Positions 1 to 64,000 of a stretch of 64,000 bases of DNA are shown in pieces. Every line of letters starts with the position of its first letter. The stretch's first letter is position 1. Location of the stretch: assembly GCA_029246505.1 (NCBI GenBank), contig JAQWNC010000003.1, positions 124,001 to 188,000 of the forward strand, read 5' to 3'. The notes under the pieces are model-generated. The model was given only the letters and a program-made list of their open reading frames with translations. It did not search any database and was not told the DNA's origin. The DNA is from Arenicellaceae bacterium. GTDB lineage: Bacteria; Pseudomonadota; Gammaproteobacteria; Arenicellales; Arenicellaceae. The translations under genes were made by a program, and so were the position numbers.

Positions 1-611
1 CTAGCCCGACCAGCAAGCAACAGCAAAGTGATAGCCAATCTCCAGATATTCAAACCATCAAAGGCGAGCAGTTTAACGCTCCATCGGAAAGTCCTGAAAC
101 CACTGTACCCCCTCCTATAAACGAGCCAATTCCAGAAGTCACCAGCGATAACACTGCTGCTGTCGCACTAGCAGAACGCCGCCGCCTAATCGCGCAAATT
201 AGCCAACGCTGGCAGAAATACCAAAAAAAACCAAGGCGTACGTTCTTATCCCCTAGCGTAAAAGCAGATGCTGCCGCAAACTATATGGCAATATGGCGAG
301 AGAAAGTAGAAAGTATCGGCAATGAAAATTACCCTGCTCAAGCGCGACAACAGCAGATCTCTGCAGAACTCATCATAGATGTCGCGATTAATCCTAATGG
401 CAGCATTAATAAAGTTAACCTGGTTAAACGTTCTGCCTACCCTTTTCTGAACGACGCAGCTATTCGATTTATAAAATTAGCTAGCCCATTCGCACCCTTC
501 CCTGAAGAATTAAAAGCCACGAGCGACATCATACATATAACTCGGTCATTCCATTTTCTTGAGGGTGAACTAAATACTCTAGCTGCAGATCGAGCGGACT
601 CACAGCAATAA
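1..611 (+). CDS. TonB-like energy transducer, C-terminal part (5' truncated by window edge)
   Basis: The reading frame is open from base 3, so the start lies left of the window. About 200 residues are visible: a Ser/Pro/Gln-rich periplasmic linker (PPPINEP), a basic helical stretch with RRTFLSP, and a TonB C-terminal fold of about 100 residues (YPAQAR, then the DVAINPNGSI strand pair). TonB proteins carry proton-motive-force energy from ExbBD to outer-membrane receptors. The RRTFLSP stretch before the TonB domain is, as I recall, typical of the tonB-like gene between gshB and yqgE in Pseudomonas relatives, and yqgE follows here after only 8 bases. The N-terminal membrane anchor is not in the window. 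Whether it serves iron uptake cannot be told from this fragment. Confidence 0.85.
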   Translation, partial: SPTSKQQQSDSQSPDIQTIKGEQFNAPSESPETTVPPPINEPIPEVTSDNTAAVALAERRRLIAQISQRWQKYQKKPRRTFLSPSVKADAAANYMAIWREKVESIGNENYPAQARQQQISAELIIDVAINPNGSINKVNLVKRSAYPFLNDAAIRFIKLASPFAPFPEELKATSDIIHITRSFHFLEGELNTLAADRADSQQ

Positions 612-619
612 ACCTTAAC

Positions 620-1207
620 TTGGCTCATCAATCTAACAACTCTTTCTCACTAGCAGGACAATTGCTGATCGCAAACCCTGGCATGCTAGACCCGCACTTT
701 AAAAAGACCGTAACTCTGATTTGCGAACACGATGAAAAGGGCGCGTTAGGAATAACTATCAATCGACCATCCACACAATCGCTCGCAGAAGTACTAACAG
801 AAATTGGCATTTCTATTAACGACCCAAGCAATCTGGAACGTTTAAGTCAGAGCCAGATATTGTACGGCGGCCCTGTACATTCAAACCGAGGATTAATTCT
901 CCATACTGCGGACGGCATTTGGGAATCTTCGATCAAAGTTTCCGATCAAATTCACTTGACCAGCTCCAAAGACGTTTTAGAATCCATAGCGACCGGCTGC
1001 CCACCTCTTCACTATCGCATGGTTCTCGGCTACACCGGATGGGGATCAGGCCAACTAGAACAGGAACTTATAGAAAATGCCTGGCTGCACGCCAGCGCGA
1101 CACATCAGTTAATATTTGAAACCGAACATCAGCACTGTTGGCGCGCAACGGGCAATTCCCTAGGAATAGATATTAATAGTATGTCTACCCAGGCAGGCCA
1201 CGCGTAG
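620..1207 (+). CDS. yqgE: YqgE/AlgH family protein
   Basis: A 195-residue protein of the YqgE/AlgH family (UPF0301). The family hallmark near the N-terminus is present (SLAGQLLIANPGMLDPHF), followed by YGGPV and the GYTGWGSGQLE segment. The molecular function of the family is not settled. The frame has no upstream ATG, so TTG at 620, 8 bases after the tonB-like stop, is taken as the start; this gives the usual short leader before SLAGQLL. The next ATG falls inside the conserved block. It sits between the tonB-like gene and ruvX, as in Pseudomonas, and is probably cotranscribed with both. Confidence 0.92.
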   Translation: MAHQSNNSFSLAGQLLIANPGMLDPHFKKTVTLICEHDEKGALGITINRPSTQSLAEVLTEIGISINDPSNLERLSQSQILYGGPVHSNRGLILHTADGIWESSIKVSDQIHLTSSKDVLESIATGCPPLHYRMVLGYTGWGSGQLEQELIENAWLHASATHQLIFETEHQHCWRATGNSLGIDINSMSTQAGHA

Positions 1208-1270
1208 CATTATCTAGGCCATGAACTTATCAAACATATTAGTACTCGTTAAAAGTCCAAGATTCACCAC

Positions 1271-1741
1271 ATGAAAGGTACAACCGTGCTGTGTTTCGAT
1301 TTTGGCCTAAAACGTATTGGGGTTGCAGTAGGACAAACGGCTACTAATAGTGGTCGCCCGCTTACTACTATAAGCGCAGTCTCCGGCATCCCGGATACAG
1401 CCGTGTTGAAACGAGTACTAAACGAATGGCAGCCAGAACTTGTGATCGTTGGTCAAACCTATTCAGATACTTCAAAAAGTAAGAGTAACAAACGCTTTAA
1501 CAAAGCCCATAATGAATTCATCAATCAACTTACCTCACAGTATGGCTTGCCAGTGGAAATCATTAATGAAGCCTACACAACATTAGCAGCGAATCACGCA
1601 TTAGCCGAAGAGGGTATTAAAGCGCATAATAGAACCGCACTGAGAGACCAGTACGCCGCACTCGAAATACTCAACACCTGGATGAATGAGCGGCATAATC
1701 AACGAACAAAGACTCTCGATCAATTGAACAGTAATCTGTGA
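1271..1741 (+). CDS. ruvX: RuvX/YqgF family Holliday junction resolvase-like nuclease
   Basis: A 156-residue RNase H-fold protein. The first catalytic strand reads LCFDFGLKRIGVAVG with Asp10, and the later NEAYTT and RDQYAALEIL segments hold the remaining family acidic positions. YqgF/RuvX proteins act in 16S rRNA 5' processing and have been linked to Holliday junction cleavage. The ATG at 1271 is 63 bases after yqgE. The stop overlaps the GTG start of pyrR by 4 bases (GTGA at 1738-1741), which implies translational coupling. Confidence 0.93.
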   Translation: MKGTTVLCFDFGLKRIGVAVGQTATNSGRPLTTISAVSGIPDTAVLKRVLNEWQPELVIVGQTYSDTSKSKSNKRFNKAHNEFINQLTSQYGLPVEIINEAYTTLAANHALAEEGIKAHNRTALRDQYAALEILNTWMNERHNQRTKTLDQLNSNL

Positions 1742-2253
1742 GCAATACACCAAAAATCCCGGCGGTTGAGATACTGCTAGCCAGCTTAGTCGATGAGTTA
1801 ACAGCAGATGCTTATTCGGATGGTGTGCTTGTGGGTATTCGCCGAGGTGGGGCCTGGATCGTCGATGAATTGCAAGCAAGACTCGGGCGCACAGACCCTC
1901 CCGGCTATATAGATATCAGTTTTTATCGTGATGATTTTGCCATGGTCGGACTACAGCCTGAAGTAGGCGGCTCAGAATTACCGGTCAGTATCGACGACGC
2001 GCACGTAATATTAGTTGATGATGTAATTCACACAGGCCGCACAATTCGAGCAGCGATGAACGAGTTATTTGATTCCGGACGGCCAAAAAAAATCAGTTTG
2101 ATCAGTTTAATTGAACGAGATGGCCACGAATTACCAATTCGCGCAGATATTTGCTCTTTACGGGTTTCCTTAGCCCCTAATGAACATGTAAAATTACTCG
2201 GCCCCGAGCCGTTGGCCTTTGAACTAGTGAAACGAAATCGTGAAAAAAAGTGA
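1738..2253 (+). CDS. pyrR: Bifunctional pyrimidine regulator PyrR / uracil phosphoribosyltransferase
   Basis: A 171-residue phosphoribosyltransferase-fold protein. The PRPP-binding loop [12 protein letters not shown] lies at residues 91-102 and the GIRRGGAWI turn at 33-41. In Bacillus PyrR binds pyr mRNA; in gammaproteobacteria this role is less clear and UPRT activity may dominate. The GTG start overlaps the ruvX stop, and the TGA overlaps the GTG start of pyrB by 4 bases. The ruvX-pyrR-pyrB-pyrC' genes therefore form a tightly coupled unit. No pyrR-binding leader was recognised, since there is no free leader before pyrB. Confidence 0.93.
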
Positions 2254-3236
2254 GTAGTAGCGGTTTACGCGACTCCCACGTCCAATTGAACGAGGATGGA
2301 AGCTTAAGACACTTCCTGACCATAGATGGTCTTTCCCAATCTTTATTGACTGAAATCATGGAAAACGCCGAGCGGTTTATAGATTTTGGCCAACGTAAAA
2401 TCAAAAAAGCACCTTTACTGCGTGGCTACACAATCGTTAACCTCTTTTTTGAGCCAAGTACCCGTACCCGCACAACATTTGAAATTGCTGCCAAACGCCT
2501 ATCCGCTGACGTCATCAATCTAAACGCACAGCGCTCCTCCACAAGTAAAGGCGAAACTCTGCTTGATACCGCACGGAACCTCCAAGCGATGCATGCCGAT
2601 ATGCTGATCGTGCGAGATAGCCACGCCGGCGCAGCACATCTAATCGCTACTCATCTCAATGATCAGCTTCAAGTAGTTAACGCCGGTGATGGACGTCACG
2701 CTCACCCAACACAGGCAATGCTGGATATGTTTACTATTCGCCAGTACAAACCTGACTTTTCAAAACTTGCAGTAGCCATTGTTGGCGATGTGCTTCATTC
2801 AAGAGTCGCCCGCTCCCAAATTCAAGCGCTCGGAATTCTTGGTGTACCGGACATACGTGTAATCGGACCAAACACCCTTATTCCTACCGACGTTGAATCA
2901 CTAGGGGTAACCGCTCATACGTCGATGGAAACCGGACTCGATAATGTAGATGTGGTTATTATGCTACGTCTGCAAAGAGAACGTATGATTGGTCAATTAA
3001 TCGCGAGCGAACAAGAGTATTTTAAAACATGGGGGCTTACCCAAGAGCGCTTCGCAAGTACCAATAAAAATGCAATCGTAATGCACCCTGGGCCAATTAA
3101 CCGTGGTCTGGAAATTTCTTCAAGCATGGCAGACTCACCTAATTCACTAATTTTACCGCAAGTAACTAACGGCATTGCCATCAGAATGTCGGTACTGTCG
3201 ATGGTGATGAGTGGTGTGGAAGGAGTTAAAGAGTAA
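2250..3236 (+). CDS. pyrB: Aspartate carbamoyltransferase catalytic subunit
   Basis: A 328-residue ATCase that makes N-carbamoyl-aspartate from carbamoyl phosphate and aspartate, the committed step of pyrimidine synthesis. The carbamoyl-phosphate loop [13 protein letters not shown] lies at residues 66-78, KGETLLDT carries the second active-site lysine, and [10 protein letters not shown] and MHPGPINRG are also present. It starts with GTG inside the end of pyrR and ends in TAATG, sharing one base with the pyrC' start. The N-terminal tail of about 20 residues before LTIDGLS is typical of the Pseudomonas-type enzyme, which forms a dodecamer with an inactive DHOase-like subunit. Confidence 0.95.
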
Positions 3237-4510
3237 TGCGTATTGCTATAAATGGCGGATTACTGATTGATCCAAAAGCTGGCACCGAAAAAAAGCAGAA
3301 CGTTTATATTAATAATGGCGTTGTCGAAGCTATCGGCAAATCACCCGCATGGGGAAATAAAAAAGCAACCAATATAGATGCCTCGGGTTTAATCGTTTCT
3401 CCGGGGTTCGTAGACTTACGGGCGAGAATGCGAGAACCCGGCCACGAGCATAAAGCAACATTGGCAAGCGAGACTCGAGCTGCTGCAATCGCCGGAATCA
3501 CCAGCTTATGCATGCCGCCGGACTGCATTCCAGCCATAGACACGCCTGCGATCGCTCAAATGATTAAACACCGTGCCAATGGGTTGGGTGGTACTCAGGT
3601 ATATCCGATCGCCGCACTTACACATGGCCTTCATGGCAGTGTGCTCACCGACATGAAGGCTCTCATTGATGCTGGCTGCGTCGGGGTAAGCAACGCTTTG
3701 ACGCCTTTAGACAATTCACTGGTTATGCGACGCGCACTCCAGTACGCAACAACATTCGATATCCTGACATTAATTTACCCGCAAAATGCCAGTTTACGCG
3801 GTAATGGGGTAGCCCACGAAGGCCGCGTAAGTACTCGACTCGGCCTACCGGCCTCTCCGGTTGCTGCGGAAATAGTTGGTCTTGCCAGAGACCTTGCTTT
3901 GGTTGAAACTACAGGCGCACGAGCGCACTTTTGCGGTATAAGCAGCGCCAGAGCTGTTGAGATGATCCAGGAAGCACGCGCGCGGGGCTTATCGGTAACC
4001 GCCGATGTGGCTATCGCTCACTTACACCTAACCGAAGATAGCCTGCTTAGCTTTGACACTAATTGTCATGTCGAACCACCATTTCGCAGCGAGCAAGACC
4101 GCCAGGCACTAATCTCAGCAGTCGCTGACGGAACCATAACCGCTATCTGTACTGATCACCAGCCGCATGAACCTGAAGCAAAACTTACCCCATTCAGCGA
4201 GTCAGAACCTGGAACCTCTAGCCTTGAAGTCTTATTACCGCTGGCACTAACCACTGGTAAACAAACACAAATGCCACTCGCCAGTACTATTGCTCTACTC
4301 ACTTATGGCCCAGCCCAGATTCTAAATATCGATGTTGGTGAAATTAGCGTGGGCCACCGCGCAGATATTTGTATTTTTGACCTCGACGAACAATGGATCC
4401 TGAATAAAGACACCATAAATAGCGCGGGCAAAAATAGCCCTTTTCTTGGGGACACTCTCACCGGTAAAGTAAAACAGGTTATTTGTGGGGGTAAACTAAA
4501 AATAAATTGA
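3236..4510 (+). CDS. pyrC': Inactive dihydroorotase-like subunit of aspartate transcarbamoylase (PyrC'/PyrX)
   Basis: A 424-residue amidohydrolase-fold protein. Active dihydroorotases read VDxHxHxREPG for the metal site; here residues 59-69 read VDLRARMREPG, so both His ligands are Arg (62 and 64). The stretch corresponding to the substrate AED motif reads YPQNAS, and the second histidine of the HxxH strand is Gly (AHFCGIS). The late CTDHQPHE motif remains. This pattern matches the non-catalytic PyrC' that scaffolds PyrB in Pseudomonas ATCase. It shares one base with pyrB. A separate active pyrC should exist elsewhere in the genome. Confidence 0.9.
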   Translation: MRIAINGGLLIDPKAGTEKKQNVYINNGVVEAIGKSPAWGNKKATNIDASGLIVSPGFVDLRARMREPGHEHKATLASETRAAAIAGITSLCMPPDCIPAIDTPAIAQMIKHRANGLGGTQVYPIAALTHGLHGSVLTDMKALIDAGCVGVSNALTPLDNSLVMRRALQYATTFDILTLIYPQNASLRGNGVAHEGRVSTRLGLPASPVAAEIVGLARDLALVETTGARAHFCGISSARAVEMIQEARARGLSVTADVAIAHLHLTEDSLLSFDTNCHVEPPFRSEQDRQALISAVADGTITAICTDHQPHEPEAKLTPFSESEPGTSSLEVLLPLALTTGKQTQMPLASTIALLTYGPAQILNIDVGEISVGHRADICIFDLDEQWILNKDTINSAGKNSPFLGDTLTGKVKQVICGGKLKIN

Positions 4511-4518
4511 TCAATTTG

Positions 4519-4578
4519 GATATGTAAGTCCGAAGCGCCATTCTTGTCAGAAAATGCCAACAACTCAGATATGTCCAT
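4519..4578 (-). pseudogene. pilT: Remnant of the pilT 5' end
   Basis: On the minus strand from ATG at 4578 the first 20 codons give MDISELLAFSDKNGASDLHI, which closely matches the conserved PilT N-terminus (MDI/TELLAFSxKxGASDLHL). After that the similarity stops abruptly, about 8 bases from the pyrC' stop, and the frame runs into the antisense of pyrC'. A ribosome-binding sequence (ATAAGG) survives upstream of the ATG. In Pseudomonas pilT lies at exactly this place, divergent from yggS. The rest of pilT, and pilU, are absent from this locus, so this is a deletion scar. The reading frame is too short to be functional. Confidence 0.8.
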
Positions 4579-4686
4579 GCCTTATCCAGGAGACCTGTTA
4601 TCATTTCCTTTGCCAGTCAATTAATACCGGCTCAGGCAAACAAATTAAAAGTATGCCGTGTCCCAATTGAGTAACAAGCGCTACAT

Positions 4687-5376
4687 ATGAAAAACGATTT
4701 TAATCTACGTTTTCATAAGCTTAAAGATAGAATCTTAGATTCTGAGAGAGCCGCAGGGGTTGTACCGGAAAAAGTTACTTTGATTGCCGCCAGTAAAACT
4801 CAATCCGTAGAAAAAATTGAACACGCCGCAGAAGTTGGGATAACTCATTTTGGCGAAAACTATTTACAGGAATCGATTCCAAAAATACAAGCACTTCGAC
4901 ACCTGGATCTTTGCTGGCATTTCATTGGCGCCCTTCAGAGCAACAAAACTGATTCCATTGCAGAACATTTTACCTGGGTCCATACAATAGATCGATTCAA
5001 AATAGCTCGACGACTGTCGGAGCAACGCCCGCAACATGCGGCGGAACTGAATGTTCTAATTCAGGTAAATATTGATAATGAATCGCAGAAAGCCGGTGTT
5101 TCAGTGCAGGACTTACCGGCGTTGGCAAAAAAAATAACAGTACTCCCTAATTTAAAACTACGTGGTCTAATGGTATTACCGAAGCCACGAGCCCATAAGC
5201 TGGAACAGCAAGAAATTTTTCAACAGGTTGCCAATTGTCATAAGCAACTTGCCAGCGAAATTGGCGAACACTTCGACTCGTTGTCAATGGGGATGTCCAA
5301 CGACCTAGAAGCCGCTATCTGGGCCGGAGCAACACATATTCGTATTGGCAGCGACCTATTCGGTCCTCGAGCATAG
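4687..5376 (+). CDS. yggS: YggS family pyridoxal-phosphate homeostasis protein
   Basis: A 229-residue alanine-racemase-fold PLP protein. The PLP lysine lies in LIAASKTQ (Lys37), followed by FGENYLQE, WHFIGALQSNK and the C-terminal phosphate-binding MGMSNDLEAAI...THIRIGSDLFG. YggS/PLPBP proteins control free PLP and amino-acid balance and have no racemase activity. The length is normal for the family. It precedes proC, as in many gammaproteobacteria. The promoter is probably in 4579-4686, the former pilT-yggS divergent region. Confidence 0.94.
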   Translation: MKNDFNLRFHKLKDRILDSERAAGVVPEKVTLIAASKTQSVEKIEHAAEVGITHFGENYLQESIPKIQALRHLDLCWHFIGALQSNKTDSIAEHFTWVHTIDRFKIARRLSEQRPQHAAELNVLIQVNIDNESQKAGVSVQDLPALAKKITVLPNLKLRGLMVLPKPRAHKLEQQEIFQQVANCHKQLASEIGEHFDSLSMGMSNDLEAAIWAGATHIRIGSDLFGPRA

Positions 5377-5435
5377 TTTTCGCATACTCCATCACGCATC
5401 GTCATTAAACACCAGATAAGATTACTGAATCACGC

Positions 5436-5465
5436 TTGGCCTATACCGCACTTCCGCCCTACAAT
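5436..5465 (+). promoter_or_regulatory. Possible sigma-70 promoter for proC
   Basis: TTGGCC at 5436-5441 and TACAAT at 5460-5465 are separated by 18 bases in the 125-base gap between yggS and proC. The -10 matches the consensus at five of six positions and the -35 is weak. It would place a start about 30 bases before the proC ATG. Confidence 0.3.
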
Positions 5466-5501
5466 ACACCGCTAGAACGACTGAGTTTTTATTGAATCTA
5501 T

Positions 5502-6317
5502 ATGCAAATTAATATTGGGTTTATAGGCGGCGGGAATATGGCCGCCAGCCTCATCGGTGGGTTAATTCCTGACACTGTCGCACCTGACAGTATTATCGTT
5601 GCTGAGCCTAATAAAGAGCGACGTACTAAACTAGTAAGTCAGTTTGGCGTACAGGTAACCGCAGACAATAATGTTGTTTGTCAAAACTCTGATGTCGTAG
5701 TACTAGCAGTTAAGCCTCATGTAATGCCTGATGTGGTACAGCAATTAACAGGCTATCAAAATCAGACGCTGTTTATATCAATTGCCGCAGGAATAAATAT
5801 AACCAGTCTCCAGGCTTGGCTTGGTACACAACACCCTGTCGTTCGCGTTATGCCGAATACACCAGCACTGATTGGTATTGGCGCAAGCGCCTTGTACGCA
5901 AGTGGCAACGTAAGTAAAGAAAAAAAAAACATCGTAGGAACAATATTAGATGCCGTTGGAATGTCGACATGGGTCAACAACGAGTCAGATCTAGATATTG
6001 TCACCGCCCTATCTGGAAGCGGACCTGCGTATTTCATGCTTTTTATTAAGGCACTAGTTGACCAAGCGATCAAAGCTGGCTTAAATGACTCAGTGGCTAA
6101 GGAACTAGCCGTGCAAACTGCTATTGGCGCAGCAACACTAGCGAAATTATCCGAGGATGACTTAGCTACTCTCATTCAAAAAGTAACCTCGCCAGGTGGG
6201 ACTACAGCAAAGGCCATGGAAGTATTGAACAACCGAGATGTGCCGGCAATTATTGCTGAGGCATTCGATGCTGCGCAGCAGCGCTCGGAAGCCATTGCCT
6301 CTGAATTCAGCGATTAA
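5502..6317 (+). CDS. proC: Pyrroline-5-carboxylate reductase
   Basis: A 271-residue enzyme catalysing the last step of proline synthesis with NAD(P)H. The N-terminal Rossmann motif reads GFIGGGNMAASLIGG, then VVLAVKPHVM, RVMPNTPALIG and the P5CR signature region ALSGSGPAYFM with TSPGGTT. The length is standard. The ATG at 5502 directly begins the Rossmann strand (MQINIGFIG). It is followed after 55 bases by yggT, a common pairing. Confidence 0.96.
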   Translation: MQINIGFIGGGNMAASLIGGLIPDTVAPDSIIVAEPNKERRTKLVSQFGVQVTADNNVVCQNSDVVVLAVKPHVMPDVVQQLTGYQNQTLFISIAAGINITSLQAWLGTQHPVVRVMPNTPALIGIGASALYASGNVSKEKKNIVGTILDAVGMSTWVNNESDLDIVTALSGSGPAYFMLFIKALVDQAIKAGLNDSVAKELAVQTAIGAATLAKLSEDDLATLIQKVTSPGGTTAKAMEVLNNRDVPAIIAEAFDAAQQRSEAIASEFSD

Positions 6318-6372
6318 AAATTCACCCACAACCACCATGCAAATACCGCATCAACAGATTTAAAGATACTTT

Positions 6373-6951
6373 ATGAATAATCCCTATATTGGCAATGCAA
6401 CGTCTTACCTGATTGACGTTTTTCTTGGACTTTTTATTTTTGCTCTACTGCTGAGATTTATGTTGCAGTGGGTTCGAGGAGACTTTTATAACCCAATTGG
6501 CGAGTTTTTAGTAAAGTTCACTAATCCGGTAGTTATTCCACTACGCCGTATTATCCCCGGATTTATGGGGCTCGACTTCGCAACCCTATTTACCACAATT
6601 GCTTTTTCGTTCGTGAAAACCTGGCTGCTTCTAACGATTGCGGGCGCGCAGGTGGCACCATTTGGCTTATTTATTTATACACTGGCTGAGTTGCTCAAGC
6701 TAACTATCTATATATTTATGGGAGCGATCATTATTCGTATTGTTGCAAGCTGGATCGCTCCGCAGGCTACCTATAGCCCAATAATGTCTCCGGTATACGC
6801 GTTATCGGAACCATTAATGTCAAGTGCTCGTAGGATTATACCCGATATTGGAGGGATTGATTTATCGCCCATTCTAGTATTCGTTTTTTTAAACCTTACA
6901 CAAATGCTTGCCGTTGCTCCTTTGTATGCTCTCGCTCAGCAATACATGTAA
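6373..6951 (+). CDS. yggT: YggT family integral membrane protein
   Basis: A 192-residue, highly hydrophobic protein with two YGGT repeats. Each has paired membrane helices around a conserved amphipathic turn: NPIGEFLVKFTNPVVIPLRR in the first half and SPVYALSEPLMSSARR in the second. Each turn is followed by IIPGFMGLDF or IIPDIGGIDL. YggT proteins are inner-membrane proteins of uncertain role, linked to osmotic tolerance in E. coli and to cell-division-associated SepF/YlmG loci in other phyla. It lies between proC and metX. Confidence 0.93.
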   Translation: MNNPYIGNATSYLIDVFLGLFIFALLLRFMLQWVRGDFYNPIGEFLVKFTNPVVIPLRRIIPGFMGLDFATLFTTIAFSFVKTWLLLTIAGAQVAPFGLFIYTLAELLKLTIYIFMGAIIIRIVASWIAPQATYSPIMSPVYALSEPLMSSARRIIPDIGGIDLSPILVFVFLNLTQMLAVAPLYALAQQYM

Positions 6952-6966
6952 AGTCAACTTAAAATC

Positions 6967-8133
6967 GTGAATTCTAAAAAAAATCATTCAGTAGGTATTA
7001 TCACCCCTCAAACCCTACATTTTGACGGGCGAGTGCAGCTTAAAAGCGGTGATAGCCTGGAAAATTTTGACGTGGTTTATGAAAGCTACGGTAAGCTGAA
7101 CAGCAAGAATACTAATGCAATTCTTATTTGCCATGCGCTTAGTGGTGACCATCATGCGGCTGGCTATCACAACACCGATGATACGCATATCGGATGGTGG
7201 GATAATCTAATTGGGCCAGGAAAACCGATAGACACGAATCGATTCTTCGTTATTTGCACCAACAATGTCGGTGGTTTCCAAGGAAGTACAGGCCCTGCAA
7301 GTAATAACCCATCTACCAATCAACCCTACGGCCCTGATTTTCCGATGGTCACTGTTGAAGATTGGGTCACAGTGCAATCAATGGTCGCTGACCGTCTAAA
7401 AATCGACGTCTGGGCAGCAGTAATTGGCGGAAGCCTTGGTGGGATGCAGGCGATGCAGTGGAGTATCGATTACCCTTCTCGTATAAAGCATAGTTGTATC
7501 ATTGCCTCTACACCCAAATTGAGTGCTCAAAATATTGCTTTCAATGATGTAGCCCGTCAAGCAATTCGAACTGACAGCGAATTTTACGATGGCCGATATT
7601 ATGAAAAAAATACTGTCCCTTCGCGGGGGCTACGCGTTGCTAGAATGCTAGGCCATATAACCTATTTATCAGATGATCTAATGGCAGAGAAATTCGGTCG
7701 TAATTTGAGAGATATAGAAAATATCGGTTTTAATTACAACCCTGAGTTCGAAGTAGAAAGCTATTTACGCTATCAAGGTGATCGCTTTTCTCAATCATTT
7801 GATGCGAACACTTACTTATTAATGACAAAAGCTCTCGACTATTACGACCCCGCACAAGCACACGGCGGTGATCTTAGTCACGCAATGGCTCCTGCCGTTT
7901 GTGATTTTTTAGTTATCTCCTTTACAAGTGACTGGCGATTTACGGTCGAACGCTCACGCGAAATAGTTAAAGCAATACATGACAACGACCTTAATGTTAC
8001 CTACGCAGAAATTACTGCCACTCAGGGCCACGATGCTTTCTTGCTTGAAATCCCCGACTATCTAAATGTTTTTACTGCCTATATGGATCAGGTATATGAA
8101 TGTACTGGAATTAAATCTGAGGACAGCCTCTAA
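6967..8133 (+). CDS. metX: Homoserine O-acyltransferase (MetX)
   Basis: A 388-residue alpha/beta-hydrolase that activates homoserine by acyl transfer in methionine synthesis. Visible are [11 protein letters not shown], the nucleophile elbow [13 protein letters not shown] (Ser156), and the C-terminal Asp and His regions (FTSDWRF and GHDAFL). Whether it uses acetyl- or succinyl-CoA cannot be decided by eye; many proteobacterial MetX enzymes use succinyl-CoA. The start is GTG at 6967, 15 bases after yggT. The stop shares one base with the metW start (TAATG), so the two are coupled. Confidence 0.94.
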
Positions 8134-8738
8134 TGGACCAAAAAATCAAGCGTCCAGATTTCGACATAATAACCAAGTGGATCGAACCTAGCACTCGGGT
8201 ATTGGATCTAGGCTGTGAAGATGGAGAACTACTAAAGCGATTGGGCGATAAATTTGTATCTGGTTACGGAGTCGAAATTAATCCGGAAGCGATTCCCCTT
8301 TGCGTAAAAAATAGAGTCAATGTTATTCAGCTAAATCTTGACCAGGGGCTTGCTGGTTTCGATGATAATTCTTTCGACTTTGTGGTGTTATCTTTAACCC
8401 TTCAGGCGATGAAACAGCCACGACAATTGCTTAAAGAAATGCTCCGGGTCGGCCAAACAGGCATAGTCTCTTTCCCAAACTTTGGTCATTGGAAGGTTCG
8501 CACTCAGCTTGGCTTTAGCGGACGAATGCCGGTTAGCAGGCACCTGCCAAATAGCTGGTTCAACACACCAAATATTCATATGTGCACGCTAAAAGATTTC
8601 GAGATACTTTGTACAGAAGAAGATATACGGATACTTGATCGCCGCGCGGTAAATTACAGACATGAAACTTCAATAGGCTTAAAATTATTCCCCAACCTGC
8701 TTGGTGAAATTGCGCTCTACATGTTCACCAGCGCCTAG
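8133..8738 (+). CDS. metW: MetW, methionine biosynthesis methyltransferase-fold protein
   Basis: A 201-residue class I SAM-binding fold with motif I VLDLGCEDGELL, FDFVVLSLTLQAM and the conserved SFPNFGHWKVR segment. MetW is found with MetX in proteobacteria and is needed for, or stimulates, the homoserine acyl-transfer step; its own methyl substrate is unknown. Translation is coupled to metX. It ends the left-hand plus-strand block and converges with the ArsC-like gene. Confidence 0.93.
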   Translation: MDQKIKRPDFDIITKWIEPSTRVLDLGCEDGELLKRLGDKFVSGYGVEINPEAIPLCVKNRVNVIQLNLDQGLAGFDDNSFDFVVLSLTLQAMKQPRQLLKEMLRVGQTGIVSFPNFGHWKVRTQLGFSGRMPVSRHLPNSWFNTPNIHMCTLKDFEILCTEEDIRILDRRAVNYRHETSIGLKLFPNLLGEIALYMFTSA

Positions 8739-8802
8739 CGTCTAAATCTAGGTGGCCGATTTAAGTTTATAGCCCATATCAGGTAGATCAAAGGCCAATC
8801 TA

Positions 8803-8828
8803 TTATTTTAAATAGCGCTCTAAAATAA
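8803..8828. terminator. Weak AT-rich hairpin between convergent metW and the ArsC-like gene
   Basis: TTATTTTA at 8803-8810 pairs with TAAAATAA at 8821-8828 around a 10-base loop. It is centred in the gap between convergent genes, so it could act as a weak bidirectional terminator. The stem has no G or C. Confidence 0.25.
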
Positions 8829-8832
8829 CAAG

Positions 8833-9180
8833 CTAAACTAAACTTTCCCAATCAGCTTGTTTATAGCCGACTAAGCCAAAGCTTTTCGCCAATAAAAATG
8901 GTCGTTTAATCAATTTTCCGTTTATGGCCAACAAACCAATAGCCTCAGCTATGGACATATCTCCCAATCGGTCCTTAATGCCTAGCTCCCTATACTGCAA
9001 ACCGGCTGTATTGAATAGCTTCCGAAGCTCACCACGTTGATAGCCCAACATAATGTTTAACTCATCTTCAGAGGGCGGTTGAGTAATTATATCTATCAGC
9101 TCATACACAGCGCCTTGGGAGTCGAGAAATTTTTGAGCCTTTCGACAGGTACTACAGTTTTTATATTGATAAAACTTCAC
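8833..9180 (-). CDS. ArsC/Spx family thioredoxin-fold protein
   Basis: A 115-residue protein with an N-terminal CxxC (Cys9-Cys12 in KNCSTCRKA) and the family C-terminal IKRPFLL segment containing the conserved RP. It belongs to the arsenate reductase/Spx/YffB superfamily. The CxxC and short length resemble the YusI/MgsR-type Spx-like branch more than a dedicated arsenate reductase, and no ars genes are nearby. The function is probably redox-related but is not assigned. It follows DAHP synthase with 21 bases between them, so the two are likely cotranscribed. Confidence 0.85.
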   Translation of the reverse strand: MKFYQYKNCSTCRKAQKFLDSQGAVYELIDIITQPPSEDELNIMLGYQRGELRKLFNTAGLQYRELGIKDRLGDMSIAEAIGLLAINGKLIKRPFLLAKSFGLVGYKQADWESLV

Positions 9181-9201
9181 AGTTGGTCTGCTCTTAGCCT
9201 C

Positions 9202-10272
9202 CTAGCTTTGCTGGGCTTTTATTATCCGACGATCACGAACTGACTTCGCCAATCCGTATAACACAGGCTCGGTATCATCCATCGATAGACATGCGTCAGT
9301 AATGCTCTGGCCATAAGTTAGCGGCTCACCTGGTTTGACCTTTTGATTCCCCTCGACCAAGTGTGACTCAATCATTACACCAAATATGCTGTTACTTCCG
9401 GTGGCTATTTGACCACCAACATTTTCAGCAACGTTAACTTGCTTCTGATGTTGTTTTTCACTATTAGCATGGCTAAAGTCGATCATTATTTTTTCTGGTA
9501 GGCCAGCTTTTACCAAGGCTTCTTCCGCATGCTGAACTTGCTCTGCTTGGTAATTCACACCATCACTGCCGCCTCGAAGAATCATATGGCAATCGGCATT
9601 ACCCGCACTATTGAAAATAGCCGTTCGCCCTTCTTTGGTAACAGAAAGAAATATATGGGGGTTATTACTAGCACCAATAGCATCAACTGCAATTTGCAAA
9701 TTACCACTGGTACCATTTTTGAAGCCGACTGGACAAGATAAGCCTGAAGCCAATTCACGATGGCACTGGCTCTCAGTTGTCCGAGCGCCAATAGCACCCC
9801 AGGCGATCAAATCTCCAGTATATTGAGGAGTAATTAAGTCCAAATACTCACTACCGACCGGTAGGCCCATCTCGTTAATATCGCGCAATAAGGCTCGTGC
9901 GGTAGTCAATCCTTTTTGAATCTGAAAACTTTCATCCAGGTTAGGATCATTAATTAGACCTTTCCAACCTACCGTTGTTCTCGGCTTTTCAAAATACACT
10001 CGCATCACTATTAGCAAGTCGTCTTGAAGCTCCTCTCGAATCTGTAGCAATCGACTAGCGTACTCCAGTGCGGATTTTGGATCATGAATCGAACACGGCC
10101 CAACAATCACAAGTAAGCGGTCATCTGTACCAACAAGTATATTGTGAATACCTTGCCGCCCCATGGCGACCACCTCGGAGGCCTGTTCAGAAATTGCTAC
10201 TTGCTGTAGCAGAATATTGGGTGGCACCAATTCCTGGGTGTCAACTATTCGCAAATCGTCGGTTTGTTGCAT
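9202..10272 (-). CDS. aroG: 3-deoxy-7-phosphoheptulonate (DAHP) synthase, class I
   Basis: An enzyme of about 356 residues that condenses PEP and erythrose-4-phosphate, the first step of the shikimate pathway. Motifs include LVIVGPCSIHDPKSALEYA, RVYFEKPRTTVGWKG, GARTTESQCHRELASGLS, GFKNGT and MIDFSHANSEK, all typical of the AroF/G/H type. ATG at 10272 gives MQQTDDLRI, which aligns with the usual DDLRI N-terminus. A GTG at 10287 would add five residues but has no better ribosome site. Which aromatic amino acid inhibits it cannot be read from the sequence. Confidence 0.94.
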   Translation of the reverse strand: MQQTDDLRIVDTQELVPPNILLQQVAISEQASEVVAMGRQGIHNILVGTDDRLLVIVGPCSIHDPKSALEYASRLLQIREELQDDLLIVMRVYFEKPRTTVGWKGLINDPNLDESFQIQKGLTTARALLRDINEMGLPVGSEYLDLITPQYTGDLIAWGAIGARTTESQCHRELASGLSCPVGFKNGTSGNLQIAVDAIGASNNPHIFLSVTKEGRTAIFNSAGNADCHMILRGGSDGVNYQAEQVQHAEEALVKAGLPEKIMIDFSHANSEKQHQKQVNVAENVGGQIATGSNSIFGVMIESHLVEGNQKVKPGEPLTYGQSITDACLSMDDTEPVLYGLAKSVRDRRIIKAQQS

Positions 10273-10448
10273 TGTCTTTAAACTCACTATCGGCTAAAAG
10301 GCTATTATTGCCTCTAGTATAAATCAGCCAAATCAAAAGGATGCGTAGTTTACAGATAATTCCAAAGCTAGTGTATGTAAATTATCACATTCGTATATTC
10401 CGATACGTGTAGATTATCTATTCTCATCTTAGTGCAGCCAGAAAAACC

Positions 10449-10891
10449 GTGAGCTCAGCCAAAACCCAATTACAAGGACTAGCACTTTCCAACTCTGATT
10501 TTTACAGTAACGTAGAAATATCTCTATTGGCATTTAACGAACGTGTTCTAAAAATGGCTAGAAATCCCCAGATACAGCTATTCGAGCGACTCAAGTTTCT
10601 ATGCATTTTCTGCTCAAATTTGGATGATTTTTTTGAAAAAACTCGCGGCAATAAAGTAGCTAGTCGACCTGAGGCTAAATGACACTGACCCTAACGACCT
10701 AACTCCAGAAGACATTTTTCACTTGTGCACCTAACGCGCGCGCAAAATTATAAAAGACCGGTATTTGTGCCTAAACCAGGAATTGATACCTAAATTCGCG
10801 CCTAAAAAAATTTATTCACAGGAATGAATTTAGCGATGCGCAAACTGACTACGCCCATACTTGGTTCAAAAACAATATATTACCAGTCTAG
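10449..10891 (+). pseudogene. ppk1: Decayed polyphosphate kinase 1, N-terminal remnant
   Basis: From GTG at 10449 the first frame gives a clear Ppk1 N-terminus: [15 protein letters not shown] and [17 protein letters not shown]. It then diverges and stops at about 10682. The similarity continues in a second frame (DLTPEDIFHLCT, a stop, then KIIKDRYLCLNQELIPKF). It continues again in a third frame (FSDAQTDYAHTWFKNNILPV), ending in TAG at 10889-10891. All three pieces are in the Ppk1 order, so this is one gene with at least two frameshifts and internal stops. Only about 150 of about 690 residues remain, and the kinase core is missing. The rest, up to 11057, holds nothing I recognise. Confidence 0.85.
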
Positions 10892-11057
10892 AGGTGCCGA
10901 GGAGTATTTTGTCCAGGTATCGATGATTACTCGACCATTCGTCCCCCAAAAGCATAGTTCGCATTATTACTACGGGCGTCAATTAAAGTATGTCACTCGA
11001 TAGAAACTGCTGTGATTAATAACAGAATTCCTACCTGCTTATATAACATCCCACGGT

Positions 11058-13553
11058 TTAGTTACGATCAGATACCTCAGGGATCGCCATCTCTCTACCA
11101 ACCCTTGCAAGCAGCTCACCCTGATTAAATCTGTAAAGCACCCACATGGGCACATCGAAATCGTTTGATATGCCCCACAAAGTATCGCCAGACTGTATGC
11201 GGTAACTTTGCACGTCATTGATATCGAATCGTTGGATATATTCGTCCACTAATAAACTATGGAACTCCTTACGTTTGGATTCGAATTCAGCTAGCTGGTC
11301 CTGGGTAGAAACTGGCAAGCGCAGTCTTACACCAACCTCAAGCAGGTCACCAAATTTAAAATTATTAAGCCTTCGAAGCGCACCTGCTGGCCCTATACCC
11401 AGCCAGTCGGCGTAATAGCCCAAATTCTCTTCCGGTAATACGTTAATCTCGTAATTACCACCAGATAGCTCCACATTTAAATCCTTCCAGTCATACAGTG
11501 GTGCCAGCCGATCATCTGCCGATCCTTGAAATCTAGCAGGTTGCTCCGCAGTCGATAGAGAAACCTGAACAGATTCGTCGCTTATATCAGATGACGCGAC
11601 GGTACCTTCAATATTGCCTGATGCAATTACCCAACTAGAGCCATTAGCAGTATTACTATTGTCTGCTATTGATTTCGCATCAGGTTCAGAAGCAGAGGAA
11701 ACCTGAGCTTCTGGGGTTGCCTCAGTTGTGGTTACTGATGATGTCGTAGGTGTGGTTTGGATGACCGACGTCTCAGTAGGCTCTGAAGAAGCCAGCGTGG
11801 GCTTTTGGAAGGCACCCGGGATCTTAAGTGTCTGGCCTACGTATATTATACTGCGGCGATTCAATCCGTTAACTGATAAGACCGCATCACAGCTAACATT
11901 GTAATTTCTCGCGATACTGCATGGAGACTGCCCAGAGCGAACTTTATGATTACTCGCCAAGGAAGTACCACTCGATGACTCTGGAACCAGCAATGTCTGC
12001 CCAACATAAATCTTGCTGCGCATAGAAAGTCCATTGGCTGCCAAAAAAGACTCACAGTTCATTCCATACTGATTAGCTATTCCACAAGGGGTTTGGCCTC
12101 CTCTGACTACATGCCCACCAACCCGATGGCCGCTAGCGGCAACGACAATAGCCCCTCCCTTACCCGGAATCATGAGCACCTGACCAATACGGATCGTCGC
12201 CTGCCGACCCAATCGGTTTAATTCAATTATATCGCGGCACTTAACTCGATATAGTTCAGCAACTTCGCAAGCCGTGTTTCCGCGTTCTACAACATGACGC
12301 TCACCGCCATCGCTTGGGCCCTCAGGAGGCAGCGCAGCTAACTGAACTCGTTGATCACTCCAGTCATCACTACGCAGCGGCAATGCGAAACTGAAGCCAG
12401 CTGGAACATAACTAAAGCCCTTCCAAACCCGTGAGGTAAGTGCGGGGTTTAAATCTTTCAACACCGACTCATCAACCTTAAACACCGACACCAAGCGTTT
12501 TATCGATGCGCTAAAAGGAATACTTACAATAGAGGTTTTCGTGGCAGAATTTCCGGTAACGCCAGGGAAATAGCGTTCCGAGTTTTTTGCGACGTAACGA
12601 GCAGCAAGAAAACTGGCATAAAAGTTCTTAACTGCAGTACGAAATGTACGGGACTTATACTCATTCAATAAACGAACATAATCCAACCCCACTTCTTCGA
12701 TCGCCCGTGTCATACCCCGCACACCATAATTATAAGAAGTCACAACAAAAGGATTCATCTTCCCAGGGGTAACTTCCGAGCCCTGTTTCTCAGCCGCAGC
12801 AGCAACCTGCTTCACACTATCATGGAAATAGCGAATAGCCCCTTGAGTAGCCAGCCGAGGGTCAAATCGTTCATCCACCGATGCGCTTATTTGAAGTCCT
12901 AAATTTCTAGCTGTTTTAGGCATAATTTGCCAAATACCAGCGGCACCAAGATGCGAATAGGCTTGTGGGTGATAAGCAGACTCTACAAATGGCAAATACT
13001 GCAATTCAGTAGATAATCCAGCATCAGCCAAATATTCGACCACAAACGGGCGATACTCTCCAAACCGTCGTAATGCGTTTTCAAATCGGTCTTGATTACC
13101 AGATTGGCACCTTAATCGTTCTGAGGCACTTCGCAATTCGGCTCCACCAGCTCCCGGATACAAATTCGCCAAATCAGTTTGAAACGAATTTTCAGGGGCC
13201 TGGCCAGCATCTATTCGGTTAGCCAATGTTTGCAAAGCATCGCGGATCTTATCTTGCTCCTGCTTTACCAGTTTTCCGGGACGTTTTGCACTGCATCTAT
13301 CTTCAGTACGCAAAACTGCAAATACTTTTTGCGGATGGTCAGAATCATGAATAACTCGCTGACCGGTATCCCATTGGCGAAAAACTTGAACCCAAAAGTC
13401 TACCCGACGTTGAATTTCTTCCGGGCAAGGAAATAAGTCTCCGCACTGCAAAGCATGGCGCTCCACTGTAGGGGTCGCCGCTTGCGACACTGACGAAGTT
13501 ACGAATATAACGCAGCTCGCAGCCAGAAATAAAACTCTTCCTACTAATTCCAT
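11058..13553 (-). CDS. mltD: MltD-like membrane-bound lytic transglycosylase with four LysM domains
   Basis: An 831-residue exported murein hydrolase, much longer than E. coli MltD (about 450). A signal peptide covers residues 1-25. The SLT domain at about 155-345 has the catalytic Glu191 (YLPFVESAYHP), GAAGIWQIMP and SYNYGVRGM. Three LysM domains at about 418-580 are followed by a Ser/Thr-rich linker at about 580-690, then a globular segment and a fourth LysM near 783. LysMs 1-3 each hold a C-x9-C pair, which could form disulfides; LysM 4 does not. It cleaves peptidoglycan to 1,6-anhydro products. It lies downstream of the RND operon on the same strand but 168 bases away, so it is probably separate. 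Confidence 0.93.
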   Translation of the reverse strand: MELVGRVLFLAASCVIFVTSSVSQAATPTVERHALQCGDLFPCPEEIQRRVDFWVQVFRQWDTGQRVIHDSDHPQKVFAVLRTEDRCSAKRPGKLVKQEQDKIRDALQTLANRIDAGQAPENSFQTDLANLYPGAGGAELRSASERLRCQSGNQDRFENALRRFGEYRPFVVEYLADAGLSTELQYLPFVESAYHPQAYSHLGAAGIWQIMPKTARNLGLQISASVDERFDPRLATQGAIRYFHDSVKQVAAAAEKQGSEVTPGKMNPFVVTSYNYGVRGMTRAIEEVGLDYVRLLNEYKSRTFRTAVKNFYASFLAARYVAKNSERYFPGVTGNSATKTSIVSIPFSASIKRLVSVFKVDESVLKDLNPALTSRVWKGFSYVPAGFSFALPLRSDDWSDQRVQLAALPPEGPSDGGERHVVERGNTACEVAELYRVKCRDIIELNRLGRQATIRIGQVLMIPGKGGAIVVAASGHRVGGHVVRGGQTPCGIANQYGMNCESFLAANGLSMRSKIYVGQTLLVPESSSGTSLASNHKVRSGQSPCSIARNYNVSCDAVLSVNGLNRRSIIYVGQTLKIPGAFQKPTLASSEPTETSVIQTTPTTSSVTTTEATPEAQVSSASEPDAKSIADNSNTANGSSWVIASGNIEGTVASSDISDESVQVSLSTAEQPARFQGSADDRLAPLYDWKDLNVELSGGNYEINVLPEENLGYYADWLGIGPAGALRRLNNFKFGDLLEVGVRLRLPVSTQDQLAEFESKRKEFHSLLVDEYIQRFDINDVQSYRIQSGDTLWGISNDFDVPMWVLYRFNQGELLARVGREMAIPEVSDRN

Positions 13554-13721
13554 TCAAGAACCAAAAAATGTTGCCTCAGCTGTTCCGTAAATTAACCAAG
13601 CAAGCGCTGACAAGCAAGCTATATGACAGAAAGTTACTAATCCAACGACGAAAACTTTGCTTAGCGGGAAACCACTAATAAGGGATAAAACACTTGTATC
13701 TATCTTGCAGCAATAGTATCG

Positions 13722-16700
13722 CTATGAAAGACCTAAACCAGGCGCACTCGCATCTGATGTTTTTAGCGGTGTCGACTTATCTCCACGAAATTTTCGCCGC
13801 AAGTAATTACGGATATCCCGCGCAATCAACATATTAATAGGCACAAATACTAGCGTTATCATAGTCGCGAAAATTATGCCAAAGGCTAGCGAGATCGCCA
13901 TTGGTTTCAGAAAAGCAGCACTTGGGTCTCCTGCGCTAAAGAGTGTTAGGGGCATCAATCCAAAAAATGTAGTGAGAGATGTAAGCATCACCGGACGAAA
14001 ACGCATAATGCCCGCCGTAGAGGCAGCTTCTAACAAGCTTTTACCTTTTACACGAAGCTTCGTAACATAATCTACCAATACTAGGCTGTCGTTAACTACC
14101 ACTCCAACCAACGCCAACAAACCTAAGATACTTAATAATGATAGGGGTTCGTCCATTAGCCAATGACCCAGTACAGCGCCAATCAAAGAAAATGGAATAA
14201 CAGACATCACTATCAAAGGTAAGGTATATGACTTGAGGGGCAAAGCCAGTAGCGCATAAATAACAAACAGTAACGTTATAAAACTTGTGGTTGCACTGCC
14301 TAGAGCTTTAGCCTGTTCTTCTGCTTCTCCGCTCAATAATGCGGTTATACTAGGATACTGAACTAAAAACTCATCTAAATATTCAGCAATCTGTTCATTT
14401 ATTACCGTCATGTTCGTAGTATCCTTATCGACATCGGCGGTAATTGACATGGTCCGATACAAATCGATTCGTGTAATAGAACTTGGCCCCTTGTCTGGCG
14501 TAAGCGTTGCTACAGTCGTCAGCGGCACCAATCTGCCGTTTGGCGCAGTAATTAACATTTCTTGCAAAGTGTCCGTAGTGCTGCGTTCGGAAAGGGGGAA
14601 CCGGACCAGCACTCGTATATCATCTCGGCCGCGCTGAATTCGCTGCGCCTGAAACCCTTGAAACGCTTGACTAACCTGGCTAACGATATCGCTACGCGTC
14701 AAGCCCATTAAATGCCCTTGCGGTGTCAGATCAATACGCAACTCCTCCTTACCATCGGCTAATGAGTCCGCAATCTCAAAAACACCGTCATACGTAGCTA
14801 AGTGCTCCTTAATATTTGTAGCAGCTTGCTCCAGCTCTTCTAGCGACTGCCCTCTTAGTTCAATATCAATGGGATCGCCAACTCTAAAAAATTCTGCACG
14901 AAAGGTTAATGACTCAGCACCAGGAATTTCACCTACCTCCTTGCGCCAGTCGTTCATAATCTGCGTAGACGAGACATTAACAATTCGCTCCGACCGTGTC
15001 ATACCTTCAAAAGTGACTGACCCAACATTTGACGATAGTCCCCCACCACCTCTACCTGCCTGACCAGTCTTGGCAAGAATGTTGGTCACGATAGGGCCAC
15101 CACCCTCTCCATTAGTGTATTTTTTCTGCATTTCCAGACCAGCGTCCATAATTTTACTCATATAGCCGTCGGTAACCTCAAATGGCGTACCGGTAGGCAT
15201 AACCAAAGTGATCTGGCCGCCATCAGATTCAGTTCTAGGAATGAACACAAACCGGGACCATCCAGTCACGATTGTAGTGACCAAGACAAAAAACATACAA
15301 ATAAAGGCTGCCAAAACGGTATAACGATACTCGATCGCTTTGTCCAGCATCGGACGATACCGATTAATTATCAAACTCTCGAAACCATGTGAAAAATTCA
15401 TTTGCCAACGACTAAACCTGCCAACGCTATTAATGTCTCTCGGCTTAATGTGTTTAAGATGCGAGGGTAAGATTAATTTTGATTCAATCAGTGAAAAGAA
15501 CAACACTGGAATTACCACAGCTGGTATTGGCACAAAAAATGTCGCGAGCCGACCATCAAGCTGAGTGATCGGAACAAAGGCCGCCATTGTGGTCAAGATG
15601 CCAAACGTTACCGGTATAGCCACCGCCTTGGTTCCATTGATAGATGCCTGCAAACCATCCTCACCATCACGCAATCTTGCATAAACACTCTCTCCGGTAA
15701 CAATCGCATCGTCCACGACAATCCCTAACACCACAATAAATCCAAATAGACTCATCATATTCATGCTAACACCAATCACATCAAGCACTGCGACTGCCCC
15801 TAGAAACGTGACGGGAATCCCCAATGTCACCCAAAATGCAACCGATGGCCGCAAGAAAAGCGCCAGCAAAATGATAACTAGCAAACCGCCTTGCAAGGCA
15901 CTGCTGCCTAAAATCGACAGTCGTGACTTTAGTACTTCAGAGTTATCATCCCAATAGTCCACACTAGTGCCAACCGGAAGATTAGGTTGTTGTTTAGCGA
16001 CATAGGATTTTATCTTGTCCGCAATTTCTATAGCATCTTCGTTCGCGGTTCTTTCAATTTCTATCATCGCGGCAATTGTGCCGTTAAAGCGAGTTAATAG
16101 AGCCTCTTCCTGAAAGCCGTCATTGACTTCGGCGACATCTGCCACTCGAATGATGGAACCATCTTGATTAGTCTTAACAACAATATCGGCGAAGTCAGCA
16201 TATCGATAAGCCTGGCCTTTGGAGCGTAATAAAATATCACCACCAGCGGCACGCACATTTCCAGCAGAAATATCCTGCGAGCTACTACGAATGGCGCTGG
16301 CGACTGAGGCCAAAGTAAGACCATAATCGCGCAATCTATTCTGGCTAACTTCAATCGCTATTTCGTAGGCCCTTACCCCATCAAGTGAGGCCAGGCTAAC
16401 ACCGTCCATTCGAAGAATCTCTTCTCTTACCTGCTCAGCAAAACGTCGAGTTTCACCTTCTCCGTAATCGGTGGTAACGGCGACTGATATCACCCCCCAT
16501 CTTCTTTCTCGTAAAGCTATCACTGGACGCTCCGCTTCAGCTGGAAAAGTATTAATTGAGTCAATGCGATTTTTTACATCGTCCAGCATTTCTCGAGCAT
16601 TGTAGGCCTCATTGACCTCGATACTTACATTGGTACTTCCTTCCCGCGACACACTCCGAATCTCGTCAATGCCCTCTAGATCCTGAATTGCTTCTTCGAT

Positions 16701-16895
16701 TCTTACCGCAACACCCAACTCAATATCTTCTGGATTTGCACCACGCAACGTTACTGAAACCGAGATTGAATCAGGCTCGGAATCCGGAAACACTTCAAGG
16801 TTCATACGCGAAAAAATTGTGATCAACCCGGACATAACAATCGCAACCATTAATAAGTTGGCAGCAACTGCATTTCTGGCAAACCATTCAATCAT
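13722..16895 (-). CDS. RND family efflux transporter permease (AcrB/HAE1-like)
   Basis: A 1057-residue inner-membrane proton/drug antiporter. It has a first helix near residues 10-30, a large periplasmic loop, TM2-6 from about 335, GIVVDDAIVTGESV in TM4 (the acidic proton-relay pair), a second periplasmic loop and TM8-12 with GVVVNDSLVLVDYV. The order and spacing are those of the HAE1/HME superfamily. The start ATG at 16895 has a strong ribosome site (AAGGAG, 7 bases away). It is the last gene of the outer-membrane factor, adaptor, pump operon. The substrate is unknown; the sequence resembles the MdtB/AcrB-like pumps common in marine bacteria more than CzcA. Confidence 0.94.
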   Translation of the reverse strand: MIEWFARNAVAANLLMVAIVMSGLITIFSRMNLEVFPDSEPDSISVSVTLRGANPEDIELGVAVRIEEAIQDLEGIDEIRSVSREGSTNVSIEVNEAYNAREMLDDVKNRIDSINTFPAEAERPVIALRERRWGVISVAVTTDYGEGETRRFAEQVREEILRMDGVSLASLDGVRAYEIAIEVSQNRLRDYGLTLASVASAIRSSSQDISAGNVRAAGGDILLRSKGQAYRYADFADIVVKTNQDGSIIRVADVAEVNDGFQEEALLTRFNGTIAAMIEIERTANEDAIEIADKIKSYVAKQQPNLPVGTSVDYWDDNSEVLKSRLSILGSSALQGGLLVIILLALFLRPSVAFWVTLGIPVTFLGAVAVLDVIGVSMNMMSLFGFIVVLGIVVDDAIVTGESVYARLRDGEDGLQASINGTKAVAIPVTFGILTTMAAFVPITQLDGRLATFFVPIPAVVIPVLFFSLIESKLILPSHLKHIKPRDINSVGRFSRWQMNFSHGFESLIINRYRPMLDKAIEYRYTVLAAFICMFFVLVTTIVTGWSRFVFIPRTESDGGQITLVMPTGTPFEVTDGYMSKIMDAGLEMQKKYTNGEGGGPIVTNILAKTGQAGRGGGGLSSNVGSVTFEGMTRSERIVNVSSTQIMNDWRKEVGEIPGAESLTFRAEFFRVGDPIDIELRGQSLEELEQAATNIKEHLATYDGVFEIADSLADGKEELRIDLTPQGHLMGLTRSDIVSQVSQAFQGFQAQRIQRGRDDIRVLVRFPLSERSTTDTLQEMLITAPNGRLVPLTTVATLTPDKGPSSITRIDLYRTMSITADVDKDTTNMTVINEQIAEYLDEFLVQYPSITALLSGEAEEQAKALGSATTSFITLLFVIYALLALPLKSYTLPLIVMSVIPFSLIGAVLGHWLMDEPLSLLSILGLLALVGVVVNDSLVLVDYVTKLRVKGKSLLEAASTAGIMRFRPVMLTSLTTFFGLMPLTLFSAGDPSAAFLKPMAISLAFGIIFATMITLVFVPINMLIARDIRNYLRRKFRGDKSTPLKTSDASAPGLGLS

Positions 16896-16962
16896 GATCG
16901 ATCTCCTTACTGTTCAGCACTAATATAATATCCAAGCCACTCATATGCGTATCTAATCGGTA

Positions 16963-18645
16963 TTAAGGAAAAATGGTTATCAAGCCCGGCTCATCCGTTT
17001 GCTGTTCCAGACGAGTTCTAGCCCTAGCCGCATCTACTCGCCGCAGGTAAGGCCCAATCCAAATACGAGTCGCCATACCCCTAGAAGTCTCGATAGTATC
17101 TGTATCGGGTTCAAATCCTTTACTGCTTAAATCCACAAGAAGTTTTTTAACGTTCACAGCATTCACAAAGGTGCCTACCCTTACCACCCAACCTCGCTCC
17201 ACAGTGTTTGCAGAAACTGCAGGCGATCCAAGTTTTTTCACCACCGGCTTGTTTGCGGGCGTACGTTTGGGGGCAGAGCTGTCTGCTACTAAAGCTTCAG
17301 GCCCGGATACTGGCGAACTGCGACGCTCACCAAAATTCGCATTCGGTACAAAACTTTTAGCTTTCATTTTTACAGCATTGGGAGCGACACCGTCCAGCCT
17401 GCCACCACTAGTTTGAGTAGCAACCCCACGGCTTCGCCCAGCACCTTGTCCAGCACCACGGCCAGAAAACCCCGAATCTTGTACCTCACCTTCAATCGCA
17501 ACTCGTAACCCGGAGGTTACTTGGCCCAGCGTGGTTGTTACTAAACGATCACCAACGTCCAGACCGGAGCCAATAAGCGCTTCAGTGGTATTTTGCCACA
17601 CAATATCAATATCCCGTCGAAGCAGCACGCCGTCGTGGACCACATATACGTAACTACTCTGGTATATAGCATCGGCAGGAATCACAATTGCACCTGATAT
17701 AACTTTACCTTGCAGTTCTGCAGTAACGTACTCACCTATTTTTAATGGCGAGCGACCTACAGCGGCTTCTCCAAAAGGATCATCAATTTGAGCAACTACG
17801 TGTAACTGTCGCGAATTTTGATCGATAGCACTTTCTGTTCTTACCACTTTCCCCATCCATCCTTGCTCTACGCCGGATATGGAAGAATAAAGAGTTACCA
17901 GGAAACCACCGGTCTCACGCTGCACTCCTCGGTAACTTTCTGGTAGATCCACAAACTGCAAGTCAGCATTTCTCAAAGGTAATCGAACTTCAATATAATC
18001 AGTGGCGTAAACCTCTGCTAACTGTGTGTTATTTCCAGCCACCTGACCCAAGTCGATCATCTGACGTAATACTCTCCCGGCAAAAGGTGCGATAACTTCT
18101 GTTCTTTCAAGGCTCAATTTTGCTCTGTCAAGTGCCGCATCAGAAGAGGCTACACGGGCCTCAGCTGCAAGCAACTGTGGCTTACGAAGCACTAAATCAC
18201 TTGGCTCACCATCGTTACCCAATCGCCCCCAATCTCTGGCAGCCTGTTCTGACCTAGCATGCTCCTCGGCTAAAGAGCGCTGAGCATCTGCTAAATTGGC
18301 CTCAGCGATTTTCACGTCAGCCTGGTAATCGCGGTCATCTATTCGCAGCAACACATCGCCTACGTCAAAAAAACTACCTTCCCGAAATTTTTCGCTAAGC
18401 TCCATAACTTGACCGCTCACTTGAGCAACAAGAAAACTCTGGGTCCTGGGCGCAACACTACCGTAACTTTGAACGTTCACCTGAAAATCCCTCGCTTCTA
18501 CTTCATGTACTGCAACCGTTATCGTCGGAGCTGTAGATGGGCGTCTTTGCTGAGCTTCTGGCTTATTTAGAACAAAAAATACTATTAACAATCCTGAAAA
18601 AATAAACACTAATATTGGTAAAACTACTCGCCGAGATTTTTTCAT
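16963..18645 (-). CDS. RND periplasmic adaptor (HlyD/MFP family) with C-terminal SPOR domain
   Basis: A 560-residue protein. A membrane anchor lies at residues 7-27. A standard adaptor covers about 40-385: lipoyl/barrel-sandwich halves around VLLRIDDRDYQADV and GRVLRQMIDLGQVAG, a helical hairpin between them, and beta-barrel and membrane-proximal domains. A Gly/Ser/Pro-rich linker spans about 390-480. The last 77 residues form a SPOR domain (WVVRVGTFVNAVNVKKLL, later RIWIGPYLRRVDAARAR). SPOR domains bind denuded glycan strands at division sites. Ordinary AcrA-type adaptors end near 400 residues. The frame is continuous with no sign of an internal start, and it sits between the outer-membrane factor and the pump genes. 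Confidence 0.9.
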   Translation of the reverse strand: MKKSRRVVLPILVFIFSGLLIVFFVLNKPEAQQRRPSTAPTITVAVHEVEARDFQVNVQSYGSVAPRTQSFLVAQVSGQVMELSEKFREGSFFDVGDVLLRIDDRDYQADVKIAEANLADAQRSLAEEHARSEQAARDWGRLGNDGEPSDLVLRKPQLLAAEARVASSDAALDRAKLSLERTEVIAPFAGRVLRQMIDLGQVAGNNTQLAEVYATDYIEVRLPLRNADLQFVDLPESYRGVQRETGGFLVTLYSSISGVEQGWMGKVVRTESAIDQNSRQLHVVAQIDDPFGEAAVGRSPLKIGEYVTAELQGKVISGAIVIPADAIYQSSYVYVVHDGVLLRRDIDIVWQNTTEALIGSGLDVGDRLVTTTLGQVTSGLRVAIEGEVQDSGFSGRGAGQGAGRSRGVATQTSGGRLDGVAPNAVKMKAKSFVPNANFGERRSSPVSGPEALVADSSAPKRTPANKPVVKKLGSPAVSANTVERGWVVRVGTFVNAVNVKKLLVDLSSKGFEPDTDTIETSRGMATRIWIGPYLRRVDAARARTRLEQQTDEPGLITIFP

Positions 18646-18721
18646 AAATATTCCAGACGGAACTTTTGTTTGCCTAAACCATTCTGTGAATTAGGACTCA
18701 ACTGCAACTTACTATCACTGT

Positions 18722-20272
18722 TCATTTATCAGCTCTTACTAAGATTACCGGTTCAGTACTTACTTGTTCACTGATTTCTTCACTAGTTACATTTTCTGTA
18801 CTAGTTAAATTCTCAAAACTAGATGCATGCTCGATTATATCCGCACCGAAATCACCTCCAAGTGATTGATACAAGGTAATTCTGTTTTGTAGCAACTGAT
18901 TGCGTAAATCAATTACTGTATTCTGCGAATCAAATGCCCTGCGTTGTGACTCAAGAACGGTTTGGTACTCTGATAGCCCACTTTGGTATTGTTCAAATGA
19001 CAGCTCGTATGCAGCAATAGCATTTTGTTCAGCCTTAAGAAATGAATCGTAACGACGTCTCAAGCGATCTTGTCGGGTAATCGCTCGCTCTACGTCAGAA
19101 AACGCATTATTCACAGCATTCAAATACTGCTGTTCTAATTGGATCACTCGCTGTCGTGCCTGCTCTTCAGTCGCAACCAATCTACCACCCTGAAACAAAG
19201 GCAAGGCTATATTAGTTATCAGCGATCTTGCCAGGCTTCCATTTGTGAGGAGATCAGAAACATTATTAGCATCATCTGACATACTCGCGTTTAGCGTTAA
19301 GCGCGGAAAGCGTTGCTTATGCGCAACGGCCAAACTCAAATCGGCCGATAGCAAATTAAACCAAGTCTGCTGGACGTCAGGCCTGCGTGTTAACAGGTCG
19401 CTGGGAATACCTACTGGAATCGAAGTTTCGATTACCGGCAATTCACGGCTCAGAGGCCATCCACCATCGGGGTAATCCGCAACTAATAATTGTAGTCGGG
19501 ATACCGACTCAATCACGTTCTGCTCTTGCTGAGCAACACGCGCACGTTCTTGTTCCAGACTATTAGAAGCCAAGTACACGTCTACTGCACTATTAAGACC
19601 AGCGCGGTATCCACTACTAATTATCGCCATATCTTGTTCCAAAGTAGCTAACCGCAAATTGAACAGGGCTAACAATTGTTGGTCAGCCATCATTTGATAC
19701 CAAGCTCTGCTGGTATCAGAAACCAGGGCAAGCCGCTGACTAATATAACTGGCTTCGCTCGCGGCATACGACATGGTCGCCTGTTTTTGATTGCTTTTTA
19801 GCCTGCCCCAAATGTCTAACTCCCAACTCGCATTTAAATCTACGCCATAGGTATCGATTGTTGATTGTATCCGGCCAAGTAGTGCACCACGCCGGATACT
19901 ATTATTGGAGGAGACGGACAAACTTGGATAACGATCCGCACCGGCAATAATCACACCTTGCTGGGCTTCTTCCAATCGTGCAGCCTGCTCGGCCAGACCA
20001 TAATTACTAACCAAGGCAGAGATCACTACTTCGTTGAGTTGTTGATCACCAAATTCAGCCAACCATCGATCGCTAGGTTGACCCATCTGCTCATCACTTT
20101 CTTCCTTGCTAGTAGATAACTTAGGCTGATGTACAAATGCATCTGGGGCCTGCAATGAACTCGCCTTGGGCGAGATAGCACTGGTAGCGCAAGCTGACAA
20201 GAATAAGCCCATAGCAAAAGCCCCAATAAGGGAACAAACTGACTTGCTAGATTGATTCACACTCAATTGCAT
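18722..20272 (-). CDS. Outer-membrane factor lipoprotein (TolC/NodT family)
   Basis: A 516-residue efflux outer-membrane channel. It has a lipoprotein signal with lipobox LSAC (Cys28), two repeats of the OEP fold, the GLAEQAARLEEAQQGV helix and LPLFQGGRLVATEEQAR, the signature region of the second repeat. The C-terminal tail of about 35 residues, rich in Glu, Thr and Ser, is an extension. It is the first gene of the three-gene RND operon. The gap to the adaptor gene is 76 bases and a promoter must lie upstream in 20273-20400. Confidence 0.92.
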   Translation of the reverse strand: MQLSVNQSSKSVCSLIGAFAMGLFLSACATSAISPKASSLQAPDAFVHQPKLSTSKEESDEQMGQPSDRWLAEFGDQQLNEVVISALVSNYGLAEQAARLEEAQQGVIIAGADRYPSLSVSSNNSIRRGALLGRIQSTIDTYGVDLNASWELDIWGRLKSNQKQATMSYAASEASYISQRLALVSDTSRAWYQMMADQQLLALFNLRLATLEQDMAIISSGYRAGLNSAVDVYLASNSLEQERARVAQQEQNVIESVSRLQLLVADYPDGGWPLSRELPVIETSIPVGIPSDLLTRRPDVQQTWFNLLSADLSLAVAHKQRFPRLTLNASMSDDANNVSDLLTNGSLARSLITNIALPLFQGGRLVATEEQARQRVIQLEQQYLNAVNNAFSDVERAITRQDRLRRRYDSFLKAEQNAIAAYELSFEQYQSGLSEYQTVLESQRRAFDSQNTVIDLRNQLLQNRITLYQSLGGDFGADIIEHASSFENLTSTENVTSEEISEQVSTEPVILVRADK

Positions 20273-20408
20273 TTTAAATAGTACATCTTGCGTCCAAACT
20301 GACTTGTTTGGATATTTTATTATTGACTACATTTTACTCTGCAAAGCGATAATTAGTAATAAATGAACAATTTATTAGTTATTTGTTACATACCGACATA
20401 GACCCCAC

Positions 20409-20446
20409 ACAATTCCTGCACAATTCCTGCACAATTCCTGCACAAT
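20409..20446 (+). repeat. Tandem repeat, three copies of an 11-bp unit plus a partial copy
   Basis: The unit ACAATTCCTGC occurs at 20409-20419, 20420-20430 and 20431-20441 without change, then ACAAT begins a fourth. It lies in the non-coding gap between the outer-membrane factor and gltA. Eleven bases is one helical turn, so it could array a binding site on one face. No function is assigned. Confidence 0.8.
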
Positions 20447-20651
20447 GAAGCTATATAGTCCCTAACGAGAACATAACGGCAGTAACTCAAAGTCTAACGT
20501 TCCTTTTTTACGCCAACTTCTGAGTGCTCCGTGCATACAATGTTAATCTCTTGATGACCAGTCAATACACACCACACAACTAAGATTTAGCCTAAAATTA
20601 GTGTGGATCGGCGTTCGATAAAGGTGCAACAAATAAATTAAGAAGTTGCTA

Positions 20652-20680
20652 CTGAAACAGAGCCGTCAATCTGCTATCAT
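20652..20680 (+). promoter_or_regulatory. Extended -10 promoter upstream of the candidate RNA
   Basis: CTGAAA at 20652-20657 and TGCTATCAT at 20672-20680 (extended -10, with TATCAT at 20675-20680) are 17 bases apart. They are followed by a GC-rich discriminator (GCGCTCCGC). A GC-rich discriminator is typical of stringently controlled stable-RNA promoters. The predicted start is at 20686-20690. It could drive an RNA ending near 20840 or a long gltA leader. Confidence 0.45.
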
Positions 20681-20685
20681 GCGCT

Positions 20686-20840
20686 CCGCAATAAAGCCTG
20701 CGGACACACTAGAACGATATTGCTTGATTAGCTTATTTACCGTTCTAGTTCCTCGCCAACGTGTGGATATAGAGAAATTAATTCTTATCCACAATGGTCA
20801 AAGGCAACGCATTGGCTTACTGGTAAGCCAATCAATATTT
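20686..20840 (+). ncRNA. Candidate structured RNA or gltA leader with four consecutive stem-loops
   Basis: Four perfect-stem hairpins follow one another on the plus strand. CCGCA/TGCGG pairs at 20686-20703. ACTAGAACG pairs with CGTTCTAGT (20708-20749). TGTGGATA pairs with TATCCACA (20762-20793), with an inner AGAA/TTCT stem. ATTGGCTTA pairs with TAAGCCAAT (20811-20832, loop CTGG), followed by ATATTTTT. A good promoter precedes and the last hairpin looks like a terminator, so a transcript of about 150 bases is plausible. No protein frame fits. It does not look like 6S, SRP, tmRNA or RNase P RNA. It could instead be an attenuating leader of gltA. The surrounding 20273-20967 holds no gene. Confidence 0.4.
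20811..20840 (+). terminator. Terminator-like hairpin before gltA
   Basis: A perfect 9-bp stem (ATTGGCTTA and TAAGCCAAT) closes a CTGG tetraloop at 20811-20832. CAATATTTTT follows, so the T-run begins a few bases after the stem. It would end the candidate RNA or act as an attenuator ahead of gltA. Confidence 0.4.
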
Positions 20841-20967
20841 TTACAACTTTACTGTAGCGTCAGCTCGCCCTGATTATTAATTGAGAAATTATTAATTTCG
20901 GTACTAGCGCGTATACAGCGTGTAGCTTTCCATACGCGTACTAAAAATTTTATATGAGACAGCCGTT

Positions 20968-22245
20968 ATGACTGATAAAAAAGCTCGTTTAAATATCGAC
21001 GGATATGATAAAGAAATAGAACTTGATGTATATGAAGGAACCATGGGGCCAGATGTAATTGATGTGGCCCCGGTGCTCAAACACGGGCACTTCACTTACG
21101 ACCCGGGATTCACCTCAACCGCAAGTTGTGAGTCTGCTATTACATTTATTGATGGGCACAAAGGCAAACTGCTGCATAGAGGCATTCCAATCGAGCAGAT
21201 TGCTGAAAAAACTGACTACCTGAATCTTTGTTACTTGCTTTACTACGGCCACTTACCAAACAAGGAACAAGAGGCCGATTTTAAGAGTACGATCACTCGG
21301 CACACTATGCTACACGATCAGATTTGGAATTTTTATCGCGGATTCAGGCGAGATGCTCACCCAATGGCAATTATGTGCGGCGTAGTCGGTGCCTTGGCTT
21401 CATTTTACCACGACGCATTAGACATCACTAATGAAACCCATCGCAATATAACTGCGCATCGTCTAATAGCCAAAATCCCAACGATTGCGGCAATGTCATA
21501 CAAATACACTACCGGGCAGCCATTTGTCTATCCAAAAAATAATTTGGGGTATGCAGAAAACTTCCTGCACATGATGTTTGGAGTACCGACTGAAGAAACC
21601 GTAGTCAGCCCCATTCTTGCAAAAGCGATGGATCGAATATTCATGCTGCATGCTGATCACGAACAAAATGCATCTACATCTACGGTTAGACTGGCTGGAT
21701 CTAGTGGAGCCAACCCATTTGCTTGTATATCAGCCGGCATCGCAACTCTATGGGGACCTGCTCATGGTGGTGCAAATGAAGCTTGCTTAGAAATGCTGGA
21801 AGAAATCGGAACCCCAGACAAGGTTGATGGATACATAACCCGAGCCAAGGACAAGAATGATTCATTCAGAATCATGGGTTTTGGTCATCGGGTATATAAA
21901 AATCACGATCCGCGTGCCACAATAATGAAAGTAACATGCGACGAGGTTCTAGCCGATCTTGGCATTGAAGACTCGCCATTATTTCAGGTCGCACGCAGAC
22001 TGGAAGAAGCAGCACTAAATGACAACTACTTCATAGAGCGAAAACTCTACCCTAACGTCGATTTTTATTCCGGTATCATCCTTAAAGCAATCGGTATTCC
22101 GCCAAATATGTTCACCGTAATTTTTGCCCTATCTCGCACTATTGGATGGATAAGCCACTGGAACGAGATGGTCAGCCAGTCATATAAAATTGGCCGCCCA
22201 CGACAACTTTATACTGGTCCCGTAGAAAGAGACTTTCCGGCTTAA
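20968..22245 (+). CDS. gltA: Citrate synthase, type II
   Basis: A 425-residue TCA-cycle enzyme condensing acetyl-CoA and oxaloacetate. Catalytic regions are present: [10 protein letters not shown] (His near residue 265), [13 protein letters not shown] (His near 305) and YPNVDFYSG (Asp near 365), plus the N-terminal beta domain ([14 protein letters not shown]) of the hexameric NADH-sensitive type. The ATG at 20968 has a weak ribosome site. The upstream gap is 695 bases, and no sdh genes are divergent here as they are in E. coli. It ends 30 bases before a clear terminator. Confidence 0.97.
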
Positions 22246-22274
22246 AACTGGAAAACGTCACGTATAAAGTAGCC

Positions 22275-22307
22275 AACCCGGCCGTAATGATTACAGCTGG
22301 GTTTTTT
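22275..22307 (+). terminator. Rho-independent terminator of gltA
   Basis: AACCC at 22275-22279 pairs with GGGTT at 22299-22303. The stem is extended inward by GGC/GCT pairing and by an inner GTAAT/ATTAC stem, and is followed by a run of six T. Confidence 0.75.
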
Positions 22308-22324
22308 GTTCCCCAGAAGAACGG

Positions 22325-22900
22325 ATGAATTTCCTGGCCCACCTGTTCGTATGCCCACCTGATCCAGAATCAATGGTAGGTAATTTGATGGCTGACTTCC
22401 GCAAATATGTAGACTTTGAGTCATTACCGCAAAGTGTCAAAGAAGGAATTGAAAATCACCAACAAGTTGATAAATTTACCGATACCCATCCTTTAGTTAC
22501 TAATTTAAGGCAAGCATTTCATCCCCCACAACGCCGCTTTTCGGGCATTATTCTTGACGTAGTTTTTGACTACTTTCTATCCAAACACTGGCATCAATAC
22601 ACACAGGTTGACCGCTTGAAATTTATATCTAGCGCCTACGCCACGCTTAACGATATGGAAGAGATACTTCCAGCCCAAATGCATAAGGCACTAATCAAGA
22701 TGAGCGAACAAGATTGGCTCGGCTCTTATGCAACACTTGACGGAATCGAAGTAACCCTGGAGCGCATAGGCACAAGAATACGATTTGTAAATCCGCTCGC
22801 CGATTCAAGAGCAGAAATAGAGCGCTTGCACGACCCGATAGAACGATGTTTTCTCGAGTTTTTCCCCGATTTAATACATAATTTTCAGCGCCCTGTCTAG
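22325..22900 (+). CDS. acpH: ACP phosphodiesterase (AcpH/YajB family)
   Basis: A 191-residue HD-like hydrolase of the DUF479 family that removes the 4'-phosphopantetheine arm from acyl carrier protein. The N-terminal MNFLAHLFV, GNLMADFRK, IENHQQVDKFTDTHP and DVVFDYFLSKHW segments carry the conserved Asp and His residues of the family. The length agrees with E. coli AcpH (193). It starts directly after the gltA terminator and converges with alkB. Confidence 0.9.
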   Translation: MNFLAHLFVCPPDPESMVGNLMADFRKYVDFESLPQSVKEGIENHQQVDKFTDTHPLVTNLRQAFHPPQRRFSGIILDVVFDYFLSKHWHQYTQVDRLKFISSAYATLNDMEEILPAQMHKALIKMSEQDWLGSYATLDGIEVTLERIGTRIRFVNPLADSRAEIERLHDPIERCFLEFFPDLIHNFQRPV

Positions 22901-22941
22901 CGACAGTTAGATAAGCTAGCAGCGCCTCAATAAAGTCAATC

Positions 22942-23556
22942 TCAGGTGCAGATATTGCGAAACGTCAAATTAATACGGGGGTTAGGAATAGTTTTCTGTT
23001 TCGGAACACTGTGCTGCCAGTTCCGTTGTGTCTCCCCAGACATCAACAACAAACTACCTGATTTAAGTTCCAGCCGATGCTTACGGCGCGGTTCAGCTAC
23101 GCTACGCAAGTCAAAATAACGTGTTGCACCAAAACTCAAAGAAGCGATTATCGGAGAACATCCCAGCTCCGGTTCATCGTCTGAATGCCAACCAATTGAA
23201 TCGTGGCCATGCCTATACATATTACCTAGTACACTATTAAAGTGCCGCCCCAAATGCACAAGTAAATTTTGTCGAATTTGATCCAGTAGCGGTGGCATAC
23301 TTATACTTTTATGCACCAATCCCGAATAACAGTAATCCTTATCAGTATCCCCGTACCAAGCGGTTAGCCTCGGCGCTTCGATTGTACGACCATATATTCG
23401 CAGCTGTTCAGGCCGCCATTCCAATTTCGAATGCAATTGGTCGAATAATTGTTGAGCCTCTTGCTCACCATAAAAGTACGGCCAGCACTTGATATCTGAA
23501 CCCGGCAGCCCGATATCTACGACCTCAACGCGCCCGGCGGCAAACAAATCAGCCAT
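22942..23556 (-). CDS. alkB: AlkB-like alpha-ketoglutarate-dependent dioxygenase
   Basis: A 204-residue Fe(II)/2-oxoglutarate enzyme of the AlkB fold. The iron ligands are His124 and Asp126 (GWHSDDEPELG) and His182 (WQHSVPK). The 2-oxoglutarate Arg pair is in PRINLTFR (Arg194 and Arg200), and NMYRHGHDSIGWH precedes. The length and PRLTAWYGD loop are like the ALKBH2/3-type bacterial homologues that repair methylated DNA bases. It is 19 bases downstream of the DUF3014 gene on the same strand. The substrate (DNA, RNA or another) is inferred only from the family. Confidence 0.92.
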   Translation of the reverse strand: MADLFAAGRVEVVDIGLPGSDIKCWPYFYGEQEAQQLFDQLHSKLEWRPEQLRIYGRTIEAPRLTAWYGDTDKDYCYSGLVHKSISMPPLLDQIRQNLLVHLGRHFNSVLGNMYRHGHDSIGWHSDDEPELGCSPIIASLSFGATRYFDLRSVAEPRRKHRLELKSGSLLLMSGETQRNWQHSVPKQKTIPNPRINLTFRNICT

Positions 23557-23575
23557 TGTGGCTAGCTACTAATCT

Positions 23576-24478
23576 TTATATACCAGATTGCTGCAGCGCT
23601 TGCTGAATCTCAGCGACTTTGTTGCGCAAAATTTGGGTGTTTTCCGGGCCGATTCGAAGATACAATTTTTGAATTGCGGGTAATCCTTCTATCAACAAAT
23701 CAACATACTGGTAACGATCGCCCACCTTTTTAAGCTTTGGATCTGGAACTGGTGGTGGACCGATTGATGCTTGTTGTAAGCCTCTTTCTAGCGCGGTTCG
23801 AAAATTCCTGTTTGAATAGCCTAGTTCACTATATGCACCTTCAAAAAGGGGTTCAAACCGTGTATAGATGCTAGCGATCGACTGCGCATCAAACTTATCA
23901 ACAATACTGACATAAAGAGCATAACGCCCGTAATTACTCTCAAGTAGACTGAAATGCTCACCAGACTCGATCACTTCAACCGAATTTTCCATATTCGGAA
24001 AGGATAAGAAACTACGCCCAATATCGCCATCAACAGCCTTATCGACCACCGTAACAAGTTTACGTACAAACTCGTCAGTTGGTAACCAAGCGAGCCATTC
24101 AGGGGCCGACGCCACCCCTTTTAACGATTCGAAAAACTGACGATCGCTGCGGTCCAGAGCTGGCAATTCATCCAATTGAATAACCGGCGATTGCTTTCGA
24201 TCAGCAATAACCACAATATCCGCCGCATTAGCTTGTTCATCCAAACCCACATCAATTTCACGGTCCGCAAAAACCTCCAGCGCATCGTCAATTGATTCGA
24301 TCACCGGCTTTACTAAATTTTGATCGGGTATTGTATCTGGACGTAATAAAAACCACGAGAGCGCGGCAATCACTAACAACAGCGCAAAAGGCCAAAGCCT
24401 GGTTGCTTGCTTTGCTACTGTCCCACGAGCACCTGTTGGCGAGCGAGAGGGTAATTTAAAGTCTGGTGAATCGTTCAA
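23576..24478 (-). CDS. DUF3014 domain membrane-anchored protein
   Basis: A 300-residue protein with an N-terminal cytoplasmic tail, one membrane helix (about residues 28-45) and a periplasmic domain with the DUF3014 pattern. Visible are FFESLKGVASAPEWLAWL, FVRKLVTVVDKAVDG, YGRYALYVSIVDKFDA, YTRFEPLFEGAYSELGY and the terminal QKLYLRIGPENTQILRNKV. The function of the family is unknown. It lies upstream of alkB and may share its transcript. Confidence 0.88.
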   Translation of the reverse strand: MNDSPDFKLPSRSPTGARGTVAKQATRLWPFALLLVIAALSWFLLRPDTIPDQNLVKPVIESIDDALEVFADREIDVGLDEQANAADIVVIADRKQSPVIQLDELPALDRSDRQFFESLKGVASAPEWLAWLPTDEFVRKLVTVVDKAVDGDIGRSFLSFPNMENSVEVIESGEHFSLLESNYGRYALYVSIVDKFDAQSIASIYTRFEPLFEGAYSELGYSNRNFRTALERGLQQASIGPPPVPDPKLKKVGDRYQYVDLLIEGLPAIQKLYLRIGPENTQILRNKVAEIQQALQQSGI

Positions 24479-24629
24479 AACTTAAACATACATAATATCT
24501 ACATTCATAAACCGAACATATCCTAAAATACTACTAAACGACGCTAAATTTCCTTTGTGTAATCTACGTCATCAGCATCGCCCTACCTTTTGATTCACTA
24601 AGCACTCGCCCCGCAAAACAAAGTAGCAA

Positions 24630-24657
24630 AAAAGTGGGGGCAACCGCCCCCACTTTT
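24630..24657 (-). terminator. Strong terminator of the TonB-dependent receptor gene
   Basis: A perfect 12-bp stem (AAAAGTGGGGGC at 24630-24641, GCCCCCACTTTT at 24646-24657) closes an AACC loop. It lies 28 bases past the receptor stop. Because the stem begins with A and ends with T on both strands, it could work in either direction. Confidence 0.85.
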
Positions 24658-24685
24658 CTTAACTACTATCCAGTCTCACTAATAA

Positions 24686-27142
24686 CTAAAAATTCTTCCT
24701 TAAACTTACACCAATAGTACGTGGTTCACGTTGGTAAGCATTAATTTTACCATCTTGTAGCGGAACGCTATAGTAAGTACCTAAATAATCTTCATTAAAT
24801 AAGTTACGCGCCCAAATAGATAAATCAACATCATTATCTAACCACGTCATACCCATACGAGCATTAGCCAAACCAAATCCTCCTCTACTCTTAAGTGGAT
24901 CCGCATCACCATCCATATTTGCATTACCGCGATAATTATAATCAGCATGCACATATGCCGACATTGCACTACTTACTGGGAACATTTTAGTTGCTGATAC
25001 CGTATAAAAATGCTCAGAATTTGGGTTAACTCGGTCACCCGATCGATCACAAAAGCTACTATTCGATATAGCCCCAGGATCTGGTTGACCAGTAAGTAGA
25101 GGCGTAGCTACCCAACAATTAGCTTTTTCGTGGCTTTTATAAATTGCATCCGTAAATGCATACCCCGCACTCAAAGAAAAATCATCAGTTGGAGACCAAA
25201 CTAATTCCACTTCCATCCCTTTCGACTCTAATTGCCCTGCGTTTGATAGATTAAAGGAACCACCCGAAAACGCATTCGTTTGGAAATCATCAAATGTTGA
25301 AATATGAGCAGCTATATTGAGACGAAGACTTTGATCTGGAAAGTCAGCTTTCACACCAACCTCAAATGATTCAGATGTTTCTGGAGCAAAAATTTGGCTT
25401 TGAAAACTGGCAATTCGATCAGTGTTAGTTCCACCTGACTTATAACCAGTACCAAAACTAGCATATGCCATTGTTGTATCGTTGACAGCCCAACTTAGTT
25501 TCAAAGTACCAGTAACCTGATCATCCTCTAAGCTAGCGGTCAAATCAGACCGTGGTGCTATAGTTGGAGTTAACGAAAGCCCCCAGCCAGTCCGATACAT
25601 TGGGGCATATAAAGCGGCATTCGGCGCCGCTAACCCAGCACCCACAGCAAGTAAATTAGCGCCTATCCCAGCAAGATTTGCTGCAGGACCAACGGCACTC
25701 TGAGTAAAAGCACCCGTTACGTCCTTGTGCTCACTAGTAAACCTCAAGCCAGCCGTCAGAGTCAAAGTGTCGGTTAAGTTATAGTCTAGCTGACCAAAAA
25801 CTGCCCAAGCTTTTTGTTCCTGCTGGAATACGTCCCGTGAAAAGGCTGCTTGCGGAAAAGGTGCCGCTACCCTTGGGAGTGCACCACCTGTCGCAGCAGA
25901 TAAACCATTAAGACCCCCAACGAGTGCCGCAGCACTACTTAATGCCAAAGTTGTAAAATCTACCCCTAAATCAAAAAAACTGGTGCTGTCTAGATCTTGC
26001 TGGTAGTAATAAGCACCAACTATATAATTTAGCTTATCACCGTTGTTAGTAAATCTAACTTCTTGAGTAAAAACATCAGATTCACCATCACGGGTATTAT
26101 TAAATAACCTAGCAGCACTAAAATCAACATCAGTCGTATCAACAGAATCAAAAGATCTAAAGGATGTTATTGAAGTAAAAGTACCTCCATTATCTACATC
26201 CCAGTTTATTTCAGCGGAAACACCACTATTTTTATTTTGTGACACCGGTAATTCATTTACTCGCATCACGTCATCAAATACTTGATTTTCCAATACCAAG
26301 GGTACACCCAACGAAGTAAGTAATGCATCGCTAAGAGGGGCCCCAGCAGCGCTAAAAAAATTGTTCCGTACGGTCGCAGCACCACAGCAAACCTCATCAA
26401 CTTCCGAATAGTCTGCTATAACCCTAACCGAGACATCATCGTTAGGTGTATATAAAAGCTGGCCTCTAAACCCAAATCTATTTCGATCGTTTATTATGTT
26501 ATCCCCAATTCCTAAAGCATCGACATACCCATCTCTATCAGTATTAAAGCCGGTTATTCGGAACGCTAGGACATCATCAACCAAGGACCCTCCTACGGCG
26601 CCACTTACTGTTCTCAAACCAAGGTTCCCAGCCGTCACATCTAAAAACCCAGATGATTCATGACTTGGGGCAACGGATTGCATCAAGAGTGCTCCTGAGG
26701 GCGAGTTTCGCCCAAATAATGTTCCTTGGGGCCCTCTAAGCACTTCTACACGTTCAATATCCACCATCTCGTTAACCATAGAGCTTTGCCTTGATTGATA
26801 TACCCCATCCATATACAGGCCAACCGAGGACTCTAATCCAAAATTTTGCGCACTAGTCCCTACCCCACGAATACTAAAATTCGTAGTAGTAGCCGTCTGG
26901 TTTGCATCAACTATTAATCCAGGAGTGCTTTGCTGTAAATCGAAAACATCAGTCACGCCCAGTTCCGTAAGCTGGGCCCCACTAATTACCGTAATGGCAA
27001 CGGGAACGTCTTGTAGCGACTGTTCTCTTTTTTGCGCGACCACAATTATTTCTTCCAATGCTGCCTGTGTTGAAATCGAGGTAGCTAGTAACACTGCCCC
27101 CATTAAAACTCCAAATACCGCTTTATAGATTAAGTTATTCAC
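24686..27142 (-). CDS. TonB-dependent outer-membrane receptor
   Basis: A receptor of about 818 residues. A signal peptide (MNNLIYKAVFGVLMGAVLLA) is followed by a TonB-box-like EEIIVVAQKREQSLQDVP. The plug domain has LQQSTPGLIVDANQ, VGLYMDGVY and RVEVLRGPQGTLFGRN. The long beta-barrel ends in a terminal Phe (SLRKNF). The domain style is that of receptors for siderophores, carbohydrates or xenobiotics in marine bacteria and sphingomonads; the ligand is unknown. GTG at 27142 is chosen because GGGGGA lies just before it; a TTG at 27154 would put that ribosome site inside the gene. No transport genes adjoin it. Confidence 0.93.
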   Translation of the reverse strand: MNNLIYKAVFGVLMGAVLLATSISTQAALEEIIVVAQKREQSLQDVPVAITVISGAQLTELGVTDVFDLQQSTPGLIVDANQTATTTNFSIRGVGTSAQNFGLESSVGLYMDGVYQSRQSSMVNEMVDIERVEVLRGPQGTLFGRNSPSGALLMQSVAPSHESSGFLDVTAGNLGLRTVSGAVGGSLVDDVLAFRITGFNTDRDGYVDALGIGDNIINDRNRFGFRGQLLYTPNDDVSVRVIADYSEVDEVCCGAATVRNNFFSAAGAPLSDALLTSLGVPLVLENQVFDDVMRVNELPVSQNKNSGVSAEINWDVDNGGTFTSITSFRSFDSVDTTDVDFSAARLFNNTRDGESDVFTQEVRFTNNGDKLNYIVGAYYYQQDLDSTSFFDLGVDFTTLALSSAAALVGGLNGLSAATGGALPRVAAPFPQAAFSRDVFQQEQKAWAVFGQLDYNLTDTLTLTAGLRFTSEHKDVTGAFTQSAVGPAANLAGIGANLLAVGAGLAAPNAALYAPMYRTGWGLSLTPTIAPRSDLTASLEDDQVTGTLKLSWAVNDTTMAYASFGTGYKSGGTNTDRIASFQSQIFAPETSESFEVGVKADFPDQSLRLNIAAHISTFDDFQTNAFSGGSFNLSNAGQLESKGMEVELVWSPTDDFSLSAGYAFTDAIYKSHEKANCWVATPLLTGQPDPGAISNSSFCDRSGDRVNPNSEHFYTVSATKMFPVSSAMSAYVHADYNYRGNANMDGDADPLKSRGGFGLANARMGMTWLDNDVDLSIWARNLFNEDYLGTYYSVPLQDGKINAYQREPRTIGVSLRKNF

Positions 27143-27154
27143 AAATCCCCCCAA

Positions 27155-27666
27155 ACTTTATTTCAGAAATTGCACAAGCTAAAAACTAGTGCTCGTTAAT
27201 TCTCACTAATCTAATAATGCATCATGTTGTAACCTAAATCTACAGATACTGGAAAGATAGCGATAACCTGGAATTATACGCAGATAGAAAAACTAAACTT
27301 AAAACAAGCAGCTTTAGCCTATGGCCTCCACAAAGTTAAAGACATTAAGCTTCAGTATCAGGACTATCGAGATGTTAGCTAACCATTTGACAGAAGTTTA
27401 TCGGTTGGTATGTTTGAACCTGTTGGACCCAACTAAAGGCTATAGTAATAACATTATCTAATATGGCGGTATTTTATTGTTTACCGGCGTAGCTGCATTT
27501 AGGGCATATCGTTTATTTTAAATTAGGTCGAGTGCTGACTATAATTCGCTAAGATAAGACCGAAAACTTAGATTCTGACTATCGTTAATCAAAGCTGATC
27601 ACGGGCTTTACGAGCAGGATAATTTAGAGCCGATAAAAAAATGCCGGATAGACTAATACTAGCATT
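27155..27666. other. Intergenic region without a recognised gene
   Basis: This 512-base AT-rich gap separates the divergent receptor and MATE genes and must hold both promoters. Short frames exist but are interrupted and show no family I recognise. No riboswitch or strong hairpin was seen. Confidence 0.6.
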
Positions 27667-28980
27667 GTGCGCAGCAAATACTTAAAAATACTAGGGCTGG
27701 CCGCTCCTATTATTCTCGCAAACCTAAGTGTCCCTCTGCTTGGCGCAGTAGATACCGTAATTCTAGGTCATTTGGATAATCCCATTCATCTAGGCGCTGT
27801 CGCTGTTGGCTCACAGTTAATTACCTTGGTGCTCTGGATATTTGGCTTTCTTCGCATGGGAACTACCAGCCTTGCGAGCAGCTTCTATGGCGCTGGAGAT
27901 AATTCCGCACTACACCTACTGATTCTTCGGAGCCTGGGACTAGGCATTATCTTCGGTTTAGGTGTTATAGCTATTTCTCCATGGGTAGTCCCCTGGACAA
28001 TAGACATTATTGCCGGCGATAGTTTGGTATCTCAAGATGCGTTAGTTTATGCGAATATAAGAATTTGGTCAGCGCCAGCAACCTTATGTAACTATGCAAT
28101 AGCAGGCTGGTTTATTGGGCGCCAAAATACTGTCGTAATTGCTGTTTTATTATTTGCAATGAATTCACTTAACATTGCGCTCGACTTTATTTTTATTATT
28201 GCTTGGGGTTTTGAAAGTCGTGGCGCCGCTTACGCAAGTTTGATTTCAGAGTATATGGGGTTTGCTATCGCATTTGGGTTTTTACTAAAAACACAATTCC
28301 GTGAACACTGGGTACCTGATTGGAGCTTATTGTTGGAACCCACAGCAATAAAATCGCTCATTTCAATTAATACCCAAATTATGGTTCGAACCTTTGCACT
28401 GGTTATGACCACAACATTTTTTGTGGCAATGAGTAGCCGACAAGGGGAAACCGCTCTCGCAGCCAATGCAATTTTAATCAGCCTTTTATATCTAACCGCC
28501 TATGGATTAGACGGAGTCGCAAATGCTACTGAGGCATTAGTCGGAAAAGCGTTCGGCAAAGGAGACTCAAACGAATTAAAACAAGTACTAGAGGGATCAA
28601 TGCACGTCGCATTTGTGTTTGCCCTAATGTCCAGCATAACAATTTTATTTGGCCAGACCCAAATCATACAGTTGTACACCAGTCTTGCCGACGTGAGAGC
28701 GTTAACTAGCCTTTATATTCCCTGGGTGGTCGCACTACCATTGTTGTCATTTTGGGGGTTTCAGTACGACGGAATATTTATTGGCATGGGCATGGGGCAT
28801 CAAATGATGATGAGCATGTTGTTTGCAGTATTACTCATATTCTTCCCGGTATGGTGGGCAACGCAAGCGCTCGGGAATCATGGCTTATGGCTAGCCATGT
28901 GTTCATGGTACCTGGGAAGGTCACTCAGCCAGTCGTATTTATTGAAACGAAAATTAAACTGCTTGAACCTGCGTGTCTAG
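27667..28980 (+). CDS. MATE family efflux transporter (DinF-like)
   Basis: A 437-residue protein with 12 predicted membrane helices and a two-fold MATE repeat. The first repeat begins KILGLAAPIILANLSVPLLGAVDT and contains GHLDNPIHLGAVAVG. The second carries MVRTFALVMTTTFFVAM and DGVANATEALVGKAFG. This resembles the DinF branch of Na+ or H+ driven drug exporters. The start is GTG at 27667. It converges with tpm with 16 bases between stops. Confidence 0.92.
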   Translation: MRSKYLKILGLAAPIILANLSVPLLGAVDTVILGHLDNPIHLGAVAVGSQLITLVLWIFGFLRMGTTSLASSFYGAGDNSALHLLILRSLGLGIIFGLGVIAISPWVVPWTIDIIAGDSLVSQDALVYANIRIWSAPATLCNYAIAGWFIGRQNTVVIAVLLFAMNSLNIALDFIFIIAWGFESRGAAYASLISEYMGFAIAFGFLLKTQFREHWVPDWSLLLEPTAIKSLISINTQIMVRTFALVMTTTFFVAMSSRQGETALAANAILISLLYLTAYGLDGVANATEALVGKAFGKGDSNELKQVLEGSMHVAFVFALMSSITILFGQTQIIQLYTSLADVRALTSLYIPWVVALPLLSFWGFQYDGIFIGMGMGHQMMMSMLFAVLLIFFPVWWATQALGNHGLWLAMCSWYLGRSLSQSYLLKRKLNCLNLRV

Positions 28981-28996
28981 CCACCATCCATAGCGG

Positions 28997-29641
28997 CTAC
29001 CGAACCCTTAATCGATAGCAACATTCAATAATATCCACACTTTTATTAGATGACTCAACGACTTCGGAAGAAGATTCCAACAGCTCAATATCGCACCAAT
29101 CGGCGTATAAACTATTAACGACAGAAGCACCAATCGGAAATGGTGGTCCAGACATCTCGCTCTGATCGTACTCAATAGTAATTAGCAATATTTGAGCGCC
29201 GATTGGCAGTAATTCTCGCTGCAAAGCAACGTAATCTGCGCGCATAGTCTCCGGTAATGCTATTAGCGAAGCTCTGTCATATAAGCCAGCAACCGCACCC
29301 ACAATATTTCGATCCAAAGCAAAATAATCACCTACCAGGAGTGAATATCCCTGACCGGTATATCGATTCAATACACCAACCTGATCGGCTATAAATTCGC
29401 CGCCAATATGTTTACAAAAGCTATCTATCGCGATAGGGCTAAACTCTATTCCCAATAGTTCATGCCCTTGTGCGCGCAGCCACACCATATCATTTGATTT
29501 TCCGCACAATGGAACAAATACTCGTCCACTACCCTCCAATCCTAGCTGATCCCAATATTTTAAGAGATACGGATGTTGCTCATCCAAATGAAATCCAATT
29601 TGGTCATTCCTCCATTTCTTCTGCCAAAATTCTGCTTCCAT
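28997..29641 (-). CDS. tpm: Thiopurine S-methyltransferase
   Basis: A 214-residue SAM-dependent methyltransferase. It shows the family N-terminus EFWQKKWRNDQIGFHLDE, motif I VFVPLCGKSNDMVWL, GHELLGIEFSPIAI and the late RASLIALPETMR segment. In Pseudomonas the enzyme methylates thiopurines and can methylate selenium and tellurium compounds. The length agrees with bacterial TPMT. The start ATG at 29641 leads straight into the conserved block. Confidence 0.93.
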   Translation of the reverse strand: MEAEFWQKKWRNDQIGFHLDEQHPYLLKYWDQLGLEGSGRVFVPLCGKSNDMVWLRAQGHELLGIEFSPIAIDSFCKHIGGEFIADQVGVLNRYTGQGYSLLVGDYFALDRNIVGAVAGLYDRASLIALPETMRADYVALQRELLPIGAQILLITIEYDQSEMSGPPFPIGASVVNSLYADWCDIELLESSSEVVESSNKSVDIIECCYRLRVR

Positions 29642-29960
29642 TGATCTACCCCCAAAACACTATTAATTCAGTCTAGCCCACGATAACTATAAATAAAATT
29701 ACTACAGATAATAATAACTATTTCTATAGGTTATATTCATAAATATAAAAATATACGGTTCATTTTTATATTTCTGTTAACTACTCTTATTATTAAAGGA
29801 AACTACCCCAACTACCCAGCTTTTATATTAGATTAATGGAATAAATTATAGTTAATGTATTCTTTATAGTTATATTACTAATAATATTAAACCATTAGCT
29901 ATGTAGTACTGCACATTACACAATGCGGCCATCAAAAAATGAACCCGACGAATATACATA
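29642..29960. other. AT-rich intergenic region
   Basis: About 320 bases upstream of tpm, very rich in A and T, with no frame or strong hairpin that I can support. Promoters for tpm and for the small frame at 29961 may lie here. Confidence 0.5.
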
Positions 29961-30047
29961 ATGATTGAACTAACTGTAATGGGTGTAATGATTCCAATAA
30001 CACTAGGTCTATTAGCACTCATTGTTTCAGACGAAATTGAACGATAA
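29961..30047 (+). CDS. Possible 28-residue single-pass membrane peptide
   Basis: ATG at 29961 opens a frame of 28 codons ending TAA at 30047. It contains one hydrophobic segment (MGVMIPITLGLLALIVS) after a short Glu-containing start, followed by a charged tail (DEIER). That layout is typical of small membrane proteins that attach to larger complexes. A rho-independent terminator follows at 30111-30140, which supports a transcript. The ribosome site is poor and I do not recognise the family, so it may be chance. Confidence 0.35.
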   Translation: MIELTVMGVMIPITLGLLALIVSDEIER

Positions 30048-30110
30048 GAAAATATTCTAGCTTACTGAACTTAACGTCTCCTCCCCTTTAAGTAAAAAAT
30101 TAAGATATTT

Positions 30111-30140
30111 AACCCCCACCTCATAGAGGCCGGGGTTTTT
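30111..30140 (+). terminator. Rho-independent terminator
   Basis: AACCCC at 30111-30116 pairs with GGGGTT at 30132-30137, with an inner CCTC/GAGG stem, followed by T-rich sequence. It is 63 bases after the small frame and has no other plus-strand gene to serve. Confidence 0.65.
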
Positions 30141-30194
30141 GCTTATTTAATCAATTAGCTGATCTACATTAACAGACTGCATTCGAATTTCCGT

Positions 30195-30474
30195 TCACTT
30201 CTCAAGCCGGCACCAACCAGGATCAGTTCGTTCAACAAGCGCGAATTTTTTGCACAACGACGTCTTTTTCAATTGTGCTTTTCGAACTTCTGCTCGCACT
30301 CCGTCCTGATAATGCTCAAAATAAACTAGCCGGGTACATAAGCCCCAGCAAATTCCGTAATACCTTAAATGCTTGCCTCCGCATACTAGAACTTAAGTTT
30401 TTTGTTAAACCCACATAAATATTGTGGCGTTCTTTGTTCGTCAACAAATAGACGTAATAAATATTCTTTTTCAT
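30195..30474 (-). pseudogene. Frameshifted GIY-YIG endonuclease-like gene
   Basis: From ATG at 30474 the first frame gives MKKNIYYVYLLTNKERHN and IYVGLTKNL, the GIY-YIG core of the YhbQ/UPF0213 type. It then loses similarity and runs to a stop at 30316. The rest of the family pattern appears in other frames: TEFAGAYV in one, then TRLVYFEHYQDGVRAEVRKA and QLKK in another, which ends at a TGA at 30195-30197. The gene therefore carries at least two frameshifts. The intact length would be about 93 residues, normal for the family. An apparent upstream extension to 30588 has no similarity. Confidence 0.8.
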
Positions 30475-30609
30475 AGAATGCACTCCTTGCATAATTTCGA
30501 TTGCCCCCTGTACCACTGCTAATCTCGGCAGATACTCTTTAAGCCTGCTAAAACTAGCAATATTTAATAAAGCCAAAAGCACGAACAATAGATAGGGGGT
30601 TGAGCCTCC

Positions 30610-30703
30610 TGCTCTGTAAGAAACTTCACTCCCCGCTCGATCAAACTACAAGCTTTTCGCTCCTCGGGGAGTGACGACACCACGATCACCAAATAGCAGA
30701 GCA
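30610..30703. repeat. Nested inverted repeat
   Basis: An outer pair TGCTCTG (30610-30616) and CAGAGCA (30697-30703) encloses an inner perfect 10-bp pair TCACTCCCCG (30626-30635) and CGGGGAGTGA (30665-30674). It lies between selO and the broken GIY-YIG gene. It could serve as a selO terminator structure or be a REP-like palindrome; such palindromes are often found near stand-alone GIY-YIG genes (my recollection, not checked). No second copy was found by eye. Confidence 0.5.
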
Positions 30704-30734
30704 AATATTCAAGCTAAAGTGTTCAGATTAGAAG

Positions 30735-32330
30735 TTAAGAGCTACACGAGAGCATAGAACAACCTGCTCTACTTCTTGCCCACTCCGGGCGCCGCTCAGC
30801 ATACGCTTGTCTATTTTTTTGCTCCGTATATGGTCTCTTCAATACATCCAGAAATGTTTCCACTCCTGTAAAATCTCCTTGCTCTGCAGAATCTATTGCC
30901 TTCTGCGCAAGATAGTTACGGCAAACATATAATGGATTCACTGCATCCATTTGTTCGGCACGCGCCTTGTCACTAAGTTTGCTAACTCGCACTGCATAGC
31001 TCTGCAACCAACGTGTCCACCTTTGCACCACATTACTTTCGAGCTTCTCTAGTTGATAAAAGGCTGCTTGCATTAACTCTGGCCATTGCTCCATCGACAA
31101 TATCTTTTGTTTGGACTTAATACCTGACAAAGATCTAAAAAACAAAGTCATGTCAGTTTCTTCGAGCTGCAACAGTTCGAATAATTCATCGATTAATGCT
31201 TCATCGGTATCCTGAAATTCAACGAACCCGAGCTTAGCCACAAGCAGCACCCGCCAACGCTCACTGTATTCATCTTTATATGTGTCTAACGCAGATTGCA
31301 AAACGCTCTTGTCTTCAATTAACGGCAATAGCGCAGTTCCCAACCGGGAGAGATTCCACATACCTATTGCAGGTTGATTTGCATAAGCGTATCGACGCCC
31401 TTCAGCATCGGTAGTGTTAGGCGTCCAGGCAAGCTCATATGGCTCTAACCAACCATACGGACCGTAATCAATCGTTTCACCTAATATCGACATATTATCT
31501 GTATTCATTACGCCATGCACAAACCCGACGCCCTGCCACGTAGCAATCAACGCTGCAGTGCGCTTGACCACCTCTATATAAAACTGCAGGTATTTGTCCG
31601 TACCAACGTAATTAGCATCAAGTTTGGGATAAAAGTTTTGTATTGTAAATTCAACCAACTCTTTCAAACGAACCTCGTCACCCCGAGAAGAAAATAACTC
31701 AAAACTACCGAACCGTATAAATGCTTTCGAAACTCTACATACGACAGCCCCAGGTTCAGCTTTAGGGTGGCCATCGTAAAACATATCGCGAACCACAGGA
31801 TCACCCGTCAACACCAAGCTCAATGCGCGGGTTGTTGGAATCCCCAAATGGTGCATAGCCTCACTACACAGGAATTCTCTGACAGACGAACGCAATACAG
31901 CCAAGCCGTCAGCAGTGCGCGAATACGGAGTCAAACCGGCACCTTTTAGTTGTAGCGCCCAAGGTTGATTAGCGTTGTTAATTTCCCCCAATCCAATCGC
32001 ACGTCCATCTCCGAGCTGTCCAGCCCACTGACCAAACTGATGTCCGCCATAACACATCGCAAATGGCCTCATCCCGCTCAACAGGGCACTACCCGATAAA
32101 AGATTAGCGTAGTCTTTCTTTTCAGGTTCATGAATCGCACCTCCTTGCTCCCCCAGACCAAGTAGTTTCGCTGTCTCAGATGACCAGGCAACCAACTGCG
32201 GTGAAGTACAAACTCGCGGAGATACCCGGGAATAAAAGGCTTCGTACACTTGTCTTGGTTTAACTTCAAGCGAAGGGTCGCCGGCCAAACCATTCACAAA
32301 ATTATTGGTAAACTTTAGAGAATTTAACAT
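30735..32330 (-). CDS. selO: Protein adenylyltransferase SelO (YdiU family)
   Basis: A 531-residue pseudokinase-fold enzyme that transfers AMP to protein hydroxyls. Motifs are YGGHQFGQWAGQLGDGRAI, LKGAGLTPYSRTADG, LRSSVREFLCSEAM, the GVMNTDNMSILGE loop with its DN metal-binding pair, and DYGPYGWL. The C-terminus ends LSCSS, the redox-active cysteine form seen in E. coli where some homologues carry selenocysteine. Length and start (ATG 32330) are normal. It probably acts in oxidative-stress control of metabolism. Confidence 0.94.
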   Translation of the reverse strand: MLNSLKFTNNFVNGLAGDPSLEVKPRQVYEAFYSRVSPRVCTSPQLVAWSSETAKLLGLGEQGGAIHEPEKKDYANLLSGSALLSGMRPFAMCYGGHQFGQWAGQLGDGRAIGLGEINNANQPWALQLKGAGLTPYSRTADGLAVLRSSVREFLCSEAMHHLGIPTTRALSLVLTGDPVVRDMFYDGHPKAEPGAVVCRVSKAFIRFGSFELFSSRGDEVRLKELVEFTIQNFYPKLDANYVGTDKYLQFYIEVVKRTAALIATWQGVGFVHGVMNTDNMSILGETIDYGPYGWLEPYELAWTPNTTDAEGRRYAYANQPAIGMWNLSRLGTALLPLIEDKSVLQSALDTYKDEYSERWRVLLVAKLGFVEFQDTDEALIDELFELLQLEETDMTLFFRSLSGIKSKQKILSMEQWPELMQAAFYQLEKLESNVVQRWTRWLQSYAVRVSKLSDKARAEQMDAVNPLYVCRNYLAQKAIDSAEQGDFTGVETFLDVLKRPYTEQKNRQAYAERRPEWARSRAGCSMLSCSS

Positions 32331-32521
32331 AGCAAGATCGGCAAGCTAATACAGCGTTAACACAAAGGTTTGCCCGATGGAGGAATTCGATTTAGAAAGC
32401 AATAGGTTGTAAAAGTATATGTAAAGTCGCCCCACGGGTTCGTTTGCTTCGACCCAGCGTAACCGGTGCCCCCAGCTGAAAATAGTAGCCTCGGAGCGAC
32501 ACATAAAACACTGCCAGAAAC

Positions 32522-33169
32522 TCAATCAGTGAATCGCTGATATCGCTGCTTAAGAGCATTATAGAGTTGATCTCGAAAATCGCTTGCTTGAGAATCCACA
32601 CCGGCAAGAACCTCTACCAAATGCTCGTTATCTTCCCTGCCGCCCCAAAGTTTCCGATAGCTACCATCTTTATAACCATTATCTTGACGGAAAAAGTTTA
32701 AGACATTTTTAGCAACATATCTACGGTGTAAATCACTCATATCCATATCCATCAGTTTTGCTAACCCAGCAAAACTAGCCACAGAAAATTTACGCTCTTG
32801 AAGCACTTCAGTAGTGAATGCTTCTACAGCAGTTAAAAAATCATCATAGTGCCGAGGCTCAGAAAACTCTTTAACTATTATATTTGACAGACCCAAATTT
32901 CCCCGGGCTTCAACCAACATTAGACTCAAACCAAAATGCCAGATATCTACTAACTCTAACTTGATCTGTTCCAGGTCGGGTGACTGACGCTTCCACCACT
33001 TCCATCCATAGTGATCCATTAGCTCGGCGCACTCAACCCATATCGCCCGATACCACCCATAGCTTTGATTTCGCCAATCAGTATTAACTTTCTGGTTCAT
33101 TTGCTCTTGCATTTCTAGCATGGTATCAACCAACGGTTCCATCACTGATTCAACTATTTCCTGCGACAT
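32522..33169 (-). CDS. dUTP diphosphatase, dimeric all-alpha type
   Basis: A protein of about 215 residues of the dUTPase_2/MazG-like fold. The metal-binding acidic helices read WVECAELMDHYGWKWWK and KLELVDIWHFGLS, and FRQDNGYKDGSYRKLW is typical of the dimeric dUTPases. It hydrolyses dUTP to dUMP and diphosphate, keeping uracil out of DNA. ATG at 33169 is chosen because AGGGGA lies 4-5 bases before it; an upstream ATG at 33199 lacks such a site. Dimeric enzymes of this kind are less common in bacteria than the trimeric Dut type. Confidence 0.85.
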   Translation of the reverse strand: MSQEIVESVMEPLVDTMLEMQEQMNQKVNTDWRNQSYGWYRAIWVECAELMDHYGWKWWKRQSPDLEQIKLELVDIWHFGLSLMLVEARGNLGLSNIIVKEFSEPRHYDDFLTAVEAFTTEVLQERKFSVASFAGLAKLMDMDMSDLHRRYVAKNVLNFFRQDNGYKDGSYRKLWGGREDNEHLVEVLAGVDSQASDFRDQLYNALKQRYQRFTD

Positions 33170-33246
33170 CGATTCCCCTACATACTTCAATATGGTCAAT
33201 AACTTTAATCACAAATTGCAGCGACCGAACTATTCTGTAAAATCAC

Positions 33247-33720
33247 TCAGCTATTAAACAATAAACAAATAGCCTGAGCGGCAATCCCCAAACCTTTACC
33301 TTCGAAGCCCAATTTTTCGGTGGTTGTGGCCTTAACATTTATCAAACTTTTATGCGCCGCAAGATCACTGGCAATATTGTCGCACATCACGCTCAAGTAC
33401 TCTGCCATTCGTGGCTGCTGAGCAATAATTGTCGCGTCAATGTTTCCAACCTGGTAACCTCGGTTGACCATAAGGTCAGACACCTGGCGTAGTAGTATTC
33501 GGCTGTCAACACCTGCTAAAGTGGCGTCTGAGTCCGGAAAGTGTCGACCAATATCACCTTCCCCCAAGGCACCAAGCACGGCATCTATAATCGAGTGCAA
33601 CAAAACATCCGCATCTGAATGGCCTTGTAACCCGTATTCGTATGGGATCTCTACACCGCCGAGAATTAGCGGGCGCTCTTTTACCAACGCGTGGACGTCG
33701 TATCCTTGACCTATTCGCAA
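33247..33720 (-). CDS. ispF: 2-C-methyl-D-erythritol 2,4-cyclodiphosphate synthase
   Basis: A 157-residue enzyme of the MEP isoprenoid pathway. Metal ligands are Asp8 and His10 (GQGYDVHAL) and His42 (LLHSIIDAVLGA), with GHSDADV before it; the C-terminal TTTEKLGFEGKGLGI is the family signature. The length is standard. It follows ispD after 19 bases, the usual pairing, and the two act in the same pathway. Confidence 0.97.
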   Translation of the reverse strand: MRIGQGYDVHALVKERPLILGGVEIPYEYGLQGHSDADVLLHSIIDAVLGALGEGDIGRHFPDSDATLAGVDSRILLRQVSDLMVNRGYQVGNIDATIIAQQPRMAEYLSVMCDNIASDLAAHKSLINVKATTTEKLGFEGKGLGIAAQAICLLFNS

Positions 33721-33739
33721 AGTAATAGCCCTTGCGCCA

Positions 33740-34567
33740 CTAGCTACTCAAAAACTTGGGCATCTTCATTAATACCCGGCCTGCTTTCAATGAGTTGTTT
33801 TCTAAATTCGGTTCTACTACTTTTTTCTTTTTCTTTACGCTAAACCTCTTTCGTTTTTCAACGCGTGACGCAATCTTCGCTTCAGTTTCGAGAAAATATT
33901 CAGCTAACGGTAAGTCAGACGGAGTAGTTATTTTCAAATTTGCCTCTAAACCTTTTACGATCAACGGACGCATACCCACAAACTCCATTGCAGAAGCTTC
34001 ATCAGTCGCTATAACTTTGCGCTGCTGTAAAGCCGTCAACGCGCCACGGAGCGCACTCAGACGAAACATTTGAGGTGTTTGAGCACGCCACATATTTTCT
34101 TTGGCAACCGACTGAATAATGGCGTCTTTAGGACCAGTCTTTTTCATGGTTTCAGTAACCGGAAGCCCGAGAATCCCCCCAACAGGGTGGCGCACCACTT
34201 TCTTTATCAATTTATCGATAAGTGCTTTGCTAATACAAGGGCGAGCAGCATCGTGTACTAGCACCCAATCATCTATTCCTACATGCGCTTGTAAAACGTT
34301 CAACCCGCTTAACACTGAATCACAACGTTCTTTACCCCCTTCGATTCGGCATAAAAACTTAGGGTGGGTCGGCTCCACAGCTTTCCATCGAGCATCATCA
34401 GGAGGAGTAACTACCACAACGCCAGCAACCATCTCGTGATTGAGAAAAGCATTCATTGAGTGCTCAATAACCGTTTTGCCTAAAATCTCCAAGTACTGCT
34501 TTGGCACACGCCGATTCATACGTTTGCCACTACCACCACCAGCGATGACCACCCAATATTTGCTCAT
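33740..34567 (-). CDS. ispD: 2-C-methyl-D-erythritol 4-phosphate cytidylyltransferase with Lys-rich tail
   Basis: A 275-residue nucleotidyltransferase making CDP-methylerythritol. The CTP-binding loop AGGGSGKRM lies at residues 9-17, VHDAARP at 104-110, RAQTPQMF at 161-168, and TDEASAME at 188-195. The catalytic fold ends near residue 226 (DLPLAEYFL). The last 48 residues are an extra basic tail with RVEKRKRFSVKKKKK, absent from typical IspD of about 230 residues. The ftsB gene that often precedes ispD is not here; the upstream neighbour is divergent mfd. Confidence 0.95.
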   Translation of the reverse strand: MSKYWVVIAGGGSGKRMNRRVPKQYLEILGKTVIEHSMNAFLNHEMVAGVVVVTPPDDARWKAVEPTHPKFLCRIEGGKERCDSVLSGLNVLQAHVGIDDWVLVHDAARPCISKALIDKLIKKVVRHPVGGILGLPVTETMKKTGPKDAIIQSVAKENMWRAQTPQMFRLSALRGALTALQQRKVIATDEASAMEFVGMRPLIVKGLEANLKITTPSDLPLAEYFLETEAKIASRVEKRKRFSVKKKKKVVEPNLENNSLKAGRVLMKMPKFLSS

Positions 34568-34738
34568 ATCTTTTACCGATGTTTAAATAGTCTTTGTGGA
34601 CCTGCAGCTAAACTCATTTAGTCCAAGAGTCCACCCGATCAGTTATTATAACCAGAATTCGCTGCTGCAGGCAGTAAGTCCATATTATTCCACTCAACTC
34701 CCCAGTACAATCGCGAACCCTATTCGTGACACAACCTG

Positions 34739-37700
34739 ATGACTTCACTTTCTCTAAAAGGGCACTCCCCGTTTCAACCCGTATTGCCCGAAACACCAGG
34801 GTCAAGAGTATTTTGGCGGCACCTGCACGGAAGCGCGCAAGATATCGCTATCGTGGAAGCTGCGCAGCACAACAGCTCGAACGGCGCGGCAACGCTACTA
34901 GTTTGCCCCGACGCGACCAGCATTTATCATCGGGCACAATCGACTCGATTCTACGCCGTCGACAGTTTCGAGCCAAAAATTTGCTTATTTCCAGATACTG
35001 AATGCCTCCCTTACGACCGCTTTTCACCCCACCAGGATATTACATCGACACGCCTTTTAACTCTTTTGGAACTTACTCAAGGTTTTAACGGCTTATTGAT
35101 AGCGCCAGCAAGCGCCTTGTTAAGACGATTACCCCCACAAAATCACGTAAAGGGCAGCGCGTTTCATCTAACGATAGGCCAGCAGCTAGAGATTACAGCC
35201 TTCACGAATACGCTGGTCGACACAGGTTACTATTCAGTTAATCAAGTAATGTCGCCAGGGGAGTTCGCCGTCAGAGGCGGCCTAGTTGACGTTTACCCTA
35301 TGGGTACCGAAACGCCCTTTCGGATTGATCTATTTGATACTGAAATAGAGAATATCCGATTATTCGATACCAGCACTCAAAGATCTGGAGAAACGATATC
35401 AACAATCAGGCTTCTTCCGGCCAGAGAATTTCCTACGCATGAGCAGGCAATCAGTGATTTTCGCCAGCGATTCAGAGCCCGGTTTGAAGGCGATCCACAA
35501 AAATCCCGCGCCTATCGTGATTTAAGTAATGGCATCATTCCTGCCGGTAGCGAATGCTACCTGCCGCTATTTTTTGAGCATACCGTTAGCCTGCTGGACT
35601 ATCTTTCAGACGATACTCTGATCATTTTGGATGATGGAGCATCAGAAGCCACCGAGGGTACGGTCAATGAAATTAAGGAGCGTTATGACTATGCTTTACT
35701 CGATACTGAATGGCCCGCGTTAAAACCCGAGGAAATAGCACTAACACAGCAAGATTGGTTAGATAAACTCAAACCAAAAAAACGCGTACAGCTATTAACA
35801 TTAAATCTGGATGACCAAAAAAAACATGTCTACGAATATTTAACTAACAAGCCCACAGAATTTAATATTAATGTCCGTAGTGAGTCGCCATATGGGCCAT
35901 TAACAAAATATTTACAAACTAATGCCGCCCGAGTTTTATTGGTAGCAGAGTCCATCGGTAGACGAGAAACCCTAAACGGACTGCTACAAGATCACCAGCT
36001 TGATGCTTCTACGGTTGAATCCTGGCATGACTTTTTGAAAGGAGATGCGCGACTGAATATTACCAGTGCTCCCCTTGAGTACGGATTTCGGATCGAGCAT
36101 ACCGAGACAAGTACCGCCATTGATAACGATCTTGGCAACCATCTAGAAGTAATTACCGAATCACAAATATACGGTGAACGGGTTCTGCAAAAGCGACGCC
36201 GATCAGATCGCAACAAAAACCCTGACGTAATTATTCGCTCCCTTGCCGAGCTAAAACTAGGAGACCCTGTGGTGCATGACAATCATGGTGTCGGGCGTTA
36301 CCGAGGGCTCACTACGCTAACAATCGATGGCCTCGACAATGAATATTTAACCCTTGAGTACGCCAATCAAGACAAGCTTTATATACCTGTCCTATCACTT
36401 GAGGCGGTAAGCCGTTATGTCGCAGGCAACCCAGATACTGCTCCAATACACAAGCTTGGCTCAGAAGCTTGGCTTAAGGCAAAAAAGCGCGCTCAAGAAA
36501 AAGCTTACGATGTGGCTGCCGAGTTACTTGAAGTGCAAGCTCTGCGCTCAAGCCGCCAGGGACATTGCTTTCCAAACGTTGATGCAAACTACGATACTTT
36601 CGCTGCCGGCTTCTCATTTGAGGAAACACCCGATCAGTTACAAGTTATAGACGACGTTATCTCGGATATGACACAGGCTAAACCAATGGATCGCCTGGTC
36701 TGCGGGGACGTAGGGTTTGGTAAAACCGAAATAGCTATGCGCGCAACCTATATAGCGATAGCAGGTCAAAAACAAGTAGTCGTTGTGGTGCCGACTACAT
36801 TGTTAGCTCAGCAGCACTATGACAACTTTTGTGATCGATTCGCCGACTGGCCTGTAAAAGTAGATTTGCTTTCTCGATTCAGAATAAAGAGCGAAACTCT
36901 CACTGCTCTGGAAGGCATCGCTACAGGTACCGTAGACATTGCGATTGGAACGCACCGATTACTGCAAAAGGATATTCGTTTCAAACGTCTTGGATTGGTC
37001 ATCATCGACGAAGAACATCGCTTTGGTGTTCGTCAAAAAGAACGACTAAAGCAACTGCGCAGCGAAGTCGACATTTTAACTTTAACTGCTACCCCAATTC
37101 CAAGGACGCTAAACTTTGCCTTATCTGGATTGCGTGACATCTCCATTATTGCAACACCGCCTCGCGCGAGGCTAGCAGTCAAGACCTTTGTCCGCGAGTG
37201 GAATGAAGGCATGATAAAAGAGGCTTGTGTACGGGAAATTCGACGCGGTGGACAAGTCTACTTTTTACATAACGAAGTGCAAACGATCGAAAAAATCGAG
37301 GCTGAACTTAACCTGTTGATGCCGGATGTCAGTATCCGACACGCGCATGGTCAAATGCGGGAACGCGAGTTGGAAGGCATAATGCGCGACTTCTATCATC
37401 AGCGGTTTAACATTCTTTTATGCACTACAATTATTGAAAGCGGTATCGATGTACCAACAGCCAACACGATTATTATTAATCGAGCTGACAAATTTGGATT
37501 GGCTCAACTACATCAATTGCGTGGCAGGGTCGGCCGGTCTCATCACCAAGCATTTGCATACTTACTAACCCCTCCGCTCAAACAGCTCACTGCAGACGCG
37601 AAAAAGCGATTAACAGCTATCGAAGCACTAGACGAATTAGGCGCAGGTTTTGCATTAGCCTCTCAAGATCTAGAAATTCGTGGTGCCGGAGAATTACTTG

Positions 37701-38257
37701 GTGAATCGCAAAGCGGCATGATTGATGAGGTAGGGTTTAGCCTGTATAGCGAGTTTCTCGACCAAGCCATTAATAGTTTGAAAAAATATAAGGATCGTCA
37801 TTACCAACTCGCAGATAAAGAAAGTCTGGAAGTGAATCTGCAAATTGCCGCCCGCTTCCCCGATGAATATATATCCGATGTACATATCCGGCTAACAATG
37901 TATAAGCAAATCTCTTCAGCGATGGACCACGAACAGCTTCAAAATATTGCCGCTGAAACTGTAGACCGCTTTGGACTAATGCCAGATGCGACTAAATCTC
38001 TGTTCACCATTAGCGAGCTTAAGCTACAAGCTCGCAAGCTTGATCTCAAAAAAATAGAAACTGGATCAAAAGGCGCAACATTTGAATTTTTGGAAAACCC
38101 GAAAATTAATCTTGACCGATTAATTCAGCTTATCGCCGAAGATCCGAAACAATATGGAATGAAAAACTCTAGTACATTTCAGGTTCGTCGCGACCTGGAA
38201 GACGCCGAGAGCAAGTTCGATCTCCTCAAAGAAATCTTTGTCACCTTGTCCGACTAA
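34739..38257 (+). CDS. mfd: Transcription-repair coupling factor Mfd
   Basis: An 1172-residue SF2 translocase that removes stalled RNA polymerase and recruits UvrA. The UvrB-like N-terminal region covers about residues 20-350. The CarD-like RNA-polymerase-interacting domain starts near 507 (GDPVVHDNHGVGRYRG). Walker A GDVGFGKTE lies near 656-664 and the DEEH box near 755, with TATPIPRTL, ESGIDVPTANT and QLRGRVGRS in the helicase core. The C-terminal TRG/D7 part has ASQDLEIRGAGELLGE. Length and start are normal. csiV lies a few genes downstream, a common association. Confidence 0.97.
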   Translation: MTSLSLKGHSPFQPVLPETPGSRVFWRHLHGSAQDIAIVEAAQHNSSNGAATLLVCPDATSIYHRAQSTRFYAVDSFEPKICLFPDTECLPYDRFSPHQDITSTRLLTLLELTQGFNGLLIAPASALLRRLPPQNHVKGSAFHLTIGQQLEITAFTNTLVDTGYYSVNQVMSPGEFAVRGGLVDVYPMGTETPFRIDLFDTEIENIRLFDTSTQRSGETISTIRLLPAREFPTHEQAISDFRQRFRARFEGDPQKSRAYRDLSNGIIPAGSECYLPLFFEHTVSLLDYLSDDTLIILDDGASEATEGTVNEIKERYDYALLDTEWPALKPEEIALTQQDWLDKLKPKKRVQLLTLNLDDQKKHVYEYLTNKPTEFNINVRSESPYGPLTKYLQTNAARVLLVAESIGRRETLNGLLQDHQLDASTVESWHDFLKGDARLNITSAPLEYGFRIEHTETSTAIDNDLGNHLEVITESQIYGERVLQKRRRSDRNKNPDVIIRSLAELKLGDPVVHDNHGVGRYRGLTTLTIDGLDNEYLTLEYANQDKLYIPVLSLEAVSRYVAGNPDTAPIHKLGSEAWLKAKKRAQEKAYDVAAELLEVQALRSSRQGHCFPNVDANYDTFAAGFSFEETPDQLQVIDDVISDMTQAKPMDRLVCGDVGFGKTEIAMRATYIAIAGQKQVVVVVPTTLLAQQHYDNFCDRFADWPVKVDLLSRFRIKSETLTALEGIATGTVDIAIGTHRLLQKDIRFKRLGLVIIDEEHRFGVRQKERLKQLRSEVDILTLTATPIPRTLNFALSGLRDISIIATPPRARLAVKTFVREWNEGMIKEACVREIRRGGQVYFLHNEVQTIEKIEAELNLLMPDVSIRHAHGQMRERELEGIMRDFYHQRFNILLCTTIIESGIDVPTANTIIINRADKFGLAQLHQLRGRVGRSHHQAFAYLLTPPLKQLTADAKKRLTAIEALDELGAGFALASQDLEIRGAGELLGESQSGMIDEVGFSLYSEFLDQAINSLKKYKDRHYQLADKESLEVNLQIAARFPDEYISDVHIRLTMYKQISSAMDHEQLQNIAAETVDRFGLMPDATKSLFTISELKLQARKLDLKKIETGSKGATFEFLENPKINLDRLIQLIAEDPKQYGMKNSSTFQVRRDLEDAESKFDLLKEIFVTLSD

Positions 38258-38297
38258 ACTGTCCAGCAAGAGATTGTAAAACAGGTTTCAATACAAC

Positions 38298-39020
38298 ATG
38301 GCAAACCAAAATGAGACCAACTATGTCGATAATATCTCAATAAAAATTATTCGAAGTAAACGGCGTCGGACCTTTGGAATTCAAATTAAGGAAGGCGACT
38401 TCATATTACGAGCACCCTCACGCGCGAGCCCTAGAAGCATAGAACATTCGCTGAATAGTTTTACACCGTGGATCCGACAAAAGCAGGCGATATTGGAAAC
38501 TGCAGAAAAAGCCCCAACCTACACGTACCAATTTGGAGAACAATTTCCCTGGCTCGACACAAAGCTCATACTGACAAGTACCGACAAACGCGACATGCCA
38601 AAGCTCACCAACAAAAATTTGCTAATTCACGTTCCCAGTACAGTGCATAACCAAATCGCCTATAAACACAAACGTGTAGTGCAGTTTTATAAACACGTTG
38701 GCCTTAAACACTTAACGGCACGGGTTAATTACTTCGCGGACATTGTCGGGCGCCGACCTCAAGACGTTAGAATCTATAGCTACAAACGGCGTTGGGGTAG
38801 TTGCTCAAGCCAACGAGTAATAACTTTTAATTGGTCGATTCTTTTAGCACCCACAAGTATTGTGGACTACGTAGTAGTTCACGAACTCGCGCATCTGATT
38901 CACTTTGACCACTCCAAGTCTTATTGGCAAGTTGTAGAACGAGTCTTGCCCAACTATAGAAATCAGCAAACATGGCTAAAGGAAAATGGCCACTTGCTGA
39001 GCATAACACCAAGCCATTGA
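38298..39020 (+). CDS. YgjP-like zinc metalloprotease-fold protein (DUF45/WLM-like)
   Basis: A 240-residue protein with the gluzincin motif HELAHLIHFDHSKSYW near residue 195, which supplies two His, the catalytic Glu and a third His. RRWGSCSSQRVITFNW lies upstream of it, the typical layout of the YgjP/UtpA group related to SprT. The N-terminal basic strand pair IKIIRSKRRRTFGIQI is also typical. The biological substrate is not known. It starts 41 bases after mfd and may be read through from it. Confidence 0.9.
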   Translation: MANQNETNYVDNISIKIIRSKRRRTFGIQIKEGDFILRAPSRASPRSIEHSLNSFTPWIRQKQAILETAEKAPTYTYQFGEQFPWLDTKLILTSTDKRDMPKLTNKNLLIHVPSTVHNQIAYKHKRVVQFYKHVGLKHLTARVNYFADIVGRRPQDVRIYSYKRRWGSCSSQRVITFNWSILLAPTSIVDYVVVHELAHLIHFDHSKSYWQVVERVLPNYRNQQTWLKENGHLLSITPSH

Positions 39021-39038
39021 AACTAGACTGTAATAAAT

Positions 39039-39376
39039 CTAATCGTTTCCACCTGACAGAAGTGACTTCAACGCGACAACCAATAACGCCGGTCCAACGA
39101 ATACCGTAACATTACTAGCAATTACCATCACGTAAGCGCTAGCCTCTGGCAACACGGACAACGAGCCCGCAGATTCCGATAACGCTATACCTGCGATCAA
39201 AAAAGTATTGCTTTTGCTACCGCTGACGTTAAGAAACCCAACGATCAAACCCAGAACCGCGAGAATTAACGGAACCTGTGGGGCGCTAACCCCACAATAG
39301 CTATCATTACACCCAATATAAATGCCAATCGACCTATGTTTTCCAGATCTTCTTCTCCGGTATTTAAGTTATTCAA
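39039..39376 (-). pseudogene. Frameshifted small membrane protein gene
   Basis: On the minus strand a TTG at 39376 starts a frame with ENIGRLAFILGVMIAIVGLAP, which stops at about 39268. The next frame continues with VPLILAVLGLIVGFLNVSG, IALSESAGSLSVLP and NVTVFVGPALLVVALKSLL, ending at 39039. Together they make one four-helix protein of about 110 residues that I recognise as a widespread unnamed family. Removing two bases near 39275, in the CCCCACAGG stretch, would restore the frame. It lies 17 bases downstream of def on the same strand. Confidence 0.7.
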
Positions 39377-39393
39377 TCTGAACGTTCACGTCG

Positions 39394-39915
39394 CTAAATA
39401 TCTTCAGCGGCTAACTCTTCTTCAAAACCAAACAGGCTCATATCCTGAATACGCGAGGGATATAGTATTCCATCAAGATGATCACACTCGTGTTGCACAA
39501 CTACCGCGTGAAAGCCTTGCACCTCGCACTCTATCAACTTTCCAAATTGATCAAATCCACGATAAATAATATGAGAGGGACGCTCCACATAGCCGCGCAT
39601 GCCAGGAACGCTCAAACAACCTTCCCACATACCTTGCATGGAGTCTCCGAGTACCTCAATTTCCGGATTTATCAATACCGTCTCTGGAACAGATTCCGCG
39701 TCAGCGTATCGACTATTCTCCTGCACCCCAAATATAACCACCCGCTGTAACACACCAACCTGCGGAGCGGCTAACCCAGCACCGTTTTCCGCTACCATAG
39801 TATCGAATAAGTCAGACACCAAGCCGTGCAAAGCTTCAGTGTCGAAATCAACCACATCGATTGCTCGCTCCAGAAGCGCAGGATTACCGATTCGAAGGAC
39901 TTCCCTTACAGCCAT
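39394..39915 (-). CDS. def: Peptide deformylase
   Basis: A 173-residue metalloenzyme removing the N-formyl group from nascent proteins. The three signature motifs are GAGLAAPQVG (45-54), EGCLSVPG (98-105, metal ligand Cys100) and QHECDHLDG (141-149, ligands His142 and His146 with Glu143). The sequence MWEGCLSVPGMRGYVER is like the second-copy deformylases of Pseudomonas relatives. No fmt gene adjoins it, so a second def gene near fmt may exist elsewhere. Confidence 0.96.
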   Translation of the reverse strand: MAVREVLRIGNPALLERAIDVVDFDTEALHGLVSDLFDTMVAENGAGLAAPQVGVLQRVVIFGVQENSRYADAESVPETVLINPEIEVLGDSMQGMWEGCLSVPGMRGYVERPSHIIYRGFDQFGKLIECEVQGFHAVVVQHECDHLDGILYPSRIQDMSLFGFEEELAAEDI

Positions 39916-40001
39916 TTATATATCTCCATAGACCATTAATTTAATAAGCGTTGCAATTAAACCTGATAACATTTACTTAACGCAATCAAATTTATTTAGC
40001 G

Positions 40002-41066
40002 ATGCTTTCCGGCCCATATATCAAACCGTGGTTCTTCAGATTTACTCTGCTTATTTTTCTGCCTATGTTGGCTTTAGCGCAAAATACAGCTCAAGTGAAC
40101 GCAGAAATTGAACCACAAACACTAACAATTGACCAACTTCCACCAATTTCGAATGATCCATTAGGTGAAGTCTCTGAGACTATTCCAGAACCACACCGAG
40201 GTTACCTGATTGAGCTCATCGTGTTTGAAAACACCCAACACATAGAATTGGGAAAGCAAGATAATAATGACTATAGCTTACCTGACGATCGACCTACCAA
40301 CCGGGAAATTATTTACCCGGCTATTCCTGACGAGTTATTTAGCCATATAGAACGCCTGCAACTAAACACTCTATACCAACCAATTGCGTACACAACTTGG
40401 CGACAAATATCGGAGCCACGTGTTGATAGCCCACGCTTTCAATTAAATGAAATTGCACCGAGTCTCAGTGGGACCGTAATGATCTACGACAACGTCATCC
40501 TGCTAACTGAGCTAGAGGTTGAATATAATCCAGCACTAGGTACTGCGGCTGCCAATATGAGTATTCTCGAGATCCCTAAACAAAAACCGGTTTTAGTGAA
40601 TGACTCTTCGTTGAATAACTATCGTGCAGCTAGTAATCGTGAGATCGTACCGATCAAAAATGGGGTTTTAACTACTGAAAATGAAAATGTTGGTTCCAAC
40701 AGTATAATTGATCTATCTGGGAACCCAATTCTTATAACTGCACAACCCCCCTACACTGGTGATTTTTATCCAATACCTTTCAGCACAGCACAATCCTATA
40801 TTTATCGCCGTGTCAGCCATGAAAGCGCCCGTTACCTGATCAACGAAAAGCGTCGCGTTAAGTTTGAAGAAACGCACTACTTTGATCACCCAGCCTTCGG
40901 CATCCTGTTGCGGGTTATTCGAACGGAAATACCGGTAAGCGAGTACAACCTCTCAGCGGTAGAAGCTTTTGGGATCCCACCATTTTCTACTGCACCATCT
41001 GTGACCAATGACCCGATCGACGCTCTAGATCCAAGGCCCGTAAACCCGGGCGCGGAACTATTCTAA
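40002..41066 (+). CDS. csiV: CsiV family exported protein
   Basis: A 354-residue protein with an N-terminal signal (RFTLLIFLPMLALAQ) and a long exported region. The segments RGYLIELIVFEN, LNTLYQPIAYTTWRQ and YIYRRVSHESARYLINEKRRVKFEETHYFDHPAFG form the CsiV pattern: a three-strand start and a C-terminal motif describing outer-membrane-facing beta structure. CsiV of E. coli or Vibrio type is described as a peptidoglycan-binding protein, and its gene commonly lies near mfd, as here. The internal Glu/Pro-rich stretch is variable. It converges with the SDR gene with only 3 bases between stops. Confidence 0.75.
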   Translation: MLSGPYIKPWFFRFTLLIFLPMLALAQNTAQVNAEIEPQTLTIDQLPPISNDPLGEVSETIPEPHRGYLIELIVFENTQHIELGKQDNNDYSLPDDRPTNREIIYPAIPDELFSHIERLQLNTLYQPIAYTTWRQISEPRVDSPRFQLNEIAPSLSGTVMIYDNVILLTELEVEYNPALGTAAANMSILEIPKQKPVLVNDSSLNNYRAASNREIVPIKNGVLTTENENVGSNSIIDLSGNPILITAQPPYTGDFYPIPFSTAQSYIYRRVSHESARYLINEKRRVKFEETHYFDHPAFGILLRVIRTEIPVSEYNLSAVEAFGIPPFSTAPSVTNDPIDALDPRPVNPGAELF

Positions 41067-41069
41067 GCG

Positions 41070-41945
41070 CTATACCAACAAGCTCTCCAAGTCTCGTTCG
41101 GCCTGCTCCAAAAAGGTGCTAGGCGTATAGTTAAAGTCAGTAATCGCTGGAGTATTATCATAGGCTAAATCTGAATTCATTCTGTCAGCCATTTCAGCAG
41201 TATAGGCAAATCGACCCGTAAGGGCCGCCAACCGCAATACACCGCGATAAACCGGCACCGGGAGACTAATTACTCTCGCCGGCTTATTCAGAGCTTCAAA
41301 TATTCTAGACAACATTTTTCGATAGGTAACTGTTTCCGCACCGGCAAGTGTATAAATATTGCTATAGGTCGCGGCCTGATCCAATGCCTTAAATATAGCG
41401 TCAACCAAATCTAATGTGTGAACGGGTTGCCGAAGGCCATCAGCATTTCCCGCAACCACGACAATACCCCAACGACTAATAAAACGAGCTAATCTAGAAA
41501 CGTTCTCGTCCAAACCAAAACCATAAATCATACTTGGGCGAAAAATCGTAAACGCGATCCCAAGTCGATCACATTGTGAAGCAGTATTCCGTTCCGCCTC
41601 ATCGAGCAAACGCACCAATTCTTGCTCAATTGGGTCTTGAGTGTTTTTTTTAGACAACACACTACTGGAACTAAATACTATCAAACGCCTCAACCCGAGG
41701 TTCGCCAGAGATTGTAAATGCCGAGGCAGCAACCAAATGGGCGCACAGTGAACCATCGTGTCTATCGACTCAATAGCTGCTATGGGTGTAAGTTCTTCAT
41801 ACTCCATGTCCCACTTTAATCCCTCTTCAGTAGCACAAGCATTCCTGCTAACTGCAACGACATGACAGCCACGGCGTTTAAACTCTTCACACAGCGGGTA
41901 CCCAACCACCCCTCGAGCCCCACTAACTAAAGTGACTTTGCTCAA
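41070..41945 (-). CDS. NAD(P)-dependent epimerase/dehydratase (extended SDR)
   Basis: A protein of about 291 residues with Rossmann start VTLVSGARGVVGYPLCEEF, FSSSSVL and FRPSMIYGFG, the order of extended SDR sugar epimerases and reductases. The catalytic YxxxK is not obvious after FSSSSVL, so activity is uncertain. TTG at 41945 is preferred: it overlaps the preceding stop (TTGA) and places the Rossmann strand at residue 2. An ATG at 41969 would add 8 residues inside the upstream gene. It is the last gene of the polysaccharide cluster and may modify a nucleotide sugar or lipid-linked sugar. Confidence 0.8.
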   Translation of the reverse strand: MSKVTLVSGARGVVGYPLCEEFKRRGCHVVAVSRNACATEEGLKWDMEYEELTPIAAIESIDTMVHCAPIWLLPRHLQSLANLGLRRLIVFSSSSVLSKKNTQDPIEQELVRLLDEAERNTASQCDRLGIAFTIFRPSMIYGFGLDENVSRLARFISRWGIVVVAGNADGLRQPVHTLDLVDAIFKALDQAATYSNIYTLAGAETVTYRKMLSRIFEALNKPARVISLPVPVYRGVLRLAALTGRFAYTAEMADRMNSDLAYDNTPAITDFNYTPSTFLEQAERDLESLLV

Positions 41946-42817
41946 AACACTTTCTTCACAATCGCCCATAAAGCGCGCGGCAAATAAAGCAAATAAATAC
42001 CCAACCGGATTAATCCACGCACCAGTAGGTTATATTTTTTACCTTCAAATTTACAAAAGAACCGATCCATACCCCGGTGCAGATACCACAACACGCGGAC
42101 TGGCCTTGCTCGGCTACTAACCCCTTTTTCGTGCATTAACTGAGCAGTTCCGACCCACGCAACTTTGTAGCCCGACAGCCAAAACCGTTTGCACCAATCG
42201 AGATCTTCACAGTGCATGAAATATCCCTCATCCAGTATTCCAACCTCTTCGATCGCTGAACTTCTAGCAACCATAAAAGCTCCAGATATAGCATCTACGT
42301 ATTCAATTTTTGAGTCATTCAAACTGAGTTGCTGTGGTTCTTCACCCCGATCAAAATCACTATTAAACAGCCGTCCTAAGCCAAGCAAACGCAACAAAGC
42401 TTGTAATAAAGTAGGGAAATCTCGCTTAGACGTTTTTTGATCACTACCGTCAGCATTTAAGATGCGCCCACCAGCGAGGCCAATTTTGGCATCTTCAAGC
42501 ATCCTCTCCGATATTAACTCCCATATCGATGACTCCAACTCACAATCTGGATTCATTAAAACTATAAATTCAGTATTCAGATTTTTTAGGATCTGATTAT
42601 TCGCCGCCGCAAAACCAACATTCTCGGTATTTTGAATAATATTTAGCCGGGCATCCAAAACCGAAACACGTAACTCCTTGATGCTATTGTCGCTAGAAGC
42701 ATTATCCACGACGGTTATTAACCCGGGAATGCAATCAAGCGCAGAACGAACCGCCCGTAGTAACCACTCCCCAGAGTTAAAGTTAACTATTACCGTTTGA
42801 ACAGAAGGGCCAACCAT
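41942..42817 (-). CDS. Glycosyltransferase family 2 (WbbL-like rhamnosyltransferase type)
   Basis: A protein of about 291 residues with a GT-A fold. VIVNFNSGEWLLRAV starts the donor site, followed by VVDNASSDNS, LMNPDCELE in place of the DxD, GAFMVARSSAIEEVG and the acceptor region EDLDWCKRFW. This is the WbbL type, which adds rhamnose in several O-antigens. ATG at 42817 lies just after the upstream stop; a TTG at 42829 is also possible. It is coupled to the genes on both sides by overlap. Donor and acceptor are not determined. Confidence 0.88.
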   Translation of the reverse strand: MVGPSVQTVIVNFNSGEWLLRAVRSALDCIPGLITVVDNASSDNSIKELRVSVLDARLNIIQNTENVGFAAANNQILKNLNTEFIVLMNPDCELESSIWELISERMLEDAKIGLAGGRILNADGSDQKTSKRDFPTLLQALLRLLGLGRLFNSDFDRGEEPQQLSLNDSKIEYVDAISGAFMVARSSAIEEVGILDEGYFMHCEDLDWCKRFWLSGYKVAWVGTAQLMHEKGVSSRARPVRVLWYLHRGMDRFFCKFEGKKYNLLVRGLIRLGIYLLYLPRALWAIVKKVF

Positions 42818-42818
42818 T

Positions 42819-43757
42819 CTAGTGATCAACTTTTAAAGCTGTACTTGGTGGATTAATTTCCCGCCCTGTTTTACCCTGCAGTCCATCACGGATTCCCACC
42901 AAAATCATTTTTAAATTTTGAAATCTTGGAGCGCAAAACACCGTGTATAAAAGGCCAATGCCAACGAGCCTCCAGACATCGTTAATGATCCAGTTAATCG
43001 GTGCATACGAGCGCCGATACAATAAAACACTGTTTCGAAAAATATAATAATAACGAAATGGTCGATGCTGCGGCACATGCCTAGTGCGTCCTACCCAAAC
43101 TTTCAGGGTACGTTCTCCCAAACCGTGCTCCATTAATGCACGACATTCACCATATGCATGAAAACCCGAATGCGCAGCCCTTAAAAACCAGTCAGTATCG
43201 ACATGGTCAATAAACAGCCGCTCATCCATTTCGCCAACCCCGTCAATCGTAGACATCGGAATTAGCGAACCCGATGAAATAAGAAAATCTGCAGGGACCA
43301 AGGTTTCTCCGATTTCGCACTCGGAACAATATTGTCGTTTGAAGCGTAACCATCCAAAACGCACAAAGAAGGACTCATTATCTTCTTCAGAGCCAAAGTA
43401 GCAAGCACCCACCGCACTGACCATCTTTCCTTTAGCCATAAGTGTCGACAAGCTATCGGTCAAATTTTGGACCATATCGTGGGCTGGCACACTATCTTGA
43501 TCCATCAAGAGAACCGCTTGTGCATCAAACTTTCTAGCTTGCACGATACCTTGATTATGCGCATGCGCTATACCAAAGTTTGTTTCAAGCAGATGCAGAT
43601 GAATCAAGTCAGAGGCAAACAAAAAAATCGCCTCTTTGTTTGAAGAGCCGTTATCCACAACTACTATATTGGGAACTTGCAAGCTCAAAGACGCAAGTAA
43701 ACGAGCCAAAACTTCAATGTTTGGATTATAAGTAACGACGATAGCGCAAACTTTCAC
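42819..43757 (-). CDS. Glycosyltransferase family 2 (rhamnosyltransferase RfbF-like)
   Basis: A 312-residue GT-A enzyme. The N-terminus CAIVVTYNPNIEVLARLL, VVDNGSSNK, LLMDQDS for the metal site, SGSLIPMSTIDGVG and DHVDTDWFLRA follow the rhamnosyltransferase (RfbF/RfbN) pattern. The C-terminal part (RYYYIFRNSVLLYRR) is amphipathic and probably contacts the membrane. The rfbA and rfbB genes of this cluster could supply the dTDP-sugar pathway it needs. The specific linkage is unknown. Confidence 0.88.
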   Translation of the reverse strand: MKVCAIVVTYNPNIEVLARLLASLSLQVPNIVVVDNGSSNKEAIFLFASDLIHLHLLETNFGIAHAHNQGIVQARKFDAQAVLLMDQDSVPAHDMVQNLTDSLSTLMAKGKMVSAVGACYFGSEEDNESFFVRFGWLRFKRQYCSECEIGETLVPADFLISSGSLIPMSTIDGVGEMDERLFIDHVDTDWFLRAAHSGFHAYGECRALMEHGLGERTLKVWVGRTRHVPQHRPFRYYYIFRNSVLLYRRSYAPINWIINDVWRLVGIGLLYTVFCAPRFQNLKMILVGIRDGLQGKTGREINPPSTALKVDH

Positions 43758-43802
43758 GGTTAGCTTTCTATCAGCAACTCGTTTTGAAAATGATTGTTTA
43801 CC

Positions 43803-44798
43803 TTAATTTGGATTGTTCTCAAAACCTATCTTCGACCGAACGTGATAAATCGGCTTGTCCTGACTTTCATAGTAGGTACGAATCTGAAGCTCGCCGAGCA
43901 GACCAAATATAATGAATTGCACACCCAACAAAAATAGTACCAATGCGAACAGTAGCAGCGGACGCTCACTGAGCGACATGCCTAAAAATAGTCGGCCGAA
44001 TGCCAGGTAAGCTGCAATCAAAAATCCCGTAGATCCACAAATTAAGCCCGGTATCCCAAAAAAATGAATCGGCCTACCGGAATAACTCAATAGAAACTTA
44101 ACCGTTATCAAATCCAGTATCACGCGAAAAACTCTAGATAATCCGTATTTTGACTCACCCGCTGTACGAGCACGATGATTTACTGCAACCTCGGCAATAC
44201 GCACCCCCATAAAACTCGCGACCGCAGGTATAAAACGATGCAGTTCCCCGTACAAGGTAATGCCTTTGGCGACATCTTTACGCATTGCCTTCAACGTACA
44301 GCCATAATCGTGCAAGCTGACATCGGTGATTTTTGATATTAATTTATTTGCTAATAACGATGGGAGTTTTCGCGACCAGTAAGTGTCCTGACGATCCCTC
44401 CGCCAGCCACAAACTAGATCAAACCCCTCATCAATCTTTTGCAGTAACAACGGTATATCTTCAGGGTCGTTCTGCCTATCAGCATCCATAGTAATCACTA
44501 CATCGCCCTGTGAAAAGTCCAACCCCGCCGCCATTGCCGCCGTCTGCCCAAAGTTACGTCGAAACTCTACAACCTTAATTCGAGGATTCCTTTCATGCTC
44601 CTTAGACAAAAGCGCCACCCCACCATCAGAACTGCCATCGTCAACGAATATTAGCTCATAAATTTTTCCTTGCTCAAGTAATGGGGCAAAACTAGCCTCT
44701 AATTCTTCAACCAGGGGTTGTAGGTTTTCTTGCTCGTTTAAGAATGGTATGACAACTGAAATATCCATAGATATATTTTCGCTTAAAGTATTTGGCAT
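43803..44798 (-). CDS. Glycosyltransferase family 2, DPM1/ArnC-like with two membrane helices
   Basis: A 331-residue polyprenyl-phosphate glycosyltransferase type. ISVVIPFLNEQENL, FVDDGSSDGG, VITMDADRQNDPED (DxD) and GWRRDRQDTYWSRK lie in the catalytic half; two membrane helices occupy about residues 235-310. Such enzymes place a sugar on undecaprenyl phosphate at the inner membrane for later transfer in the periplasm. ATG at 44798 has AGG 8 bases away; the internal ATG at 44768 has no ribosome site. It may supply a side-branch sugar or a modification for the polymer. Confidence 0.88.
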   Translation of the reverse strand: MPNTLSENISMDISVVIPFLNEQENLQPLVEELEASFAPLLEQGKIYELIFVDDGSSDGGVALLSKEHERNPRIKVVEFRRNFGQTAAMAAGLDFSQGDVVITMDADRQNDPEDIPLLLQKIDEGFDLVCGWRRDRQDTYWSRKLPSLLANKLISKITDVSLHDYGCTLKAMRKDVAKGITLYGELHRFIPAVASFMGVRIAEVAVNHRARTAGESKYGLSRVFRVILDLITVKFLLSYSGRPIHFFGIPGLICGSTGFLIAAYLAFGRLFLGMSLSERPLLLFALVLFLLGVQFIIFGLLGELQIRTYYESQDKPIYHVRSKIGFENNPN

Positions 44799-44815
44799 CT
44801 ATCGCCTAGAGTTTA

Positions 44816-45774
44816 TCATTGGCTAATCAATTGCAGGTAGTCATCCGCCAGTTCAGCAACTTGGTCTTCTAGTGAGGTGATTCTCGCTTGACTGGCCGCG
44901 ATATCAGGGGTGTTCGTTAAATAGTAACTCGATTTCTCATTTAATTTATTAAGAATTTTGGCCAAGCCAGCATCGTCACGCATGGGGTAAATAAAACCAG
45001 TTTTTTTCGAAATCACATCCTCTGCCATTCCACCTGCATCTGCTGCCACCACCCAAATACCGCGTAATGCAGCTTCACGAGTGACCAAACCAAAACTTTC
45101 TGGCCACACGGATGGCGCTACAAGCACATCGATTGACATATAAAAACCGTCCATCGCATCCGGCGTTTGGCGACCCCAAGTAAACACATTTGATTCACCC
45201 CACTTACCTACAGCTTTAACATTGGAGCGTTCTTCGTCTATATCGATAACATGACACTCAAGTTGTGAACACTGCGCCTCTTGCAGAACTCGCTTAAGCT
45301 GATAGTAACCCTTATGGTCACAGATTCCACCTACATAGCCTAAGCGTAGTTTACCGCTAGCAGACTTACTTCTATTCACTGGCGCTACGTGGGGCAAACC
45401 ATTCTTGTTAACGGCTATATTCTTGAAACCGTTTTGTCGGTAAAGAGTGGCTTGATATTCCGACACTGCATATATTTTTTCTGCGCCTACCAACAAGCCA
45501 GATAAGTATTTAGATCGTTTAACAGCAGCCTCTGTATTCGAGGATGTTTGCTGCACAACTAGCGGGTTCAACTGATTGAAATCAACTAAATTTGTATTTT
45601 TATCGAGTAAAAACTGATGCTCAGAAATCCACCAAGCATCATGGACAGTCACTACATATGGAATAGAAAGTGACGCCGCGCTTTCGAGTAGAGTACCCGT
45701 CAGGCGTTGAACACAGTGCAAATGGATAATATCTGGTTTGAAGTACGCTAAGTACTCATCAAAAAAGTCCTTTA
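44816..45774 (-). pseudogene. C-terminal half of a frameshifted glycosyltransferase family 4 domain
   Basis: This frame gives the rest of a GT4 domain whose first part lies in the upstream frame: KPDIIHLHCVQRLTGTLLE, then VTVHDAWWISEH, LRLGYVGGICDHKGY, APSVWPESFGLVTREAA and DAGGMAEDV, the donor-binding C-terminal Rossmann fold. No proper start exists; a TTG near 45721 lies inside the conserved IHLHC block. The sequence runs open upstream to about 45774, where the previous frame stops. One missing T in TATTAAAGG at about 45772-45776 would join the two pieces into a single protein of about 865 residues. Confidence 0.8.
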
Positions 45775-47415
45775 ATACTCATCACGATAGCGCCATTCAA
45801 AGTCCTGCTCAGGCGGGATTCCAATAGTTTGTACCAAGGTCCCATTCCAAACATACTCGGTCATTTGGTATGGCGAAGTTAGGGTTAACTCTGATCTAAG
45901 CACTACGACGTCAAAATCCTTACCGTACTGTCGCTGCAATTCTTCTACTGAACGAACCACGACTACCGTCGCCCCACCAACCAGCTCGGGAGGATAAAAA
46001 GTATTAACTACTAATACACGTTTACGCTTTTTCTCTGAGTAGCCCAGCCCTCGTTTACACATGTCTGCTTGAAAGCGATTAAGTGTGTCAGCCATGTGGT
46101 TTTGCATTGCTACACGTCCATAATTTGCACGGGCTTTAATTCTTGCGGCCTCACCAATCTGAGCTCTAAGGGCAGCAGACTCTATTAAATCGCCAATGCA
46201 CTGCTCCCACTCAGTATCATCATTGGCAAACAAACCATCAACACCCTGGTCAATAACATCCCTATAGGTACCAGTTGGCGTGACGACCGAAGGAACCCCG
46301 AAAACCCCAGCCTCTAGCCATTTAATTTCACTTTTACAATCTGCAAATATCCCTTCTTCCAGCGGAGCAATACTAATATCAGCGTAGCGCAGTGCGGTTA
46401 GATATACATCAAAATCCATCAAACCAAATTGATGGATACGGTCTGAGTATGCCTCCAAAGGAGCTGGCAATGAAAGGTAGCCAATTATTACGATCTCTAA
46501 ACTACTATGCTTTTTCATCAACCGGGCAAGCACACCACCTACTAGGGCAAAGTCCTCATCATGGGTTCTAGTGCCACTACCATAAAGTAGGCGAACCACC
46601 CCAGCAGGCCTCTCAGCCATTGGGTTTTCTAGTACATCGTATACTACTTGGTCGAGCGCGTTGGGTAATACCTCGCAACGACCCTTACCAATCACCTTTT
46701 CAATTTCTGTCATCAGCGCGGGTGTTGAAGTAGTTGCGTAATCGCATAATTTAATAGCACTTTGATAAAGTTCAGCCCCCTTCAACATTTGCTCATAATC
46801 GTGCTCAGATAACTGACCACTGCCACCTTTAAACTTTTCTTCCAACCGCGCCCGATCAAAAATCAGATCATCCGTATCAAAAATTGTCATCTTCTTAAGT
46901 GCCTTGGCATAACGGATAGTCAGTAACACATCATCAAAACCTGGCACACGGTAAAACAACACGATATCGAATAAATGCATCCTTTCGCGTGCTAAACTCC
47001 CATTCCTCCATGACACCCATTCGTTATCCCAACCCAAGGCGTCTAGCTGATGCATTTTTTGCTCTACCCGATAACGGAAACACTGCGGGACCGTCTCTTC
47101 GATTACCAATAAAACTCGAGGTTTCTCCCGACTGGGTCGCGGTGGAAAGTCCTCATCCGTCTTAAACACTAACTCCACCGGCGTGCCGGTTTTCGCGGGC
47201 ATTATTTTAGCGATATAACCCGATAATACTCTTCCTACACGTTGTTTAACCCTGACATAGCGAAACAAAATAGAAAGGAAAACGTTAAACACAACCATGG
47301 TTGATGGTGAGCCGGCTATCCAGTGCAACACACCTTCAGTTCGGGTGCGATTTGGCTTACTTAACGCGGCCAGACGGGCAAATAGGAATGTGGTCTTCTT
47401 AACGATTTTCTTCAT
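45772..47415 (-). CDS. Glycosyltransferase family 4, first domain of a split double-GT4 protein
   Basis: About 547 residues. After a basic, partly hydrophobic N-terminus, a complete GT4-like domain covers about 100-440, including FRYRVEQKMHQL, TIFDTDDLIFD, LYGSGTRTHDEDF and the EX7E-like SIAPLEEGIFADCKSEIKWLE. From about residue 463 a second GT4 domain begins (VLVVNTFYPPELVGGATVV) but the frame ends after 85 residues (RYRDEY) at 45772. The remainder continues in the next frame. The first domain looks intact and may still work. ATG at 47415 is chosen; TTG at 47427 is possible. It follows the large fusion gene by a few bases. Confidence 0.82.
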   Translation of the reverse strand: MKKIVKKTTFLFARLAALSKPNRTRTEGVLHWIAGSPSTMVVFNVFLSILFRYVRVKQRVGRVLSGYIAKIMPAKTGTPVELVFKTDEDFPPRPSREKPRVLLVIEETVPQCFRYRVEQKMHQLDALGWDNEWVSWRNGSLARERMHLFDIVLFYRVPGFDDVLLTIRYAKALKKMTIFDTDDLIFDRARLEEKFKGGSGQLSEHDYEQMLKGAELYQSAIKLCDYATTSTPALMTEIEKVIGKGRCEVLPNALDQVVYDVLENPMAERPAGVVRLLYGSGTRTHDEDFALVGGVLARLMKKHSSLEIVIIGYLSLPAPLEAYSDRIHQFGLMDFDVYLTALRYADISIAPLEEGIFADCKSEIKWLEAGVFGVPSVVTPTGTYRDVIDQGVDGLFANDDTEWEQCIGDLIESAALRAQIGEAARIKARANYGRVAMQNHMADTLNRFQADMCKRGLGYSEKKRKRVLVVNTFYPPELVGGATVVVVRSVEELQRQYGKDFDVVVLRSELTLTSPYQMTEYVWNGTLVQTIGIPPEQDFEWRYRDEY

Positions 47416-47430
47416 TTTTTCAAGCAATCA

Positions 47431-50400
47431 CTAGTAGCGATAGTCATCATGCCCCTTATCAAAATTAGGATTGTGGTAAGGATCACCTTTCTCAATTGAA
47501 TCAAGATGACGAGCTCTAAAATTAGCCATCTCTTGGGAGAATCGCGATACCTTGTCGGTAGTAACTTCATAGCCGCGCGATTTCGACTCGAAATGATAGG
47601 CCTCACAATACGGTGTAAAAATATTAAAATATCCAGCTTCACGAGCTCGAATACAAAAATCCACATCGTTATAGGCTACGGCAAACTGATCCTCATCAAA
47701 TCCGCCTAACTCCTGATAAATCGATCGTTTTACCATCAGTAATGCGCCGGTTACCGCGGTGACATTTTGTACCAACTGTAAACGATTAAAGTACCCTTCA
47801 TGGTACGCTGGAAAGTTCTTATGGATATGCCCCGCATACCCACCCAAACCATGCACTATCCCGGCGTGCTGAATAGTATTGTCCGGGTAAAATAGCTTGC
47901 CCCCAACAGCAGCAACATTAGCTCGCTGAGAATGCTCAAGTAGAGACTCGATCCAATCACTGGACAACACTTCAATATCATTGTTCAGCAAAAGAATATG
48001 CTCCCCTTTAGCCTGCTGAACGCCAGCATTTACCACAAGCGAAAAATTGAACCCCTGGTTCAATTCGAGCATCCGAATTCGAGAATCCTGCTTGGAGAAA
48101 TTCGCCAGAGCATCGTACAAAATTGGCGAGGTACTATCGTTAGAGACACAGATAATCTCGTAGTTATCATAAGAAGATTGAATCTGTATGGCATGAATAC
48201 ACTTGGTTAATAACCAAGGCTTATCCTTCAAAGGGATAATAATGCTGACAAGCGGTTCACCCTGAATTAGCCGCCGGACGCGAAAATAGTGCATTTTGTT
48301 ACCATCCAAAACTTCTGCTGATGGCTCACCGCGGCGCGCCAACGCGTCCTTAAGGGCGCTACGGGCGTTCTCATGGGCTTCGGGTTTTACTTTTGGATTC
48401 ATCGCAGTGGAAGTTTCAATCATTCGCCAGTGATATAGCGGCTTTGCGACATGTGCAATTTTCGTTGCTTGCTCAACCACACGTAAAAATAGATCGTAAT
48501 CCTGCGCCCCGTCATAACCCACTCGAAATCGGCCGACCTTATTAAACAGTTCACTCGCGATCAAAACCATATGGGTAATGTAGTTTTGAGACAGCAGCAA
48601 ATCAGGCGAGTAATCTGGTTTGAAATGTGGGTTTTCAAGCTCCCCGTCTGAAATCAGAAAATCTTCATCTGAATATACAAAGTCCGCACCCTTTTGTGCT
48701 TCCAGCACAAGCTCGAGTAATGCGTGAGGCGCGAGTACATCGTCATGGTCAAGTAAGGTTATGTACTCACCGGTCGCCAAATCAGCAGCGTGATTGCTAG
48801 CAAGAGAGATATTTTCATTTTGCTCACTAAAATGTACCTTAATGCGAGGATTATTGAGCGCCCTCAAATATTCGAGTGTCTGTTGGTTGTTAGAGTAGTC
48901 ATCAACAATGCATAGCTCCCATTCTGGGTAGACCTGATTAATAACAGATGCAACAGCCTGGTCTAAAAGCTCGGGAGCAAGATCAAACACTGGCATGAGG
49001 ATGCTAACTAACGGTGTACCATTTAACTCGTCTTGTGAACTCCAATAATCGACTGGTCGTGACGCCAACCATGCTTCATAATTATTCGGTGCCCTTTCCA
49101 GTGGAGCAACAATCACCTCAGGTTCAGGCTTGTTGGAATACCTCTGCTTCAAATGAGTAGCCAAACCATTAATGCCATGCCTTCGAATAGCTTTATATGG
49201 TCTACAAATTTGTTGGTAACCACGAAAAAGTCCGGGAATAAACCGTCGATGGACGACATCTCTATAAGTTTCTGCATATCGCCAAACACGCGAACGCTTT
49301 ATCTCATTCAGTTCGTGCGAAGCAGCAAGATATTGATCTTGATAACGCTGATTAATATCAGCAATCGATGCTAACTTTCCTTCAATAAGTTCAGAAGCCA
49401 ACGAGTAGCGATCACCAATAATGATAGCCTCGCGTGAACGGGGGAAAACCATATCGGCTTCAAATACATAATTTTCGTCGGCCGACAGACGTCGTCTCGG
49501 ATTAATATGAAATTCCAGCCAGGCATCTTCTTCAAACAAATAGTATCCGCTCCCGAAACTAGCGCGTTCAAACCGCATACCATGAAATTCTCGCACTGCA
49601 TCAGCCACCTGATTTTCTCCTTTGTACTGCCACACTAACTCCTTATTTTCACCACTAGTTGCGTACAAACTGACTCGACTTAATCGAAAGAATCCAGCGA
49701 GCTCTTCCCAAAAAACACTACAAGGATCAAACCGAATAAACTGAAGCTCATTAGCTTGAGTAGGTAGGGTCAACACCACAGTCTGTCTGGATTTACTAGA
49801 GCCAGCTGTCACCACCACACGATCCAATGCAACAAAATCGGCTTCGTTTCGGCGCCAATAAACCGCCAAATCTGGGTTACGTGAATTCATCCTTTGCAAG
49901 AAAGGAGCCTCCATATCCATCAAAACTGGCTCAGCAGATGCGACGCGCTGCAACAGCGTATCCTTCTCGATAACATCGTCAAGCATCTTTCGCCCAATAG
50001 GCTTGCCCACCAATTCAAAACAATGAAATACCAGATCAAGCGTATTAACTAACCGCCTGGATATACTGTACTCGACTAGCAAACTACGATAACTCGATAC
50101 AAATATAACAATTGCCCGAAACAATAGCAGCTCGGGGAACAAGGTCCATTCAGTCTTCCATTCCTTATCAATCACCTCGTATTGGCCATCAATCAGTACG
50201 ATATTGCTTGGCAAAAGATCCGGATTTAAATCTTCCGATTGCTGCAAAAAAACAAAATAATCACGCACGCACTGTTCAAATTCATCAAAGTGTTTTGCAG
50301 ACAACAATGCTCTCGACCAAACAACCGATAACAAGGGCCCATCAAAGTATACTTCAGTAGATTCAAGTTCATGGGTAACCCCATCGATCGCGCCACTTCG

Positions 50401-51522
50401 TTGCGCAGCCTCTAGGTCTATAAACTCTCTATGCACCTCATCTGATCCAGCAGGTTTTTTGGCCAAAGTGCAATACTCTAGGCGCCGATTGAATTTAGGT
50501 AAATGCGCAAAGTCCGGTGCTGCAAGTTTGCTAATGGCTTTTGATGACTTACCCGCGAGAATTAAAAAAGAATTTGCCACCTTCCCGACGTAGCCTCCTT
50601 CACATGCCGCTCGCCAGAGCATCATTTCGCGACCACCCATATCCAGATATTCTAGATAGTCTCGCGAATTACTGCCTTCTAACAAGTTTGACGCATATTT
50701 GTGCTGGGCTGCAAACTCTTCAGAAATAACCAGATCCGGTATTTTATAGTCCGGAAACGGATACAAAACCTGGTTATCGGATAACCCCGCTGCAGTCAGC
50801 TGCGCTTGCCACTCGTCATAACTATAGGTTCTGATTCCAGCGCTTTTGGGGTAACCGCTAATACCAATATATGGCTCGGCATAATGATCTTCATTCGCGC
50901 CCATAACGTACTTAAGGCCGGTACGATTCTCAATCGCGATTATTACGACACCATTAGTGCTTATCGATGATTTCGCGCGTTGTAAAAGCGATTGCAAGGC
51001 CTCTTGGTCAGTCACGCCTTCTGAAAAACGACCCGCATACTCAGTTACACCTACATATAAAACTAGATCGTACGCTTCTTCGGAGAATTCGAAATCGTTA
51101 AAATTTCCAGTCGAGATAGTAACGTTCTTCAGGTCTTTGCATCTAAGCGCTGCTAGCTCTGCGCGCACTGGCGAACCTTCAACAGAATCGACTACCGCCC
51201 CTTGCTCACCCAAATAGCGTGTTATTGCACCACAACCGCAGCCGAGTTCGAGTATGCGTTTACACGACGAAAGGTCGAAACCTCTCAATAAATTAGCGCG
51301 TAATGGCGTTAGATGATACTCACTACCCCAATCTCGAATATGACTTTTAAGCTCAACTGAATAGCTACTCAGGTCACTTGATTGCTTAAGTACCTCCCGT
51401 AAATATTGCTCAGTCTCTGAGCCGTCTGAATAGGCAAAATCTTTTTGCGCGGCTGGGTGCACGTAAACGCCTTGCTCATTCTCAACCAGTTTATTGAGTT
51501 CAACTAATGAGATACTCATCAT
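47431..51522 (-). CDS. Methyltransferase, kinase-like, GT2, GT2 fusion protein (possible WbdD-like chain terminator)
   Basis: A 1363-residue protein. Residues 65-205 form a class I methyltransferase (ILELGCGCGAITRYLG at 90-105; YDLVLYVGVTEY). Residues 290-500 include a kinase-like catalytic pair, DLLPSN at 435-440 (Asp435, Asn440, the D-x4-N spacing of eukaryotic-type and APH kinases) and VIDKEW at 450-455 (Asp452 as the DFG-like Asp). Residues 540-700 are a beta-rich region, then a coiled-coil/basic linker to 830. GT2 domain 1 covers 838-1040 (LVSILMPVFD, LLDHDDVL), and GT2 domain 2 covers 1091-1325 (LVSIIIPLKD, LLLNNDIEVL, GALLMVKRSIYQELGGFDED). Its ATG overlaps the wzt stop by 4 bases. A methyltransferase joined to a kinase beside Wzt recalls WbdD, which caps O-antigen in E. 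coli O8/O9a. The kinase assignment is inference. Confidence 0.85.
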   Translation of the reverse strand: MMSISLVELNKLVENEQGVYVHPAAQKDFAYSDGSETEQYLREVLKQSSDLSSYSVELKSHIRDWGSEYHLTPLRANLLRGFDLSSCKRILELGCGCGAITRYLGEQGAVVDSVEGSPVRAELAALRCKDLKNVTISTGNFNDFEFSEEAYDLVLYVGVTEYAGRFSEGVTDQEALQSLLQRAKSSISTNGVVIIAIENRTGLKYVMGANEDHYAEPYIGISGYPKSAGIRTYSYDEWQAQLTAAGLSDNQVLYPFPDYKIPDLVISEEFAAQHKYASNLLEGSNSRDYLEYLDMGGREMMLWRAACEGGYVGKVANSFLILAGKSSKAISKLAAPDFAHLPKFNRRLEYCTLAKKPAGSDEVHREFIDLEAAQRSGAIDGVTHELESTEVYFDGPLLSVVWSRALLSAKHFDEFEQCVRDYFVFLQQSEDLNPDLLPSNIVLIDGQYEVIDKEWKTEWTLFPELLLFRAIVIFVSSYRSLLVEYSISRRLVNTLDLVFHCFELVGKPIGRKMLDDVIEKDTLLQRVASAEPVLMDMEAPFLQRMNSRNPDLAVYWRRNEADFVALDRVVVTAGSSKSRQTVVLTLPTQANELQFIRFDPCSVFWEELAGFFRLSRVSLYATSGENKELVWQYKGENQVADAVREFHGMRFERASFGSGYYLFEEDAWLEFHINPRRRLSADENYVFEADMVFPRSREAIIIGDRYSLASELIEGKLASIADINQRYQDQYLAASHELNEIKRSRVWRYAETYRDVVHRRFIPGLFRGYQQICRPYKAIRRHGINGLATHLKQRYSNKPEPEVIVAPLERAPNNYEAWLASRPVDYWSSQDELNGTPLVSILMPVFDLAPELLDQAVASVINQVYPEWELCIVDDYSNNQQTLEYLRALNNPRIKVHFSEQNENISLASNHAADLATGEYITLLDHDDVLAPHALLELVLEAQKGADFVYSDEDFLISDGELENPHFKPDYSPDLLLSQNYITHMVLIASELFNKVGRFRVGYDGAQDYDLFLRVVEQATKIAHVAKPLYHWRMIETSTAMNPKVKPEAHENARSALKDALARRGEPSAEVLDGNKMHYFRVRRLIQGEPLVSIIIPLKDKPWLLTKCIHAIQIQSSYDNYEIICVSNDSTSPILYDALANFSKQDSRIRMLELNQGFNFSLVVNAGVQQAKGEHILLLNNDIEVLSSDWIESLLEHSQRANVAAVGGKLFYPDNTIQHAGIVHGLGGYAGHIHKNFPAYHEGYFNRLQLVQNVTAVTGALLMVKRSIYQELGGFDEDQFAVAYNDVDFCIRAREAGYFNIFTPYCEAYHFESKSRGYEVTTDKVSRFSQEMANFRARHLDSIEKGDPYHNPNFDKGHDDYRY

Positions 51523-52811
51523 ACTTCCCTGATCTCGCCATTAAGAGCGGCCAACCCAAAGGCAGTTTGCTCATCTTCAACCCTTAAATGAATCATGTCA
51601 TAGCGACGATCGACAGCTACGTTATCTTTGTCGTTATCGTCTTGCGCTACACCTATCGATATAAAGTAATCACCGGCGAGTAAATTCAGTTTTAACTCAC
51701 ACTGGAACTGTATCGTCTGACCCGCTTTCGCGGTTGCAGAAACTTTTCCGTTAATACGCGAGTTAGTTCCGTAAATGGCGGTACCATCGGGTGTTTTAAC
51801 CGTGACACCATAAATCAACCGATCAAGGTCACTATAAAAATGCACTACAAACCGCAGAAGAACGCTATCTCCACTAGCACAACTATGCCTCACAACGGTA
51901 GCGCCACAGCTCAACTGATAGTCAATAATCTCAGCTCGCCGATCTCCCCACCGATGTTCGGCCGCATTGTAGGTTGGATGGCTCGGACACGCGTCAACCG
52001 CGGGGTCAAAACTAAGATCAGCACTACCATCTTTATCCGCTCCTCTACTACGATCCGCCAACTCTACAGAATCTGATGAAAACATCATTTCCAGGTATTC
52101 ATGCACAACGTCTTTAGGTTCACCCGATTTACGGACCTTACCTTCGTCTAGCAGTACTGCACGATCACAATAATTAATAATACTTTCGGTTGAATGAGTA
52201 ACAAACAGAATTGCAACGCCCTGATTTTTCAACTCTTCAAGCCGACGAAAGCATTTACGTTGAAAACGTATATCTCCGACAGCCAACGCTTCATCAATAA
52301 TGAGAATGTCTGGCTGCATATTTATTGCGACCGCAAATGCCAACCGCACATACATTCCACTAGAATACGTTTTAACTGGCCGGTGCATAAATTCACCCAG
52401 CCCTGAAAACTCAACTATATCTGGAAGCTTGGCGCGAAACTCTTCTCTGCTTAAGCCCAGTATCGAAGCATTTAGGCGAGCATTTTCCATACCGGTGAAA
52501 TCAGGATTAAAACCAGCACCTAACTCGAGTAAAGCAGAAATCCTTCCCTTAGTATGCACCTCACCAGAGGTTTCTTGCAAAGTGCCGGCGACTATTTGTA
52601 ATAGTGTAGATTTTCCCGAACCGTTCTTCCCGACGATCCCAACAGTCTCACCACGGCGCAGCTCCAGACTCACATCTTGAAGAGCGATAAACTCCTCATT
52701 TAAATTGAGTTTGTCTCCGGACAGCGATTGCCATAAGCGATGAATAGGCTTGCGATAACTTTGATAGGCCTTAGTCAAATTCTCGACAGTGACCAACAGC
52801 TCAGATGACAT
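51519..52811 (-). CDS. wzt: Polysaccharide ABC transporter ATP-binding protein Wzt with C-terminal substrate domain
   Basis: About 430 residues. The ATPase half has Walker A GKNGSGKS (61-68), the signature YSSGMYVRLAF (149-159) and Walker B ILIIDEA (169-175). From about 270 a beta-sandwich domain of the Wzt C-terminal family follows (GDRRAEIIDYQLSC, LDRLIYGVTVKTPDG, GDYFISIGVAQDD). In O8/O9a systems this domain binds the capped chain end, making export cap-dependent. ATG at 52811 is preferred, giving MSSELLVTVENLTKAY; it overlaps the wzm end by 11 bases, whereas a start at 52853 lies further inside wzm. Confidence 0.92.
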   Translation of the reverse strand: MSSELLVTVENLTKAYQSYRKPIHRLWQSLSGDKLNLNEEFIALQDVSLELRRGETVGIVGKNGSGKSTLLQIVAGTLQETSGEVHTKGRISALLELGAGFNPDFTGMENARLNASILGLSREEFRAKLPDIVEFSGLGEFMHRPVKTYSSGMYVRLAFAVAINMQPDILIIDEALAVGDIRFQRKCFRRLEELKNQGVAILFVTHSTESIINYCDRAVLLDEGKVRKSGEPKDVVHEYLEMMFSSDSVELADRSRGADKDGSADLSFDPAVDACPSHPTYNAAEHRWGDRRAEIIDYQLSCGATVVRHSCASGDSVLLRFVVHFYSDLDRLIYGVTVKTPDGTAIYGTNSRINGKVSATAKAGQTIQFQCELKLNLLAGDYFISIGVAQDDNDKDNVAVDRRYDMIHLRVEDEQTAFGLAALNGEIREV

Positions 52812-53589
52812 CGGCAAACCCTCGTCTAGTGCGTCCAAACCACCAATAGCCAAACACTAGACTTAGTAACCCCAACACAGAGTAAAGGCCCAAGCTCTGC
52901 CAATCTGGTAACTCACCCCACATTAATACCTTACGTAATTCAATTACGATAGTCGTAAGCGGGTTCATATAAATGAATATCTGCCATTTTTCAGGAATGC
53001 GGGAAATTGGGAAAAAAATAGGTGACATAAACAGTAAAATAGTCGCTACCACCCCAACCATTTGAGAAATATCTCGTAAATACACGCCTAATGATGCCAA
53101 AAACCAATTCATTCCAAGCGTTAGCAGAACCAAAGGCGCTAACACTATCGGTACTAATATTGCTGTCGGCGGTATATTGAAGCCTGCAATTAGCATAAAT
53201 ACCACCAACACAATTAAACTAACCACAAAATGAAACAGTGCCGAACATAAGGTAATTAAAGGGAGTATCTCCAGTGGGAATACAACCTTCTTAACTAATT
53301 GGACATTCCCGGTAATCAAACCGGGTGCTCTGGTCAGACACTCGGTAAACAATGCATGAACAATAAGCCCAGAGAATAAAATCACCCCAAATTGAAGTTC
53401 GCTTTCCTGCTCCAACCCCCAGCGTGTTTTAAACACCACACTAAATACAAACATATAAACCGCAAGCATCACCAACGGTAAAATAAAGGACCATACAATC
53501 CCGAGCATCGACCCACGATAACGCTGCAATACTTCACGTTGCGTCATTTGTGCGATCAAATAGCGATGCGCCAGTAAATTTCTAATCAA
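52801..53589 (-). CDS. wzm: Polysaccharide ABC transporter permease Wzm
   Basis: A protein of about 262 residues with six membrane helices, of the ABC-2 type. RYLIAQMTQREVLQRYRGSM is the cytoplasmic amphipathic entry helix, followed by GIVWSFILPLVMLAVYMFVF, an NPLTTIVIELRKVLMWG loop and a short basic C-terminus. TTG at 53589 is chosen because AAGGAG lies 7 bases before it; the more distal TTG at 53616 has no ribosome site. It works with Wzt to flip the undecaprenyl-linked polymer across the inner membrane. No wzx or wzy gene is present, consistent with ABC-dependent export. Confidence 0.92.
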   Translation of the reverse strand: MIRNLLAHRYLIAQMTQREVLQRYRGSMLGIVWSFILPLVMLAVYMFVFSVVFKTRWGLEQESELQFGVILFSGLIVHALFTECLTRAPGLITGNVQLVKKVVFPLEILPLITLCSALFHFVVSLIVLVVFMLIAGFNIPPTAILVPIVLAPLVLLTLGMNWFLASLGVYLRDISQMVGVVATILLFMSPIFFPISRIPEKWQIFIYMNPLTTIVIELRKVLMWGELPDWQSLGLYSVLGLLSLVFGYWWFGRTRRGFADVI

Positions 53590-53631
53590 GCGATTTCTCC
53601 TTAAGCTCGACCACAAAACCAGATCTCAATA

Positions 53632-54522
53632 TCAATCTCTTACACCACCCTGTTTATCCAGCACAAGCAACCTAAGTAAGTACTGGCCGTAGCCATTCTT
53701 TTTATACTTCTCCCCCATTCTAGTCAGCGCCACATCGTCAATATATCCATTACGCCAGGCGATCTCTTCAGGGCAAGCTATCTTCATGCCTTGCCTGTTC
53801 TCGATCGTTTCGATGAACATAGACGCTTGCAACAAAGATTCATGAGTTCCCATATCTAACCACGCCATTCCTCGGCCCAATACCTCAACCGATAAATCAC
53901 CCCATTCGAGGTACTGTATATTCACATCAGTAATCTCCAACTCACCACGATGCGATGGTTTGATCTCTTTTGCGACATCAACCACTCGATTGTCATAAAA
54001 ATATAATCCGGTTACCGCGTAGTTTGACTTCGGTTCGGCTGGTTTTTCTTCCAGACTCAACGCACACCACTTATCGTCAAACTCAACCACACCATAGCGC
54101 TCAGGATCGTGTACCGGATAAGCAAATACCGTTGCACCGCGTTCTTTTTCTGCTGCCCGCCTAAGAGCGACCGACAAATCGTGGCCATGAAACACATTAT
54201 CACCCAACACCAAAGCACAAGAATCCTTACCAATAAACTCAGCACCAATAATAAAAGCTTGCGCTAAACCATCTGGCGATGGCTGAACGGCGTAGGAAAG
54301 ATTGATTCCCCAGTCCGACCCATCACCCAATAACTGCTGAAAACGTGGGGTATCGAGAGGTGTAGAAATAATCAAAATATCTTTGATACCCGCTTCCATC
54401 AACGAAGACAGCGGGTAATAAATCATCGGCTTGTCGTACACCGGTAATAACTGCTTTGAGACAGCCAGTGTAACCGGATGCAGCCGCGTACCAGAACCAC
54501 CCGCCAAAATAATGCCTCTCAT
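53632..54522 (-). CDS. rfbA: Glucose-1-phosphate thymidylyltransferase
   Basis: A 296-residue enzyme making dTDP-glucose from dTTP and glucose-1-phosphate. The nucleotide loop [14 protein letters not shown] begins at residue 5, followed by [31 protein letters not shown] and [19 protein letters not shown]. The length is standard. It is directly downstream of rfbB. The two supply dTDP-4-keto-6-deoxyglucose; rfbC and rfbD, needed for rhamnose, are not in the window. Confidence 0.96.
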
Positions 54523-54567
54523 CCTATATCTCCTACTTATTGTTATTTGCCATCGCTCTTAATGGCC

Positions 54568-55626
54568 CTAACCTTTGGTTCCCAAACGTTCGCCTTGATA
54601 CTCCGAACTAACCGCTTCACACCAAGCCTGGTTTTCAAGATACCAGTCAACAGTAGCCGCCAAACCCGTATCAAATGTTTCATCTGGCAACCAATTTAAC
54701 TCGTCACCTATCTTAGTAGCATCAATAGCATAGCGTTGGTCATGGCCCGCTCGATCCTTCACAAAGGTCATCAACTCCTCGTATTTAGATCCATCAGCAC
54801 GCGGTCGGCGTGCATCCAACAAACCACAAAGAATTTTTACAACTTCGATGTTCTGTAGTTCATTATGTCCACCAACGTTATAAACCTCACCCGGCACACC
54901 TTCATTTACAATCTTCCAAAGCGCCTTTACGTGATCCACCACATACAACCAATCACGAACATTATCGCCCTTTCCATAGATTGGCAGAGACTCCAAAGCT
55001 AGCGCCTTATGAATAATCAAGGGCACAAGTTTCTCTGGAAACTGGTAAGGCCCGTAATTATTTGAACAATTAGAGATTATTACTGGCAGTTGGTAGGTCT
55101 TGTGCCAAGCACGCGCCAAGTGATCAGACCCTGCCTTACTGGCTGAATACGGTGAGTTCGGTTTGTATCGAGTTGTCTCGGTAAACAAGCCTGTTTCACT
55201 AAGACTGCCGTATACCTCGTCAGTCGATATGTGGTGAAAACGAAAATTATTAAATTTTTCACCATCCAGACTATCGCGATACTCGCGCGCAGCCTCTAAC
55301 ATGGTATAGGTGCCCACCAAGTTCGTTTGAATAAATTCACCCGGGCCGTCGATTGAACGGTCAACATGAGACTCGGCAGCCAAATGCATAACCGCATCGG
55401 GATGATACTTATTGAATAAGCCTCGAATTCCCTCGGCATCCAAAATATCAATCTGATAAAAATGGTGTCGCTCTTGGTCTGCAAACTTACCCAACGACAA
55501 CAGGCTTCCGGCATAAGTCAGCTTGTCTACATTGATGACAGTTGTTTCGGTACTATCCATCAAATAACGTACCAGCGCCGAGCCAATGAAACCGGCACCG
55601 CCGGTAATTAATATAGTTTTATGCAT
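54568..55626 (-). CDS. rfbB: dTDP-glucose 4,6-dehydratase
   Basis: A 352-residue extended SDR. NAD site [32 protein letters not shown], the catalytic [11 protein letters not shown] segment (Thr, Asp-Glu) and [15 protein letters not shown] (YxxxK) are all present, with the RfbB-type [17 protein letters not shown]. It makes dTDP-4-keto-6-deoxyglucose, the branch-point for rhamnose, fucosamine-type and related sugars. It is 72 bases downstream of the regulator gene and first among the structural genes of the cluster. Confidence 0.96.
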
Positions 55627-55698
55627 GCTCTATTCCAACTAGGTTTTACAATATCTTACTTTAAAAAATAACTCTATTTTGTGCGCTCAATATTACTG

Positions 55699-56340
55699 TT
55701 AGGATTTTTCATTTATAACTACTTCGTCTTCTTGCCTGAACGATAACCCTGTCACGAAACTCGGCACCATTACCCGATCAACGCCAAAATCTTCACGACA
55801 CATATCACTCATTTCTTCAGCTCCCCGCAGAGCAGTTACAAGCACCATACTATTCTGAGGAACCTCTGAGCTTTGCTTCCACACGGGTAGACCGAAGTAT
55901 TCTATCAACTCTATAGTTGGGTCATACACGCCCACAACCTCAATTTCGCAGTTAAGCGACTTTAAATACGCAAGCTCTGTTAAGTCTGATAAGCCCGCCA
56001 AAACTATACTCCGATGCCCCTGACTAATAGCTTGATGATATAGCTCAACATACCAATCACCTGCCTGACGAAATAAGGTGAAAGACGTCGAAAGAAAATC
56101 TGTTGTTAGTCTGGCTTTCTCTGCGAACCCTTTCGGTGTTAGGTAATATAAGTACTGATTTGCACTAGCCGTAGTAACTTTTATAAAACCTCTACGAATA
56201 CAAAGCTTCAAATATGAATTAGTAAGCCCCAAAGCCACACCTAACTGTTTGGCCATACTGCGCTGACTGAGGTCATTTTGCTGCTCGATTGCACCCAGCA
56301 AATCCAGCATTAGTCGATCTTTTTTTGATGTGCCGTTCAT
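55699..56340 (-). CDS. Winged-helix regulator of the polysaccharide cluster (EPS-associated MarR-like)
   Basis: A 213-residue protein. The N-terminal winged helix-turn-helix covers about 8-75 (LLGAIEQQNDLSQRSMAKQLGVALGLTNSYLK with SQRSMAKQLGVALG as the recognition region; YYLTPKGFAEKA as the wing end). It matches the MarR-like regulators placed in front of exopolysaccharide operons. Residues 108-200 look like a Rossmann-type ligand domain (SIVLAGLSDLTELAYLKSL, EVVGVYDP, MVLVTALRGAEEM). It is the first gene of the minus-strand cluster. Its own promoter carries two copies of a palindrome, so it probably represses itself and the cluster. Confidence 0.85.
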   Translation of the reverse strand: MNGTSKKDRLMLDLLGAIEQQNDLSQRSMAKQLGVALGLTNSYLKLCIRRGFIKVTTASANQYLYYLTPKGFAEKARLTTDFLSTSFTLFRQAGDWYVELYHQAISQGHRSIVLAGLSDLTELAYLKSLNCEIEVVGVYDPTIELIEYFGLPVWKQSSEVPQNSMVLVTALRGAEEMSDMCREDFGVDRVMVPSFVTGLSFRQEDEVVINEKS

Positions 56341-56371
56341 TTCTTGAACACTATACGTTCATTTTTTGAAC
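56335..56371. promoter_or_regulatory. Two tandem GTTCA-N5-TGAAC operator copies
   Basis: GTTCA-TTTCT-TGAAC at 56335-56349 and GTTCA-TTTTT-TGAAC at 56357-56371 are 15-base palindromes exactly 22 bases apart, two helical turns. The second lies between the -35 and -10 of the regulator promoter; the first covers its transcription and translation start. This is the layout of an autorepression operator for two dimers on one DNA face. Confidence 0.7.
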
Positions 56372-56379
56372 GAGTCAAA
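56350..56379 (-). promoter_or_regulatory. Sigma-70 promoter of the regulator gene
   Basis: On the minus strand TTGACT (56379-56374) and TATAGT (56355-56350) are separated by 17 bases; each matches the consensus at five of six positions. The expected start, about 7 bases past the -10, falls within 3 bases of the ATG at 56340, so the mRNA would be leaderless or nearly so. Confidence 0.65.
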
Positions 56380-56467
56380 AGTATGAGGGTATCTATCATT
56401 AGCTCCGATCATCGGATAATATAGATTGAAGAAAATAGGGTTATATATGTCGGCCCATTGAAAGAAA

Positions 56468-58075
56468 ATGACCGTAATTCATAAGCCAACAAACTATAAG
56501 GGTAATAGCATGGGTCACTCAGACCGTTTATTTTTAGATCTAGGCCAAACGGTTTTTAGAATAAAACGTAGCTGGAGGGGACTCGGGTACCTATCAATAT
56601 CTGTGCTTTCTATGCTGCTAATTACTCCATTAGAAGCGGATTCAGCCGATAGGCCCAATATTGTCCTTCTAATTTCTGATGATCAGGCTTGGTATGGCAC
56701 GTCAGTGCAAATGCATCCAGATCTACCGAATTCGAAAAGTGATTTTTACCATACGCCCCGACTAGAAGAACTAGCCCAACAGGGAATGCGTTTCTCTTCA
56801 GGCTACGCGCCCGCTACCGTGTGTGCACCCACTCGCGCAAGCTTGCAAACGGGCATGAGTCCCGCCAAAAATTTATGGACCAAGGCTGCGCATAGTATTA
56901 CGGCCAAAAATAATTTATCCCTGATCCCAATGCCACACCGGCGCTCCATCAATGCAGAAGAAGTCACCATTGCCGAGGTGCTATCAGCTGCAGGTTATAC
57001 CACCGCCCATTACGGCAAATGGCATATAGACGGTGGCGGTCCCGAAGCCAACGGATACGATGAAAGTGACGGCAACACGGCAAATCGAGATGCCGATCCA
57101 TTTGACAAACCCGACAACCCTCTCGACGTTATCGGCATGTCAAATAGAGCCCTGGATTTTATGCGCAGAGCGGATGAAGCCGATACTCCCTTCTTTATAC
57201 AGTTATCCTATTACCCTTTGCATGTGGAGCAGAATGCATCTCCTGAAACCGTTGCTAGAGTCGAGGCGCGTGGTGCGGGCACAGTGCACTACGATGCACT
57301 TGTTGCTGCAATCACCGAAGATCTGGATACAGGGGTTGGTGTAATTATAGACGGTCTAGAAAGGCTGAACCTGAATGACAATACTTTCCTTATCTATATG
57401 GGCGACAACGGACATAGAGATAAAGATAATCGAATTACCAGCAATGCACTTAGCGAAGCTCCGTTACTAGGCGCGAAAGGCAACGTGTCTGAAGGAGGAA
57501 TACGTGTCCCCTTCATTATCAGAGGCCCTGGGATAGATTCCAATTCCTGGTCACATGTACCGGTCGTCGGCTACGATTTTTTCCCAACCTTTACTGAATG
57601 GGCGGAAGTAGAAACAGGCCAAGTGCCGCAAGGTATTGAAGGCGGTAGCTTGGTTTCGCTACTTGAGAACAACGGACAAGGTGAGGTCGTTCGTCCAAAT
57701 GAAGGTCTTGTATTTCACTTTCCTCATTACCAGGACGGTAGCCCTCAATCAGCGATCAGGTTGAACGATTACAAATTGATTAAATACTACGAGGGCAACA
57801 AGATTGTACTTTTTGATCTATCCAAAGATGTCGGTGAGCAACATAATTTGGCAGAGCGGATGCCAGTTAAAGCCGCTGAACTAGAGCTCCGATTGGATCG
57901 ATACTTAGCTTCCATAAATGCTCACCTTCCTCGGCCAAATCTAGACTTTGATCCAGAAAAGCCATCCGAAATCTCGGTTGGAGGCGGTGTAGGTATTGTG
58001 CCCTATCCTCCGCATAACGACCCTAAGCATGTTTACTTCCCTTATCTTGCTCCGTTGATATATCCAAACCTATGA
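56468..58075 (+). CDS. Exported sulfatase (arylsulfatase family)
   Basis: A 535-residue alkaline-phosphatase-superfamily enzyme. Metal Asp pair ISDDQ (71-72); formylglycine motif CAPTR at 119-123 within TVCAPTRASLQTG, so Cys119 is the predicted catalytic residue; GKWHIDGG; and YMGDNGHRDKDN for the second metal site. A hydrophobic segment at 41-57 suggests a signal peptide with a long basic leader; ATG at 56510 (residue 15) would shorten it. A formylglycine-generating enzyme must act on it before or during export. Such enzymes desulfate marine polysaccharides. It is divergent from the regulator and shares its upstream region. Confidence 0.92.
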   Translation: MTVIHKPTNYKGNSMGHSDRLFLDLGQTVFRIKRSWRGLGYLSISVLSMLLITPLEADSADRPNIVLLISDDQAWYGTSVQMHPDLPNSKSDFYHTPRLEELAQQGMRFSSGYAPATVCAPTRASLQTGMSPAKNLWTKAAHSITAKNNLSLIPMPHRRSINAEEVTIAEVLSAAGYTTAHYGKWHIDGGGPEANGYDESDGNTANRDADPFDKPDNPLDVIGMSNRALDFMRRADEADTPFFIQLSYYPLHVEQNASPETVARVEARGAGTVHYDALVAAITEDLDTGVGVIIDGLERLNLNDNTFLIYMGDNGHRDKDNRITSNALSEAPLLGAKGNVSEGGIRVPFIIRGPGIDSNSWSHVPVVGYDFFPTFTEWAEVETGQVPQGIEGGSLVSLLENNGQGEVVRPNEGLVFHFPHYQDGSPQSAIRLNDYKLIKYYEGNKIVLFDLSKDVGEQHNLAERMPVKAAELELRLDRYLASINAHLPRPNLDFDPEKPSEISVGGGVGIVPYPPHNDPKHVYFPYLAPLIYPNL

Positions 58076-58171
58076 TCCGAGGGGAACTGTATGAGAAAGA
58101 TAATTACGAGCTTATTAAAGTCGAATGTGAGCCATCTCTAAAAATCTGCTGAAGAGCCTTGCCGGAATAAA

Positions 58172-59653
58172 ATGAACATTGCCAGCGTTCTATCCCAAGA
58201 ACACAAAAATACGCCTCTTATAGCCATATTAATTATAGCCGCTAGCGCACCATTATTTGCTGCAGACTTTGATGGCAATATCGTACTGGGCGCGCCAACG
58301 GGAACAAGTATTACCGCAAACGTATTAACTGCCACTAATCAAGATGTCTATTTGTCCTTTGGAACCCAATCTGGCGACTACTCGGACAGAACACTGGCTA
58401 GCAATTTTTCCGGTGGAGAGCCAGACGAAATTCATCTAACTGGTCTACAGCCAGATACACGCTATTACTACCAGCTGAACTACAACGAAGGCGGTAGTAG
58501 CTTTTTAGCTACTGAAGAGCTCAGCTTTCATACACCTCGTAAAAAAGGTAGCTCCTTTGTGTTTGGCGTACAGGGTGATTCACACCCTGAGCGGGCACCG
58601 CGCGATTTTATACCCGAATTGTATGAGCGAACCCTAAACCAAGCTAAGAACGATGGCGTGGAGTTCTATCTGACCACTGGTGATGATTTTAGTATTGATC
58701 GGAACTACCCCGGTGGGATTACCGAAGATGACGTCATTGAGCGCTACATAATTCAACGGCCTTGGTTAGGTGCAGTAGGTAACGAGGCGCCGGTGTTTTT
58801 AGTAAACGGCAATCATGAGCAAGCTGCCCTATATCTGTATAACGATGCTCGCAAATACCCTGCTCCTGATAATCCAGCAGTTTGGGCCCAAAATGCGCGC
58901 AATGAATATTTTACTCAGCCTGCGCCCAACGATTTTTATACCGGTAGCAGCAAAGAGATTGAATTTATCGACAAAGGTTTAACCGGCACCTATTTCTCGT
59001 TCGAGTGGGGCGATGCGCTCTTTGTTATTGTCGATCCGTTTTGGTCCTCTGAAGTTGTGGTAGATAACCTATTTGAAGGTCCTCCTGGAGAAGCCGGGGA
59101 GGTTTTCAAAACTCCCAACAAATGGGATATAAGTCTAGGGGATGATCAATATAACTGGCTCAAACAGACCTTGGAAAATAGTGATGCCAAATTCAAGTTT
59201 GTATTCTCTCACTTGCTCCACGGGGTCAGGAGAGGTGGGGTCGAGGGGTTAAACCTCTATGAATGGGGTGGAGAGGGACGCGACGGCAACTACGAATTCG
59301 ATACCGAGCGTCCTACTTGGGATAAACCTTTACATCAGTTGATGGTGGATACGGATGTATCGATCTATTTTCACGCGCACGATCACGTCTGGGTAAAACA
59401 GGTGTTAGATGGGGTTGTTTATCAGGAGGTTAGTTCTCCTGCTGATAAGGACTACGAGCTAACTAAATGGGTAACAGCCTATACCGACGACAGCAGTGTG
59501 ATACGCCCTAACACCGGATATACAAGAGTTAGTGTATCGCCGGAGCAGGTGCAAGTTGATTATGTTCGGACCTATCTACCGGAAGATGAAAACCAAGATC
59601 AAATAAGTGGTGAGGTGGCATATAGTTACATCATTGACGCGCGAGATGACTAA
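58172..59653 (+). CDS. Exported metallophosphoesterase with N-terminal fibronectin-like domain
   Basis: A 493-residue protein. A signal peptide ends near ASAPLFAA (about residue 31). A fibronectin/PAP-type N-terminal domain covers about 38-120 (LTGLQPDTRYYYQLNY). The calcineurin-like core starts at 128: QGDSH (Asp136, His138), TTGDDFS (Asp171), VNGNHEQ (Asn-His near 214-215), FSHLLHG and the final FHAHDHVW. This is the purple-acid-phosphatase-like layout. It is 96 bases after the sulfatase on the same strand; the two could act together on sulfated or phosphorylated material, which is inference. Confidence 0.88.
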   Translation: MNIASVLSQEHKNTPLIAILIIAASAPLFAADFDGNIVLGAPTGTSITANVLTATNQDVYLSFGTQSGDYSDRTLASNFSGGEPDEIHLTGLQPDTRYYYQLNYNEGGSSFLATEELSFHTPRKKGSSFVFGVQGDSHPERAPRDFIPELYERTLNQAKNDGVEFYLTTGDDFSIDRNYPGGITEDDVIERYIIQRPWLGAVGNEAPVFLVNGNHEQAALYLYNDARKYPAPDNPAVWAQNARNEYFTQPAPNDFYTGSSKEIEFIDKGLTGTYFSFEWGDALFVIVDPFWSSEVVVDNLFEGPPGEAGEVFKTPNKWDISLGDDQYNWLKQTLENSDAKFKFVFSHLLHGVRRGGVEGLNLYEWGGEGRDGNYEFDTERPTWDKPLHQLMVDTDVSIYFHAHDHVWVKQVLDGVVYQEVSSPADKDYELTKWVTAYTDDSSVIRPNTGYTRVSVSPEQVQVDYVRTYLPEDENQDQISGEVAYSYIIDARDD

Positions 59654-59732
59654 GCGCAAATTGTAATTAAGGTCAGAGTAAATAGAGGTGAACAGGTAGT
59701 ACTGAGGCTGGCAACGTCATTGAATCGTATTT

Positions 59733-59814
59733 TGGGCCAATGCGCTGCCTTCGGCCTCTGTCTTAGCTACTCACATTTGGCTGGTACACTAACTTCCACA
59801 GAAGAATTGGCCCA
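59733..59814. repeat. Long-loop inverted repeat downstream of the phosphoesterase
   Basis: TGGGCCAAT (59733-59741) and ATTGGCCCA (59806-59814) form a perfect 9-bp inverted pair 64 bases apart in the 258-base gap before the DUF6152 gene. No T-run follows. It may be a hairpin region or a binding site. Confidence 0.35.
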
Positions 59815-59911
59815 CCTTAACAGTGGCAATTGAAAGTAAAGTTACCACCTCATCTTCGCTGATCTTTAATAATTAATTCAACTTATTTATATTCAAATCG
59901 AGCGTTAGAAC

Positions 59912-60916
59912 ATGAAATATTTAATTTTTACCTTGGGATTAAACTTTTTTTTGACAACTTCTGCATCTGCACATCACAACTGGGCAGCCGCTTACGAGGT
60001 TGAAGGAGATTTGGAAATCGAAGGGGTAGTCAGCGAAGTGGTTTGGAGAAACCCGCATGTAGTAATGTACTTTACCGTCGATCAGGGGACTCCAAACGAA
60101 AAGGTTTATTCATCTGAAAGTAATTCGGTAGCTGCGCTGGCTCGTATGGACGTTACTAAAGAACTGGTCGCTGTCGGCACCAAAGTACGCGTGGCCGGCT
60201 ACCCGTCACGTACTAAAGATGATGACCTTTTTATGAATCATATGTTGTTGATAGACGAGGGCCGTGAAATTGTATTTTTGCGAACAGCCGAAGCCCGATG
60301 GCCCGAAGAATCTACCCGTATTGGTAGCGCTGATTATGCGCATGGATTAAATGCACAAGAGGACTTTTCTGATCGACCAACCTCTATTTTTTCTGTTTGG
60401 ACCACCATTTTTGGTGCCGAAGGTAGCCATCGTGCTATACGCGGACCCTTTGAAGGATTTAGCATTGACTACGCCGAGCAACGCGGATCGGGTAATTGTG
60501 TCAGTAAAGACGTGTGGGCGCAGATGGCGTCACCTTACCCCATGCAGATAGCCGACAATAATGACGGCACTGTTACGGTCCATTTAGAAGAGTACGACAC
60601 TATACGCCCCGTGCACATGGATGTAGATCACAACGACCCGGGCACGTTTAAAAATAATCTCGGCTATTCAACCGGACGTATGGTTAGCGGTACACTCTTG
60701 ATGACAACCACTTTCAAGGGCAGCAATTCCCCGATTCAATTGCATGAATTATTTTCGTTAAGTAATGATCACAATCGCCTGAATTATTCTCTAGTCATGG
60801 TTAATCCAGAGTCAGACGATCTACCAATCGTGCATACAAAATGGTGGGAATTCCAACCTAATTCTTACGTACAGCCTTACGATTGTATTGACCATCCGCA
60901 ATTTGACGGGCAGTAG
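59912..60916 (+). CDS. DUF6152 family exported protein
   Basis: A 334-residue protein with a signal peptide (LIFTLGLNFFLTTSASA) followed directly by HHNWAAAYEVEG and the DUF6152 pattern EIEGVVSEVVWRNPHVVMYF. That domain spans about 25-125 and resembles an OB-like beta barrel. The remaining 200 residues form a second domain with ENS, YDTIRPVHMDVDHNDPG and GTLLMTTTF that I do not recognise. The family's function is unknown; in marine bacteria members often occur near catabolic or TonB-receptor genes. Promoter and ribosome site are weak. Confidence 0.8.
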   Translation: MKYLIFTLGLNFFLTTSASAHHNWAAAYEVEGDLEIEGVVSEVVWRNPHVVMYFTVDQGTPNEKVYSSESNSVAALARMDVTKELVAVGTKVRVAGYPSRTKDDDLFMNHMLLIDEGREIVFLRTAEARWPEESTRIGSADYAHGLNAQEDFSDRPTSIFSVWTTIFGAEGSHRAIRGPFEGFSIDYAEQRGSGNCVSKDVWAQMASPYPMQIADNNDGTVTVHLEEYDTIRPVHMDVDHNDPGTFKNNLGYSTGRMVSGTLLMTTTFKGSNSPIQLHELFSLSNDHNRLNYSLVMVNPESDDLPIVHTKWWEFQPNSYVQPYDCIDHPQFDGQ

Positions 60917-60936
60917 AATGCAGATACCAGGTTCGT

Positions 60937-60966
60937 TTGACGTTTCAGATATATATGAAACGTTAA
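60937..60966 (+). terminator. Hairpin after the DUF6152 gene
   Basis: ACGTTTCA (60940-60947) pairs with TGAAACGT (60956-60963), extended to 11 pairs with one G-T wobble (60937-60966), around a GATATATA loop. It lies 20 bases past the stop. There is no T-run, so terminator function is only likely. Confidence 0.4.
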
Positions 60967-61064
60967 TTACGGGTAGCTAATAGATTCCCTTAGTTGAACT
61001 TCCCAGTTCAATCCGCCGAATAAAAGACCTTAAGACGCGCTAAATTTTTAATGTATTAGTCAAA

Positions 61065-61475
61065 TCAATCAAAATAATTGATCTCGACGGTGACCTGATT
61101 GGGGTCATCAATAAATATTTGGTAAAGATTCAAACTCGGAACTTCCCTTTCTCGATAGGGAATGGCTTTCTCTTCTAAATGCACCCTTAACTGTTCCGGC
61201 TTGGTAGCTACAAATGCTAAGTGATCGACCGAGCCGCTACCCTCGATATTATCTATATCCACTTCTCCTAAATAATCGATTAACCCCTGCGGGTCATCTT
61301 TATCTATACCGACTATATGCACAACGGCTTGCCCAGCTATGTAAAGCCAATAGCCTGGGAAATCAAAATTTGGACGATCTCCGACGGTAAGGCCCAAAAT
61401 ATCCACATAAAAATCCCGGGTCTTTTCTACCTCTAGAGTGCGAAGAGAAAAATGATCAAGCTGCTTTAGGGGCAT
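61065..61475 (-). CDS. VOC family (glyoxalase/dioxygenase-fold) protein
   Basis: A 136-residue vicinal-oxygen-chelate protein of one paired beta-alpha-beta3 module set. LDHFSLRTLEVEKTRDFYVDILGL opens it with the first His; VDHLAFVA and QIFIDDPNQVTVEINY give the second His and the terminal Glu. It resembles glyoxalase/bleomycin-resistance proteins, but the substrate is not determined. It is separated from hldD by about 110 bases and probably transcribed alone or by read-through. Confidence 0.85.
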   Translation of the reverse strand: MPLKQLDHFSLRTLEVEKTRDFYVDILGLTVGDRPNFDFPGYWLYIAGQAVVHIVGIDKDDPQGLIDYLGEVDIDNIEGSGSVDHLAFVATKPEQLRVHLEEKAIPYREREVPSLNLYQIFIDDPNQVTVEINYFD

Positions 61476-61585
61476 TGGAGGTCCTCATTCACAATTAAGT
61501 TTAATAAAATCTAAAGTCATTTAAGAGATCAATGCAAACGTTCATAAAATAGGCCTTTAGAAAGACTGCTATACCAGGAACTTGA

Positions 61586-62563
61586 TTAGCCTTTAAGGCT
61601 ATCCAAGTAAGCCGACACACCTGTATCTACATCCGCAAACGATTCTGTATATTCACCATCGACCATTAACTTATCTAAATCAGCTTGAGTATAACTCTGG
61701 TACTTACCCCGTAACTGCTCCGGAAAGGGAATATACCGAATCATATTATCCTTAACCCACTGGGCAGTGGTTCGTTGTTCCCCGCTCAGCGCATTTAGCG
61801 CTGCGCAGGCAACATCGTTAAAGCTTTGCGCACGCCCGGTACCGACGTTAAAAATTCCAGAAATTTGGGGTTGCGATAAAAAATGCATATTGACGTTTAC
61901 AACATCATCTATGTACACAAAATCACGCAATTGTTCACCAGCCTCATAACCGCCACTGCCCTCAAACAAGTTAACGTAACCCTGTTCTTGATATTGCTGA
62001 TAAAAATGCCAGGCGACACTGGCCATGCGCCCTTTGTTAGTTTCACCCGGCCCATACACATTAAAGTAGCGGAGCCCTACAATTTGGCATTCCAAATTAT
62101 TACGATGGCGACGAACATAACGATCAAATAGTAATTTCGAGTACGCGTATACGTTCAACGCCTTTTCATATTCAACCTCTTCAATAAACTCTTTTCCATC
62201 ACCGTAAACCGATGCTGAAGATGCATAGATAAACGGAATGCTGTGCTTGCTGGCAGTTTCAAGTAAAGTTTTAGAATATTCATAATTGGTCTGCATCATA
62301 TACCGACCGTCTAACTCCATTGTGTCTGAGCACGCGCCTTGATGAAAGATTACATCCATATCTTCATATTTGCCGCCCTTAACAATATCCTGAATAAACT
62401 CATCTTTATCGACAAAATCGATAATATCGCAATCGGTTAAATTAGCTACTTTGTTACCTTGCGAAAGATCATCAACCACGAGGATATTTGCCATTCCTGA
62501 TAGGTTCAATGCTTTGACAATATTGGATCCAATAAATCCTGCACCACCGGTTACAACTATCAC
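61586..62563 (-). CDS. hldD: ADP-L-glycero-D-manno-heptose 6-epimerase
   Basis: A 325-residue SDR that epimerises ADP-heptose for the LPS inner core. [58 protein letters not shown] (YxxxK) and GLRYFNVYGPGETNKGRMAS are typical of HldD. GTG at 62563 follows the kinase stop by one base, showing tight coupling in the order ugd, rfaE1, hldD. Confidence 0.96.
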   Translation of the reverse strand: MIVVTGGAGFIGSNIVKALNLSGMANILVVDDLSQGNKVANLTDCDIIDFVDKDEFIQDIVKGGKYEDMDVIFHQGACSDTMELDGRYMMQTNYEYSKTLLETASKHSIPFIYASSASVYGDGKEFIEEVEYEKALNVYAYSKLLFDRYVRRHRNNLECQIVGLRYFNVYGPGETNKGRMASVAWHFYQQYQEQGYVNLFEGSGGYEAGEQLRDFVYIDDVVNVNMHFLSQPQISGIFNVGTGRAQSFNDVACAALNALSGEQRTTAQWVKDNMIRYIPFPEQLRGKYQSYTQADLDKLMVDGEYTESFADVDTGVSAYLDSLKG

Positions 62564-62564
62564 T

Positions 62565-63515
62565 TTATGTTCCTTCCCAGGTTTTCAAAGCCATATTAAT
62601 CTCATCTAATGAAACAGTTGCGGTGCCAATTTTGCGCACCACAACACCGGCAGCCGTATTGGCAAAATGCAAACTATCCATGTCATTCATTCCAGTTGCT
62701 AATGCCAATGCAAAACTTGCCACTACGGTATCACCTGCGCCGCTAACGTCAAAAACTTCAGTCGCCTTGGCAGGCAAATCAGATGCCGCACTACCTTCAC
62801 GGAACAAAGTCATCCCCTTCTCGCCACGAGTTACCAATAACATCTGAAGCTTCAGTGACTCACGCAGTTCCTGTGCGCGATCATGAAACTGCTGCTTCGA
62901 ATCACAGTCGCCGGCCACAGCAACAAACTCGCTCCAATTCGGAGTAATTATTGTAGCGCCTCGATACGGATCAAAATTACTGCCTTTTGGATCAATCACA
63001 ATTGGCTTGCCTGCGGCTCGCGCGGCCTCAATCAAATCGTGAACACAGGTCAACGTACCCTTCCCATAATCAGAAAGCACTAACACATCAGTGCTACCCA
63101 AAAGATCCTGAAATTTCTGCTGCAAATTGTCTAGTGCCCAGCCGCCGGGTTGGTGATCAAAATCAAGACGAATCAATTGCTGATTGCGCGCAAGCACTCT
63201 GAATTTTTCGGTGGTGCGTGCACCAACTTCTCTTATCAAAGCGGTATTAACATGTTCTGCACTAAGCAGCTTTTCTAACTCATCGGCCGAGGAATCGTTG
63301 CCAGTCACGCACAGCAAAGTTACATTTGCCGACAAGCTGGCGATGTTCTGAGCCACATTTGCAGCACCGCCCGCCCGCGCTTGCTGCTCGACCACCGCCA
63401 CTACTGGAACCGGTGCCTCTGGTGATATTCGGTCAACGTCTCCTAACCAATAGCGATCCAGCATCGCATCGCCTACTACCAATACACGAGTATTACTGAA
63501 GTTAGGCAATTTCAT
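62565..63515 (-). CDS. rfaE1: D-glycero-beta-D-manno-heptose 7-phosphate kinase (stand-alone HldE kinase domain)
   Basis: About 316 residues of the PfkB/ribokinase fold. RVLVVGDAMLDRYWLGDVDRI, GGAANVAQNIASLSANVTL, SDYGKGTLT, VTRGEKGM and the active-site FDVSGAGDTVVA are those of HldE domain 1. The adenylyltransferase domain fused in E. coli HldE (about 477 residues) is absent here and must be separate. ATG at 63515 (MKLPNFSNTRVLVVGD) follows the ugd stop by one base; longer versions to 63626 would run inside ugd. Confidence 0.94.
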   Translation of the reverse strand: MKLPNFSNTRVLVVGDAMLDRYWLGDVDRISPEAPVPVVAVVEQQARAGGAANVAQNIASLSANVTLLCVTGNDSSADELEKLLSAEHVNTALIREVGARTTEKFRVLARNQQLIRLDFDHQPGGWALDNLQQKFQDLLGSTDVLVLSDYGKGTLTCVHDLIEAARAAGKPIVIDPKGSNFDPYRGATIITPNWSEFVAVAGDCDSKQQFHDRAQELRESLKLQMLLVTRGEKGMTLFREGSAASDLPAKATEVFDVSGAGDTVVASFALALATGMNDMDSLHFANTAAGVVVRKIGTATVSLDEINMALKTWEGT

Positions 63516-63516
63516 A

Positions 63517-64000
63517 TCAAACCACCTTCCGGCCAATACTGTGATATTGCAGTCCATGCGCAGCAACGGCCGATGGATCATACAAATTGCGCCCATCAAA
63601 TACGATTTTATCGCCCAGGCATTCACTCATCAGGGAAAAATCCGGGCTACGAAAGCTCTTCCACTCGGTAACGATCACTAGCGCATCGGCTCCCGTTAAC
63701 GCGTTTGTCGCACTCTCTGCGAGCACCAAGTCATCTCTTGTACCATAAATTCTGGTGGCCTCTTCGCAAGCGACAGGATCATAGGCCCTTATAGACGCGC
63801 CGCGTTTCCAGAGACCCTCGATTACCACGCGACTAGTTGCTTCTCGCATATCATCAGTACCCGGCTTAAATGATAACCCCCATAAGGCGAAAGTTTTACC
63901 CTCAACACCGTTCGGGTAAGCCGCATCAATTTTATTCAACAAAACTTGTTTCTGATCTTCGTTTACCGCTTCAACCGCGCATAATATTCTTGCGTCATAA
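63517..64000 (-). CDS. ugd: UDP-glucose 6-dehydrogenase, C-terminal part (5' truncated by window edge)
   Basis: The last 160 residues of a UDP-sugar dehydrogenase, open to the window end. The C-terminal NAD/UDP domain shows FALWGLSFKPGTDDMREATS, IRAYDPVACEEA, DALVIVTEWKSFRSPDF and VFDGRNLYDP, all typical. It oxidises UDP-glucose to UDP-glucuronate for surface polysaccharide or LPS. Catalytic Cys and the N-terminal NAD domain lie beyond the window. It heads the ugd-rfaE1-hldD string as far as can be seen. Confidence 0.93.
   Translation of the reverse strand, partial: YDARILCAVEAVNEDQKQVLLNKIDAAYPNGVEGKTFALWGLSFKPGTDDMREATSRVVIEGLWKRGASIRAYDPVACEEATRIYGTRDDLVLAESATNALTGADALVIVTEWKSFRSPDFSLMSECLGDKIVFDGRNLYDPSAVAAHGLQYHSIGRKVV

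Follow-up and report, generated by a model that had tools for sequence, protein, structure and literature searches.

A probable gltA mRNA leader with lineage-specific hairpins in a genus of Arenicellaceae

Introduction

In E. coli and other Gammaproteobacteria, the gltA mRNA has a long 5' leader, and its promoter lies a few hundred bases upstream of the gene. A limited literature search turned up no publication on an attenuator or leader RNA of gltA. Since entry into the TCA cycle is controlled by citrate synthase, a constrained leader of 280 nt hints at post-transcriptional control in this little-sampled lineage. Here, we analysed a stretch of 64,000 nucleotides from an Arenicellaceae bacterium, hereafter referred to as the window, in which an earlier note had described segment 20686-20840, upstream of gltA, as a candidate novel structured RNA or attenuating leader. 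Statements about conservation rest on two genomes, that of the window species and that of one congener (G001), whose gltA protein is 88% identical. We propose, with a probability of roughly 0.55, that the gltA mRNA carries a 5' untranslated leader of about 281 nt and that the segment forms its first half. The best reading is that this leader is restricted to the genus and that its hairpins are lineage-specific. Most likely, it is a long mRNA leader of the ordinary kind and does not represent a new RNA class.

Results

A gap of 695 bp separates gltA from a divergent gene for a NodT-type efflux outer-membrane protein, and this gene order is common to the window species and the congener. The promoter and the four stems of the segment sit in the gltA-proximal part of the gap. 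The locus comprises the following features.

18722-20272, minus strand: NodT-type efflux outer-membrane gene, divergent from gltA
20652-20680, plus strand: promoter, CTGAAA, 17 nt, TATCAT with TG extension, then discriminator GCGCTCC
20686-20703, plus strand: stem-loop 1, 5 bp; sequence GCAATAAAGYCTG conserved; the congener breaks the outer two pairs
20708-20749, plus strand: stem-loop 2, 9 bp; the congener keeps 4 of 9 pairs; loop GCYTGRTTAGCTT conserved
20762-20793, plus strand: stem-loop 3, 8 bp; the congener keeps 5 of 8 pairs; DnaA-box-like TTATCCACA in the right arm
20811-20832, plus strand: hairpin 4, 9 bp here and 7 bp in the congener, with one U-A to U-G change
20918-20939, plus strand: hairpin 5, GCGUGUA...UACGCGU (UACACGC in the congener), just upstream of the gltA start
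20968-22245, plus strand: gltA, 425 aa, type I citrate synthase (TIGR01798)
22275-22309, plus strand: canonical intrinsic terminator of gltA, which served as a control

Elsewhere in the gap, segment 20408-20446 is a tandem array of about 3.5 copies of the 11-nt unit CACAATTCCTG, and a terminator-like hairpin is found on the plus strand at 20292-20313, immediately upstream of where the divergent efflux gene starts. The gltA protein of the genus is closer to proteins of Halieaceae and related Gammaproteobacteria, with 73% identity to the closest named protein, than to proteins of its own order outside the genus, to which it is at most 67% identical. Citrate synthases of the other family members examined are all more distant, with identities of at most about 53%. 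On these sequence comparisons, the gltA of the genus may have a history separate from that of the order, possibly through transfer or differential loss.

The extended -10 promoter with a GC-rich discriminator that the earlier note placed upstream of the hairpin array is present. The extended -10 element is TGCTATCAT, 9 of the 12 hexamer positions match, the spacer is 17 nt long and GCGCTCC follows. The core of this promoter, TCTGCTATSAT, is also present in the congener (locus L022), where its spacer to CTGAAA is 19 nt. No further promoter-like site was detected on the plus strand from the promoter to gltA, including the part after hairpin 4; gltA therefore relies most simply on the upstream promoter and on read-through. 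The earlier statement that the segment has no protein frame is inaccurate, as an open frame runs from TTG 20646 (ATG 20679) to 20873. This frame is not a gene, because its ATG lies inside the promoter and the equivalent frame of the congener closes after 18 codons.

The intergenic region upstream of gltA in the congener can be aligned with that of the window species. Between the two species, the promoter stretch is 57% identical, the element 61%, hairpin 4, which is the most conserved part, 82%, and the remaining leader 52%; the corresponding values are 37% for fourfold-degenerate gltA sites and 35% for the far upstream intergenic part. The former values exceed the latter two, in the element by far, so that constraint acts all the way from the promoter to gltA. 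In addition to TCTGCTATSAT, the congener retains GCAATAAAGYCTG, the stem-2 loop GCYTGRTTAGCTT, GTGGATRTAGA and the hairpin TGGCTTACTSGTARGCCA. Thus, in both genomes, a conserved promoter lies upstream of gltA and constrained sequence extends from it up to the start codon.

In the window species, the four stem-loops with perfect stems of 5, 9, 8 and 9 bp are as previously described. The minimum free energy of 20686-20840 is -47 kcal/mol, compared with -29.2 +/- 3.4 for shuffled sequences (z -5.3), and none of 200 shuffles folded as well. Against an intergenic background of 1798 windows, taken from 45 kb of long intergenic stretches in 464 kb of the same genome, the best local window (from 20663) ranks 13th, and is about the seventh distinct place in this genome sample; one of the better-ranked places is a tRNA cluster. 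The fold of the segment is well above that of shuffled sequence and uncommon, yet neither unique nor singular. A z of -5.3 is nevertheless a high value if the structure of the leader has no role, and it counts against the leader reading. The strongest-folding intergenic place in the sampled genome is L176, about 2586-2770, with z -7.5 and without an Rfam match. Two gltA upstream regions of Microbulbifer also fold more strongly than the segment, L104 (about 2771-2925) with z -7.1 and L103 with z -6.0; they have no similarity to the element.

The fold itself was not recovered in the congener. The counterpart of the element there, 192 nt long, folds no better than its shuffles (z +0.53), and all 155-nt windows across the 500 nt that precede the congener gltA stayed at or above z -2.3. 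In a hand alignment, stems 1 to 4 keep 3 of 5, 4 of 9, 5 of 8 and 7 of 9 pairs, respectively, while random substitution at the identity of each stem keeps means of 3.0, 4.0, 4.7 and 6.8 pairs. By this comparison, which has little power with one relative, stems 1 to 4 show no sign of selection on pairing. RNAalifold on the 3' half found hairpins 4 and 5 in both species; hairpin 5, which is absent from the earlier note, is a candidate picked post hoc. The shared pairs of these two hairpins have three differences, all one-sided and pair-preserving, and two of them are in hairpin 5. Stems kept through compensatory changes, as a conserved structured RNA should have, were therefore not seen in this single relative, a comparison of low power. 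Most stems are lost in the congener while the promoter core and the leader sequence stay. The loss of stems in relatives, which the earlier note had named as evidence against its own proposal, is seen in this one relative for stems 1 and 2 and the terminator tail, and in part for stem 3. Sequence constraint and a strong single-sequence fold (z about -5) can thus coincide without the fold being conserved.

A rather unlikely alternative is that the same promoter yields a stable small RNA, about 150 nt long, whose 3' end is at hairpin 4, gltA being expressed by read-through or separately. The strong fold in the window species, the promoter directly upstream and the terminal hairpin with its T-rich tail agree with this. 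However, the properties of hairpin 4 fit it poorly. The hairpin has GC pairs at 3 of 9 positions and the tail CAATATTTTT; the sequence after it, CAATATTTTTAC, has an offset, interrupted U-tract, and the congener has AAAAACTAAC at this place, without a U-tract. On a U-tail score of our own implementation, which serves for comparison only, hairpin 4 scored 0.62 here and 0 to 0.04 in the congener, whereas the gltA terminator at 22275 scored 3.77. The GC-rich hairpin with an immediate U-run that marks an intrinsically terminated small RNA is lacking, and even the weak tail is absent in the congener. Of the terminator-like closing hairpin described earlier, the hairpin stands, with a weak tail. Partial termination is possible in the window species, because ATATTTTT lies close to its hairpin 4.

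The absence of the fold from the congener and the narrow distribution of the sequence also speak against a small RNA. The Rfam 15 scan that had been suggested as a check gave no family at or above the gathering threshold for 20686-20840, the best sub-threshold match (E = 2.9) being on the other strand. A sequence model of the 5' part had convincing matches only in the two genus members among 109 genomes of the order, and no homologue was found in the 107 others; the only extra match was a weak piece (E = 0.07) in its own genome. The comparison of gltA upstream regions, also suggested, yielded an alignable congener and no homologue upstream of 124 other citrate synthase genes. No repeats or paralogues of the element were found elsewhere in the genome. 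The element is not the 6S RNA, which this genome carries elsewhere (C12, 91.5 bits).

It is also rather unlikely that the locus encodes a regulatory RNA confined to the genus and controlling citrate synthase. The working parts of such an RNA would be the conserved loops and hairpins 4 and 5, not stems 1 to 3, and extra stabilising stems would have been gained in this species.

An attenuating leader is improbable. In such a leader, hairpin 4 would be the terminator, and the stem-2 loop (20724-20735) would pair with the 3' arm (20824-20835) as an anti-terminator. The two segments are complementary at 11 of 12 bases, the loop sequence is conserved, and a frame of 10 codons, MVKGNALAYW, ends within hairpin 4. 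However, the alternative pairing has no energetic advantage over shuffles (p = 0.10; p = 0.62 for the congener), and hairpin 4 forms with a predicted probability of 0.99. The congener has neither the start codon of the short frame nor the U-tract, and MVKGNALAYW, for which no Shine-Dalgarno sequence was seen, was rejected as a leader peptide. The condition-dependent attenuator of the earlier note gained nothing from these results.

It is equally doubtful that the inverted repeats act as DNA, serving as putative binding sites through which DnaA (at TTATCCACA), for example, or a dimeric regulator would control gltA or the divergent efflux gene. The arms of stem 3 do resemble inverted DnaA boxes (TTATCCACA at 20785-20793), and the two strands fold about equally well (z -5.07 for the minus strand). 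However, the candidate sites lie downstream of the promoter, the congener has neither DnaA-like box intact, and a DnaA-box cluster was rejected because the window has two copies of TTATCCACA where 0.65 would be expected, a count reached in 14 of 100 shuffles.

Discussion

The observations are best described by a transcribed and constrained gltA leader. This part of the earlier proposal is upheld by the conserved promoter core and by an identity well above that of synonymous sites; the other part, a novel structured RNA, is unsupported, as the congener counterpart has z +0.53 and its pairs are kept no better than under random substitution. In the leader reading, the conserved extended -10 promoter would initiate transcription near 20686, and the transcript would run through hairpin 4 into gltA. 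The lineage-specific hairpins would most likely protect the 5' end of the mRNA or slow its turnover. If there is regulation, its likelier sites would be the short conserved sequence blocks, together with hairpins 4 and 5.

Among known systems, 6S RNA (RF00013) is like the element in its similar length and stable fold, and differs in that its copy in this genome is encoded at another place. Attenuator leaders, such as the Trp leader (RF00513), share with the locus the hairpins between promoter and gene and a last hairpin that is terminator-like; unlike them, the element has no model match, no supported alternative pairing and no conserved leader peptide, and its U-tract is weak. The gltA upstream regions that were compared outside the genus have no sequence match to this leader. 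The gltA leaders of Gammaproteobacteria, for example that of E. coli, are like this locus in having a distant upstream promoter and an untranslated leader.
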